Translations under genes and position numbers: made by a program | Origin: Candidatus Bathyarchaeia archaeon | GTDB lineage: Archaea > Thermoproteota > Bathyarchaeia > 40CM-2-53-6 | Direction: 5' to 3' | Assembly: GCA_035935655.1 (NCBI GenBank) | Contig: DASYWW010000018.1 | Coordinates: forward strand, 1 to 42,684 | Length of the DNA: 42,684 bases | Part shown: positions 1 through 42,684 of the stretch, one piece after another | How the letters are laid out: every line of letters begins with the position of its first letter | Numbering within the stretch: the first letter of the stretch is position 1 | The notes under the pieces: generated by a model | What the model saw: the letters and a program-made list of their open reading frames with translations, nothing else | Told to the model about the DNA's origin: nothing | Databases searched by the model: none

Positions 1-1
1 A

Positions 2-298
2 GGAGTGAAGGTAATCTACGTTCCTGCTAGAGACACGTCAAAACGGTGCTCAATATGCGGGTACAAGACCCTAGAGAACACCAGACGAAGACTATGGTGT
101 CCACACTGTGGAGCCACGCTAGACAGGGACGAGAACGCGGCCAGGAACATAGCCGCGGGAGGGCTGAGGTTCAGCCCCAACGGGCCTCCAGGTGAAGCAA
201 TGGTAGAGGAACAGGAACCGGAGAACACGACCCTAATCCTCAAAGTCGATGGAGGCAAGCAAAGTCAATCATTCGACGAAGACTTGGCAGAACCTTAG
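2..298 (+). CDS. tnpB: TnpB (IS200/IS605 family) RNA-guided nuclease, C-terminal end, partial
   Basis: This reading frame is open at the left edge, so only the last ~98 residues of the protein are visible; a GTG at 5 is unlikely to be the true start. The segment contains the hallmark end of TnpB/OrfB: a four-cysteine zinc finger (CSICG and, about 20 residues later, CPHCG) followed by the RuvC-III motif DRDENAARNI, whose first Asp is a catalytic metal ligand in this family. TnpB proteins are RNA-guided DNA nucleases linked to IS605-type transposons. The ~45-residue acidic tail after the motif is not conserved in the family. Whether the element is intact, and whether a guide RNA overlaps the 3' end as in other TnpB loci, cannot be judged because the 5' part lies outside the window. 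No TnpA was seen. Confidence 0.9.
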   Translation, partial: GVKVIYVPARDTSKRCSICGYKTLENTRRRLWCPHCGATLDRDENAARNIAAGGLRFSPNGPPGEAMVEEQEPENTTLILKVDGGKQSQSFDEDLAEP

Positions 299-369
299 AA
301 ACAAAAGAGTCGAAGATGGATTTTTCCGAAGGTAAGAGCTAAAGCGACATCGCACTTTGGAAGCGCCGA

Positions 370-498
370 GGGGCTGTCGGATAGCCAGGTCTAGAGGACA
401 AGATTTCCTCGATGCGTCCGGACAATCCGCGTGGCTTGGGAGCGATGCTGTCGCGCCAGGAACCCACGAAATCGCAGGTTCAAATCCTGCCAGCCCCA
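370..498 (+). tRNA. tRNA-Pro(UGG) with two apparent introns; CCA encoded
   Basis: The acceptor stem pairs GGGGCTG (370-376) with CAGCCCC (491-497), followed by discriminator A498 and a genomic CCA (499-501). The T arm is GCAGG-TTCAAAT-CCTGC (474-490). The anticodon stem CGTGG (430-434) pairs with CCACG (464-468); the loop begins CTTGGG, giving anticodon TGG at 437-439 (proline). Between loop bases 37 and 38 lies a ~22-nt insert (about 441-462) whose CCAGG pairs with CTTGG of the loop, the usual shape of an archaeal bulge-helix-bulge intron at 37/38. The D stem GGAT (379-382) pairs with ATCC (425-428), but the D loop contains ~32 extra bases (about 392-423) with a GAGGA/TCCTC hairpin, so a second, non-canonical intron is inferred. 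Removing both leaves ~75 nt. The exact D-loop splice sites could not be resolved. Confidence 0.85.
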
Positions 499-621
499 CC
501 ACTACCTCCTTTCTTCATAGTCCGCAGCAAGCATGGGTGACTTACAAAGGCCTCGGATACTCTGGCTCTTTGTCGATCGATTCAGATACGCTTATGAGCT
601 GTCCTGCGAATTTCATCTTCA

Positions 622-1038
622 ATGCCGAGCAAAGCGGTAACTGACAAGATCAAGAATCAGGCCGTGCCAGCATTAGCGGTCCATGATGCTGAGCACGCGC
701 TAGCCTTCTACGCAAAGGCATTCGGTGCAAAGGAGGTTTCTGAGCGGATGCCGTGGGAGGGAAGGATTGGTCACGCGGAGTTTGAGATCGAAGGCGCGCG
801 CGTAATGCTGGCCGATGAGTTCCCGACTTACAACAAGAGTCCTAAGACTCTTGGCGGAACACCTGTCATCATTCATGTCAACGTGAAGGATGTTGATTCG
901 TTTTTCAAACGGGCAGTTGCGGCCGGGGTGACGGTACTTCAGCCCATCAAAAGTGAGCCATATGGAAGAATCTGCAAGCTAGAAGACCCGTTCGGGCACC
1001 AGTGGTTCTTCAACACTGCACCTGCCCTGCGCAAATGA
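622..1038 (+). CDS. VOC (glyoxalase/bleomycin-resistance, PhnB-like) family protein
   Basis: A 138-residue protein with two beta-alpha-beta-beta-beta modules typical of the vicinal oxygen chelate superfamily. The first module holds the family-style start (HDAEHALAFYAKAFG) and GHAEFEIEGARVMLADE; the second holds HVNVKDVDSFFKRAVAAGV and the signature end EDPFGHQWFF. Length fits one-domain VOC/PhnB-like proteins. These proteins usually bind a divalent metal and act as lyases, isomerases, dioxygenases or drug-binding proteins, so the substrate cannot be inferred. The ATG at 622 is the only good start; there is no clear Shine-Dalgarno, so it may be leaderless. It stands alone between the tRNA and a small minus-strand gene, so context adds nothing. 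Confidence 0.85.
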   Translation: MPSKAVTDKIKNQAVPALAVHDAEHALAFYAKAFGAKEVSERMPWEGRIGHAEFEIEGARVMLADEFPTYNKSPKTLGGTPVIIHVNVKDVDSFFKRAVAAGVTVLQPIKSEPYGRICKLEDPFGHQWFFNTAPALRK

Positions 1039-1062
1039 AAATGACTGCAACCGTGATGATAG

Positions 1063-1146
1063 TTACTTGCCTAGGTAGTACGCACCGATCAGAGCTATCA
1101 CAAGCAATACGCCAAGCGCCATATAGCCGAAGTATCTAGCGAACAT
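1063..1146 (-). CDS. 27-residue single-span membrane micro-protein, copy 1
   Basis: On the minus strand an ATG at 1146 opens a 27-codon frame: FARYFGYMALG, a hydrophobic stretch VLLVIALIGAYY, then LGK and TAA. It is supported by a second copy at 11534-11638 that ends in the same way (GAYYLGK, TAA) and has the same FA(K/R)Y-x-GY lead into the membrane span. In this copy the similar frame continues upstream of the ATG for 18 codons without another ATG, with a CTG 12 codons up, so the true start could be longer. There is no good Shine-Dalgarno. The predicted product is a single transmembrane helix with a basic residue on each side. The family and function are unknown to me. Confidence 0.6.
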   Translation of the reverse strand: MFARYFGYMALGVLLVIALIGAYYLGK

Positions 1147-1214
1147 TTCTTGTGCAGAAGCGGTTGACCTGTCGCTTCCCAGTGGAGAAGTGGTATGCGG
1201 CTATTTGGGCATAG

Positions 1215-1250
1215 CGTCTACAGATGGACCCAATTGTATGAGTTTGTAAT
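1215..1250 (-). promoter_or_regulatory. Conserved element upstream of micro-protein copy 1
   Basis: This ~36-bp stretch lies 69 bp upstream of the micro-protein start and is recognisably similar to 11677-11713, upstream of the second copy. Shared blocks are CGTCTACA, ATGGAC, AATTG and TGTAA in the same order (plus-strand reading). It lies outside any credible coding frame, so a promoter, 5' leader or protein-binding site is inferred. Confidence 0.45.
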
Positions 1251-1339
1251 ATTCAGTGTCCACTCACGCGACGTGTGGACTCGGCGGACTTTGTTGCTGC
1301 AAAAAGAGCTGGTAAGGATACGAGAACTGTCGAGTGAAG

Positions 1340-1609
1340 CTAGGCCGTTATGGAACCCTTTTTCTCCGGTACTGGAATGAGTAGGATCAGTAGTGTACTG
1401 CCGCCAACAATTCCAGTGAAGTAAATGTAAAAGCACGGTTTGGCCAATACTTGCCAGTCGATACTTGGTCCAGTTGAAACGCCGCTAGAGTCGCAACCGT
1501 ATGGAGTCTGGTACGTAACAGCGCCGTATGTGATGGATGCAACTATTGCGATGGCGAGAATAATCAGGATCGTTCTTCGACGAGTTGGCATTCTCGTCAT
1601 GCGCATCAT
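1340..1609 (-). CDS. Hypothetical two-span membrane protein
   Basis: An 89-residue frame with a basic N-terminus, a first hydrophobic helix (residues ~13-33, ILIILAIAIVASITYGAV), a loop with two cysteines, and a second helix (residues ~58-80, YFTGIVGGSTLLILLIPV). The N-in topology expected from the arginine-rich start fits a small integral membrane protein. A start at residue 7 (MPTRRR) is as likely as the first ATG. A TATA-like TGATAAAACA lies ~20-30 bp upstream of 1609, consistent with a leaderless transcript. I recognise no family. Confidence 0.45.
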   Translation of the reverse strand: MMRMTRMPTRRRTILIILAIAIVASITYGAVTYQTPYGCDSSGVSTGPSIDWQVLAKPCFYIYFTGIVGGSTLLILLIPVPEKKGSITA

Positions 1610-1659
1610 GCGCAGTAGAGTCTGTCCGATGTTTTATCAATTTACTAAGGATCGGGTCC

Positions 1660-3105
1660 TCAGCGGACTACTGTCCATGTGAACTGATTGGCTCGCGCTG
1701 TGGCGAAGATAATCGAATAACTGTATCCCGACATGAACGTGAAAGGATTGCCGGTAAGCGTGCAGCCTGGGCAGCTCGACCCGATGTTGACGGTTACTAC
1801 GGCGACGGCGTTCGGGGCTATGGTCGGCCCAGCAAAGGTCGCGAGCGAGTAGGTGTCGCCTGACGCATCTCTCACGTAATAGCTTACAAGCTGAACCGAA
1901 ACTGTTCCAGTATTCCGAATGTACATGATGACGCTTGTGCTACCCGGAAAGGAGAATGAATCCAGATTAAGAGATTCCTGAGCTGAGATCGAAAAACTGT
2001 AAGCGAACTGGTTCCCATAGCTCGTAACTACTGTTATCGTGTAGCTGTTGCCAGGGGTGAAAGTGAAAGGTGCCCCAGATAACACGCACCCACTACAGCT
2101 CGACCCAATCGTGACGTTTGCGGTTCCAAGTCCGTTCGGATTGATAACGGGACCGTTCCAGTTTGAGCGGGTGTACTTGTCGCCACTAGCATCTGTGACG
2201 AAGTATGAAACGAGGGTGGTTGTCACAGTGCCCGTGTTCCGAAGGTTAAGGATCGCATTGGTAGGAGAGCTCACGCTGAAGAATTCCAGATTCAGCGATT
2301 CATGAACGCTCACAGGATTGACTAGGAGAGAGACTTGAAGACTATGGCCTAAGGAGCCGCTGGTTCCTGTGATTATGATCGCGTAGCTCGCGGCTGTCGA
2401 GTTAAACCCGTTGACGAAGAAGTTGGTTGCATTGGTGCCTCCTGCTGGAAGACGGAGGCTGGTAAGATTCAGGGAAACCGCGGGAGTGTTGACCCCGGAG
2501 GGGAAGATGACTATGCTCAGTGCAACGTTTCCTGAATAGCTGAGAATGCTCGAAACTGTCAGAGTTGCGCTGGTGGATGCTCCCTGGGTAATCGAAAGAG
2601 ATGCCGAATTCGATGAGAGGCTAAAGTCTGGAGTCGGAGGGGGCGGCGGGGAGCTTACTTTTGCCAAAAACGTTATCGAGTGTGTGAGAGTGTTCGTCTT
2701 TCCCTGGACGGTGACGTTGTGGTATCCGATAATGGTGGAGCTTGTTGTTGCAATGGTGACCGAGAAAGATGCTGAGTCGTCTGGTTTGAGTTTGACCGAG
2801 GACTGGCTCGTTGTTACAACTGGAGCATTCGAACTAGCCGTTATCGTCGCGGTTATGCTTACGTCTCCACTGAAATGATTCAGACTCGTGATTGTTATCG
2901 AGGCGGTTCCCGTGGAGCCTTGCGGGACAATGACCGAGTTAGAGCTGGATGAAAGTGAGAAGTCGCCTTTGGGACCGAGACCCAAGAAGGAACCGAGCAC
3001 CGAACCGCTCAATGGTGTTAGTCCGAAGCCGACTGCGAGCGATCCAGCTCCAGCTAATCCTGCGAGGAGAAGAGATACTAGCTTGAGGTGGCTGCGAGCG
3101 GTCAT
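1660..3105 (-). CDS. Exported repeat protein (two Ig-like N-terminal modules, two C-terminal Cys-pair modules)
   Basis: A 481-residue protein with a hydrophobic signal segment at residues ~8-30. Residues ~48-150 and ~160-265 are two similar beta-sandwich modules, each beginning DFSLSS(S/N) and rich in Ser/Thr; a run of prolines (PPPPPTP) links them. Residues ~270-375 and ~378-480 are a second pair of tandem modules, each starting ESLNL, then (L/I)RNTGTV, LVSY-V-DASGD-Y, and the paired-cysteine motif GSSC-GC-L, ending PFTF--G-SY. Composition and signal indicate a secreted or cell-surface protein. The module type resembles NEW3/CARDB-like domains of archaeal surface proteins, but I cannot assign a family firmly. 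No C-terminal anchor is visible. A TATA-like box at 3131-3140 precedes the ATG. Confidence 0.75.
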   Translation of the reverse strand: MTARSHLKLVSLLLAGLAGAGSLAVGFGLTPLSGSVLGSFLGLGPKGDFSLSSSSNSVIVPQGSTGTASITITSLNHFSGDVSITATITASSNAPVVTTSQSSVKLKPDDSASFSVTIATTSSTIIGYHNVTVQGKTNTLTHSITFLAKVSSPPPPPTPDFSLSSNSASLSITQGASTSATLTVSSILSYSGNVALSIVIFPSGVNTPAVSLNLTSLRLPAGGTNATNFFVNGFNSTAASYAIIITGTSGSLGHSLQVSLLVNPVSVHESLNLEFFSVSSPTNAILNLRNTGTVTTTLVSYFVTDASGDKYTRSNWNGPVINPNGLGTANVTIGSSCSGCVLSGAPFTFTPGNSYTITVVTSYGNQFAYSFSISAQESLNLDSFSFPGSTSVIMYIRNTGTVSVQLVSYYVRDASGDTYSLATFAGPTIAPNAVAVVTVNIGSSCPGCTLTGNPFTFMSGYSYSIIFATARANQFTWTVVR

Positions 3106-3130
3106 GATTAGCTAGCTAGTTTGTTTTGTT

Positions 3131-3140
3131 TTCTATATGT
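3131..3140 (-). promoter_or_regulatory. TATA-like promoter box
   Basis: On the minus strand the sequence ACATATAGAA lies 26-35 bp upstream of the ATG at 3105. That distance suits an archaeal TATA box driving a nearly leaderless transcript of the exported repeat protein. Confidence 0.45.
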
Positions 3141-3207
3141 AAGATGTTACCTATGTTAAGATTCAACAGTCGCCGGCCATAGGCTCTCTACCCATTGTGC
3201 TTGAGGC

Positions 3208-3408
3208 TCACTTGGTCGAATCAGAAGTCTTTGAGGCGTTGTTCACCTTTACTGCTTCAGAGATTCCCCAAACGATCAAACCTATCGCGATCAGGTAGTT
3301 CAATAGCCAAGGAATCATTAGAAGCAAGATGCCGATAAGAATGGCCAGCAACGAGGTCCCTAGCCGCGGGATCTGCAAGGCCTTCTCGATGTCAGAGACG
3401 ATACCCAT
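3208..3408 (-). CDS. Small membrane protein, DUF3096-like
   Basis: From the ATG at 3408 the product has 66 residues: a short amphipathic start, then a helical hairpin reading LLAILIGILLLMIPWLLNYL and IAIGLIVWGISEAV. The pattern 'LLAxxxGIxxLxxPxLLNYxxAxxLIxxGI' is the signature I associate with DUF3096, a short two-span membrane protein of unknown function in archaea and bacteria. The frame extends 26 residues further upstream (to 3486), but that part lacks family features, so the internal ATG is preferred. It is a monocistronic unit between two unrelated membrane-protein genes. Confidence 0.65.
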   Translation of the reverse strand: MGIVSDIEKALQIPRLGTSLLAILIGILLLMIPWLLNYLIAIGLIVWGISEAVKVNNASKTSDSTK

Positions 3409-3539
3409 TGCCCTTCCTATCGAAGGACCTTGAACAATAGTCCATAAGAGTTGTGGAGTCTGTTCGTCCAGACCACAAGGGCTCACGGTCTCGTGAGAAT
3501 AGCCTCACAAGTCTTTCAGACCGCAAAAAGATCGAGAAG

Positions 3540-4091
3540 CTATGAAGACGGGGGAATGATGCGTTGTCCGAACGGAATTATTCCACCAGCGATGGCCAGA
3601 CTCGTCACGAGCACGAGCATGAAGATTCCGACGAGCAGGACGAATTGTATTCTCTGCGCCATGCCAACTCTTAGTGCGGGCCAATAAGCCAGTCCCGTGA
3701 AGCCTATCGCGACGAGCAGCAATCCACCAAAGACGGTTTGCTGCGCCGCAACGTAGACGGGTCCGTAGCCTGATGATCTGATCTGATCGATAAGGGACTG
3801 AGGAATGAAACACGCAGATGCTCTACAAGTTAGTATGCCTAGGTTGTTAGAACCGACGGACACCAGCGCAAGGCCTACAATGACCGTGATGATTCCTAGG
3901 AGTAGCGCCGCTCGGGCGATGAGGCTCTGCCGGGCAACGAGAAGATCGATTTCCCGACGCGAAGCCGCAAGCTCTTCAGGTGTTCTAGCTAGAGAAGCAT
4001 TCTTGCCGTGTGCAACGTTCATGTGGAGCTGAAGAATTCTCTCCCCGTTTTCGCCGGCATTGTACCCACATTCAGGACAAACATTCTTCAC
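3540..4091 (-). CDS. Hypothetical membrane protein with N-terminal zinc finger
   Basis: A 183-residue protein. Residues 5-28 form a C2H2-type finger (CPECG, then HMNVAH). A charged, probably helical segment (residues ~30-55) follows, then three hydrophobic helices at about residues 57-80, 118-138 and 145-170, with two cysteines in the loop between the first two. The finger probably lies in the cytoplasm and the rest in the membrane. Archaea have many such 'zinc finger plus membrane' proteins without known function, and I recognise no named family. Confidence 0.65.
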   Translation of the reverse strand: MKNVCPECGYNAGENGERILQLHMNVAHGKNASLARTPEELAASRREIDLLVARQSLIARAALLLGIITVIVGLALVSVGSNNLGILTCRASACFIPQSLIDQIRSSGYGPVYVAAQQTVFGGLLLVAIGFTGLAYWPALRVGMAQRIQFVLLVGIFMLVLVTSLAIAGGIIPFGQRIIPPSS

Positions 4092-4169
4092 GGAAACGCA
4101 CCAACGTCCGCTTGCATCTAGCCTTTGCTCTCGGCTTATTTCCTTAGCGCCATTAGCTCGGGTCCAAGA

Positions 4170-4628
4170 ATGGTAACCGTCGGGCAGGCAGAAATGTCAG
4201 ATCGCGTGGAGATCGAGAGACTCATCGCGGAATACCACGCGTCGGAAGGGATAACCCCAATCAAAGAGAGAATCTCCTGGGCAGTCGACCATCAACTGAG
4301 CGGCGAGTCCCCAGGCCTACTCTTGGTTGCTCGGGAGAAGGATACAGTAGTTGGGGTGGCCTTGGTGGTTTACACGCCCTCGGCGGAGCTTGGACGGGTC
4401 ATGACTGTAAACGATTTCTTCGTTAGACCCGACCACAGGCGAAGGGGAGTGGGAAGACTGCTAGCGAGACGTTTGGTAAGAGAGTGTCAAAGGATGAAGA
4501 TAGATGAGATCGGGCTCGAAGTACTCCACGAGAACAAAACCGCAGCAACGTTCTGGAAATCCGTGGGCTTCCAACAGTCCGACCGCTTTCTCTTCAGAAA
4601 GAGATTGAGGATGGAAAGCAATTATTGA
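4170..4628 (+). CDS. GNAT family N-acetyltransferase
   Basis: From the ATG at 4170 the product has 152 residues and the full GNAT layout: an N-terminal strand/helix with REIERLI-like sequence, the central strand DFFVRPDHR followed by the acetyl-CoA pyrophosphate loop RRRGVGRLL, and the C-terminal part with HENKTAATFWKSVGF, typical of the 'x-N-x-x-A-x-x-x-Y/F-x-x-x-GF' motif. The frame extends 15 residues upstream, but these do not match the family. GNAT enzymes transfer acetyl groups from acetyl-CoA to amines; the acceptor cannot be inferred. The next gene (4672) is on the same strand 43 bp downstream, but there is no functional link to propose. Confidence 0.85.
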   Translation: MVTVGQAEMSDRVEIERLIAEYHASEGITPIKERISWAVDHQLSGESPGLLLVAREKDTVVGVALVVYTPSAELGRVMTVNDFFVRPDHRRRGVGRLLARRLVRECQRMKIDEIGLEVLHENKTAATFWKSVGFQQSDRFLFRKRLRMESNY

Positions 4629-4671
4629 CCCGCAAAACCTATTCGTTCCGTCTGTGACTTCCTGCTGATCG

Positions 4672-4968
4672 ATGCGGAAGCGATTCGGGATTCTCGTACT
4701 GTCTCTTCTGATTGTTGGCTCGTCAGCTTTCACCTATTTTCCATTGACCCGACCGTCAAATCCGATTAGCGTTTCCTGGGAGAAGGCGGTTTCGATTCTG
4801 TACACCGGGCAGGTATTGCGTGTCTTCCAGTCTCACCATTTGGGCGTCTCATTGTGGTTGAAGAATGGAACAGGCGTGACGACAAACGAACCAGTCATCG
4901 ACGCCATATTCCATGAAATCCAGAAATGCGGAGATCCATGCAAGAACATCGAGAAATGGACAGAGTAG
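4672..4968 (+). CDS. Hypothetical exported or membrane-anchored small protein
   Basis: A 98-residue protein with an N-terminal hydrophobic helix (residues 4-24, basic start MRKR), followed by a compact domain: WEKAVSILYTGQVLRVFQSH, a LKNGTGVTTNEP segment and a C-terminal CGDPCKNIE with two close cysteines. The pattern 'gain-of-strand, KNGT, EPxID, CGxPC' recurs in short archaeal and bacterial proteins I have no function for. The soluble part is expected outside the cell. A signal peptide or a single N-terminal anchor are both possible. Confidence 0.65.
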   Translation: MRKRFGILVLSLLIVGSSAFTYFPLTRPSNPISVSWEKAVSILYTGQVLRVFQSHHLGVSLWLKNGTGVTTNEPVIDAIFHEIQKCGDPCKNIEKWTE

Positions 4969-5029
4969 AATGATTCGTGAACGTATTATCTTCAGTTAGT
5001 CGACTACTAGCGCTTGGAGGTGACGTGAA

Positions 5030-5362
5030 GTGGACGGCGAGCCACAGCCGGTAATCAGTTGGAAAAGCGTTATTGGGTTTGTCGGGTGGCTAACATTGAT
5101 TGCGGGAGCATTCACTATCGTATTCGGCTGCAGCAGCTTGACGGGTAGCTCGTGCAGCCAACGTTTGATCATCAGATCCTTGGCTGCCACGGGTGCGGGA
5201 GCAGTTCTTCTATTAACTAGGTGGGTAATATGGGGAGACGAAAACGGGTCGAGAGGAAGAGCCTCACCTAAAGCTAGGCTCAAGCAACTTTTGAAGAAAG
5301 CCATTTTCTACGCAGTAGTCGCCATCTTCCTAGCAGTGTTCCTTGTTTTCGGATTTGTCTAG
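5030..5362 (+). CDS. Hypothetical membrane protein
   Basis: A 110-residue protein starting at GTG 5030, which is preceded by a clear ribosome-binding sequence (GGAGGTGA, 5017-5024). Hydrophobic helices lie at about residues 13-33 (with a downstream CSS...SSC cysteine pair), 48-66 and 88-110; a basic, Arg/Lys-rich cytoplasmic loop separates the last two. The product ends immediately after the last helix. I recognise no family. Confidence 0.65.
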   Translation: MDGEPQPVISWKSVIGFVGWLTLIAGAFTIVFGCSSLTGSSCSQRLIIRSLAATGAGAVLLLTRWVIWGDENGSRGRASPKARLKQLLKKAIFYAVVAIFLAVFLVFGFV

Positions 5363-5440
5363 AATTGTGTGGCTATGTTCTTTGTCTCCGCAAGCGGGGC
5401 TCTGTAGTAGCGAAACCGCTCGTGTTAGACGGAAGCTTGA

Positions 5441-5917
5441 TCAGGTTGTCTTTGTCTTGACCGTTCGGCGCAGAAGCGAGAGCGACACGATTGCAGTCAC
5501 CACGGCGTAGAGCAGATGGAGCACAAAGGTTCCTACGGCGAAGGTGGCGTTGGTCAGATCCCCTGGGATCAGGATGCCTGTGACGGGAACGTAGACGACT
5601 ATCCAGATTGCGACCCCTCCTAGTATGCCAACCCAGATGGCCTTCTTAGTCGTGGTCAAAATGAATCTCCTGATTGCTGCTGTCGCTCCGATGAACAGTG
5701 ATCCCGCGATTATTCCTACCAGGAAGTGGAGTGTCCATCCTCCAAGAACGGAGTAATCGCCGAAACCTAGCTTCCGCGCAACTGTGGTGTAGAAGAGCTC
5801 CTGGTTCATCGAAATAGCGCCGATCTCCCCGGTAATGCCAAGGACTATTGATCCGATGAAACCGCCTATCGCGCCGATCCTCAGCCCTTTGGATACCGTG
5901 TAAGTGATTGGCTGCAT
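5441..5917 (-). CDS. Hypothetical four-span membrane protein
   Basis: A 158-residue protein with four hydrophobic helices at about residues 12-34 (glycine-rich GAIGGFIGSIVLG), 58-80, 90-112 and 122-146, and a basic C-terminal tail. The glycine-rich first helix and conserved-looking WTLHFLVGIIAGSLF segment resemble short archaeal proteins related to YagU/DUF1440-type membrane proteins, but the match is only by general appearance. It is transcribed away from the gene at 5970 across a 52-bp spacer. Confidence 0.65.
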   Translation of the reverse strand: MQPITYTVSKGLRIGAIGGFIGSIVLGITGEIGAISMNQELFYTTVARKLGFGDYSVLGGWTLHFLVGIIAGSLFIGATAAIRRFILTTTKKAIWVGILGGVAIWIVVYVPVTGILIPGDLTNATFAVGTFVLHLLYAVVTAIVSLSLLRRTVKTKTT

Positions 5918-5969
5918 GGATTCAAGCCCCCGATTGATTCATATTAAAAACTGAGAAGGGATCCCCTTG
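5918..5969. promoter_or_regulatory. Compact divergent promoter region
   Basis: Only 52 bp separate the starts of two divergent genes (5917 minus, 5970 plus). It contains one AT-rich block, ATATTAAAAA (5941-5950). Read on the minus strand it is a good TATA-like TTTTTAATAT 24-33 bp upstream of the ATG at 5917. For the plus-strand gene the block is 20-29 bp upstream of the ATG. A shared or overlapping promoter is inferred. Confidence 0.45.
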
Positions 5970-7055
5970 ATGGGAGATTTGGGATCGGAAATCGATTCCT
6001 TTGCAAAGACTCGCAGACGCACAGTTAGACCCCAGGCTTACGGGAAGGTAATACACCCGAAAAAGCCCCGACTGTCACAGGTGGCGGCAGCGGCCTTCTG
6101 TATTTTCATGATTACCCTGCCTGCAACCGCCCCTGCCATCATAGGCAGTCCAGCAGGATCAGCTTCACGCGCCGACCATCTGAGAGTGAGGGTGGCTGTC
6201 GTAAAGCCAGTTTTCACAGCTACTGCCTACTCATCATTCTACGGATTCTATTCCAAATACGCCAATACCCCGAAGGGTCAACAGATCAGATCCGATCTTG
6301 AAAAACTGAATGCGACCATTGTCGATGGATGGGGTTGGAGCGATGGGCTGCGACAATTCATCAACTCCAGAGCAGCAAGTCGGAATGGCATGGTCTTGGG
6401 CAAGAGCCTGACGATATTGACAGACATCAGCGTGACCGAGGGACAACTGTTTGACGACAAAGGCGTGAACAGGTTCGATGTTGTCATCCTCGGCTTCACC
6501 GAGTACGTTACATCTCAGCAGTATTCTGGCTACAAACACTTCGTAGAGAACGGCGGCCGGCTCGTCTTTCTGGACGCAACCAACTTCCTAGCTGAGGTGA
6601 AATACCATTCACACTCCCATCACTTGTCTTTGGTCATGGGACATGGTTGGGGTTTCGACGGAAAGAAAGTCTGGCGCGACGTGTTCGAACGCTGGGGAGA
6701 ACAGAACAAGAACTGGATCGCAAGCAACTATTGCTGCGGAACGTACAGTCGTTACGATGGCGCCATCACTAACGGAACCCACCCCATCAGTCTGGCACTG
6801 AAGGAACACTTCGGATCGAGAGTCTTCAAAACCTATGGCGGTCACGAAGAGAACCAGGTAACAAACATGACAGGTACTACGATTCTCGCGCGCTGGGTAC
6901 AAGCCAGCCCAGGACAACATGACCTAGTAGCCGCATACCTTCACCGCTACCTCAATGGAACAGTCATTCATATCGGAGTCATGGGCAGTGACGTAATATC
7001 CTTTGATCAGTCCGTTCAGTTCTTTCTCATCCGATCAGTCCTTGAACCCAACTAG
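5970..7055 (+). CDS. Exported ThuA/GATase1-like domain protein
   Basis: A 361-residue protein. A hydrophobic helix at residues ~36-58 after a basic start suggests a signal peptide or anchor. The body starts with RVRVAVVKPVFTATAY, and further on has VNRFDVVILGFTEYVTSQQY followed by FVENGGRLVFLDATN. This strand-loop-strand arrangement ('D-V-V-I-L-G ... F-V-x-x-G-G-x-L-V-x-L') is typical of class I glutamine-amidotransferase-like folds, including ThuA and the C-terminal domain of dimethylformamidase-type proteins. No nucleophilic cysteine is evident at the expected elbow, so catalysis is doubtful. A CC pair (NYCCGTY) and many Trp and His residues occur in the second half. Extracellular location is inferred; the substrate is unknown. 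Confidence 0.6.
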   Translation: MGDLGSEIDSFAKTRRRTVRPQAYGKVIHPKKPRLSQVAAAAFCIFMITLPATAPAIIGSPAGSASRADHLRVRVAVVKPVFTATAYSSFYGFYSKYANTPKGQQIRSDLEKLNATIVDGWGWSDGLRQFINSRAASRNGMVLGKSLTILTDISVTEGQLFDDKGVNRFDVVILGFTEYVTSQQYSGYKHFVENGGRLVFLDATNFLAEVKYHSHSHHLSLVMGHGWGFDGKKVWRDVFERWGEQNKNWIASNYCCGTYSRYDGAITNGTHPISLALKEHFGSRVFKTYGGHEENQVTNMTGTTILARWVQASPGQHDLVAAYLHRYLNGTVIHIGVMGSDVISFDQSVQFFLIRSVLEPN

Positions 7056-7148
7056 CCCTGATCCCCCGTTCAAACCGGGGACCGGAGTGCCCGGGCATCT
7101 ATCGTCCTTAGTAGCACCTATTAGATTGGACCCGTTTCTATCTTCTTT

Positions 7149-8180
7149 GTGCTCACTGATTCTGAGGTCACGACCCTCAAGGACCCGGCAGTCAATTGGC
7201 TCCTAAACTCGGACGATCCCTCGGTCCGCTATCTCACTCTCACAGAGATTCTGGAGAGACCGTCCGACTCGAAGGAAGTTCTCGTGGCAAAGAAACTTAT
7301 TCCTAACGGACCGATTGTCAAGACTCTTCTCTCGGGGCAGAGGTCTGATGGTGGTTTCGAGGTCCATCCATACCAGAAATGGACAGGCGCACACTGGCGT
7401 CTAGTCTCTCTTGTCGAACTAGGAATACCCTCGGGATTTCGGCCAGCGGTTAAGGCAACGGATCTTGTCTTGAAATGGTTGCTTGGTGAGGCTCATCTTC
7501 GCAATGTTCCCAAGATCAATGGACGATATCGGAGATGTGCCTCACAAGAGGGTAACGCGCTGGCAGGGTGTAGCCGGCTGGGCCTCGCGGAGGACCCGCG
7601 GGTTGCGAAGCTTGCCGAGTCGCTGGTCGAGTGGCAGTGGCCCGATGGAGGATGGAACTGCGACAGGAGACCCGAGGCCGACCACTCCTCAGTCAACGAG
7701 TCTCTATCAACTCTCTGGGGTCTTGTCGAGTATCAACGAGCAACAGGAGATCGAGATTACTTGAAACCGATTGCGAGAGCGTCAGAGTTCTTTCTTCAAC
7801 ACCATCTCTTCCGTTCGGACCATACAGGAGAGATCATTCATCCGAGTATGGTCGAGCTGCACTATCCGCTTTACTGGCACTGCGACATTCTACAGGAACT
7901 CACGATACTCTCAAGGGCAGGAAAACTAGATGACCCACGAACCAAGGAAGCGCTGGATATTGTAGAGAAGAAGAGTGGTCCCGACGGACTATGGCACGCG
8001 GATAAGTATTACTGGAACATGAGGCGGACACCATTGACTAAATCGAAAGCATTGGTGTCGAACGTCGAAGTGGTGGACTGGGGGCGAAAAGGTCCTAGCA
8101 GGATGATTACGCTAAACGCGGCACGAATCCTCAAAGCCGCAAGGCGAACCAAGATCGGAGTGACAAACGCTGAGCTCTAG
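7149..8180 (+). CDS. Terpenoid cyclase/prenyltransferase-like alpha-toroid protein
   Basis: A 343-residue soluble protein starting at GTG 7149. It has the repeats of the squalene-cyclase/protein-prenyltransferase (alpha/alpha)6 toroid: GQRSDGGFEVHPYQKWTGAH near residue 65, EWQWPDGGWNCDRR near residue 165, and KKSGPDGLWHADKYYW near residue 280. The QW-like repeats 'Q-x-x-D-G-G-x-W' are clear. The acidic DXDD/DDTAE motifs of true triterpene cyclases are not visible, so the activity is unknown; many such stand-alone proteins are uncharacterised. A decayed relative lies at about 15000-15145, showing that the gene was once duplicated. Confidence 0.7.
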   Translation: MLTDSEVTTLKDPAVNWLLNSDDPSVRYLTLTEILERPSDSKEVLVAKKLIPNGPIVKTLLSGQRSDGGFEVHPYQKWTGAHWRLVSLVELGIPSGFRPAVKATDLVLKWLLGEAHLRNVPKINGRYRRCASQEGNALAGCSRLGLAEDPRVAKLAESLVEWQWPDGGWNCDRRPEADHSSVNESLSTLWGLVEYQRATGDRDYLKPIARASEFFLQHHLFRSDHTGEIIHPSMVELHYPLYWHCDILQELTILSRAGKLDDPRTKEALDIVEKKSGPDGLWHADKYYWNMRRTPLTKSKALVSNVEVVDWGRKGPSRMITLNAARILKAARRTKIGVTNAEL

Positions 8181-8242
8181 GAGCGGCCTCTATCCCGAAT
8201 TCAGAACCAGGGATTTGTGCAAGCCATTCTGGATTCTGATGG

Positions 8243-8512
8243 TCACCAGCAGGTATCTTCTACCTTCATGATCGAATCGGAAGGTTGCTCGGAATGCGCG
8301 TTTCTCCAATGCGTAGCGATGCGCAATCGGCTCATTCGCGATGACACAATCTTCACGTCAAGCTCTGTCTCTTCGATTATTAGTTCCCCTGGTTTTGTCT
8401 CCCTAACTGTTGTCGCAACAAGTCTTCCACAGGTCCTGCAGGTGTGAAGGTTCAGTCTGGTGAGTTTGTGGGAGTGCTCGTTACCTTCCGGAGATTCTTC
8501 TTTCACCTGCAC
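8243..8512 (-). CDS. Possible small zinc-binding protein
   Basis: An 89-residue frame opening with GTG at 8512. It contains HTCRTCGRLV and, about 40 residues later, ATHWRNAH, together a CxxC...HxxxxH arrangement that could hold one zinc ion. The linker is rich in Glu, Lys and Val. No Shine-Dalgarno is visible. The coding call rests on the zinc-finger pattern only, and I recognise no family. It sits in a 390-bp gap between two convergent genes. Confidence 0.4.
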   Translation of the reverse strand: MQVKEESPEGNEHSHKLTRLNLHTCRTCGRLVATTVRETKPGELIIEETELDVKIVSSRMSRLRIATHWRNAHSEQPSDSIMKVEDTCW

Positions 8513-8572
8513 CTGTTAGATCCCAGGTCTAGGTTCGCGGGCTCAACACATGGTTCTCGATAGACCGACTCT

Positions 8573-9616
8573 CTAGTAAGACGTAATTTTTCGAAACCCT
8601 ATTTGAGCTGGTTCGCCTACAACTAGTTCCTCAGATGATGGAACTGGAACTTGCACTGTCCGTTCTTCAAGCAGAGATCTCCTCGATGCCTCCAAGAGCC
8701 TCACTACTCCTGCTCCGATGCTTCCATCCGACAAGTTTGAGTATGGTTTGGATGCGGTGTCGTTTTCAACACATCTGGCGAAGTGGATGATCTCTCCCTG
8801 CAGCGTGTTACTTGGAACGGTGGATATTGTCTCTGTCTTGTCTGACCTCTGAAGGACTAGTTTCTGATCCAGGCAGTCCAGTCGGGCGACTGCGTTGCTT
8901 CCTACCACGGTGACATCTCTGTGTTTCTCGGAGTCCAGCCAGCTGAGTTCAATGCTTGCGTTGACTCCGTCTATGTGTTCGGCTATGATGAAGGCAACCT
9001 CGTCGCCTGCTCCACCCCTGTAACCTCTACCTCTGCACGAGATCTTTGTGGGCCATGTTCCGAGAATATTGTTGCATATATCGAAGGGGTGTGGGCCTAA
9101 ATCGGTTATTACGTCGCGGTCTCTTTGGGGTGGGAGGTAGCCTGTCCATTGTAGGCGGAGGTAGTAGATGTCCCCAAGCAGCCCGCTCTGGACAATACGT
9201 TTTAGCTCATTGAGCCCATTGTTGAACCTATGAACATGTCCGACGGCGAGGACTCTATGCTTCTCCTCCGCGAGTCTAACTAGCTCGTTGGCGTCCGTGG
9301 ACCGTAGTGCTAGGGGTTTTTCGACGAGGACGTGCTTTTTCGATCTGAGAAACTCTGATGCGACTTCGAAGTGCGTGGTGTTTGGCGAGCAGATATGAAC
9401 AGCCGAAATAGCGGGATCGGACAGTAATCCCTGATAGCTCAAACGATAGTCCAAGGGACCGAATTCTTTCCTGCATTGCTCAAGCATAGACGGTGAGTTG
9501 TCAACAACGGAGCAGAGATTAACCCGACGAGTAGTACGGGACACGTTCAAGATTTCCCGTATTACTTTCTTCCCCCAATAACCGGCACCTACCACCGATA
9601 TGTTCAATGGCATCAT
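8573..9616 (-). CDS. Gfo/Idh/MocA family NAD(P)-dependent oxidoreductase
   Basis: From ATG 9616 the product has 347 residues. It starts with the Rossmann motif ISVVGAGYWGKK (GxGxxG), has the family signature HVLVEKPLA with the catalytic-type Lys, GHVHRFN, and the C-terminal-domain motif DLGPHPFDI, whose His is the usual catalytic partner. These enzymes oxidise or reduce sugars, inositols and related compounds, often nucleotide-sugars in archaea; the closest patterns ('GYWGKKVIREI', 'HICSPNTTH') are those of UDP-N-acetylglucosamine 3-dehydrogenase-like members, which is a suggestion only. The frame extends 25 residues upstream to 9691, but the fold begins at the chosen start. It has no neighbouring sugar genes. 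Confidence 0.85.
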   Translation of the reverse strand: MMPLNISVVGAGYWGKKVIREILNVSRTTRRVNLCSVVDNSPSMLEQCRKEFGPLDYRLSYQGLLSDPAISAVHICSPNTTHFEVASEFLRSKKHVLVEKPLALRSTDANELVRLAEEKHRVLAVGHVHRFNNGLNELKRIVQSGLLGDIYYLRLQWTGYLPPQRDRDVITDLGPHPFDICNNILGTWPTKISCRGRGYRGGAGDEVAFIIAEHIDGVNASIELSWLDSEKHRDVTVVGSNAVARLDCLDQKLVLQRSDKTETISTVPSNTLQGEIIHFARCVENDTASKPYSNLSDGSIGAGVVRLLEASRRSLLEERTVQVPVPSSEELVVGEPAQIGFRKITSY

Positions 9617-9961
9617 GTCAATGACCAATTCTCGCTCTCTCGATATAACCGGCACGTCTATGGAAGAGCACAAGCTACCACAATGTACCACAAACCAGTT
9701 GTTCCATCCCCGAATTCCTATCGCTTGACAACGCTGCGTTCGATGCCACGATCAGTTGCTGAAGCTGAGTGGATTCGGAAATGGAGATCCCGACCGCTCT
9801 TTTGGCTGTTCCCCAGAGGATTGAATCGGAGAAATCTCAGAGACGCCTTGGCTTTTCCGCGGACCGAGCCTCGCTTCGAAAAGAGAAGCGTTTTGTAATG
9901 ACGTTTCTTCCTAACGACTTGGAAGAAGAAAAAATAGGAAAATTAGGTAGGACAATCTGGC

Positions 9962-11308
9962 CTATGGGATTGGCGGTAGTACGATGCTGACGGTTACCGT
10001 CTTCGACATCGAAGCATTCTGACCTACGCCGTCCTTGACAATTATTGTTACCGTGTAGGTTCCTGGTAGAGTGTACGAGTGGCTAGTTGTAGGTCCACTG
10101 GCAGTGGAACCGTCGCCGAAGTCCCAGGCGTAGGTGTACGGCTGGATCCCGCCTGTTGCTGTGGCAGTGAACTGGACTGTCTGAAGGGGTCCCGGGTTCG
10201 CAGGTGTATACGTGAAGCTGACTGAGGGTGGGGTGTATGTGAAGAATTCTGTCATCGGAGTAGCTGTGGCATCGTTTGTGGACAGGCTGGGAAGGTTCCA
10301 GTTCGTCTCTACCGTGCGAGTGAACGAGTAGTGACTGTAAGGATTGGTTGTAACGAGGCTGTTCTTTGTTCCTCGACCAGCCCAGACAGCGTAGACGCAG
10401 TCCTCCGAGCTGTTGTTGAGGGGGCAATATCCGTTTCCTTCGTCAAAGACAACGAATAGAGCGGCTCTCTGTGTCGTGAATGTAGTGCTGTTAAGGATAT
10501 TCGGGACAAGACTGCTGAGATATGCGTCTCCGAATGGAATGGAGGCGGAACATCCGTTTGTGTAGCCGTGCATGTTATCGCAGTTGTTCGGTGTAAGCCA
10601 CATGAAGTTCGGAGCAGACCCTGAGTTGAGGTCGTTGAGCAGTGTGCAATCAGTCACCACGCAACCACTCGGATTCGCGAGTACTACTTTGGAACATCGA
10701 GTCGCGCTGGATGTGATATCGGTGAAAAACACGAAGGGGTTGTGCTCCGGAGTGTAAGGTTGGTTGTAGTTCGTGTCGCAGCCAGTTGCGACGGCTTGGT
10801 TTTCCATGTAACCTCTCCACGTTAGTCCTGCGGCCTCCAGGCTATCCACGAGGTTCACGTGAGCTGATGGCGTGCAGGGATAACCGACACAGCCATAGGT
10901 GTCCCCACCTAGCAGAGCAACGTAGTCAGCTTGGCTGAAATGTGAGACACCGGTGTAGTGGGATCCGATTCCATACGTGTTTGCCAGCCCAGCCACGTAT
11001 GGGTCTCCGCTGGTGCTTAAGCAAGGGGGTGGATTCCGTGCACAAATGTCGATTAGACCATGGTCTTCCATGACTACGATCAGAATGTGGTCGAAATAAG
11101 TGCCAGCCCCAGTTGGCGTAGATGCCGCAGTGGTTGACGTTCGGCTTATAGTTGGAGGACTTCTGTGAGCTCTGTCTTGAATCGATGAGTCCCCGACTGC
11201 GCTCGTATGATTTCCAAACTGTGACGCAACAACGACCCCTGTGAGAGCAAGAGCTATCAATGTGAAGGTTAGAGTCCGAGCCTTCTTGTTCGCGAGTACT
11301 GTTCTCAT
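9962..11308 (-). CDS. Exported phosphoesterase (phospholipase C/acid phosphatase-like) with C-terminal PKD domain
   Basis: A 448-residue protein. A signal segment (residues ~11-30, LTFTLIALALTGVVVAS) follows the basic start. The catalytic part starts YFDHILIVVMEDHG, the position where the PLC-type phosphoesterase family (pfam04185) has 'VVMEN/DH'; later come HYTGVSHFSQADYVALLGGD, FMWLTPNNCDNMHG and LFVVFDEG, the usual family order of metal-site segments. Residues ~360-445 are a PKD beta-sandwich (YAWDFGDGS, HSYTLPGTYTVTIIVKDG). Many cysteines suggest disulfides and extracellular location. It likely hydrolyses phosphate esters or phospholipids outside the cell; the substrate is unknown. The start is supported by a strong purine-rich site (AGGAGAAAAAAGGA) just before the ATG. 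Confidence 0.8.
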   Translation of the reverse strand: MRTVLANKKARTLTFTLIALALTGVVVASQFGNHTSAVGDSSIQDRAHRSPPTISRTSTTAASTPTGAGTYFDHILIVVMEDHGLIDICARNPPPCLSTSGDPYVAGLANTYGIGSHYTGVSHFSQADYVALLGGDTYGCVGYPCTPSAHVNLVDSLEAAGLTWRGYMENQAVATGCDTNYNQPYTPEHNPFVFFTDITSSATRCSKVVLANPSGCVVTDCTLLNDLNSGSAPNFMWLTPNNCDNMHGYTNGCSASIPFGDAYLSSLVPNILNSTTFTTQRAALFVVFDEGNGYCPLNNSSEDCVYAVWAGRGTKNSLVTTNPYSHYSFTRTVETNWNLPSLSTNDATATPMTEFFTYTPPSVSFTYTPANPGPLQTVQFTATATGGIQPYTYAWDFGDGSTASGPTTSHSYTLPGTYTVTIIVKDGVGQNASMSKTVTVSIVLPPIP

Positions 11309-11533
11309 TCCTTTTTTCTCCTATTCATACCAGTTTCTCAACAGAGATATTTGAACGGTCAGTCCACAGAGTCTTAGAACTAACCACAATAGAACACTTT
11401 AGCCCACCCTTGGTAAGCGCGATAGATCGTGACAGCAACAGATTGATTCATCAATCCCCATTCTTACTCTGCCAGACCAGATACTCTTGGCGTATGCCAA
11501 TTGCAGGCAAGTTGCGAGCGCGCCAACCTTGGA

Positions 11534-11638
11534 TTACTTTCCCAAATAATAGGCACCGACAAGAATTATTACAAAGAAAACAGTGAGTGTCGCATAACCG
11601 ACATACTTTGCAAAAGCTTTCCCGAAGGCGCGCTCCAT
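11534..11638 (-). CDS. 34-residue single-span membrane micro-protein, copy 2
   Basis: An ATG at 11638, preceded by GAGGAGACAA (a good Shine-Dalgarno at the right spacing), opens a 34-codon frame: a basic start (MERAFGKAFAKYVGY), a hydrophobic helix (LTVFFVIILVGAYY) and LGK, then TAA. The last seven residues and the FA-basic-Y-x-GY segment are shared with copy 1 at 1063-1146. Two copies with conserved protein sequence, conserved stop and a conserved upstream element argue that this is a real gene despite its size. The predicted product is a one-helix membrane peptide. Function unknown. Confidence 0.7.
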   Translation of the reverse strand: MERAFGKAFAKYVGYATLTVFFVIILVGAYYLGK

Positions 11639-11676
11639 TTGTCTCCTCAACTCAGAAGTGGCCCATCTGATTGGAA

Positions 11677-11713
11677 CGTCTACACATGGACAGAAATTGA
11701 GGGATTCTGTAAC
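11677..11713 (-). promoter_or_regulatory. Conserved element upstream of micro-protein copy 2
   Basis: It starts 39 bp upstream of the micro-protein ATG and matches 1215-1250 at roughly 27 of 37 positions by eye, with the blocks CGTCTACA, ATGGAC, AATTG and TGTAA in order. It is non-coding in all plausible frames. Confidence 0.45.
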
Positions 11714-11752
11714 ATGCCTTTAGCGAGTCAACCTACAGGCCTTGCTCCCAGA

Positions 11753-12004
11753 TCAAGGTCTGAGCCGGTTCACAGGTGCTTGCAGCATTGCATCACGCTG
11801 GCCAGGATATATGGACTGGTGCATCAAGTGGGGTGCGATTTCCCTTGACGGCATCGACGGTCGGTCCAACTCGAGATTCTCTCTTACCCATTCAGGTACA
11901 ATGACCGCTCGAAGGAGTTGCTGCACTGTGACGTCCCTTCTCTTGGCTTCAGACTCGAGTATCTTGAACGTGCCATCTCCCACCGATAGTATGAATTTGG
12001 CCAA
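11753..12004 (-). CDS. Short ribbon-helix-helix-like protein (last gene of small-protein operon)
   Basis: An 83-residue product from TTG 12004, with GGAG about 10 bases upstream. The first 44 residues read as one strand (KFILSVGDGTF) and two helices (ILESEAKRRDVTVQQLLRAV, then PEWVREN), the arrangement of an RHH DNA-binding fold. About 20 of 43 residues match the separate 60-residue protein at 12892, including DG-F--LE--A-RR, Q-L-RAV and P-W. The remaining ~38 residues look unstructured. It starts 2 bp after the stop of the preceding gene and so is the fourth member of an operon (12665 to 11753). DNA binding is inferred from the fold guess only. Confidence 0.65.
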   Translation of the reverse strand: MAKFILSVGDGTFKILESEAKRRDVTVQQLLRAVIVPEWVRENLELDRPSMPSREIAPHLMHQSIYPGQRDAMLQAPVNRLRP

Positions 12005-12006
12005 CG

Positions 12007-12261
12007 TTATTCTCCGGACGTTTCTCCAGCGATATTGGCGCTTGCCTCTTTCACCTTAGATTCAGGGTTGAATTGTCGAGGGGTTCTGCCGTCAACCGTG
12101 ACGATGATGTGGTAGTCTATGCCTACGCCTCGAAGCGACTGGACGAAACCGTCGAACTCGTCCAGTATCTCGTCCTCTCCTCGGGCCCATGTCTGTCCCT
12201 TCAGTTTCATGTAAGCCGTCCACCTGTAGTTCTCTTGGATTCTGTCTCTCAACTCGCTCAT
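12007..12261 (-). CDS. Hypothetical 84-residue protein (third gene of small-protein operon)
   Basis: An 84-residue, soluble, charged protein starting at ATG 12261, only 3 bp after the stop of the Cys-rich gene and followed after 2 bp by the RHH-like gene. The middle is DEILDEFDGFVQSLRGVG followed by a strand (DYHIIVTVDG). A helix-then-strand-then-DG layout is also seen in the first gene of the operon (LVDLIDSS...LEVRVWLDG), so the two may share a fold, but the similarity is weak. No family recognised. The tight spacing strongly suggests co-translation. Confidence 0.6.
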   Translation of the reverse strand: MSELRDRIQENYRWTAYMKLKGQTWARGEDEILDEFDGFVQSLRGVGIDYHIIVTVDGRTPRQFNPESKVKEASANIAGETSGE

Positions 12262-12264
12262 CGA

Positions 12265-12414
12265 TCATCCCGCCATTGTGTCAGTCGGCTCAATGTCGAT
12301 TGAGCAAGCGCAGCAGTGTTCGAGACACAGTCTGCAATTATCACATGTTAGGTTTGTGGGTTCCAGGCACGACGAGCAAAGATTCGCATCCAAGTCCTGA
12401 TCGAGCACCATCAT
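12265..12414 (-). CDS. 49-residue Cys-rich (zinc finger-like) protein (second gene of small-protein operon)
   Basis: An ATG at 12414 overlaps the TGA of the upstream gene (ATGA) and is preceded by a purine-rich AGAGGAACGG. The 49-residue product contains eight cysteines at residues 13, 16, 24, 27, 30, 34, 35 and 37, arranged CSSC, then CDNCRLC, then CCAC, with a His at 33. This is enough to bind one or two zinc ions (treble-clef or B-box-like spacing), or an Fe-S cluster. The ends are acidic and probably flexible. The overlap with its neighbours and the dense Cys pattern make it a convincing small gene. Function unknown. Confidence 0.65.
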   Translation of the reverse strand: MMVLDQDLDANLCSSCLEPTNLTCDNCRLCLEHCCACSIDIEPTDTMAG

Positions 12415-12665
12415 GAACCGTTCCTCTTGTCTACTCTTCCTTCGACTTTGAAGTACACATCGCGATCATTCATCCAATTTCCACGGACTTGGTCGTCACC
12501 GATGTCAGCATACACTCCGTCGAGCCAGACTCTTACCTCCAATGTCTTTGAAGAATCTATGAGGTCGACAAGTAGATCTTTTAGTCGGCCATCGGTCTCT
12601 GTTTCTCGACTTTCCAAGAAGGGAAATCCTCCCCTTTTTTCGTTGTTAGATAGCATCGCATCCAT
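12411..12665 (-). CDS. Hypothetical 84-residue protein (first gene of small-protein operon)
   Basis: An 84-residue, hydrophilic protein from ATG 12665 with a second ATG at codon 4. The core reads RLKDLLVDLIDSSKTLEVRV, then LDGVYADIGDD, and a last strand RDVYFKVEGRVD. It is soluble with no membrane helix. Its stop overlaps the next start (ATGA). A TATA-like TTAAATGG about 32-39 bp upstream makes this the promoter-proximal gene of a four-gene operon. I recognise no family. Confidence 0.6.
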   Translation of the reverse strand: MDAMLSNNEKRGGFPFLESRETETDGRLKDLLVDLIDSSKTLEVRVWLDGVYADIGDDQVRGNWMNDRDVYFKVEGRVDKRNGS

Positions 12666-12696
12666 CGTCTATCTATCGCTACATTTCGTAATTTTT

Positions 12697-12704
12697 CCAT
12701 TTAA
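12697..12704 (-). promoter_or_regulatory. TATA-like box of the small-protein operon
   Basis: On the minus strand TTAAATGG, followed by an A/T-rich GAAAAATTA, lies 32-39 bp upstream of the ATG at 12665 in a long intergenic region. It is the best promoter candidate for the operon 12665-11753. Confidence 0.4.
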
Positions 12705-12891
12705 CCACGACGTTTACAAAGTAACCTATCCTAACACACTGTGGACACCTCGTTATTATCGTCGAAATCCCAGATCACACTTGCGATGTCGAAGAAGGAT
12801 CGTATCTGAACACGTTTCGAATTGAGATAACAAGTAAACAGGTCTTCGCGGGAAGCGGTAAAACATTTGTCAGAAGTTTAGGTTATGGCCT

Positions 12892-13074
12892 TTGCATAAG
12901 TTCATGGTCACCATAGAAGATGGAAGGTTCAATGAGCTTGAACGGGTAGCGAGAAGGCGGAACATATCCATTCAGGAGCTCTTTCGAGCGGTCGTCATTC
13001 CCGACTGGATTGAGCGCAACGCGGTTAAAGAATCTCCGCAGCATCGCGGGAATCAGTTAAGCTACGCCAAATAA
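12892..13074 (+). CDS. Short ribbon-helix-helix-like protein, paralog of 11753-12004
   Basis: A 60-residue product from TTG 12892. The order is one strand (KFMVTIEDGRF), helix 1 (NELERVARRRN), helix 2 (IQELFRAVVIPDWIERN) and a short tail. Nearly half of the aligned residues are identical to the last gene of the neighbouring operon, and both use TTG at the same alignment position, which supports both start choices. An RHH-type DNA-binding role is inferred. It faces away from the operon across ~226 bp and is not tightly linked to another gene. Confidence 0.6.
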   Translation: MHKFMVTIEDGRFNELERVARRRNISIQELFRAVVIPDWIERNAVKESPQHRGNQLSYAK

Positions 13075-13179
13075 GACCGACCATACTAATGCAAATTTCA
13101 GAAACGATAATCGAACTGAAAGGATCATAGCTGACAACGGTACGACCTGGCGATGTTTCCGCCTTCAAAACCGTTTTGA

Positions 13180-13368
13180 CTATTCCGCGGGTTTCTCAAG
13201 TTTGCGAACCTTGTGATCCTGCGATTTGGCCGCACTATCCTCCGGATCATCGGCTGAAAGAGTCTTTGCACTCTCATCGGAATGCATCCGAATCCACCCC
13301 TGCGTCTTACGCAGGTCCTTCTTCGACTCTATCGCCGAGCTCCGCTTATCCCCTGTAGCCTCTTCCAT
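13180..13368 (-). CDS. Possible small hydrophilic protein downstream of RHH regulator
   Basis: A 62-residue frame whose ATG (13368) overlaps the last 23 bases of the RHH regulator gene in another frame. The product is strongly charged (Lys, Glu, Asp, Ser), with no hydrophobic core, and looks disordered. Translational overlap would fit an operon, but charged composition alone is weak evidence, so this may be a chance frame. Confidence 0.3.
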   Translation of the reverse strand: MEEATGDKRSSAIESKKDLRKTQGWIRMHSDESAKTLSADDPEDSAAKSQDHKVRKLEKPAE

Positions 13369-14005
13369 TCTTAAACCCCGGAAAGCTGGGAATCAACGGA
13401 GAATCTCGTTGTCCACCGCCTACGTTCACCGCCGGACGAGTAATGGTCGCAACTACTTGACCGTCGGTCTCGCGGGTCTCGACTTTGGCCCCCATGGGTT
13501 TGAAGAGGGACCCGAGCAGTTCCGTGTAGAACGCTGAAACCCTAGGGCCTCGATCGTGTTTCAACACCACGGTATCAGTTTCTCCATCGAGGGTGTACTG
13601 GAGTCTGAAAGCGTTTCCGTAGCTACCTATCATCTCTAGGGCTTTCAATGCATTCTCTGGGTTGAACTTCTTGAACCAGAACAGGACCATCTCGGGGATA
13701 GTGTTGGTCCCCGCCTCTCTGCCGAGTTCCCTTGCCTCCTGATCAGTAAGGATGCTGAAGACTTTCTCCACCAACGATGTGGGAACCTGGATGAAGCCGA
13801 ACTTCCCGGCCTTGTCATCCCACTCTACAAGTTTCCTGAGTGCCCTGTTGGCTAGAAGGTTGAAAGAGAACTGTTCTCTTTCAGCCATCTCGACGATACC
13901 TGCTTCCACGTCCTCATCTAGTCTAAGGGTCCTGGTGACGCTTCGTGAGCTTGAAACCGGTGCTTGTTTGAGCTCGAGCGTGGTCCGCGAAGTTGCTAAG
14001 GTCAC
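13346..14005 (-). CDS. RHH-domain transcription regulator with C-terminal ligand-type domain, copy A
   Basis: A 219-residue protein. Residues ~21-60 are a ribbon-helix-helix domain (SVTRTLRLDEDVEAGIVEMA, NLLANRALRKLVEWD). Residues ~65-125 are helical (LTDQEARELG, FWFKKFNPENALKALEMIG). Residues ~130-195 hold strands and a helix with TDTVVLKHDRGPRVSAFYTE and a closing 'DGQVVATI' strand. The C-terminal region has the pattern 'VxKHxxGxxxSxFYxE...' that I associate with regulators common in Thaumarchaeota-like genomes; a sensor role is inferred. It is about 40% identical by eye to the divergent neighbour at 14269. The intervening 263 bp carries repeated TTGCAA sites that could be the operators. 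Confidence 0.75.
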   Translation of the reverse strand: MTLATSRTTLELKQAPVSSSRSVTRTLRLDEDVEAGIVEMAEREQFSFNLLANRALRKLVEWDDKAGKFGFIQVPTSLVEKVFSILTDQEARELGREAGTNTIPEMVLFWFKKFNPENALKALEMIGSYGNAFRLQYTLDGETDTVVLKHDRGPRVSAFYTELLGSLFKPMGAKVETRETDGQVVATITRPAVNVGGGQRDSPLIPSFPGFKNGRGYRG

Positions 14006-14006
14006 T

Positions 14007-14268
14007 TTTTGCTCCTCTTAGCACCAGTAAGCCATTGCAAGCACTTAAGGGGTACGTCTCTCTCCGCTTGCAACTGGCAATCCTATTGACTGTATGCAAT
14101 GCAAGGTTTTGCGTTATGTGTGCAATTAGACCGTTTGCAATCTATTGCCAGCATAAGAAGTCTATCCTTCACATGCGGTCGCAAACACACTCTCTGTGAT
14201 AGAGTAGGGCCAAGCTTATCTAAATGCCTGTACATGATTGCAGTTGCTATAGAATGTGATAGTCTGTA
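14007..14268. promoter_or_regulatory. Divergent regulatory region with clustered TTGCAA motifs
   Basis: Between the two divergent RHH genes the palindrome TTGCAA occurs at 14035-14040, 14068-14073 and 14135-14140, and TGCAA cores recur at 14095-14099, 14100-14104 and 14121-14125. GCAA/TTGC half-like pieces appear further on (around 14144 and 14178). In a random 262-bp stretch a given 6-mer is expected well under once. The palindromic, repeated, half-site-containing pattern is what RHH dimers bind, so these are candidate operators for autoregulation. Confidence 0.55.
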
Positions 14269-14961
14269 ATGACATCGATTGAAACCGCTCTAAAAACTGA
14301 AACCCGACGATCTCCCGACACAGTCACGAGAACGTTCCGTATAGACCGCGACGTCGACAAGAAAATGGAAGGACTCTCCTCAGAAGGAAGAGTCAGCATG
14401 AACCAGATGGCCAACAAGGCTCTTAGACGGTACGTAGAGTGGGAGGTAAACGCCGAAAAATTCGGAACAGTCACAACCTCAATCAGTACCATTAAGAAAT
14501 TCTTCGACTATCTGACCATCGAACAGGCAAAGGAGATGGGAAGCTGGTGGGGCGAGAACCAGGCACCTGGAATCATAACCTTCTGGTTCAAAAAATTCGA
14601 CTTCGACAGTGTTCTGAAAGCGCTAGAATTCCTCGGCGCCCAATACGGCCGAGCCTTCACCTCAGACTACGCATTCGACGGAAGGAGCCACACACTTATC
14701 GTCAAACACGATATGGGATTGAAGGCCAGCATCTTCTATGCTGAAGCTGTCAAGGCTGCATTCTCACACTTAGGATTAGGAACCGACATTTTCGTGACAG
14801 ACGACCAAGTCATAGCAATAAGCCCACCCGATCCCTCTCATCCCCTGAACAGGTCCTACGAGGGAGCCGCCGACCTGAAATACCCAACAAGCGCAACAAG
14901 CCGGCCAGTTCCAAAGCTTCGCAAAGGACAAAGGGCGGACCACGAAAGCCGCGATACGTAG
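14269..14961 (+). CDS. RHH-domain transcription regulator with C-terminal ligand-type domain, copy B
   Basis: A 230-residue protein with the same architecture as the divergent copy A: RHH domain at residues ~18-56 (TVTRTFRIDRDVDKKMEGL, NQMANKALRRYVEWE), a helical middle (LTIEQAKEMG, ITFWFKKFDFDSVLKALEFL), and the C-terminal domain with TLIVKHDMGLKASIFYAEAV and TDDQVIAIS. A basic, Pro/Ser-rich tail of ~40 residues is unique to this copy. Paralogy and divergent orientation suggest tandem inversion-type duplication or an element-borne pair. It is probably a DNA-binding regulator; the ligand is unknown. Confidence 0.75.
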   Translation: MTSIETALKTETRRSPDTVTRTFRIDRDVDKKMEGLSSEGRVSMNQMANKALRRYVEWEVNAEKFGTVTTSISTIKKFFDYLTIEQAKEMGSWWGENQAPGIITFWFKKFDFDSVLKALEFLGAQYGRAFTSDYAFDGRSHTLIVKHDMGLKASIFYAEAVKAAFSHLGLGTDIFVTDDQVIAISPPDPSHPLNRSYEGAADLKYPTSATSRPVPKLRKGQRADHESRDT

Positions 14962-14999
14962 GAAAATAGACCCCAACAAAGACCCGGAACATCCTTCAA

Positions 15000-15145
15000 T
15001 CTCAGTTCAAGCCCCGGACATCGACTCTTTCGGCCAGAGCAACTAGGAGATCATAAACCCGATCATCGATAAGCTTCACTATGCCCTGCATTAGCACTGC
15101 GGCATCCTCGAGAACTCGTGATGCTCTCACCAGCAGGAAACCAGA
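15000..15145 (+). pseudogene. Decayed fragment of a terpenoid-cyclase-like (toroid) gene
   Basis: Translating this stretch by frame gives pieces matching residues ~205-250 of the toroid protein at 7149: HRLFRPEQLG (versus HHLFRSDHTG), then, after a frameshift, EIINPIIDKLHYALH, a TAG, HCGILEN, a TGA, and, after another frame change, MLSPAGN (versus ILSRAGK). At DNA level several blocks (GAGATCAT, CTTCACTAT, CACTGCGGCAT, GATGCTCTCA) align colinearly. Two in-frame stops and at least two frameshifts show it is not functional. It is a relic of a second copy, next to copy B of the RHH regulator. The left boundary is approximate. Confidence 0.7.
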
Positions 15146-15171
15146 CGAACAGTGAACGAGAAAGGTGTATT

Positions 15172-15393
15172 CTAAGGAGGCGAAGAGCGAATAAAAGGTT
15201 CAATATATCTGGGTTTTACCTTTAGTCCACAAAGCCCGGGACACTTGACGAATGGATCTAAAGATAGTTCTGGGGTATTTTCAATTCTACTGAACATGCC
15301 CTCTATCTTATGCTTTCGAATGAGCTCAGTAAGGTCTGTCCCGTCATTAGGGCACTCCCATTTCTGACTCGTGATCTGTACTTCCGCTGACAT
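15172..15393 (-). CDS. Hypothetical small protein with Cys pairs
   Basis: A 73-residue product from ATG 15393, with a clear GGAGA ribosome-binding sequence about 6 bases upstream. It contains WECPNDGTDL near the N-terminus and KCPGLCGLKV near residue 55, a possible zinc-binding set of three cysteines (plus a His), and a charged helical centre (ELIRKHKIEGMFSRIE). No membrane helix. I recognise no family. Confidence 0.55.
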   Translation of the reverse strand: MSAEVQITSQKWECPNDGTDLTELIRKHKIEGMFSRIENTPELSLDPFVKCPGLCGLKVKPRYIEPFIRSSPP

Positions 15394-15484
15394 GCGTCTC
15401 CTACTATCTTTCCAAGGATTTTTTGATTAGTCGTAGTGAGCAGCGAATGTAATCCCAAACACGGTCCTCAATCCCGAGGACCTG

Positions 15485-16117
15485 TTAGAGCATTTTTGCG
15501 ACGCTTTGGAAGTACCGTATTCCTCTTTTGCCGTTGAGGGCATGGTCTAGTGCTTGGTCGACGGCGTCTTTGGGTGTTGGGGCGGCCATGACTTTCACCG
15601 TTTTTCGATCGTCTAGGTAGCTGTCGGCGATCTTGTCCGCTGTTCCCCCTGTCCCTTTCAACGCCACTATCGGTTTTCCTTTCCCGTAGGCGACTAGTGC
15701 TTCCACATAGGTTCCAGCTCCTCCGCCTACCACAATAGCGGAGTCAGCAGAGTATGCTGTCACGTAGTTCCGTGAGAATCCCATTCCTGTTGGTACGATT
15801 ATATCGCAATAGGGGTTCGCGTAGCTCATGTCTTCTTGTGGAAGGATCCCGACCACCATTCCACCCTTCTCCTTCGCGCCACGACAAGCAGCTTCCATGA
15901 CTCCACCAAGACCGCCCGTGACAAGAACTGCTCCTCTAGAGGCAATCTCAGCTCCAACCTCTTTTGCAGCCGCGTAAGTGCTCTCAGGACAATGATCACC
16001 ATCAGATCCAATCACCAAAATCTGTATGAGACGTTTGAAGCTGGACAGTGGGGTTCTCGATGCTACTCCTCTAAACAATTCATCATCACTCTTTGAAAGG
16101 AAGGGATGCGACAACAA
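15485..16117 (-). CDS. LOG/TIGR00725-like nucleotide-binding Rossmann protein
   Basis: A 210-residue protein (TTG start at 16117; the fold begins near residue 30 with IQILVIGSDG). Motifs: GAVLVTGGLGGVMEAACRGA, GMVVGILP and AIVVGGGAGTYVEALVAYGKGKPIVAL. This last segment corresponds to the 'PGGxGTxxE' motif of lysine-decarboxylase-like/LOG proteins, here with VGGGAGTYVE, the variant seen in the TIGR00725 subfamily. Known LOG relatives release cytokinin bases from nucleotides; the archaeal subfamily's substrate is unknown. It is divergent from atpA with a ~115-bp gap. Confidence 0.8.
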   Translation of the reverse strand: MLSHPFLSKSDDELFRGVASRTPLSSFKRLIQILVIGSDGDHCPESTYAAAKEVGAEIASRGAVLVTGGLGGVMEAACRGAKEKGGMVVGILPQEDMSYANPYCDIIVPTGMGFSRNYVTAYSADSAIVVGGGAGTYVEALVAYGKGKPIVALKGTGGTADKIADSYLDDRKTVKVMAAPTPKDAVDQALDHALNGKRGIRYFQSVAKML

Positions 16118-16231
16118 GCGTCCAACCTCGCAGTTGGTTATGAGGTTGGCGTAACCGTTGGTGTAACGAGGAAGGTTTTAATGACAACCGGCCAGAAACT
16201 CGACCCTCCATCACTTACAAGGTCACATTTC

Positions 16232-19200
16232 ATGCCTGACTTCAAGCCTGGAAAGGTCGCACGGGTCGCAGGCCCCGTCATCGTCGCCGAAGGAATGCTC
16301 GGCGCCCAAATGTACGAAGTCGTCCGTGTCGGCGACCAAGGGCTCATCGGCGAGATTATCAAGATAGACGGCGAAAACGCGACAGTCCAAGTCTACGAGG
16401 AAACCGCCGGCCTCCGACCTGGCGAAAAAGTCGAGAGAACTGGCAAACCACTTTCAGTAGAACTCGGCCCCGGAATCTTGGGCCAGATCTACGACGGCAT
16501 TCAACGGCCCCTAACAGTTCTCTTCGAAAAGACCGGACCCTTCATCAAGAGAGGACTAGCCCCCGCCGCCATCGATCGATCCAAGAAATGGCATTTCGTT
16601 CCCACCGCAGATAGGGGAGTGGAAGTTTCCGGCGGTGATGTTCTCGGGACAGTCAAAGAGACCACTCTGATTACGCAACGGATAATGGTCCCTCCCAACC
16701 AGTCCGGAAAAATCACTTCAATCGTTCCTGAGGGCGACTACACTATCACCGAGCCTATCGGTGAGATGGAAACCAAGACCGGACCCATCTCATTGTTCAT
16801 GATGCACACCTGGCCCGTACGAATCGCCAGGCCCTTCAAACGCAAACTCCCAAGCGAAATCCCACTCATCACCGGCCAACGAATCATCGACTTCTTCTTC
16901 CCCGTCGCAAAAGGAGGAACAGCCGCCGTCCCCGGACCCTTCGGAAGCGGCAAGTGCCTCGACGGAGAAACTCCTGTTCTGCTTGCGGATGGCAGGATAA
17001 GAAGAATTCGAGAACTTGTACATGATAAGGGAAACTCCCGGGCCATCGATGACAATGGAGATGAGACTCTCTATTCCTACTCTAACCCTCCCAGAGTTGT
17101 ATCGCTCTCCAATCCCGAGTTCACAAACGCCGAGGCCTCAATGGGCTACAAAGGATCTAGCAATGAGCTTCTCGAAATTGAGACCCGAAGTGGGCGTAGG
17201 GTCAGAGTCACTCCCGTTCACAAGCTTCAGCAGCTGCGCCGCGACGGCACAATAGAGGAAACGTCTGCCAAACTGCTCCAACCCGGTGCGTACCTTCTAA
17301 CACCGAGAAAGATCGCGCTCAATCTAGACCTGAAATCCATCGACCCCTACAAACTCCTACCCGACGACATCAGAGTCGACGATCCCAAAGCCATCGAAAC
17401 GATGATCGCAACAATAGAGAGCCTGAAGGTGGACATTACTCTCAAGGTCCTTGCGAGGAACCTAGTTGTGAGCTACAAGAGTCTCCTGAACTATTGGAGT
17501 AGGAAAGCGAGGCCTACACTCGGCTTTCTGAGGCGCCTCGCGCAGGTCACAGGCAAGAGGATTCCTGTTGCGTCGGTCAGAGCTCAACGACAGGGCTGGA
17601 GCATAATACTCCCGAAGGAAATGACGCTTGAACTGGCAGAGTTTCTCGGGCTAATCCTCTCCGATGGCATGCTCCGGGGACGCGGAAGCGTTATCCTGTT
17701 CAATAACGACGAGCGGGTACTCCGCAGATTCTCTCAGCTCGCAAACAGACTGTTCGGTTTGACACCTCATCGCGGGACACACAGTGGAGGACTGTTGGAG
17801 AGAATCGACAGCAGAGCACTGGTCCATCTTCTTGTTGGCGTCGGTTTTCCCAAGAAGAGGAAATCTCGCACGCTGAAAGTTCCAGACCTTGTCTCAATGT
17901 CCCCGGACAAAGTGATCGGGGGATTCTTCGCAGGCTACGTCGCTGGCGACGGATCATTCAGCAACCGCACTCTAGAGATCACAACTGCAAGCGAAGAGAT
18001 GGCGTTAGGACTCTCCTATCTGCTGGCACGGTTGGGAGTCCTCCATAGAACCAGGCACAGAGAGATTGGCGGACACATTTACCATCGCATGGCAATTGAA
18101 GGGCGCCGGGCGATCTCGGAATTTTACGAATTTCTGCCGAAACAACTCCCGTATCCTTACATCAAGAAGGTAGATCGTTTTCTGAAACTTGAGAAGCGAG
18201 TGCACAGCGCTGTAGACGTTGTTCCCATCGATTCATCGGTCCTCTCTGAAGCCGCGGCCCTTGGTAAGACCTCGAGAAAGAGCTTGCGAAAATCCGGTTT
18301 CAACATGTACAATTACACAACACATGGAGAGAAACCGGGCATTACGGTTATCAGACGTCTCATATCCGCAATCAAAGACAAGTCCCCCCCGGGCTCGAAC
18401 GACAATACAGCGCTGAAGAAGTTGGAGAAACTCTCCGAGCTGTCCAACTTCTCTTTCTTCGACGAGATCTCCAACATTCGACAAATCACGACCACTTCTG
18501 AAGTCTACGATATCACGGTCCCAGGTTACGAGAATTTCATCGCTGGATGGGGACCCATGGTCTGTCACAATACGGTGCTTCAGCAGGCATTGGCAAAATT
18601 CGCAGACGCCCAGGTCATTGTCTACGTCGGCTGTGGAGAACGAGGGAACGAGATGGCTGAAGTTCTCGAAACATTTCCAACCCTCCTTGACCCGCGCACA
18701 CAACAGCCCCTGATGAACCGGACGACTCTAGTCGCGAACACCTCCAACATGCCAATCGCTGCCAGAGAAGCAAGCGTCTACACCGGCATCACAATCGCCG
18801 AGTATTTCCGAGATATGGGCTACGACACGGCGCTAATGGCGGATTCCACGAGCAGATGGGCAGAAGCTCTCAGAGAAATCTCAGGACGTCTAGAAGAGAT
18901 GCCGGGCGAAGAAGGATACCCAGCCTACCTCGCATCACGCCTTGCGGATTTCTACGAGCGATCCGGACGACTGGAAGTCTTGGGCTCGGAATCCAAAGTA
19001 GGCTCCATTAGCGTCATCGGAGCGGTCTCCCCTCCAGGGGGCGACTTTTCCGAACCGATCACTCAGAACACTCTTCGTATCGTCAAGGTCTTCTGGGCCC
19101 TCGACTCCGAACTTGCCAAGCGACGCCACTTCCCCGCCATAAACTGGCTGACAAGCTACTCTCTCTACCTCGACACCCTCGAAACATGGTATCCGAAAGA

Positions 19201-19633
19201 AGTCGGACCCGAATGGGTCGACCTCAGAAAAGTAGCCATGTATCTTCTCCAGCGCGACGAGGAGCTACGTGAGATAGTCATGCTTGTCGGTCCCGACGCC
19301 CTCTCCGAGGGGCAACGGGTCATTCTGGAAGCTGCCAAGATGATCAAGGAGGACTTCCTCATGCAGCAATCCTACAACCCCGCCGACAGCTACTGCGACA
19401 AGACCAAAACCTACAACATGATTCGGTTGATCTTACACTACTACAACTTGATGCAGAAGGCAGTCGACGAAAACATACCGCTCCAGAAAGTTCTCGAGCT
19501 GCCAGTCAAGAACGACATCAGTCGGATGAGACTCACCCCGGCAGACAAATTCACCGACTACGCACAATCCCTGAACGAGCGTCTCGATCAGGAATTCAAG
19601 ATGCTGACAACACCCGCTGTCAAGGCGAAATAA
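16232..19633 (+). CDS. atpA: A-type ATP synthase catalytic subunit A, with intein
   Basis: From ATG 16232 the precursor has 1133 residues; removing a 539-residue intein (16955-18571) leaves ~594, the normal size. The host part has the N-terminal barrel start GKVARVAGPVIVAEGM, the Walker A loop GPFGSGK-T (split by the intein), [35 protein letters not shown] and the C-terminal helical domain. The subunit hydrolyses or makes ATP in the A1 head. ATG 16181 is an alternative start with a purine-rich sequence before it, but family N-termini match 16232; a TATA-like TTTTAA at 16175-16180 fits that. atpB follows after 3 bp and atpD overlaps atpB, giving an A-B-D operon. Confidence 0.95.
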   Translation: MPDFKPGKVARVAGPVIVAEGMLGAQMYEVVRVGDQGLIGEIIKIDGENATVQVYEETAGLRPGEKVERTGKPLSVELGPGILGQIYDGIQRPLTVLFEKTGPFIKRGLAPAAIDRSKKWHFVPTADRGVEVSGGDVLGTVKETTLITQRIMVPPNQSGKITSIVPEGDYTITEPIGEMETKTGPISLFMMHTWPVRIARPFKRKLPSEIPLITGQRIIDFFFPVAKGGTAAVPGPFGSGKCLDGETPVLLADGRIRRIRELVHDKGNSRAIDDNGDETLYSYSNPPRVVSLSNPEFTNAEASMGYKGSSNELLEIETRSGRRVRVTPVHKLQQLRRDGTIEETSAKLLQPGAYLLTPRKIALNLDLKSIDPYKLLPDDIRVDDPKAIETMIATIESLKVDITLKVLARNLVVSYKSLLNYWSRKARPTLGFLRRLAQVTGKRIPVASVRAQRQGWSIILPKEMTLELAEFLGLILSDGMLRGRGSVILFNNDERVLRRFSQLANRLFGLTPHRGTHSGGLLERIDSRALVHLLVGVGFPKKRKSRTLKVPDLVSMSPDKVIGGFFAGYVAGDGSFSNRTLEITTASEEMALGLSYLLARLGVLHRTRHREIGGHIYHRMAIEGRRAISEFYEFLPKQLPYPYIKKVDRFLKLEKRVHSAVDVVPIDSSVLSEAAALGKTSRKSLRKSGFNMYNYTTHGEKPGITVIRRLISAIKDKSPPGSNDNTALKKLEKLSELSNFSFFDEISNIRQITTTSEVYDITVPGYENFIAGWGPMVCHNTVLQQALAKFADAQVIVYVGCGERGNEMAEVLETFPTLLDPRTQQPLMNRTTLVANTSNMPIAAREASVYTGITIAEYFRDMGYDTALMADSTSRWAEALREISGRLEEMPGEEGYPAYLASRLADFYERSGRLEVLGSESKVGSISVIGAVSPPGGDFSEPITQNTLRIVKVFWALDSELAKRRHFPAINWLTSYSLYLDTLETWYPKEVGPEWVDLRKVAMYLLQRDEELREIVMLVGPDALSEGQRVILEAAKMIKEDFLMQQSYNPADSYCDKTKTYNMIRLILHYYNLMQKAVDENIPLQKVLELPVKNDISRMRLTPADKFTDYAQSLNERLDQEFKMLTTPAVKAK
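16955..18571 (+). mobile_element. Intein in AtpA, inserted in the Walker A loop (LAGLIDADG type)
   Basis: 539 residues between GPFGSGK and TVLQQALAKF. It starts with Cys (CLDGETPVLLADG, block A), has block B TPVHKL, two LAGLIDADG-like endonuclease motifs (FLGLILSDG and FFAGYVAGDGSF, both with acidic residues kept), and ends EVYDITVPGYENFIAGWG...CHN with penultimate His and last Asn; the +1 residue is Thr. All residues needed for protein splicing are therefore present. The site, between Lys and Thr of the P loop, is the one used by archaeal VMA inteins (Thermoplasma, Pyrococcus), different from the yeast VMA site. It is expected to splice and may still home. Confidence 0.95.
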
Positions 19634-19636
19634 CAC

Positions 19637-22165
19637 ATGGTCTCACTCACCGGCCTCGAATACAAAACCGTCCGAGAAATATCAGGACCCCTAATCTTCG
19701 TCGAATCAGTCCGAGGGGTAGGATACGGCGAGCTAGCGAAGATCAGGACCCCGAGTGGCGAGGAGAGAAGGGGCCAAGTCCTAGAAATCGGCGGTGGAGT
19801 CGCGGTTGTTCAGGTCTTCGAGGGAACCAGCGGACTCGACATAGCATCAACCAGCATCCGGTTCACAGGGGAAACAGTCAAGCTTCCAGTCTCCCAGGAC
19901 ATGCTCGGGCGAATCTTCGATGGAAGCGGCCGACCAACTGACGGCGGCCCGAGAATTATCCCTGATGATTATCTTGATGTAAACGGCAGTCCCATCAACC
20001 CCTTCGCCCGCGAATACCCCCGCGAGTTCATCCAAACAGGCGTGTCGGCCATCGACGGAATGAACACTCTCGTCCGGGGCCAGAAACTCCCGCTATTCTC
20101 CGCGTCCGGACTGCCCCACAACCAGATTGCAGCTCAGATCGCGCGGCAAGCCAAGGTCCGCGGAACCGATGAGCCATTCACCACAGTCTTTGCAGCCATG
20201 GGCATCACCGCCGACGAAGCCCGCTTCTTCAGAGACGACTTCGAGAAACAAGGAGCCTTCGACCATGTAACAATGTTCGTTAACCTCGCAGACGACCCCG
20301 CCATAGAACGAATTCTAACCCCAAGACTCGCCCTGACAGCAGCCGAATACTTCGCAGTCAAACTCGGAACCCATGTTCTCGTCATACTCACCGACATGAC
20401 AAACTATGCAGAAGCTCTTCGAGAAATCTCTGCAGCGCGAGAAGAGGTCCCCGGACGCCGAGGATACCCCGGCTACATGTACAGCGTCGATGGCAGCCGT
20501 AGAGTTGTTCTTCGAGACCCTGAGGGATCAGTCAGAATCGTTTCTCTCAGTGAATTCTTTCAGATGATTGAAGGTCCCATCGAAAACGATGGGGTCGTAG
20601 AAAGAAAGAACATAGATGGTTGGTACGCGCTCTCCACGACGAACGACGGTAAGAGCGGGTTCCACCCGATCAGACATATCGTTCGGCATCCCTACAAGGG
20701 TCAGCTTACCCGCATCAAGACACAACTCGGAGAAACAATCGTAACCCCTAACCACAGCGTCTTCAGTGCAAACGACGGGCAACTATCAGCCGTGGAAGCC
20801 GGACAGCTTGGAGTTGGCGACTCAATCGCACATGTTTCCAAAATCCCGGAAGACTGGGTTTCTAAGGAAACCGTAGAGATTCCAAGCGTTAAGAAACGGT
20901 TCCATCGACAGATCGCCCTGACTCCTGAACTTGCTAGATACCTCGGCTACTATGTTTCCGAAGGGCACTCCTCTCGATGGTACAATCGCAAGCACAGCAC
21001 TTGGCAACACCAGGTTCTCATTAGCAACAATTCTACCGATTTCATCAATGATGCAGCTGAATGCTACACGAGCGTCTTTGGAAGAGCCCCCCCTACGATT
21101 CACATGGGTGATAAGAGGTCCGGAACGTGGAGGGTTGGAACTCAACGCAAACACGTGTACGACTTTCTCAACGCCTCTCTAGGATGCGGTCACCGAGCTT
21201 CCCACAAACGAATACCCAGCGCCATACTATCCGCACCTAGGCCAATCCGAGGTGCGTTCTTCAAAGCATACTATGACGGAGACGGATTTTCGCAGAACGA
21301 ACGATATAAGACAAAACAATACTGCATGACCACTATTAGCCCTGGACTCCGTGACGATCTCGTCTTCTTGTGTCGTACGCTCTACCCCGACCGGTCACCC
21401 TCACTCACACCTGCAGGAGTTGGAGGAAAAGCCCACCAAGTCTACCTCTCTACTTACGTAAGAAGCCAAACGGCCTCGTTAAACGACACTGACTGCGTGA
21501 AAATCAAAGCAATAGAGCAGGTTGAATCCACAGAGGAATGGGTTTACGACATCGACGTGGAAGGATCCGACAACTTTGTAGACGCCTGCGGTCTCCTCCT
21601 CCTCCACAACACGGATCTTTCTACGATCTATGAACGGGCGGGAAGACTGCATGGGAGTAAGGGGTCAATCACCCAGATGCCGATTCTCACCATGCCCGGA
21701 GACGATGTTACCCATCCAATCCCGGATCTCACTGGCTACATCACTGAAGGCCAGATCTACATCGATCGAGGACTACACCGGAAAGGAATCTATCCACCAA
21801 TCGACCCCGCACCATCCCTGTCACGATTGATGAAGGAGGGAATCGGCAGGGGCCGCACAAGAGAAGATCATCGGGAAGTCTCAGACCAACTTTACTACGC
21901 TTATGCGGAGGGACGAAGCTTCCGTGACCTAGTCGCCGTCATCGGTGAGGAAGCGCTCTCTGCTCGAGACAAGCTCTACCTCGGGTTCGCGGAGAATTTC
22001 GAGAGGAAGTTCATCAACCAAGGACTCTACGAAAACCGAGACATCGACGCAACCCTTGATCTCGGTTGGAACCTGCTCAGCGTTCTCCCTGAAAGCGAGC
22101 TGAAACGTATCGACCCTGCTACGATCAAGAAGTATCATCCGAAATATCGCGGGAAGACAGCATAG
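19637..22165 (+). CDS. atpB: A-type ATP synthase regulatory subunit B, with intein
   Basis: The 842-residue precursor minus a 376-residue intein gives 466 residues, the usual length. Host motifs: [74 protein letters not shown], and the junction [20 protein letters not shown]. Subunit B lacks a catalytic P loop and forms the non-catalytic interfaces of the A3B3 head. The ATG at 19637 follows the atpA stop by 3 bp, and the atpD start overlaps the atpB stop by one base, so translation is probably coupled. Confidence 0.95.
20483..21610 (+). mobile_element. Intein in AtpB (LAGLIDADG type, Ser at position 1)
   Basis: 376 residues between PGYMY and [11 protein letters not shown]. The first residue is Ser ([15 protein letters not shown]), a functional but less common alternative to Cys. 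Block B is TPNHSVF; the endonuclease motifs are YLGYYVSEG and [11 protein letters not shown], with acidic residues present; the end is [15 protein letters not shown]...LLLLHN with His-Asn, and +1 is Thr. The boundary is exact, because the flanks join into the conserved '[15 protein letters not shown]' of all B subunits. Splicing competence is inferred. Confidence 0.95.
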
Positions 22166-22833
22166 TGTCAGAGACTGTCGCGGGTGCTCGTCCAACCCGG
22201 ATGGAGCTCATCGCCCTCCGGCGACGACGACGCATAGCTCAGCGAGGCGGAGACTTGTTGCGGGAGAAACTTGATGCATTGATGATCGAGTTTTTCCAGT
22301 TCGCGCGGGAGATTACAGCCCTCCGTCAGAAGACGCAGGATTTATTGTTCCAAGCTTACGAGAAGTTCACAGAGGCTCAGATGCTCATGGGCTTCACAAG
22401 GGTGGAAGAGACATCGCTAACAAGCCAGGACCGGTTTGATGTCGACGCGTCGACTCGAAACGTCATCGGTGTCTCTATACCCCACGTATCTGTGAAACTG
22501 AAGGCACTAGAAGGATTTCCTTATTCAATGATTGGAAGCAGTGCCAAGCTCGACGAGGCCGTCGCACTAATGACTGAGGCAGTCAAGAACGTGGTTGAAC
22601 TCTCAGCGGCGGAAGCCGCCATTCGCAGATTAGCCGAAGCCATCTCCGCCACCAAAAGACGAGTCAGCAGCCTGGAAAATATCGTCATCCCACGAATCGA
22701 GAATACAATTCACTACATAGAATTGAGTCTCCAAGAGAGAGCGAGAGAGGATTTCTTCCGGCTGAAACGGATCAAGACACGTCTGGAAGAGGAAGAAGAG
22801 GAAACTGTGAAGATCCCACAGATCTCAGGCTAG
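22165..22833 (+). CDS. atpD: A-type ATP synthase subunit D (central stalk)
   Basis: A 222-residue protein starting at GTG 22165, overlapping the last base of the atpB stop codon. It has the family start PTRMELIALRRRRRIAQRGGDLLREKLDALMIEF, a variable middle, and a C-terminal coiled coil with SATKRRVSSLENIVIPRIENTI. These two long helices form the central rotor stalk of the A/V-type ATPases. Length is normal for the family. The remaining subunits (C, E, F, I, K) are not in this window. Confidence 0.9.
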   Translation: MSETVAGARPTRMELIALRRRRRIAQRGGDLLREKLDALMIEFFQFAREITALRQKTQDLLFQAYEKFTEAQMLMGFTRVEETSLTSQDRFDVDASTRNVIGVSIPHVSVKLKALEGFPYSMIGSSAKLDEAVALMTEAVKNVVELSAAEAAIRRLAEAISATKRRVSSLENIVIPRIENTIHYIELSLQERAREDFFRLKRIKTRLEEEEEETVKIPQISG

Positions 22834-22868
22834 ATCCATCTTCGTGTTGAGACCTTTCTGACCTAAGC

Positions 22869-23201
22869 CTATTGGGGTCTTAGTAAGAAACTGAGAAAGC
22901 CCAGCGACCCAAACATTGCAAATAAGGAGGCGACGAATACAAAGAAGGCAAGCACTCCCCTACGTTCAATGTCCACACGAGCAGATAGGACAACTAGACC
23001 GCCCAAGATTACGAATACCGCGTCCATAATGCTCAGTAACTCGATAAGGGAAAGTGGAAAAGGTGAGCTGTGGTCCACAGGCAGCAGACTCAAGGTAGGG
23101 ACGACGGTAGCGAGACTGGAAAGTAGCAATGCTCCGATGATGACCCCAAATATTGAGGAGACCTTCAACGGCGTGTCGATTCCGGATTTCGCAAATTGCA
23201 A
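22869..23201 (-). CDS. Hypothetical membrane protein
   Basis: A 110-residue protein with hydrophobic helices at about residues 14-36, 50-72 and 84-106 and a short polar tail. It is convergent with atpD, 35 bp apart. No family recognised. Confidence 0.6.
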   Translation of the reverse strand: MQFAKSGIDTPLKVSSIFGVIIGALLLSSLATVVPTLSLLPVDHSSPFPLSLIELLSIMDAVFVILGGLVVLSARVDIERRGVLAFFVFVASLFAMFGSLGFLSFLLRPQ

Positions 23202-23405
23202 GGGTCTCTAGCTCCTGAGACTATCTCTCATTGCTTCATTGTTTCCTCAAGCAGACTTAATTTCTTATCGAAACCCATCGACAAAGAATACTGACAAGCT
23301 CGAGATCCAAAGAAGAGGAAACGCTTGAGGGCATGCCTGTCTTCGGCGCTGCGTGGTTCTCGGGTAACAACATCTCTAACTTTCTGATTCCTTACTCCTG
23401 AACTT

Positions 23406-24011
23406 ATGCCATCGGAGTTGAGAACGAAAGAGTTCCTTGAGTTCCAGCAGACGCTGAGAGATCTAGAAATCCAGCTTCACCAGCTCCTTAGAGAAGCGAC
23501 AGTAAATGGTCCCTCGGATAGAGCTAGGGATCTGACAGACAAGGTCTACCATCTAGCTGAACAGGCCAACCAAATTCGGGTCCCTGAGACCAAGAACCAG
23601 TCCACCACCAACAAGTCAGTGCTGGAGAAGCTCCCCGAACAGTTCGGTGAAGACTTTGGCAAATTCAAGGGATTGGTAGTTTTCGTCGAACGGGTGCGAA
23701 AGCAGCACTACAATGCTACAGGCCACAATTTCGGAAGAACTTATGGGGCATTTGGCTCGGATGAGATTTCGCCGGGACACCATCACGGCAAGTCATTCAT
23801 TAGTACCCTGGAAATCCGTTGCGACTCCTGCGGCAACGAATCCCCGCAATCTGAAAGAAGAGACTACCCAATTCACGTTCTTCTCCGCGACCACGGCCAA
23901 TGGGAAGTTTGCACTGGCCAATCCGATTGTGAATGCCAAAGCTACGAGGGCAAAGGCGTCCGAATCGGCGTAAGCCTAACTCCCGAAAGAACAGGGAAAG
24001 CGAAAGGCTAA
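23406..24011 (+). CDS. Hypothetical soluble protein with Cys-rich second half
   Basis: A 201-residue protein. Residues ~5-65 are helical, heptad-like (EFQQTLRDLEIQLHQLLREA, DLTDKVYHLAEQANQIR), probably a coiled coil. Residues ~85-135 contain many Gly and His residues (ATGHNFGRTYGAFG, SPGHHHGKS). Residues ~137-178 hold CDSCGNES, CTGQSDCECQS, suitable for zinc binding. The His/Cys content suggests a metal-binding domain. I recognise no family. It is a single gene between a membrane protein and a glycosyltransferase-like gene. Confidence 0.6.
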   Translation: MPSELRTKEFLEFQQTLRDLEIQLHQLLREATVNGPSDRARDLTDKVYHLAEQANQIRVPETKNQSTTNKSVLEKLPEQFGEDFGKFKGLVVFVERVRKQHYNATGHNFGRTYGAFGSDEISPGHHHGKSFISTLEIRCDSCGNESPQSERRDYPIHVLLRDHGQWEVCTGQSDCECQSYEGKGVRIGVSLTPERTGKAKG

Positions 24012-24110
24012 GCTCCCTCCCTGGCGCGCTGTTTCAAAGCGCGAGATCACCCATGCTGTATCGATTCGAGCTCTCGCAAGAAATGCAAAGGTAAGTGAGT
24101 TCGGGCTTAG

Positions 24111-24596
24111 TTAGACGCTGGTTGCATACTTGTCATAGCCTATTGCGATGTCTCTTAGCTTGAAGAGTATCTGAAGGAATCGAAAGAGTCTGGTTGTGTA
24201 CCAATCAGGCTGAACGTAGCTGCTTTTACCCACATGGTTGTGGATCATCGGTACGTCAATCCAGCCAACTGGTTTCCTAGGGTAGACAAGCTCGTGAGGG
24301 TGCCCTGCATATTTCACTTTGTTGGACAGCAAGCATCCTTTGAAGGAGGGATTGAACCTAGGTATTACTCGATTGTTGAACATCTCGAGTCTTCTGATAG
24401 CGTAGTAGGGATACTGGGGCTTTAGTCTAGAAATGTAGTCCAGAAGCATTCTAGGCGCTTCTTCATCACTGTCTATGAACAAGACATACTCGTCGTCTTT
24501 CAAATCTGTAAGAAAGGTATTCCGCGCTTCGGCTAGGTTTGGTATCGGCTGAGGACCTTTCCAGTCTCTGCCTAAGTCAACGACTCGAAACTTCAT
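24111..24596 (-). CDS. Glycosyltransferase family 2-like protein, apparently lacking its N-terminus
   Basis: 161 residues. LAEARNTFLTDLKDDEYVLFIDSDEE matches the middle of a GT2 GT-A fold, with 'EARN' followed by the metal-binding D-x-D/E motif (DSDEE); SNKVKYAGHPHELV and DVPMIHNHVG match the acceptor-side segments. The usual first ~35 residues (nucleotide-binding start with a 'VKNEE' motif) are missing, and only ~110 bp without a matching frame lie upstream. It is thus a truncated or non-canonical GT2 protein; catalytic activity is doubtful. No membrane helix. Confidence 0.6.
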   Translation of the reverse strand: MKFRVVDLGRDWKGPQPIPNLAEARNTFLTDLKDDEYVLFIDSDEEAPRMLLDYISRLKPQYPYYAIRRLEMFNNRVIPRFNPSFKGCLLSNKVKYAGHPHELVYPRKPVGWIDVPMIHNHVGKSSYVQPDWYTTRLFRFLQILFKLRDIAIGYDKYATSV

Positions 24597-24713
24597 CCCT
24601 AAGTTTCCTTAACGGTGTCACGTAGACCAACTGAATGGGTCGAATAGAAATGTTGTTCAACTTCTATTGCCAAACCATCTGCTGAATCTTTTCCTAAAAG
24701 AATCTGTCGGCAA

Positions 24714-25151
24714 TCAATAGGTTTTCTCGGCTCGCTCCTTCAGAGCACGATTCATCGCTTCAAATCCCTTTTTTGTGTCTCTGTCGAGGCTTTTCGCCAT
24801 GAATGGAACCAGCAATCCTGTAAACCTTTCATGCTGAACAAAACGGATTCCCTTCTCATCTAATGCCTCAATCGTAAAGCAGTGTTCACCATTAAACAAG
24901 CCCGGAATCCAGAGTTTTCCGAGCCAACACATCTCACGATTCGTCTCCACATTGACCATCTTCGGCTTGAAGCTCATCGCTCTTCCTCCAGGAGGCTCAA
25001 GCCGAACCTCAAGCTTCGCCCCTATCCTTGGCTCCCCTGCCATCTGTTTGATGAACGGGTTCCATTCTGGGAACTTGGCAAAATCTGTCAATACCTCCCA
25101 GACCCGTTCCGCAGGGGCCTCAATCACTATCTCAGACGAGACCTCTTTCAA
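24714..25151 (-). CDS. SRPBCC (START/polyketide-cyclase-like) family protein
   Basis: A 145-residue protein from TTG 25151. The start 'SSEIVIEAPAERVWEVLTDFAKFPEWNPF' is a classic SRPBCC/helix-grip opening; KFKPKMV-like strands follow, with FTIEAL and a last helix (LDRDTKKGFEAMNRALKERA). These proteins bind small hydrophobic ligands or catalyse cyclisation; the ligand is unknown. Neighbours on the same strand (membrane protein, antiporter) give no functional hint. Confidence 0.8.
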   Translation of the reverse strand: MKEVSSEIVIEAPAERVWEVLTDFAKFPEWNPFIKQMAGEPRIGAKLEVRLEPPGGRAMSFKPKMVNVETNREMCWLGKLWIPGLFNGEHCFTIEALDEKGIRFVQHERFTGLLVPFMAKSLDRDTKKGFEAMNRALKERAEKTY

Positions 25152-25229
25152 GACTTACCACTCAAAATGTCCTCAGACAGGCTGAAGTGTCTTTCGGAGG
25201 TTATTCCAAGCGCTGTTTTTGGCATAAGA

Positions 25230-25907
25230 CTAGTTGAGGTTGGAATAGAGTCTGTAGTATATCGCCGCGTAAATTATCGCTGGAACGAATCCGAGGAGAC
25301 CTACGATCAGAGCTTGAAACTCAAAGGCTTGAGCGACATATTGATCCGACCCCTCTCGATATGCTATCAACAACGAATCGTGTTGGCCAGGAAAATTAAT
25401 CGTTATGTCATAAGTTAGTAGTGAGAAAACCAGAACGCTCATCGCAACTCCAGCAGCGGCCGCCGCTAGCGTTAGTAGTCGTCCCGGCATCTTTTGTAGA
25501 AAAAAGATGAAGAACATGAGCGCTATACTCGTCAGGATCGTACCCGCAGCCCCGATTGCGAAGAACGTTGTCAAATAGGGAACGAGAGCTTTCGTCAGAG
25601 CATCGTCAGGAGCCCATATGAGAGAAAAGATGCTCCCGGGAACAGAAAGGAAGAACAGGGTATAGACAACTGATTCGACAAAGGTCAGAAAGACACCGGC
25701 GACAAAAAGGGCTGCTCCAATTACCACGCTCTTAGCTTGAGCTTTGCCATAGGACTCACGCCCCATGATCGTCAGCATGATTCCGACGAGAGCGATTAGA
25801 CCCCCTACAGGGCCTACTACCGGGATCGGAGAGAACAATATTCCGAAAATGATTAGCGCCAGACCGGTCTCAGTCTGCTCAAGCTGTCTACCCCTCTCGT
25901 AATTCAT
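25230..25907 (-). CDS. Polytopic membrane protein, DUF973-like
   Basis: From ATG 25907 the product has 225 residues with about six hydrophobic helices (roughly 14-33, 35-48, 57-80, 107-135, 140-163 and 193-220). The opening QTETGLALIIFGILFSPIPVVG and 'GGLIALVGIMLTIMGRESYG' resemble archaeal DUF973-type membrane proteins. The frame extends 16 residues upstream to 25955 but without family features. It is 39 bp downstream of the antiporter stop if the upstream start is used, so an operon with the antiporter is possible. Confidence 0.6.
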   Translation of the reverse strand: MNYERGRQLEQTETGLALIIFGILFSPIPVVGPVGGLIALVGIMLTIMGRESYGKAQAKSVVIGAALFVAGVFLTFVESVVYTLFFLSVPGSIFSLIWAPDDALTKALVPYLTTFFAIGAAGTILTSIALMFFIFFLQKMPGRLLTLAAAAAGVAMSVLVFSLLTYDITINFPGQHDSLLIAYREGSDQYVAQAFEFQALIVGLLGFVPAIIYAAIYYRLYSNLN

Positions 25908-25994
25908 TATTGCAAAAGCTTCGGATCCGGAGTCTTTTGTCAACGTCCAGCCCAAGAACTAGAGGAGACTCAGGCTAAAAGATAGGGGCCCAAT

Positions 25995-27260
25995 CTAGAG
26001 CAATTCCCACCCCTTCTTCTTCACGTACCTCAGCCAGAATCCTGCAATCAACGAGGTAACGATCGCCGTCAGAACGAGTACAACGAAGAATGTTTCCGAA
26101 ATTAGACCAAGGTCGAAGGCGACGGTTGCGAGAACGATTCCTGGCCCGCCTCTTGCATTGAGAGCTATAGCAAGGTTGAGGCTCGGCAGCCTCTTCTGTT
26201 TGATCAGCCTTCCCACCGCTAACGCCCCTCCACCTTTGAGTGCGGTAGAGAACAGCATGAATCCCAGAAAGAAGAGAATATCGAATGAGTGAACTAGATC
26301 AAGCTTCAATCCGACAACGGCAAAATAAACGGGTGTGAAAACGGCTAAGGATATTGATTTGACCTGAGATTTCGCGAGCGCGAAGACTTCCTCGGGCATC
26401 ATTCCAATTGCTATTCCGGCTAGAAACGCGCCGAAGACAATGTTCACGTTGAGAAGGCTCGCCAATGCCACCATTGAGAAGCAGAGAAACAGGGCATACC
26501 TTGACGGGTGATATTTGATCAGAACGTCAAACCTGGACCTTATCGTGTAGCGGATCAGTCTGGGTAGACCCAGCAGAGCCCCTCCGAAAAACGCGACAGT
26601 TACAAAAGCAGTGTAGCCAATCAGGGATAGTGATGCAGAGGCGGAAGCCCCAACACTTGTGGCGATAGCCAGCGCCCCGAACTGGATGATATCCTCGACT
26701 GTGGCAATCGCCAGAACGATCTTGGCAAATCGCGTGTCCATGATCTTCAGATCAATGAAGATTTTCGAGATCACCGGGATTGACGTGACGGAGACCCCGA
26801 TGCCGACGATTATGGCCAGCGAGAGCATGTTCCCGTTTGGCCCCGTGTACGGCGAGAAGTTGTAGACGAAGGGAATAAGCATTCCAATAATGAACGGAAC
26901 AACAGTAGCACCAATCAAGAACGAGGTAGCGATCTTGTGATCCTCTTTCGAGAAGGCTCTCTGGATCTCGAAACCAGATATGAACATCAAAAGAACCAGC
27001 CCGATGTAGGAGATTACGGAAATCAGCTGGCCTTCCGAGGGGAACGCGCCGAAGATCCAGTTCTCAGCATCAGGTGCAACATACCCGAGAAAGGTTGGGC
27101 CGAGAACTAGTCCACCGAAGATTTCTCCGATTACGCGTGGAAGCTTGGCTTCATAGAGTAGGAAGCCGAAAGAATGAGCGGTGAAGAGTATGAGAACCAT
27201 GGCAATGAAAAATCTGGTCAGCTCTAGACTGGATAGAGTGAATGTGCTGACGAGACTCAT
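25995..27260 (-). CDS. CPA2-family Na+(K+)/H+ antiporter (KefB/NapA-like membrane domain)
   Basis: A 421-residue protein with about 12 hydrophobic helices and no nucleotide-binding RCK domain. Motifs: LPRVIGEIFGGLVLGPTFLG (helix 2-3), ATVEDIIQFGALAIATS (the 'ED' in the broken-helix region), IVFGAFLAGIAIG, and FTPVYFAVVGLKLDL. These match cation:proton antiporters of the monovalent cation family 2. Role: exchange of Na+ or K+ for H+ at the cytoplasmic membrane. The length (lacking RCK) fits the shorter NapA/KefB-like types. The gene follows the upstream one by 12 bp, so they are probably one transcript. Confidence 0.9.
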   Translation of the reverse strand: MSLVSTFTLSSLELTRFFIAMVLILFTAHSFGFLLYEAKLPRVIGEIFGGLVLGPTFLGYVAPDAENWIFGAFPSEGQLISVISYIGLVLLMFISGFEIQRAFSKEDHKIATSFLIGATVVPFIIGMLIPFVYNFSPYTGPNGNMLSLAIIVGIGVSVTSIPVISKIFIDLKIMDTRFAKIVLAIATVEDIIQFGALAIATSVGASASASLSLIGYTAFVTVAFFGGALLGLPRLIRYTIRSRFDVLIKYHPSRYALFLCFSMVALASLLNVNIVFGAFLAGIAIGMMPEEVFALAKSQVKSISLAVFTPVYFAVVGLKLDLVHSFDILFFLGFMLFSTALKGGGALAVGRLIKQKRLPSLNLAIALNARGGPGIVLATVAFDLGLISETFFVVLVLTAIVTSLIAGFWLRYVKKKGWELL

Positions 27261-27272
27261 TGAGTCTCGGCT

Positions 27273-27656
27273 CTACATAGAGAATTCTCTAGGGTCGACC
27301 GAGAGGTTGACTTCTTTCAGAAACGCCGGTGAATCAGGCGATTGGCCACTGACCGCGAATACCGCGTGAAGGTGAACCTTGAACTTCACAGCCTTCGTTT
27401 CTCCGCGAAAGTCCATCCGAACCTCACCTGGCTTTCCCGGGCTTGTCTTCTCGTGAGTGAGTTTTAGCATCGGATCTCGACGAGGAAACCAGTCCAACAC
27501 ACTCTGGCGGAGAGTGTCAGGTGCCGAGTTCATACTGATGCCTTTGTGCTTCTGGCTGAAGTTCTCCATCAACGCCTTGCGAGATTCCTTCGTCACGTTC
27601 TCAATGTAGGTGTAGGTCTTCTGGAGCACCTGGCTTCCCTTTAGCATGTCAGTCAT
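27273..27656 (-). CDS. Hypothetical protein upstream of the antiporter
   Basis: 127 residues, soluble, starting MTDMLKGSQVLQKTYTYIEN. A helical first half (ENVTKESRKALMENF) is followed by an alternating strand-rich second half (EVRMDFRGETKAVKFKVHLH). No family recognised. It ends 12 bp before the antiporter start and is likely co-transcribed with it. Confidence 0.6.
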   Translation of the reverse strand: MTDMLKGSQVLQKTYTYIENVTKESRKALMENFSQKHKGISMNSAPDTLRQSVLDWFPRRDPMLKLTHEKTSPGKPGEVRMDFRGETKAVKFKVHLHAVFAVSGQSPDSPAFLKEVNLSVDPREFSM

Positions 27657-27770
27657 GTTTCGCGCGCTCTTCTCATGGCCTAGGATTTGACTGGCTTCCG
27701 CTGTTCTTCATTCGTATAATAACTGGAGGGTCTTTGGCTAATGTCGAGGATGTGAGTAAGACAGCTGGGC

Positions 27771-28148
27771 TTAGTGTACTGCTCCCCATTCGTTGCCGCA
27801 GGTGTCGCAACGGTACAGTTTCGCCTTTCCGGATCGCTGTTCTCTCGCGGACATTTCGATATTGGTAGACCCGCACTTCGGGCAGACTGTATGGTAGATG
27901 TTCATCTTCAATGTATCAACAATGTAGCATGATTTTGAGTGGTCATTCCAGAACATGCACAAGTCCCGTACACAGACGGAAGCCATTAGCGGGCATATCA
28001 TCTGGTTGAACTTGCTCGTCGCGGACCGAAGAATTCGACGAAAAGTAGGATCCCGCATATCCAGGAAAGGCTCTATTCTGGCATCATCCGGAGGGTCCTG
28101 TTCACGTTCCTGTCTCGCTTCGCTGTCGGACTCTTCATCTTCGGCCAT
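27771..28148 (-). CDS. Protein with C-terminal TFIIS-like zinc ribbon and a separate Cys cluster
   Basis: 125 residues. The first ~30 are acidic. Residues ~52-75 have a cluster of Cys residues (CPLMASVCVRDLCMFWN, then SKSC), possibly metal- or cluster-binding. Residues ~91-122 are a ribbon: CPKCGST, a ~16-residue hairpin, then YRCDTCGNEW, as in transcription factor S/RPB9-type ribbons. The catalytic Asp-Glu of TFS is absent at the hairpin tip (SAREQRSG), so it is not a canonical cleavage factor. A role in nucleic-acid or protein binding is inferred. Confidence 0.65.
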   Translation of the reverse strand: MAEDEESDSEARQEREQDPPDDARIEPFLDMRDPTFRRILRSATSKFNQMICPLMASVCVRDLCMFWNDHSKSCYIVDTLKMNIYHTVCPKCGSTNIEMSAREQRSGKAKLYRCDTCGNEWGAVH

Positions 28149-28336
28149 TGACCTACCGTCTCCCTAGCGTATGTCCCGGCTATGGACAAAGCGCGTAGCT
28201 AAGGATACTGTCTCTTCCAAAACCTCCAGAGAGTCACAAAGATATGCTTCAGGTGAGATTTTCGCCCTTGGAACAGTCCGGATTACAAGCGCTTTTATTG
28301 AAGCCGAACACCAGTTCTTCGGAAGGATTTCTCGTC

Positions 28337-28795
28337 ATGCGTGTTCGCCTTGTTGGCTATGAGCCTGACCTCGAAAGGGTCTGCGCCGCCGCAATGCGAT
28401 CATGCTACTCTCCGCACCCAGGCTACGAGCTGTTCACCCACACCTCACAAGACAAGGTTCTAGACGGGGAGAAAATCTTTGATGCAGAGAGAATTGGCGG
28501 ATTGTTGAAGCGTGCCCTCGAGCTGGGACACTACGACATTCTCGAGCACAACAGCATAACGTGGCTGGCGGAGGCGGACGAGAAGGAGATCCTCTCCCTC
28601 ATGGAATCTTCCAAATTCTTTGAGACAAGCCAGATCGACGAGAAGAGATGGCTCATCACAACAAACCTGCGAGTGCTAGTCGAACTAGCCCGAAGCACAA
28701 ACCATCTCCCGTTGACGAAAGACCTAGTCGAGACTCTAAGCGAGGCCGCTCCCATAATCGCCTCAGCCCTCGCAATACCAATCACCAAGAGCTAG
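28337..28795 (+). CDS. Short ThyX-like protein lacking the RHRX7S signature
   Basis: 152 residues from ATG 28337, with GGAAGGA about 10 bases upstream. It reads as a ThyX: a start RVRLVGYEPDLERVCAAAMR-CYSP, ELGHYDILEHNSITW (compare 'GH-SVLEH-SFTF'), and RWLITTNLRVLVELARS (compare the 'NLRE-HFF' part). The middle with RHR and the catalytic Ser region is missing, so it cannot be a standard thymidylate synthase by itself. It lies 5 bp before the canonical thyX. It may be a decayed or regulatory paralog or a partner subunit. Confidence 0.65.
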   Translation: MRVRLVGYEPDLERVCAAAMRSCYSPHPGYELFTHTSQDKVLDGEKIFDAERIGGLLKRALELGHYDILEHNSITWLAEADEKEILSLMESSKFFETSQIDEKRWLITTNLRVLVELARSTNHLPLTKDLVETLSEAAPIIASALAIPITKS

Positions 28796-28800
28796 ATTGG

Positions 28801-30597
28801 ATGCCAAGCAAAGCAATCCTGTTCAGCTACACCAACTATCCCGAACTCAACGCGAACTTGGAGGAGGCGGGAGTGAAGATGAGCAAGGACAGCATGCTTC
28901 GTCACGGAAGCTTCACGTTCGACCTTCAAGGGATTAGCAGAGCCGCAAGCCACCAGATCGTCAGACACCGAATCGCATCCTTCTCACAACAGTGCTACGA
29001 CCCCGAAACGGAGATACTTACGGCAGTCGGTTGGAAACACCATCATGAACTGAGCCTTGACCTTGCGGTAGCTACACTCAACCCGAAAACGTTCGAGATC
29101 GAGTACCATCTTCCCACATCGTTGTTTTTCTATTCTTACGAAGGCCCTATGGATCATTTTCAGGCGAAACAAGTCGACTTGTGTGTAACGCCTAATCACA
29201 GACTATTTGTAAAAATCTATGGACGCACCCGTTGGGAACTCCTCGAAGCCTCGACGGTCTCCCGGATTCCTCACGGGCAAATTGAGTTCAAGAAGGACGG
29301 AGTGTGGCACGGGGGAGAGGACGAGTCGGACCTAACCATTCCTGGTGCGACAATTGCGAAGCAATTTGCTTCAGGACAGTCAACCTACCTACGACAGGAC
29401 ATCACGATTGATTATCAGAATTTTCTAGAGTTTCTAGGCTACTTCATATCAGAAGGATGCGTTTGTGAGTCGCCTCAACGAAGCTGGACGAGGCATATTA
29501 TCGAGATTGCTCAAAAGACCGGTAGCACATCGGAGAACATCGAGTCCTGTATCAAGCGTCTACCCTTCAGTGCTTATCGGTCGATCGACAAATATGGCTG
29601 CATGAGATGGCGTATCGAGGACAAGTCACTTCTAGAGTTCCTTAAGCCCCTTGGCAAAGCACACCAAAAGTTCATTCCCCGCTGGGCATTGAACCGAAAC
29701 CCAAGAGACCTTCGTCTATTATTCAAAGCGCTCATCGAGGGAGATGGCTCAGTCGACCAGAAGAGCGGATGGACAAGATACTATACTACCTCAATGCGCT
29801 TGGCAGACGATGTTCAAGAATTAGCCTTCAAGCTTGGACATGCCGCGAATATTTCCTACGTAGGCCCCAGACGACGGAATCGGTTGGGGTTCTACATAGT
29901 CAGCATTATTCAAAATAGAACCACCCCGTTGATCCGCCTTAATGGTACAACTTCAAGCCACCATGAGGTTATCCAGTACCGTGGAATAGTATGGTGTATT
30001 GAGGTACCGAACCACATCATTTACGTCAGAAGGAAGGGAAAACCTGTATGGTGTGGAAACAGTCAGCGGTACGTGAAAGTCACACGTAGCTACGGCTTCT
30101 TAAAACCGCCCGGAGTTCCAGAAGACCTCAAGGTACCGGTTCAGATTCACGGACACGTGCTGGAACTGAACTTTACGGATGTTATGGATTTGACACGTCA
30201 AGCCGAAGAAGGATTTGTCGCCAAAGGCATCAAAGCAGAGGACAGTCGTTATCTCCGGCCGAACGCGGCGACCACGAACATCGTCATGAGCATGAGCCCA
30301 CGCCAACTCATCCACTTCTTCAACCTCCGCTGCGCCCCCGACGCTCAGTGGGAGATCCGCGACCTTGCTTGGTCAATGTACGCCGCAGTCCGACTTGCAT
30401 CACCCCAAGTCTTTGGCCCACTGCCCGCTGCGGATGAGAGCGATTACATCAAGAAACGAGTTGCGCTTGTTGACGACCTCGTTCGGAAGGGAGAAGATGG
30501 ATTCTCGAGAACTCCGCCTGGAGAGCTGTTCCAACTCGAGCTTCAGCCTGTTCTGGAGCTGGTCCATCCAGTCGAAACATTTGTCAGGCGATATTAG
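28801..30597 (+). CDS. thyX: FAD-dependent thymidylate synthase ThyX, with intein
   Basis: From ATG 28801 the precursor has 598 residues; minus a 356-residue intein, 242 remain, a normal ThyX length. Host motifs: LRHGSFTFDLQGISRAASHQ, the signature RHRIASFSQQ-S-QRY (RHRX7S, split by the intein), 'NAATTNIVMSMSPRQLIHFF' and RCAPDAQWEIRDLAW. ThyX methylates dUMP to dTMP with methylene-THF, NADPH and FAD. The N-terminal part before 'LRH' is shorter than usual. No thyA was seen. A frame continues upstream of 28801 but overlaps the short ThyX-like gene, so 28801 is preferred. Confidence 0.92.
   Translation: MPSKAILFSYTNYPELNANLEEAGVKMSKDSMLRHGSFTFDLQGISRAASHQIVRHRIASFSQQCYDPETEILTAVGWKHHHELSLDLAVATLNPKTFEIEYHLPTSLFFYSYEGPMDHFQAKQVDLCVTPNHRLFVKIYGRTRWELLEASTVSRIPHGQIEFKKDGVWHGGEDESDLTIPGATIAKQFASGQSTYLRQDITIDYQNFLEFLGYFISEGCVCESPQRSWTRHIIEIAQKTGSTSENIESCIKRLPFSAYRSIDKYGCMRWRIEDKSLLEFLKPLGKAHQKFIPRWALNRNPRDLRLLFKALIEGDGSVDQKSGWTRYYTTSMRLADDVQELAFKLGHAANISYVGPRRRNRLGFYIVSIIQNRTTPLIRLNGTTSSHHEVIQYRGIVWCIEVPNHIIYVRRKGKPVWCGNSQRYVKVTRSYGFLKPPGVPEDLKVPVQIHGHVLELNFTDVMDLTRQAEEGFVAKGIKAEDSRYLRPNAATTNIVMSMSPRQLIHFFNLRCAPDAQWEIRDLAWSMYAAVRLASPQVFGPLPAADESDYIKKRVALVDDLVRKGEDGFSRTPPGELFQLELQPVLELVHPVETFVRRY
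28993..30060 (+). mobile_element. Intein in ThyX, immediately before the Ser of RHRX7S (LAGLIDADG type)
   Basis: 356 residues between RHRIASFSQQ and SQRYVKV. It starts with Cys (CYDPETEILTAVGW), block B is VTPNHRLFV, the endonuclease motifs are FLGYFISEG and LFKALIEGDG, and the end is GIVWCIEVPNHIIYVRR...VWCGN. The last residue is Asn but the penultimate is Gly, not His, so Asn cyclisation must rely on other residues. The +1 residue is Ser, the catalytic motif Ser of ThyX. The exteins join seamlessly into RHRIASFSQQSQRY. Confidence 0.93.
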
Positions 30598-30612
30598 AAC
30601 ATCGCTCGTGAT

Positions 30613-31191
30613 CTAGCGTAACGCTGGGCTTTTTGGGCCAACATGTTTGGCCCAAATCTTCTTCTCGCTTACCAAGAATCTTCCTCCGAAAGTCAAGAAT
30701 ATGCTCGCAAGGTTGGACCATAGATAGGGGATTCCGAGGGCAGTTGTAAGACCGAAGAGTAGGGGAATTCTGACGATCAGATCAGAAGACGAAACCGCGT
30801 TGAAGAGCAGCGCTTTCCGGACGAAACCCCCGGCGGTCTCTCTCGATCTAAACACGAGAAAGTTGTTTAGGACAAAGTTGACGAGAACTGCTGCTTGGCT
30901 ACTGAGGACAGCACCGATTAGATAGTAAAGCCCAAAAAACCCGGTTAAGACAAGGAGAACATACTGGTTTAGGAATATTCCTAATCCGCCTACGAATCCG
31001 AACTTGAGCAGTATCCAGGCTATCGAGCCCCCTGTCTTCGGCAGCTTTGGAGTAGGAGGGGGGTACATCCCGAACCCGGAGGAAAAACGTGGATCTCTGA
31101 TCGCCGATGCGTAGAGAGACCCCTGGTAGTACTGCCGCCTGGCTAGTACCTCGTTGAGGGGGTTGATCGGATGGACGATCTCTGAACTCAA
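30613..31191 (-). CDS. GtrA-like polytopic membrane protein
   Basis: 192 residues. After an N-terminal ~45-residue soluble part, four hydrophobic helices occur (about 48-70, 74-97, 120-143 and 150-172). The pattern FVGGLGIFLNQYVLLVLTGF, then LVNFVLNNFLVFRS, is the GtrA signature ('FxxVGxxGxxxNxxxxxxL...NFxxNxxxxF'). GtrA proteins are thought to move lipid-linked sugars in cell-envelope glycosylation. No glycosyltransferase is adjacent. It is convergent with thyX, with a 15-bp gap. Confidence 0.75.
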   Translation of the reverse strand: MSSEIVHPINPLNEVLARRQYYQGSLYASAIRDPRFSSGFGMYPPPTPKLPKTGGSIAWILLKFGFVGGLGIFLNQYVLLVLTGFFGLYYLIGAVLSSQAAVLVNFVLNNFLVFRSRETAGGFVRKALLFNAVSSSDLIVRIPLLFGLTTALGIPYLWSNLASIFLTFGGRFLVSEKKIWAKHVGPKSPALR

Positions 31192-31344
31192 ACGCTATCG
31201 GTCAGTTCTAGCTAGACGCATCCCGCGTGATATAACCGATACTCTCTCAATCGATCATGATGAGCAGAATCAGGTGGATCTCGAAATATCCATTCCGAAA
31301 TATTGCTCGGATAAAACTTGACGGGTAGACTAAAGATCAGGCGA

Positions 31345-34300
31345 TTATGTCATCATCGGGATGACAGGAAGCTGTTGTCCCGGCTCAACAAGCTGTTCAA
31401 AATCTCGTCTCGCCTTCTCCATCTTTGGATAGATGACCTCGCGGAATCCTGTTACAGCGAACTCGTTTGGTCTGTAGGGGTCGTTGATCACCCTCAACGC
31501 TCTGAGAGCCAGTTCATAGTTTGAAGGTGCAGTCTTCAGATAGAACCCTATGACGTCGTCTTTGTACCACTCGCGGAACGCGCGTTCTTTCTTGTGCCAT
31601 CCCCAACTGTCAAGGATGGTCCTAGTCCATTTCATGTGCTTGAAGATCTTCATCAGCCAGTTGTGGGCCAGCCATTGCGGTAGGTCGAATCGGACCTGTT
31701 TGCCGAAGACCTCGAATTCGGGTCTGTTGATGTGTTCGTAGGTTATCTTGTCACCATTCTCGTCATCAATATTGTATCGTACCTTGTCCCGGTCGAGCTT
31801 CTCAGTGTCGGTTAGCAGGTGTGGAGTGTATATCTCGTCCTTGATCGCCATAACCTTGTGCAAGTCCAGCATAACCGTCCTCGTTGCCGCGTAGCCCTTG
31901 TCCTCCCTATCGTTCCTGAACACCTCTAGAACCTTGTCCACGTACTTCTCGGCGTAAGGAAGGTCTCCCCACATTATGAGGTCATATATCCTCCTAGCGA
32001 TCGCTCTGTTAGCATCTTCGTCCAGCCTCATCGTACCAACCGTGCTCATTACTAGCCGTCGGTATTCGTCTGCGATCTTCTTTCCACGCCAGAACATCCA
32101 GTAGGAATGGGAGAGCTGCTTGGCTTTCATATCAAGAATGGACTGGTAGCTTTCCTTTGCCCCGAATAATGTGAGGATCCTCTCATCAGCCACGATATTC
32201 TTGAACTCGAGAAGCTGCGGTTCTACCACCATCTTCCGGCCCAAGCGAAAGGCCTCCATGTTCCTCGCTCTCTGGCTGGCCGGGACGGTTTCCATTATGG
32301 CGTCAACAATGTTCTGTTCGCTAACGGGTATCAGGCCTTTCTGAAAGGCCGCGCCGAGAAGCATAATGTTGGTGAACAGCTTGCTTCCAAAGTATAGCTC
32401 GGAGATCTCGCTGATTCTTCCGCCGAAATACTCATCAGAATTCGTGTGTCTTCGAATATTCTCCTCCGCATCCGGAGGATAATTCATCATCCCCGCCAGC
32501 ATCGGAATGGTCGGGACGACGGTGGTATTCACCACTGCCGTCGTGTGGACCTGGCTAGCGTATACCAGACTTCTCTCGGCTTCGAGCATGTCAACGCCCA
32601 TCAAGAGGTCGGCTTTTCCGTTAGGGACGATTGTTGAGATCTTTGCTCTCCCATTAGAGTATAGAACGTGTGCCGAGACTGCTCCGTTTCTGATTGCGAG
32701 ACCTTTCTTGTCGTTAAACCGGACGTGATATCCTTCCTTGGTTCCAGCCCGAGCTAGAACTGAGGACATTACTCCCACACCCATTCCACCAACCCCGCTG
32801 ATGAAAATCTTCCAAGTATCGTTGAATCGATGGGAAGCAGGCGTCGGAATGTTGTCGAGCGGTATCTTCTTGACCCTCGATTTCGGCGGTTTGTTTCTTG
32901 TGACGATTACCTTCTCGAAGGATGGGCACGCCATGACCTTAGTGCAGTAAGTATCGGACACGCAAATCGACTGGTCAATGCCGATCTTCTCCCCATAATC
33001 AGTGTCGATAATTGTCAGTCCTGGGCAGCCTGTGTTTTTGGTGCACTCACGACAGTTCTCGCAGACTTCCTGGGAGATGTTGACGAATGTTTCTTTCTTG
33101 ACGAACCCCTGTCTCTCGATGATCCTATTTCTCTCTGATCGTTTTCTCTTGTGAAAAGTAATGCCGCACTCCTTGTCGGCTATGATAACTTTGACACCTG
33201 GCTTTTCGAAAACCTTGTCCAGTTCTTTCATGTACTTCTCCCGGTTGGAGGGGGGCATCTTCTTCACGTAGATCTGCCCCTGCCCCATCGCGCGAACAAT
33301 ACTCTCAATGTCCTGAGGAGTGGTCTTGTCGCCCATCAGATTGTGTCCGGTCTCGGGAGTAGGCTGGTGGCCAGTCATTGCCGTGTTCTTGTTGTCGAGA
33401 ATGAGATAGAGGATATCTTGTCCCTCCTTGATCGAGTTCGATATTGCGGTCATTCCTCTCCAGAAGAAAGTCGAATCTCCCATCAGCGCGTACTGTTTGT
33501 TCGTCACAAACGGGTCCATTCCGGCTCCGGCAGCACCGCCCAGCGACATCGCCGTCAGGTTGTGCATTTCACCGAAAGGTGGAAGGAACGACATTGAGTA
33601 GCAACCAATGTCGCCATGCGCGAAGATGTCTTTGTGCTCAGGTGTATCTCTTAGAGAATGAACCGCACTGAGAGTTTCCCTGTGGGGGCAACCAGCGCAA
33701 AATCCGGGGGATCGGGGTGGCACGAGAAGCCCGTATGCTTTGATTTCAGCGAGAAGATCAAGCTCGCTGTGAATTTTCTTCTGGTCAATCTTGACAGCAG
33801 GATCGCCAAGCTCCAAGAGCAAGTTTCCAATTTTCTCAATGAGGTTTGATGGCGTTAGCCCGCTCTCTTCCGGGAATCCATCGCCTTGAGGAAAGAACTT
33901 GCCCCAGACTTTTGGCATGCTAGAGAGCCTTCCCTCCTGCACCAAGTCATCCAAGATCGTTTTGACCTGGTTCTCTATTGCTGGACTCTTCTCTTCAACA
34001 ACAATAATGTTCTCGACCTTCTTTGACAGCTCGCCAACGATCTCGGGCTCAAGAGGATAGGTAACCGCAGGTTTCAGAATCGGAAATTGCTCATCCAGTC
34101 CCAGCTCCCAGAGAGCTTGTTCCAAGTAACTGTAGGATATGCCCGCCGCGATGAATCCGATCCGGTGCTTCCGACCATCATCATAGAAAATCTTGTCCAA
34201 CTTATGATCCCTAACGTACTCATGCACCTTCGGGAATCTATCTCTAACAATTTCCTTCTCCAAGTCCCAAGTGTTGGGGGGTATGCTAACTCTGCGTTTG

Positions 34301-34947
34301 ATATCGACCTTTGAAATGTCGAGGGTAATCGGATTCTTGAACGTAATTTCCGAGGGCTGATTTTCTGAAAGAGTAACGCTGCCTCCGCCCTCAGCCAGAT
34401 AAGTTGTAATAAGATAACCTACTACTAAGTTCGAATACTGGGAGAGTCTAAGTCCTTCTCCAATCCAGTCCTTGACCTCTTGCGGAGTGCTCGGCTCGAT
34501 AATCGCCATCTTGAGATGCTCCATAAGCTGGCGACTATCACCGGCCACCTGAGTGCTAGAGGCATGCGGATCGTCACCACAGACAATGAGGGCCCCTCCT
34601 CTCTTTCCACTCAAGCCGAGTTTGTCAGCGTAATTGATGATGTTGATCGGGTCAGCAGCAACGTTGAGCCCAACACTCTTCATCACGGCAACCGCATTAA
34701 CACCCACATCCAACGCGCCGTTGAGTGCGGCAGCACCCTGGGACTCGTCATTCGACATTTCTCCCCATAATCCACACTCTCTGAGAATCTCCGCGTTCTC
34801 TTCTAGAATCGTGAAAACTTCTGCGACGGGCGAGCCAGGATAGCCGGCCATCAAGCCGACTTTGCTCTCAAGCGCTCCCTTTACTATCAGCTCGTTTCCG
34901 TTGAAAGCGTTGATACCGGAACCTTGGACAAAACGCTTGTCCGACAT
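31345..34947 (-). CDS. Indolepyruvate:ferredoxin oxidoreductase, fused alpha and beta subunits
   Basis: 1200 residues. Residues ~10-200: pyrimidine-type domain (GNELIVKGALE...GYPGSPVAEVF). Residues ~410-610: thiamine-diphosphate domain (GFCAGCPHRET, GDIGCYSMSFLPPFGE, ALMGDSTFFWRGM). Residues ~625-680: ferredoxin-like segment with CENCRECTKNTGCPG and two further Cys (4Fe-4S). Residues ~700-900: gamma-type domain (ISGVGGMGVGVMSSVLARA). The rest is a C-terminal helical domain like DUF6537. It oxidises aryl 2-oxoacids such as indolepyruvate to acyl-CoA with ferredoxin, in aromatic amino-acid catabolism. Most archaea have separate iorA and iorB; the fusion is notable. Confidence 0.88.
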   Translation of the reverse strand: MSDKRFVQGSGINAFNGNELIVKGALESKVGLMAGYPGSPVAEVFTILEENAEILRECGLWGEMSNDESQGAAALNGALDVGVNAVAVMKSVGLNVAADPINIINYADKLGLSGKRGGALIVCGDDPHASSTQVAGDSRQLMEHLKMAIIEPSTPQEVKDWIGEGLRLSQYSNLVVGYLITTYLAEGGGSVTLSENQPSEITFKNPITLDISKVDIKRRVSIPPNTWDLEKEIVRDRFPKVHEYVRDHKLDKIFYDDGRKHRIGFIAAGISYSYLEQALWELGLDEQFPILKPAVTYPLEPEIVGELSKKVENIIVVEEKSPAIENQVKTILDDLVQEGRLSSMPKVWGKFFPQGDGFPEESGLTPSNLIEKIGNLLLELGDPAVKIDQKKIHSELDLLAEIKAYGLLVPPRSPGFCAGCPHRETLSAVHSLRDTPEHKDIFAHGDIGCYSMSFLPPFGEMHNLTAMSLGGAAGAGMDPFVTNKQYALMGDSTFFWRGMTAISNSIKEGQDILYLILDNKNTAMTGHQPTPETGHNLMGDKTTPQDIESIVRAMGQGQIYVKKMPPSNREKYMKELDKVFEKPGVKVIIADKECGITFHKRKRSERNRIIERQGFVKKETFVNISQEVCENCRECTKNTGCPGLTIIDTDYGEKIGIDQSICVSDTYCTKVMACPSFEKVIVTRNKPPKSRVKKIPLDNIPTPASHRFNDTWKIFISGVGGMGVGVMSSVLARAGTKEGYHVRFNDKKGLAIRNGAVSAHVLYSNGRAKISTIVPNGKADLLMGVDMLEAERSLVYASQVHTTAVVNTTVVPTIPMLAGMMNYPPDAEENIRRHTNSDEYFGGRISEISELYFGSKLFTNIMLLGAAFQKGLIPVSEQNIVDAIMETVPASQRARNMEAFRLGRKMVVEPQLLEFKNIVADERILTLFGAKESYQSILDMKAKQLSHSYWMFWRGKKIADEYRRLVMSTVGTMRLDEDANRAIARRIYDLIMWGDLPYAEKYVDKVLEVFRNDREDKGYAATRTVMLDLHKVMAIKDEIYTPHLLTDTEKLDRDKVRYNIDDENGDKITYEHINRPEFEVFGKQVRFDLPQWLAHNWLMKIFKHMKWTRTILDSWGWHKKERAFREWYKDDVIGFYLKTAPSNYELALRALRVINDPYRPNEFAVTGFREVIYPKMEKARRDFEQLVEPGQQLPVIPMMT

Positions 34948-35198
34948 TACATCACGTGGGTATCCGTATAGTGTCTTCTAGTCGGGCTGTAGATAAGCCC
35001 GTTGTTCAGTTTGAGACGAATAACCCGACAATCGTTCGGTTGAACCTACCTGAAATGCTAGAACATCCACAGATAGCAATCGTGCTTTTTTCGCGTTTCT
35101 GGGCTTTCCATACGCAAAGAACGCTTGCGAATATTCTCGTAGGAAAAACCCTTCAAGCAGGCACCTCTTTGTGCCAACCGCGGTCGGAAAAGAAGCCT

Positions 35199-36170
35199 TT
35201 GCATTTGAGGAAACTCCTTCTTCTCATAATCCTTCTGATCCCAACAATCTCCCTCGGCTCAGCGTTAGACGCTCACGCGGCTTCTAGAGGCAGTATCCCG
35301 ACCGAGGGCGGCACGTGGGTAGACCCAACAATCACCACGGTGATTATTCCCTCATCGAGCGCGGCTTGGTTCAGGTCTTCATACACACTGGATGTTAGTC
35401 GAGCAATTAGTCGATGGACCATGTCCATCGCTGCTTACACGGATAGTTACGGTTCAAATTATCTTCGCAAACTCAACTTCGTCACCTGCATTTCAGGCAT
35501 CAATGAATCCCTGTGCGGTAGCCCCGATATTCAGGTTCAATTCGTCGAATCCTTCGGGCCTCAATCCGCGGGATTAGGGCTAACCTCTCTCAGGATTCAG
35601 AACTCGAGAGTCTTCTTGGCACCAACAACAACGACGCTCGCCGCTTACGACCCGAGTAACACTACACAGTTGACTGATACGGACATGATCAATATCGCCA
35701 GCCATGAGTTCGGCCACGCGCTTGGTCTCGGCCATGCAACACTTTCTCGGACAGACGACGGAACCTTTGAGCTCATGTTCCTGTCATATGGGCAAACAGC
35801 CGGGAATCCCGTGAACTCGCTTGAAGCGCCGTCTACTCTTGACTTCTACGCTTTGGCCTATGTCTACGATTGGCTCGCAAGTTCTTCAACGCTCAACGGC
35901 CAGGGACATCCAACAACGGACCTCTCGCTGCCCTTGGGGGTCCCGTATTCGTCCGTCTATCCTTACGCAGAGCAAATACAAATGCAACAAGAATCGCTTA
36001 ATCGAAAAAATCTGGAGATACTGGTTCTCACAATGGTCGCCGCGTTTCTCTTTACGCTCGTCCTAGTGTTGGGTATTCTATTGGCCCGGAAGAAACACGT
36101 TCCTCCTCATCCTTTCTACTCGGAACCGATTCAGGCCCCACCACAAATCCAGATATTCCATTTGACCTAG
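35199..36170 (+). CDS. Exported matrixin-like zinc metalloprotease with C-terminal membrane anchor
   Basis: Preferred start TTG 35199 (HLRKLLLLIILLIPT signal helix immediately follows); the frame is open from 34956, but residues before the helix look non-coding. About 323 residues. The zinc motif HEFGHALGLGH (metzincin HExxHxxGxxH) is clear at about two-thirds of the length, and LMFLSYG could be the Met-turn region. A helix near the C-terminus (ILVLTMVAAFLFTLVLVLGILL) and a basic tail suggest an outside domain anchored in the membrane. The protease substrate is unknown. Confidence 0.75.
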   Translation: MHLRKLLLLIILLIPTISLGSALDAHAASRGSIPTEGGTWVDPTITTVIIPSSSAAWFRSSYTLDVSRAISRWTMSIAAYTDSYGSNYLRKLNFVTCISGINESLCGSPDIQVQFVESFGPQSAGLGLTSLRIQNSRVFLAPTTTTLAAYDPSNTTQLTDTDMINIASHEFGHALGLGHATLSRTDDGTFELMFLSYGQTAGNPVNSLEAPSTLDFYALAYVYDWLASSSTLNGQGHPTTDLSLPLGVPYSSVYPYAEQIQMQQESLNRKNLEILVLTMVAAFLFTLVLVLGILLARKKHVPPHPFYSEPIQAPPQIQIFHLT

Positions 36171-36206
36171 GATGTCCGACTCGGAACGCGTGCCCAAATC
36201 GTTGTC

Positions 36207-37313
36207 ATGCTCATTGGGGCCTTCTCAATAAATATCCAGTCGCAGGTTCGTAGCATGAGGGGGCGGCTCCACATGAGTTTCGTAAGGCGAAGACTGTCCG
36301 TTCTTGCTCCGCTGAGCATCAATCGCCGCGGTCTCACCTTCGTCGGAACCGTTGCTTTCATGACAGGTTTCTTTGCCGCTCGGGCCTTCGCAATACAGAA
36401 CCCCAACGTAGTCGTTGTAAAAGGAGGAATCCACTTTCATCATTTCTGGTACGGACTGGGAATGGTCACTCTATCCGGTTGGCTTGGCATCGCCTTCAAT
36501 CGACCAAGGCTAGTCAGAACATACGCGATAATCTTCGGTCTCGGCGCGGGTCTCATCGGAGACGAAATAGGACTTCTCTTAACATTCGGCGATTACCAGT
36601 CTAGTCTTACTACGGATTTTTTCGTCGGTGTAATCGGCTTCATCATTCTAGCAACGACTCTTGTTAGGTATCGGAAGATTGTCGCGAAGGATATTATTCA
36701 TACGAGCTGGAACGAGCGGCTCGTCTACCTCGGAATAAATCTGACTGGGCTGTCAGTGATCTTTTTCGCGGTGAACAGCCTCACTCCTGGCGCTGTATTG
36801 GCTGCAATTGGAATAGTTCTGGTGATTTCGGGATTCGAGGCAGCTAGGGCTGGCATCGTTGCGGGATTGGTGGCAGGAGGAATTGCCGCCGTTGGCGACT
36901 TTTTCCTTGTTGAAAACTATGACGTTATCGGAAGAACCCTTGAGGGAACGGTTTTCGCGCCAACAAGCCCGATTGGAAGTTTAGAGGCAGCTACAATCTA
37001 CGTGATCGCTGTCGACGTGTTTCTTTCCGGAGTCATTGGCGGCGCAATTCTGGGACTCATCTTCTCGCTAGTACATGATCGATACTTGAAAAACCGCAGC
37101 CTCCGAACTCGAGGAATAGTATTTGGTATCGCACTATGGATAGTGCTCAGCGTGACAAGTCTCGGTTCCGAGTTTGGCGCCTTGTATGACGTCATTTCTA
37201 CCGTAATAGGACTAGTAGCCTACCTCGTCTATGGCATTCTACTAGCTCGGTTCTATCCAAGATTCAAGCGTAACATATCTGAGAACCTAACTGACACAGT
37301 GCCGGCAAGCTAG
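36207..37313 (+). CDS. Polytopic membrane protein of unknown function
   Basis: 368 residues with about nine hydrophobic helices; the start may lie further in, at MRGRLHMSFVRRR. After the first helix there is HFHHFWYGLGMVTLSGWLG, a histidine-rich motif beside a membrane helix that also occurs in DUF-type archaeal and bacterial membrane proteins. Another charged element is IGDEIGLLLTFGDY. Neighbours upstream (metalloprotease, 36 bp) and downstream (beta-helix protein) are also exported or membrane proteins, so co-expression is possible. Confidence 0.6.
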   Translation: MLIGAFSINIQSQVRSMRGRLHMSFVRRRLSVLAPLSINRRGLTFVGTVAFMTGFFAARAFAIQNPNVVVVKGGIHFHHFWYGLGMVTLSGWLGIAFNRPRLVRTYAIIFGLGAGLIGDEIGLLLTFGDYQSSLTTDFFVGVIGFIILATTLVRYRKIVAKDIIHTSWNERLVYLGINLTGLSVIFFAVNSLTPGAVLAAIGIVLVISGFEAARAGIVAGLVAGGIAAVGDFFLVENYDVIGRTLEGTVFAPTSPIGSLEAATIYVIAVDVFLSGVIGGAILGLIFSLVHDRYLKNRSLRTRGIVFGIALWIVLSVTSLGSEFGALYDVISTVIGLVAYLVYGILLARFYPRFKRNISENLTDTVPAS

Positions 37314-37475
37314 CTTGTCTAGTGTTCTTTCACGGCTTTCCCTTGGCGAGCTGGGAATCGTATGGTCAACCGTCTGTTTGTATTCGCGGCTATCCCCAAC
37401 GCTTATGACTTCGAATGACTCTACCAATCGAGTGGGCCTTCACTGTCCGGTTATCGCAGGCTGTTCTCACCAAAC

Positions 37476-39752
37476 TTGAGGCTGAACGTTGGGGGACGCT
37501 TCCTAGGGCTAATGGCACTGCTCGTTCTTGTTGCGATATCGGGGGGCTTCCAGGTCCGGCTTGCTTCAGCCACATTCTCCACCAAGCCTCATGTGCCAAT
37601 TCTGATTGACGGAAATTCTGGCCTTGTCGTTGGGTCAAATGGTGTGGTTTCCGGCGGTGGAACTGCGCAGAATCCGTACCTTATTGAAGGCTGGTCGATA
37701 GCAGCTGCACAGGGCCAGGCAGCGGTCAAGATTCAGCATACTACTGAGTTCTTCATCGTGCAGAACATTCTGACGCTGGGGTCTGGTGGAGTCTATCTCA
37801 TCAACGCGAACCACGGATCCGTTCTAACCTCGAAATTGAACGGGACTGTTCAGGGTGTTAGAGTTGAGGGGTCCCAAGATGTCACGGTGTCAGGGAATAC
37901 TGTATCATATGGGGGCATATCAGTAGCGGACCCTGATCCAGGCCCGTTTAGCACCAATCTTGTAATATCGAATAATTTGGTCATCGACGGAGGAATCTCG
38001 ATCTTCTCGTCCCACGGCCCAGCAGGCATGAGAGTATCAGGAAACACAATTCTAGGCCGCAACTTATCGTATTTGGGCATCGACGTGTACGCCGTCGGCG
38101 CAACGATTAGCGGGAATAGCGTTTTCGATACCACTGAGGGCATAGTGGTTGGAGGTTCGAAGATTGGGATTAGTGATAACGTTCTGGAGACGACGAGCAC
38201 GAGTATTCGAATTGGCGCAAATTCGACCACGCTCTCGGGCAACATCATGACCGGAGCTGGGATCCGAATGGAGGCTCCCACGCCCCCTTATGACTATCCA
38301 TCCTATTTCGACTCGCACTCCATTCAAGCAAACAATCTTGTCAACGGAGAGCCTGTACTGTACTACAGTCGGTGTGCTGGTCTCAAACTGGCCAACAAGA
38401 CCGTTGGTCAACTGATCATTGCCAGCTGTTCTATGGTTGATGTATCAAACGTGACAACTGTCGGCAAGGCCGGTGTCGGGCTCCTGTTAGCCTACGTTAG
38501 CCAAGCGAGGCTCGTTCGCAGCCATATCAACGACAACTGTGACGGTCTAATGGTAGTCGAATCCGCAGCAGTGAACGTTTCGGAAAGTGATTTTGCAACA
38601 AACAGATGCGATGCATTAAGGGTTCTTCGGTCAACGGATCTCACCCTCGCACATTGCGTTGTTTCGCAGAGTCAGAATGGGCTCTTCGTGGACAACTCAG
38701 CAAACACGACGATAGTTAGCAATCTTTTTGCCTCTAACAATTTTACGGGGGCTCGGTTGGATAATGCTGTCAATCCTGTCGTGTCGCAAAATCGCGTTCA
38801 GGATAATCGTGGAGATGGGTTGACCCTTGCTAACTTCGTGAATGGCTTGATTGAGCGGAACTGGATCTCGGGGAACTTGATTGGGATATCTATCCTAGGG
38901 GGTAATGGTCTTAACGTCACCGATAACACTTTGACGTACAACGTTGCTGGGATAAGCTTCCGAGACTTCGATTACACTGTAGGCACATCCTATGTGTACA
39001 ACACGATCGTGTATCACAACAATTTCATTTACAACATTGAAGACCAAGCAGATCACGTACCGGGAATCGTTCTTGCATGGGACAATGGATACCCTTCTGG
39101 CGGGAACTATTGGTCTGACTACATAGGATCGGACAATTGCAGCGGCGCGAACCAGAATATTTGTGGGCAACCGGACGGTATCGGGGATACACTGTACCGT
39201 GGAATAGTCGAGTTCTCTCTCCCCTACCACTACAGAAGCCAGAGCCCTCTTTCTGACAATTACCCGTTGATCAAGTTCTATGGTGATATCACCCAAGACG
39301 GGAAACCGCCAGAATGGCCAAACGGGAGTACGCTCACCTTGACGAAGGTGAACTCATCTAGTGTTTCACTTCAGTGGAGTAGTGCTACCGACGATACTTT
39401 GGTGAGTAAGTATCTGATCATCAAGAACGCAACCGTCACCGCTACTGTCCCAGGCAACGTCCTCGCGTACACCGTTTCAGGCCTGAGCTCAGGCTCGAGT
39501 TACATGTTTAGAGTGGAGGCGCAGGACCCTGCCGGCCTGACAAGCACCGGGGGGCCTTCAGGCGTGGTTACGCTGTCGAAATCAGGCCAGAACTCGCCCA
39601 ATCCTTCCAACGGCACCAATCCTCCCAGCGGTTCTCCCCTCAATCCGACGTGGTGGACGCAGAACCCATTGTGGGGCTATTTAGCCGGAGTCGGCGCTGC
39701 CATCCTCGCAGGCGCTGTCGTGTTAGTCCGGAGACGCATTTGCCGCGGCTAG
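37476..39752 (+). CDS. Exported right-handed beta-helix (NosD/PbH1-type) protein with FN3 domain and C-terminal anchor
   Basis: 758 residues with TTG 37476 as probable start (or ATG at codon 13). A signal helix (LMALLVLVAISGGF) is followed by a long region of short repeats with 'GN-V', 'I--N-I', 'SGN' characteristic of parallel beta-helix repeats (residues ~100-500). The start NSGLVVGSNGVVSGGGTAQNPYLIEGW is the NosD-like opening. Residues ~510-570 contain NNYWSDYIGSDN-type text. Residues ~610-700 resemble fibronectin type III (VSLQWSSATDDTLVSKYLI). The C-terminus has a helix (YLAGVGAAILAGAVVLV) and RRR. Probably a cell-surface sugar- or polymer-binding protein. Confidence 0.75.
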   Translation: MRLNVGGRFLGLMALLVLVAISGGFQVRLASATFSTKPHVPILIDGNSGLVVGSNGVVSGGGTAQNPYLIEGWSIAAAQGQAAVKIQHTTEFFIVQNILTLGSGGVYLINANHGSVLTSKLNGTVQGVRVEGSQDVTVSGNTVSYGGISVADPDPGPFSTNLVISNNLVIDGGISIFSSHGPAGMRVSGNTILGRNLSYLGIDVYAVGATISGNSVFDTTEGIVVGGSKIGISDNVLETTSTSIRIGANSTTLSGNIMTGAGIRMEAPTPPYDYPSYFDSHSIQANNLVNGEPVLYYSRCAGLKLANKTVGQLIIASCSMVDVSNVTTVGKAGVGLLLAYVSQARLVRSHINDNCDGLMVVESAAVNVSESDFATNRCDALRVLRSTDLTLAHCVVSQSQNGLFVDNSANTTIVSNLFASNNFTGARLDNAVNPVVSQNRVQDNRGDGLTLANFVNGLIERNWISGNLIGISILGGNGLNVTDNTLTYNVAGISFRDFDYTVGTSYVYNTIVYHNNFIYNIEDQADHVPGIVLAWDNGYPSGGNYWSDYIGSDNCSGANQNICGQPDGIGDTLYRGIVEFSLPYHYRSQSPLSDNYPLIKFYGDITQDGKPPEWPNGSTLTLTKVNSSSVSLQWSSATDDTLVSKYLIIKNATVTATVPGNVLAYTVSGLSSGSSYMFRVEAQDPAGLTSTGGPSGVVTLSKSGQNSPNPSNGTNPPSGSPLNPTWWTQNPLWGYLAGVGAAILAGAVVLVRRRICRG

Positions 39753-39828
39753 AACATATCCTCCTACTTGATCACTGGATCGCACATTCTATAGTCTCGA
39801 GTTTCGGTTATAGACTTCGGTCTAATCC

Positions 39829-40371
39829 ATGGCAACCTATGTTGCATTGCTACGCGGAATCAATGTGGGCGGGCAAAAAATCGTCGATATGGAAAAGCTA
39901 CGCTCTTCATTCGAAGCGTTAGGATACCGACATGTACGATCCTATCTTCAAAGTGGAAACGTGATCTTCGAAGCTGCGAAAACATCGGCGGACGACTTGT
40001 CCAAGATCATCAGAAAGAAGATTTTGAGCGATGTTGGTTTTCCGGTGTCTGTTATCGTGAGAACTGCGAATGAGTTGAAAAAAATTGCCGCCCATAATCC
40101 CTTTTTGAGCGAAAAGAGCGTCGATCATTCAAAGTTACACGTCACGTTCTCAGCAGAATTACCCGCTGAAGGAGCCGTGGGGAAGTTAGACTCGTTGGGT
40201 GCCTTCCCCGATCGATTCCTGGTAAAAGGTAGAGAAATCTATCTATATTGTCCGAACGGATACGGGCGAACCAAACTTTCGAACAACGCGATTGAAAAGG
40301 TGCTGTCGGTCAAGGCGACTACAAGAAACTGGAACACCGTAGGTGCACTTGTGACGATTTCATCGGAGTAG
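39829..40371 (+). CDS. DUF1697 domain protein
   Basis: 180 residues. The opening YVALLRGINVGGQKIVDMEKLR, followed by YLQSGNVIFEA, is the DUF1697 signature, and the end (RTKLSNNAIEKVL...TTRNWNTV) is also typical. Length fits the single-domain family. Function unknown; such proteins are widespread in bacteria, so possible horizontal acquisition is an inference. The ATG start is clear. Confidence 0.85.
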   Translation: MATYVALLRGINVGGQKIVDMEKLRSSFEALGYRHVRSYLQSGNVIFEAAKTSADDLSKIIRKKILSDVGFPVSVIVRTANELKKIAAHNPFLSEKSVDHSKLHVTFSAELPAEGAVGKLDSLGAFPDRFLVKGREIYLYCPNGYGRTKLSNNAIEKVLSVKATTRNWNTVGALVTISSE

Positions 40372-40581
40372 ATCCAAGCCGCTTGTCATCAAATCTTCTC
40401 TCAAGGATTTTCACTGGGGTCTGGAGCTGATTTGTTTAGCTAGCTTGAGCCGGCACAGCCTATCTCGGAAGAGTTTGGAGCTGGCTTTGACATGAATGTT
40501 GACGATGAAAGTCGATCTTTTTGACGTGGAAATATTTCGCTTGATATCTATTGATAACGGATCACCTAGCCAGCTCTTATT

Positions 40582-41394
40582 GTGGATGCTCATACCCAAC
40601 ATAGAGTGGAAACAAGCTTGCAAGGCTTTGATCTCATTCGAGCGTCCTTGCGAATACGCACTTCGGCTCTAGTCCTCATAATAGGCGTGGGTCTCGTCTT
40701 GCTATCCTCTGTTCAAGCAACATTACCCACAACGGCTTCACCCGCCACACCGCTTCAATCCGTCGACTATCGATCTACAGGTAGGGAGACTTGCGAGGGC
40801 GCAATGATCCTTCGAAGTTGCCTCTTGAGTCTCAAGTCCTCGGTGACAGGTGGAACAGCGCCTATCCATGTGAAGTGGTACTTGTCAAACGGGACAAGAA
40901 TAAAGGGCGAGAATATCCAGCTTGCAATCGAATATGGCGCAATCATCTACGGGGTTTGTCTGCGTGCAAGCGATTCAACTGGCCATTCGATCATCGGTGG
41001 CCATTGGGAATATGGGATAAACTACAGGTCCGTCCTTTATCACGCGGAAAAATATGCCTACATAAGAGCTCGCGCGGAGATCTCTTCTCCATGTTCTTCA
41101 GTTGATCAGTCAGTCAGCTTCAAAGGTGATCTTGAATGCGGAGCAGGAACAAGCTTCTATCCGAACGGAACGATAATCCACCATTGCGCTCCACCACCCA
41201 TCGTTCCCACATGGTTCTTCGGCGACGGAACTGGATCGAACGGTACACTGAACGTGATGCATGGCTACGACGATCCTGGCGTCTACTTTGTTAGACTGAT
41301 AGGAACGGATAGCTGGGGGAGGACAAACTATTCTCTCTCCAGTTATCCAATCATAATATTGCCGAAAACTCAAGAAACAACAGAAGCGGATTGA
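40582..41394 (+). CDS. Exported protein with PKD-type domain
   Basis: 270 residues from GTG 40582. A hydrophobic helix (residues ~26-44, TSALVLIIGVGLVLLSS) suggests a signal peptide or anchor. The middle part contains several Cys residues (CEGAMILRSCLLS, CLRAS). Residues ~205-262 have a PKD-like core: WFFGDGTGSNGT, then GYDDPGVYFVRLIGTDSWG. A first degenerate PKD-like repeat around TGGTAPIHVKWYLSNGT is likely. No catalytic domain seen. Extracellular binding or structural role inferred. Confidence 0.65.
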   Translation: MDAHTQHRVETSLQGFDLIRASLRIRTSALVLIIGVGLVLLSSVQATLPTTASPATPLQSVDYRSTGRETCEGAMILRSCLLSLKSSVTGGTAPIHVKWYLSNGTRIKGENIQLAIEYGAIIYGVCLRASDSTGHSIIGGHWEYGINYRSVLYHAEKYAYIRARAEISSPCSSVDQSVSFKGDLECGAGTSFYPNGTIIHHCAPPPIVPTWFFGDGTGSNGTLNVMHGYDDPGVYFVRLIGTDSWGRTNYSLSSYPIIILPKTQETTEAD

Positions 41395-41708
41395 ACCCAG
41401 AATAGATAGCAGCTTACGCTTTGTCCAGGCAGACTCGCCCATTTTCAGCCCTGATCTCGAATTTGAGCCCCATGATTTCTAGATCATGACTTCCCACGCT
41501 TAATCCTAGGGGAAACAGCAGGGATCGGAGATCTATAGGACAAGCTGATAACAAGCCCGTATCGCAAAAACAAGCCCGGAACCCCTAGCAGACAGAAACT
41601 GGATCTAGAAAAGAATTTCTTATAACTTTTGCAGACACCCCGTGTCCGAGAGTGGGCGAGAGAGCAACAGCTCGAACTAATGAAAAAGATGAAGGGCTTG
41701 TTTTTGGG
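41395..41708. other. Gene-free stretch between the PKD protein and RNase P RNA
   Basis: About 314 bp without a credible gene. A 19-codon minus-strand frame near 41412-41471 has no support. The AT-rich block TTCTTATAAC near 41618-41627 looks TATA-like, but nothing downstream on the plus strand is recognised. The right end is probably the transcription terminator of the 23S-RNase P unit. Confidence 0.4.
41684..41688 (-). terminator. Possible U-run terminator of RNase P RNA
   Basis: On the minus strand CTTTTTC follows the RNase P RNA 3' end by about 21 bases. Archaeal terminators are short U-runs without a necessary hairpin, so this is a plausible but weak call. Confidence 0.3.
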
Positions 41709-42034
41709 GGCGGCGTCCCGGCTGTAACCCACCTTCTGTTTTAAGCAGCATCTGTCTAATCGGGGAACCCGCGCCTCCAGCGGAGGATCATAGGCGTCTA
41801 CTGCCCCTTTCACACCGTCGCAGGGACCCGTTTCATCCTCAATCCAACCCGTCCGTCAATGCTCCCCGGGAAGAGGACACATCATCGTCATACCAGGCTG
41901 GCAAGGTCTCGTTTCTGCGCCCCCGCACAGGCTCTCACCTGGCATCTCTTACGACCACAACGGTCTCCGCCATGTGGGTGGAGTTTCCTCAAGACCACGA
42001 CCATGGTCCTGTAACTGCTCACCGGCTCGCCGCC
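41709..42034 (-). ncRNA. rnpB: RNase P RNA (archaeal)
   Basis: Minus strand. P1 is formed by the ends: GGCGGCG-AG-CCGG (5') with CCGG-GA-CGCCGCC (3'), 7+4 pairs separated by a tandem G-A mismatch. Conserved region I is GAGGAAACUCCACCCAC and region V is ACAGAAGGUGGGUUACAG; ACCCAC pairs with GUGGGU as P4. The internal GCGCAGAAACGAGACC matches the archaeal CRII/III pattern. Length of ~326 nt is typical. RNase P RNA cleaves the 5' leader of pre-tRNAs together with protein subunits. It lies about 90 nt downstream of the 23S rRNA 3' end on the same strand, and no separate TATA box is evident, so co-transcription with rRNA is inferred. Confidence 0.88.
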
Positions 42035-42124
42035 TTTCCCAACATGAACATATCGTGCTGTGCAGGAGGGCTTCGTTCTGATATCGCTCCGAACGTGGAT
42101 CCCACATGGGCCCAACACCTTAGG

Positions 42125-42684
42125 CTATTGGGGATCGCGGGCTGAACGCCTCGGCCGAAGCCTTGACGCGTACACCCCGATTCCATCAACCCCATCTTCT
42201 ATGGGAGCACTCGTCACAGTCCCACGACGCTGTCGCCAGCGCCGGAATAGTGTGGACTGGAATGGTTGCCTATTTTCGGGAGAGGTTTCGGGCTTAGATG
42301 CTTTCAGCCCTTATCCTCGATAGCGTGGCTGCCCGGCAGTGCCCTGTCGGACAACCGGTAAACTAGAGGCTACGATACCCCGTTCCTCTCGTACTAGGGG
42401 CGCCTTCCCCTCAGGCAACCAACACACCCAGCAGGTAGAGGCCGACCTGTCTCGCGACGGTCTAAACCCATCTCGCATTCCCCTTTGATCGGCGAACAGC
42501 CGCGCCCTTGGGTCCTGCTGCGGACCCAGGATGGGAAGGGACGACGACGGAGAACCAATCCTCCTCGTCGATGAGGACTCTCGGAGGAGACGAGCCAATT
42601 ACTCCCGGGGTAATTTTTCTGTCACCTCCAGCCCCCAGCAAAGGGGACATAAAGGATCGCTAGACCAGGCTTTCGCCTCTGGAT
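42125..42684 (-). rRNA. rrl: 23S rRNA, 3' end (partial)
   Basis: Minus strand, continuing beyond the right edge. Recognisable pieces: GCCUGGUCUAGCGAUCC, UUUAGACCGUCGCGAGACAG, the sarcin-ricin loop CUAGUACGAGAGGAACGG (near 42382-42400), GCUGAAAGCAUCUAAGCC, and the closing region GGCGUUCAGCCCGCGAUCC. The 3' end near 42125 is approximate. Several peptidyl-transferase-centre positions differ from the universal consensus (see findings). No 5S rRNA was seen next to it. Confidence 0.93.

Follow-up and report, generated by a model that had tools for sequence, protein, structure and literature searches.

A candidate autoregulated four-gene operon with an RHH family protein in soil Bathyarchaeia

The window analyzed here, a stretch of 42,684 nucleotides from a 2.5-Mb archaeal genome assigned to Candidatus Bathyarchaeia, carries four small genes (A, B, C, and D) whose order recurs within one family of soil Bathyarchaeia. 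The explanation that we prefer, and to which we give about an even chance, is that they form a transcription-regulator operon that is chromosomal, specific to the lineage, and autoregulated, and that A, C, and possibly B would act as partners of D, a protein of an RHH family. It is supported by the gene order in 9 + 5 genomes, by purifying selection, by the RHH membership of the D family, by a TATA box with two further upstream elements, and by an operator-like element found mainly at two A-type operons. Shorter gene pairs that end with D and a divergent RHH gene, D2, whose arrangement parallels that of AvtR gp29/gp30, point the same way. Against it stand the score of the window's own D, which is below the RHH_1 cut-off, the palindrome that is missing or degenerate at some operon promoters, and the solo D paralogues that have none. 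The features discussed are listed in Table 1.

Table 1. Genes and sequence elements at the operon locus, with positions in the window
Feature	Position	Strand	Description
GFO/IDH/MocA sugar oxidoreductase	8573..9691	minus	downstream of D; Pfam PF01408, E 1.4e-26
Gene D	12004-11753	minus	83 aa, TTG start, RHH family protein
Gene C	12261-12007	minus	84 aa, ATG start
Gene B	12414-12265	minus	49 aa, ATG start, 8 Cys
Gene A	12665-12411	minus	84 aa, ATG start; first gene of the operon
TATA box	12698..12704	minus	TTAAATG here, TTATATG in most orthologues; about -39 from A start
Promoter element TGTAAACG	12711..12718	minus	about -53 from A
Candidate operator TGTCCACAGTGTGTTAG	12731..12747	minus	CACA-N-TGTG palindrome at 12735-12743
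D2	12892..13074	plus	60 aa, divergent RHH gene of the D family; intergenic region common with A
RHH1	13346..14005	minus	219 aa, long RHH-like; syntenic in most operon-bearing genomes; no Pfam match
RHH2	14269..14961	plus	230 aa, long RHH-like, paralogue of RHH1; syntenic

Gene layout, selection, and distribution

The four genes are tightly packed, with a 4-nt ATGA overlap between A and B, 3 bp between B and C, and 2 bp between C and D. A first-pass annotation of the same DNA had given these spacings, which proved exact when the ORFs were re-read; its description is correct, with only the minus strand left unsaid, and the 49-residue protein with eight cysteines that it singled out is the product of gene B. 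The TTG start of D aligns with ATG or TTG starts of its orthologues. In a codon analysis of close orthologues, the median pN/pS values were 0.22 for A, 0.27 for B, 0.38 for C, and 0.17 for D, each well below 1, indicating that purifying selection acts on all four genes. Chance ORFs or mis-annotation might be suspected from the shortness of the ORFs and the single TTG start, but the conservation of the genes in 14 genomes together with these low ratios led us to reject that reading, the probability of which is negligible. No Rfam match was found within positions 9000-16000 of the window, and a sigma-70/terminator scan, which is a bacterial model and not meaningful for an archaeon, was set aside.

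The full A-B-C-D order is present in nine species, namely the organism of the window, G001, G006, G009, G012, G013, G015, G017, and, from a second genus, G018. Five more genomes (G007, G008, G010, G011, and G016) retain A-C-D and have B elsewhere. Among 100 relatives searched, A was found in 13 genomes besides its own, all of the same family; strong matches to C occur in the same set of 14 genomes, and B is slightly more widespread (16 genomes of this family). When 257 genomes of the class were searched with a profile, A was again confined to the family. Those relatives of A that carry a name are soil Candidatus Bathyarchaeota MAGs, one of them labeled Crenarchaeota. Both A and RHH2 are missing from G014, G004, G002, and G019, and A is missing from G005 and G020, where RHH2-like genes are present, many such MAGs being incomplete. 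The first-pass annotation had suggested looking for the gene order in other genomes and held that a cluster conserved nowhere would speak against its proposal; the cluster turns out to be conserved, though only within one family.

Shorter versions of the gene set also occur. The window's own genome contains a second copy, A'-D', on another contig, without B and C and followed by a 95-aa gene. C-D pairs are present in G011 and G017, and also in G008 and G016, where C is decayed and carries an in-frame TAG. Besides the strong matches in 14 genomes, C has paralogues in C-D pairs and as solo copies. In the modular pairs, D is always the last gene.

The four proteins

The orthologue alignment of A, which comprises the sequences from the 13 other genomes of the family and one paralogue from its own genome, shows the invariant motifs RVWLDGVY ... 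W(M) ... R-VYFKVEG, and C has the conserved core W-x-A-x5-G-x-T ... DY-x3-V-x-V. Searches of Pfam, PHROGs, NCBIfam, PADLOC, and PDB gave no significant match for either protein; they correspond to the two unknown soluble proteins of the first-pass annotation and indeed match no known module. Neither has recognizable relatives outside the lineage. No relationship between the two is detectable (hhalign probability 0.7%), and the idea that they are mutual paralogues was rejected. Known folds for the two were dropped from consideration, since the AlphaFold2 models have low confidence (pLDDT 61 and 68 for A and C, respectively) and match no PDB structure at E <= 0.001. Comparison of A, C, and D with PDB sequence profiles gave nothing significant. 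In G006 and G001, a glycosyltransferase gene has a solo C paralogue 47 bp upstream (L196 2457-2684, L104 4290-4517).

The eight cysteines of B are located at positions 13, 16, 24, 27, 30, 34, 35, and 37, giving the pattern C-x2-C-x7-C-x2-C-x2-C-x3-CC-x-C, and all eight are retained in every operonic copy (alignment of 15). The C terminus is conserved as DP-x-x-T-(M/L)-(A/P)-G (DPTDTMAG-type), even where C does not come next. One of the 15 members matches Pfam zf-B_box (E 0.003), and the window's B has no match to it. The C-x2-C-x7-C-x2-C core of B resembles that of the B-box/zinc-ribbon proteins (PF00643), but the second half of B is C-x3-CC-x-C instead of the B-box His ligands, and no His ligands stand at the places expected by the profile, so that B resembles a B-box or zinc ribbon only weakly and was not assigned to PF00643. 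B is presumed to bind zinc, in keeping with its earlier description as a Cys-rich zinc-type protein.

The RHH-like protein of the first-pass annotation corresponds to D. The window's D itself has no Pfam match at E <= 1. However, three of its paralogues score 23.0, 21.5, and 21.2 bits, above the 20.5-bit gathering cut-off of Pfam RHH_1 (PF01402), and they align with D across the N-terminal ~45 residues. Because several paralogues pass the cut-off, D is classed as an RHH protein by family, though below the RHH_1 cut-off itself. D paralogues also match Antitox_RHH/FitA-like RHH weakly, and the best PDB match of the family is a weak one (E 0.039) to the archaeal-virus RHH regulator AvtR. The C terminus of D ends in a conserved PVNRLRP-type tail (alignment of 16), and several D subfamilies (L112-L122) keep a C-terminal tail of the R-[LI]-R type. 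The genome of the window has 14 members of the D family, those other genomes of the taxonomic family in which it occurs have 6-17 each, and elsewhere in the class there are sporadic copies only; we met no account of such an expansion of small RHH proteins across a family of soil Bathyarchaeia in the literature searched. Eleven more distant paralogues from the window's own genome were examined; none is accompanied by A, B, or C, and most look solo. One paralogue in this genome, C46:47814, has a 53-aa double-CxxC zinc-ribbon-like ORF just upstream on the same strand (L115 3107-3268, 3312-3521), a second pair of small zinc-type and RHH neighbors in this genome.

The small overlapping genes with an RHH protein among them recall a toxin-antitoxin-like system, in which A and/or C would be a small toxin and D an RHH antitoxin, neutralizing the toxin by means of its C-terminal tail and acting as repressor of the operon. 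Pairs such as A-D and C-D resemble two-gene modules, the presence of the genes is patchy with decayed C-D copies, and the weak Antitox_RHH/FitA-like matches of the D paralogues fit as well. Nevertheless, PADLOC, Pfam, NCBIfam, and PHROGs yielded no significant match for any of the four proteins, no recognizable toxin being found among A, B, and C in these databases. The genes that would encode toxins lie ahead of D and are of two different kinds, with a Cys-rich protein in addition, the D paralogues of the window's own genome are mostly solo, and the chromosomal setting is stable, with no relatives in plasmid and virus collections. We therefore regard a toxin-antitoxin role as rather unlikely.

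Promoter region and chromosomal setting

Three elements are conserved among 15 regions upstream of A. The TATA pattern was found in 14 of them, 13 times at the conserved place (shuffle mean 2.5), and TGTAAACG in 14 at a near-constant position (shuffle mean 0.3). YACANTGTGTT occurs in 12 of the 15 against a shuffle mean of 0.01, the palindrome YACANTGTG within it being located at -68 to -126. In three of the 15 promoters (G009, G013, and G018) the palindrome is absent or degenerate, and in one clade (5/15) the element is lengthened to a perfect TGTGTT-N7-AACACA inverted repeat. Since a single conserved promoter precedes A and the genes are tightly packed, the four genes are considered one transcription unit in silico; together with the recurrence of the order among species, this bears out the operon proposed in the first-pass annotation.

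Across the window's own genome, TGTCCACANTGTGTTAG is present exactly before A and with one mismatch before A', and there is one site with two mismatches elsewhere. A wider palindrome regulon was not borne out by this distribution, which comprises two A-type promoters and the one 2-mismatch site, and the palindrome was not found upstream of the solo D paralogues. The 2-mismatch copy (C46:175560-175576, L213) lies ~35 bp upstream of a gene for a predicted 195-aa membrane protein. The palindrome lies in the 226-bp intergenic region (12666-12891) between A and D2. An intact D2 is present in the window, G017, G018, and G011, whereas several other species have a frameshifted, shortened, or decayed copy; this variation was seen at the loci L087 7159-7339, L085 4458-4565, L092, L093, and L096.

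The surroundings of the operon are chromosomal genes that are linked to it in many genomes: the sugar oxidoreductase, a phosphoesterase-PKD protein, the long RHH genes, and, in several, V-ATPase. The neighborhood is conserved in most genomes, with local changes downstream of D, and the position of the operon is not that of a variable insertion. The product of the GFO gene matches the NCBIfam UDP-GlcNAc 3-dehydrogenase model with E 9e-47, yet falls under the cut-off of that model. The long RHH-like proteins (about 200-235 aa) constitute a second multi-copy family and have a C-terminal domain; in relatives, copies recur beside C paralogues and near V-ATPase and sugar genes. The V-ATPase A and B subunit genes and a ThyX-like gene of the window appear to be intein-bearing from their ORF translations (16106-19633, 19637-22165, and 28648-30597).

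The density of the genes had earlier been likened to that of archaeal viruses or plasmids. Densely packed small genes, with RHH and zinc-type proteins among their products, are indeed typical of archaeal viral regulators (PMC5569661), and AvtR, to which the D family has its best PDB match, is viral. However, four profile scans of IMG/VR returned no relative, A has no match among phages and D none among plasmids, the GC content of the operon is that of its surroundings, the window contains no tRNA, and the chromosomal neighborhood is the same across many species. Because viral, phage, and plasmid relatives are lacking and the chromosomal flanks are conserved, a mobile or viral nature is not supported, and we consider it very improbable that the operon originated as an archaeal virus or plasmid cassette.

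The same neighborhood raises the possibility of an envelope or sugar-metabolism regulatory unit, with the operon controlling, or being co-expressed with, the GFO oxidoreductase and secreted surface proteins (phosphoesterase-PKD, Ig-like). In G018, A, B, C, D, and GFO follow one another on one strand, and in several genomes of the A-C-D clade B is located just upstream of GFO on the same strand. In G001 and G006, the gene directly after D encodes a secreted protein of ~445 aa; the two genes overlap by 4 nt in G001 and are 4 bp apart in G006. The solo C paralogue next to a glycosyltransferase gene fits this pattern. In G015, G017, G016, and G011, however, the gene after D encodes a 127-aa double-CxxC protein instead, and the distance between D and the phosphoesterase gene of the window is about 450 bp, so that co-transcription is not general. 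The linkage may also merely mirror conserved chromosome order. Regulation of adjacent envelope and sugar genes is plausible on the grounds of linkage; as the explanation of the operon, we regard such a unit as unlikely.

Proposed mode of action and comparison with known systems

In the autoregulated operon that we favor, D would bind the palindrome CACANTGTG as an RHH dimer and would control its own operon and the divergent D2. D2 cannot be essential to such a circuit, because it is decayed in several genomes. A and C may be protein partners that modulate D, a role inferred from gene order alone, since A-D and C-D pairs occur besides the full operon; the modulation could act through the conserved C-terminal R-L-R tail of D. 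B might be a small zinc protein, structural or redox-sensitive, that supplies an additional input, and it is likely dispensable for the module because one clade has B elsewhere. Downstream, the unit probably acts on other genes, perhaps the neighboring envelope and sugar genes. More tentatively, A, B, C, and D together might be a new kind of regulatory (or toxin-antitoxin-like) complex of several components, restricted to soil Bathyarchaeia. Two hitherto undescribed families (A and C) would each dock onto an RHH protein taken from a large set of paralogues, and the 8-Cys zinc protein would be the sensor. No description of the A-B-C-D operon was found in the literature searched. Four microproteins that would be called "hypothetical" in this uncultured archaeal lineage can now be treated as one defined and conserved module. 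It has a promoter, a candidate operator, and sub-modules that can be separated (A-D and C-D), and is amenable to simple in vitro binding tests.

Comparison of the operon with RHH type II toxin-antitoxin systems (CopG/ParD/FitA-type) shows two-gene modules ending with the RHH gene, a conserved tail beyond the RHH domain, and a palindromic promoter element as common features. In contrast to those systems, the operon has no recognized toxin and up to four genes, most D paralogues are solo, and the locus is chromosomally stable. In haloarchaea, CdrS and CdrL are RHH regulators of ftsZ2, and CdrL has a C-terminal double zinc ribbon (PMC7439475). Small single-domain archaeal proteins of the RHH_1 type that work with a zinc-ribbon-bearing regulator are the point of likeness, and this precedent for RHH and zinc-ribbon parts in archaeal regulation counts in favor of the preferred explanation, whereas in our operon the zinc-type part is the separate protein B, A and C have no counterpart, and no ftsZ2 was recognized at the locus, nor any ftsZ-like gene among the listed neighbors. 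In the AvtR gp29/gp30 arrangement, an RHH protein is reported to repress its own gene and to regulate a neighboring predicted RHH gene (PMC5569661). D is by prediction a small RHH regulator as AvtR, SvtR, and F55 are, and the locus likewise has two neighboring RHH genes whose common intergenic region contains imperfect inverted repeats. AvtR contains two tandem RHH motifs compared with one in D, it is viral whereas the operon is chromosomal, and the sequence similarity is marginal. We would not file the operon as a member of the AvtR or CdrS/CdrL systems, and would liken its working mode to that of AvtR.
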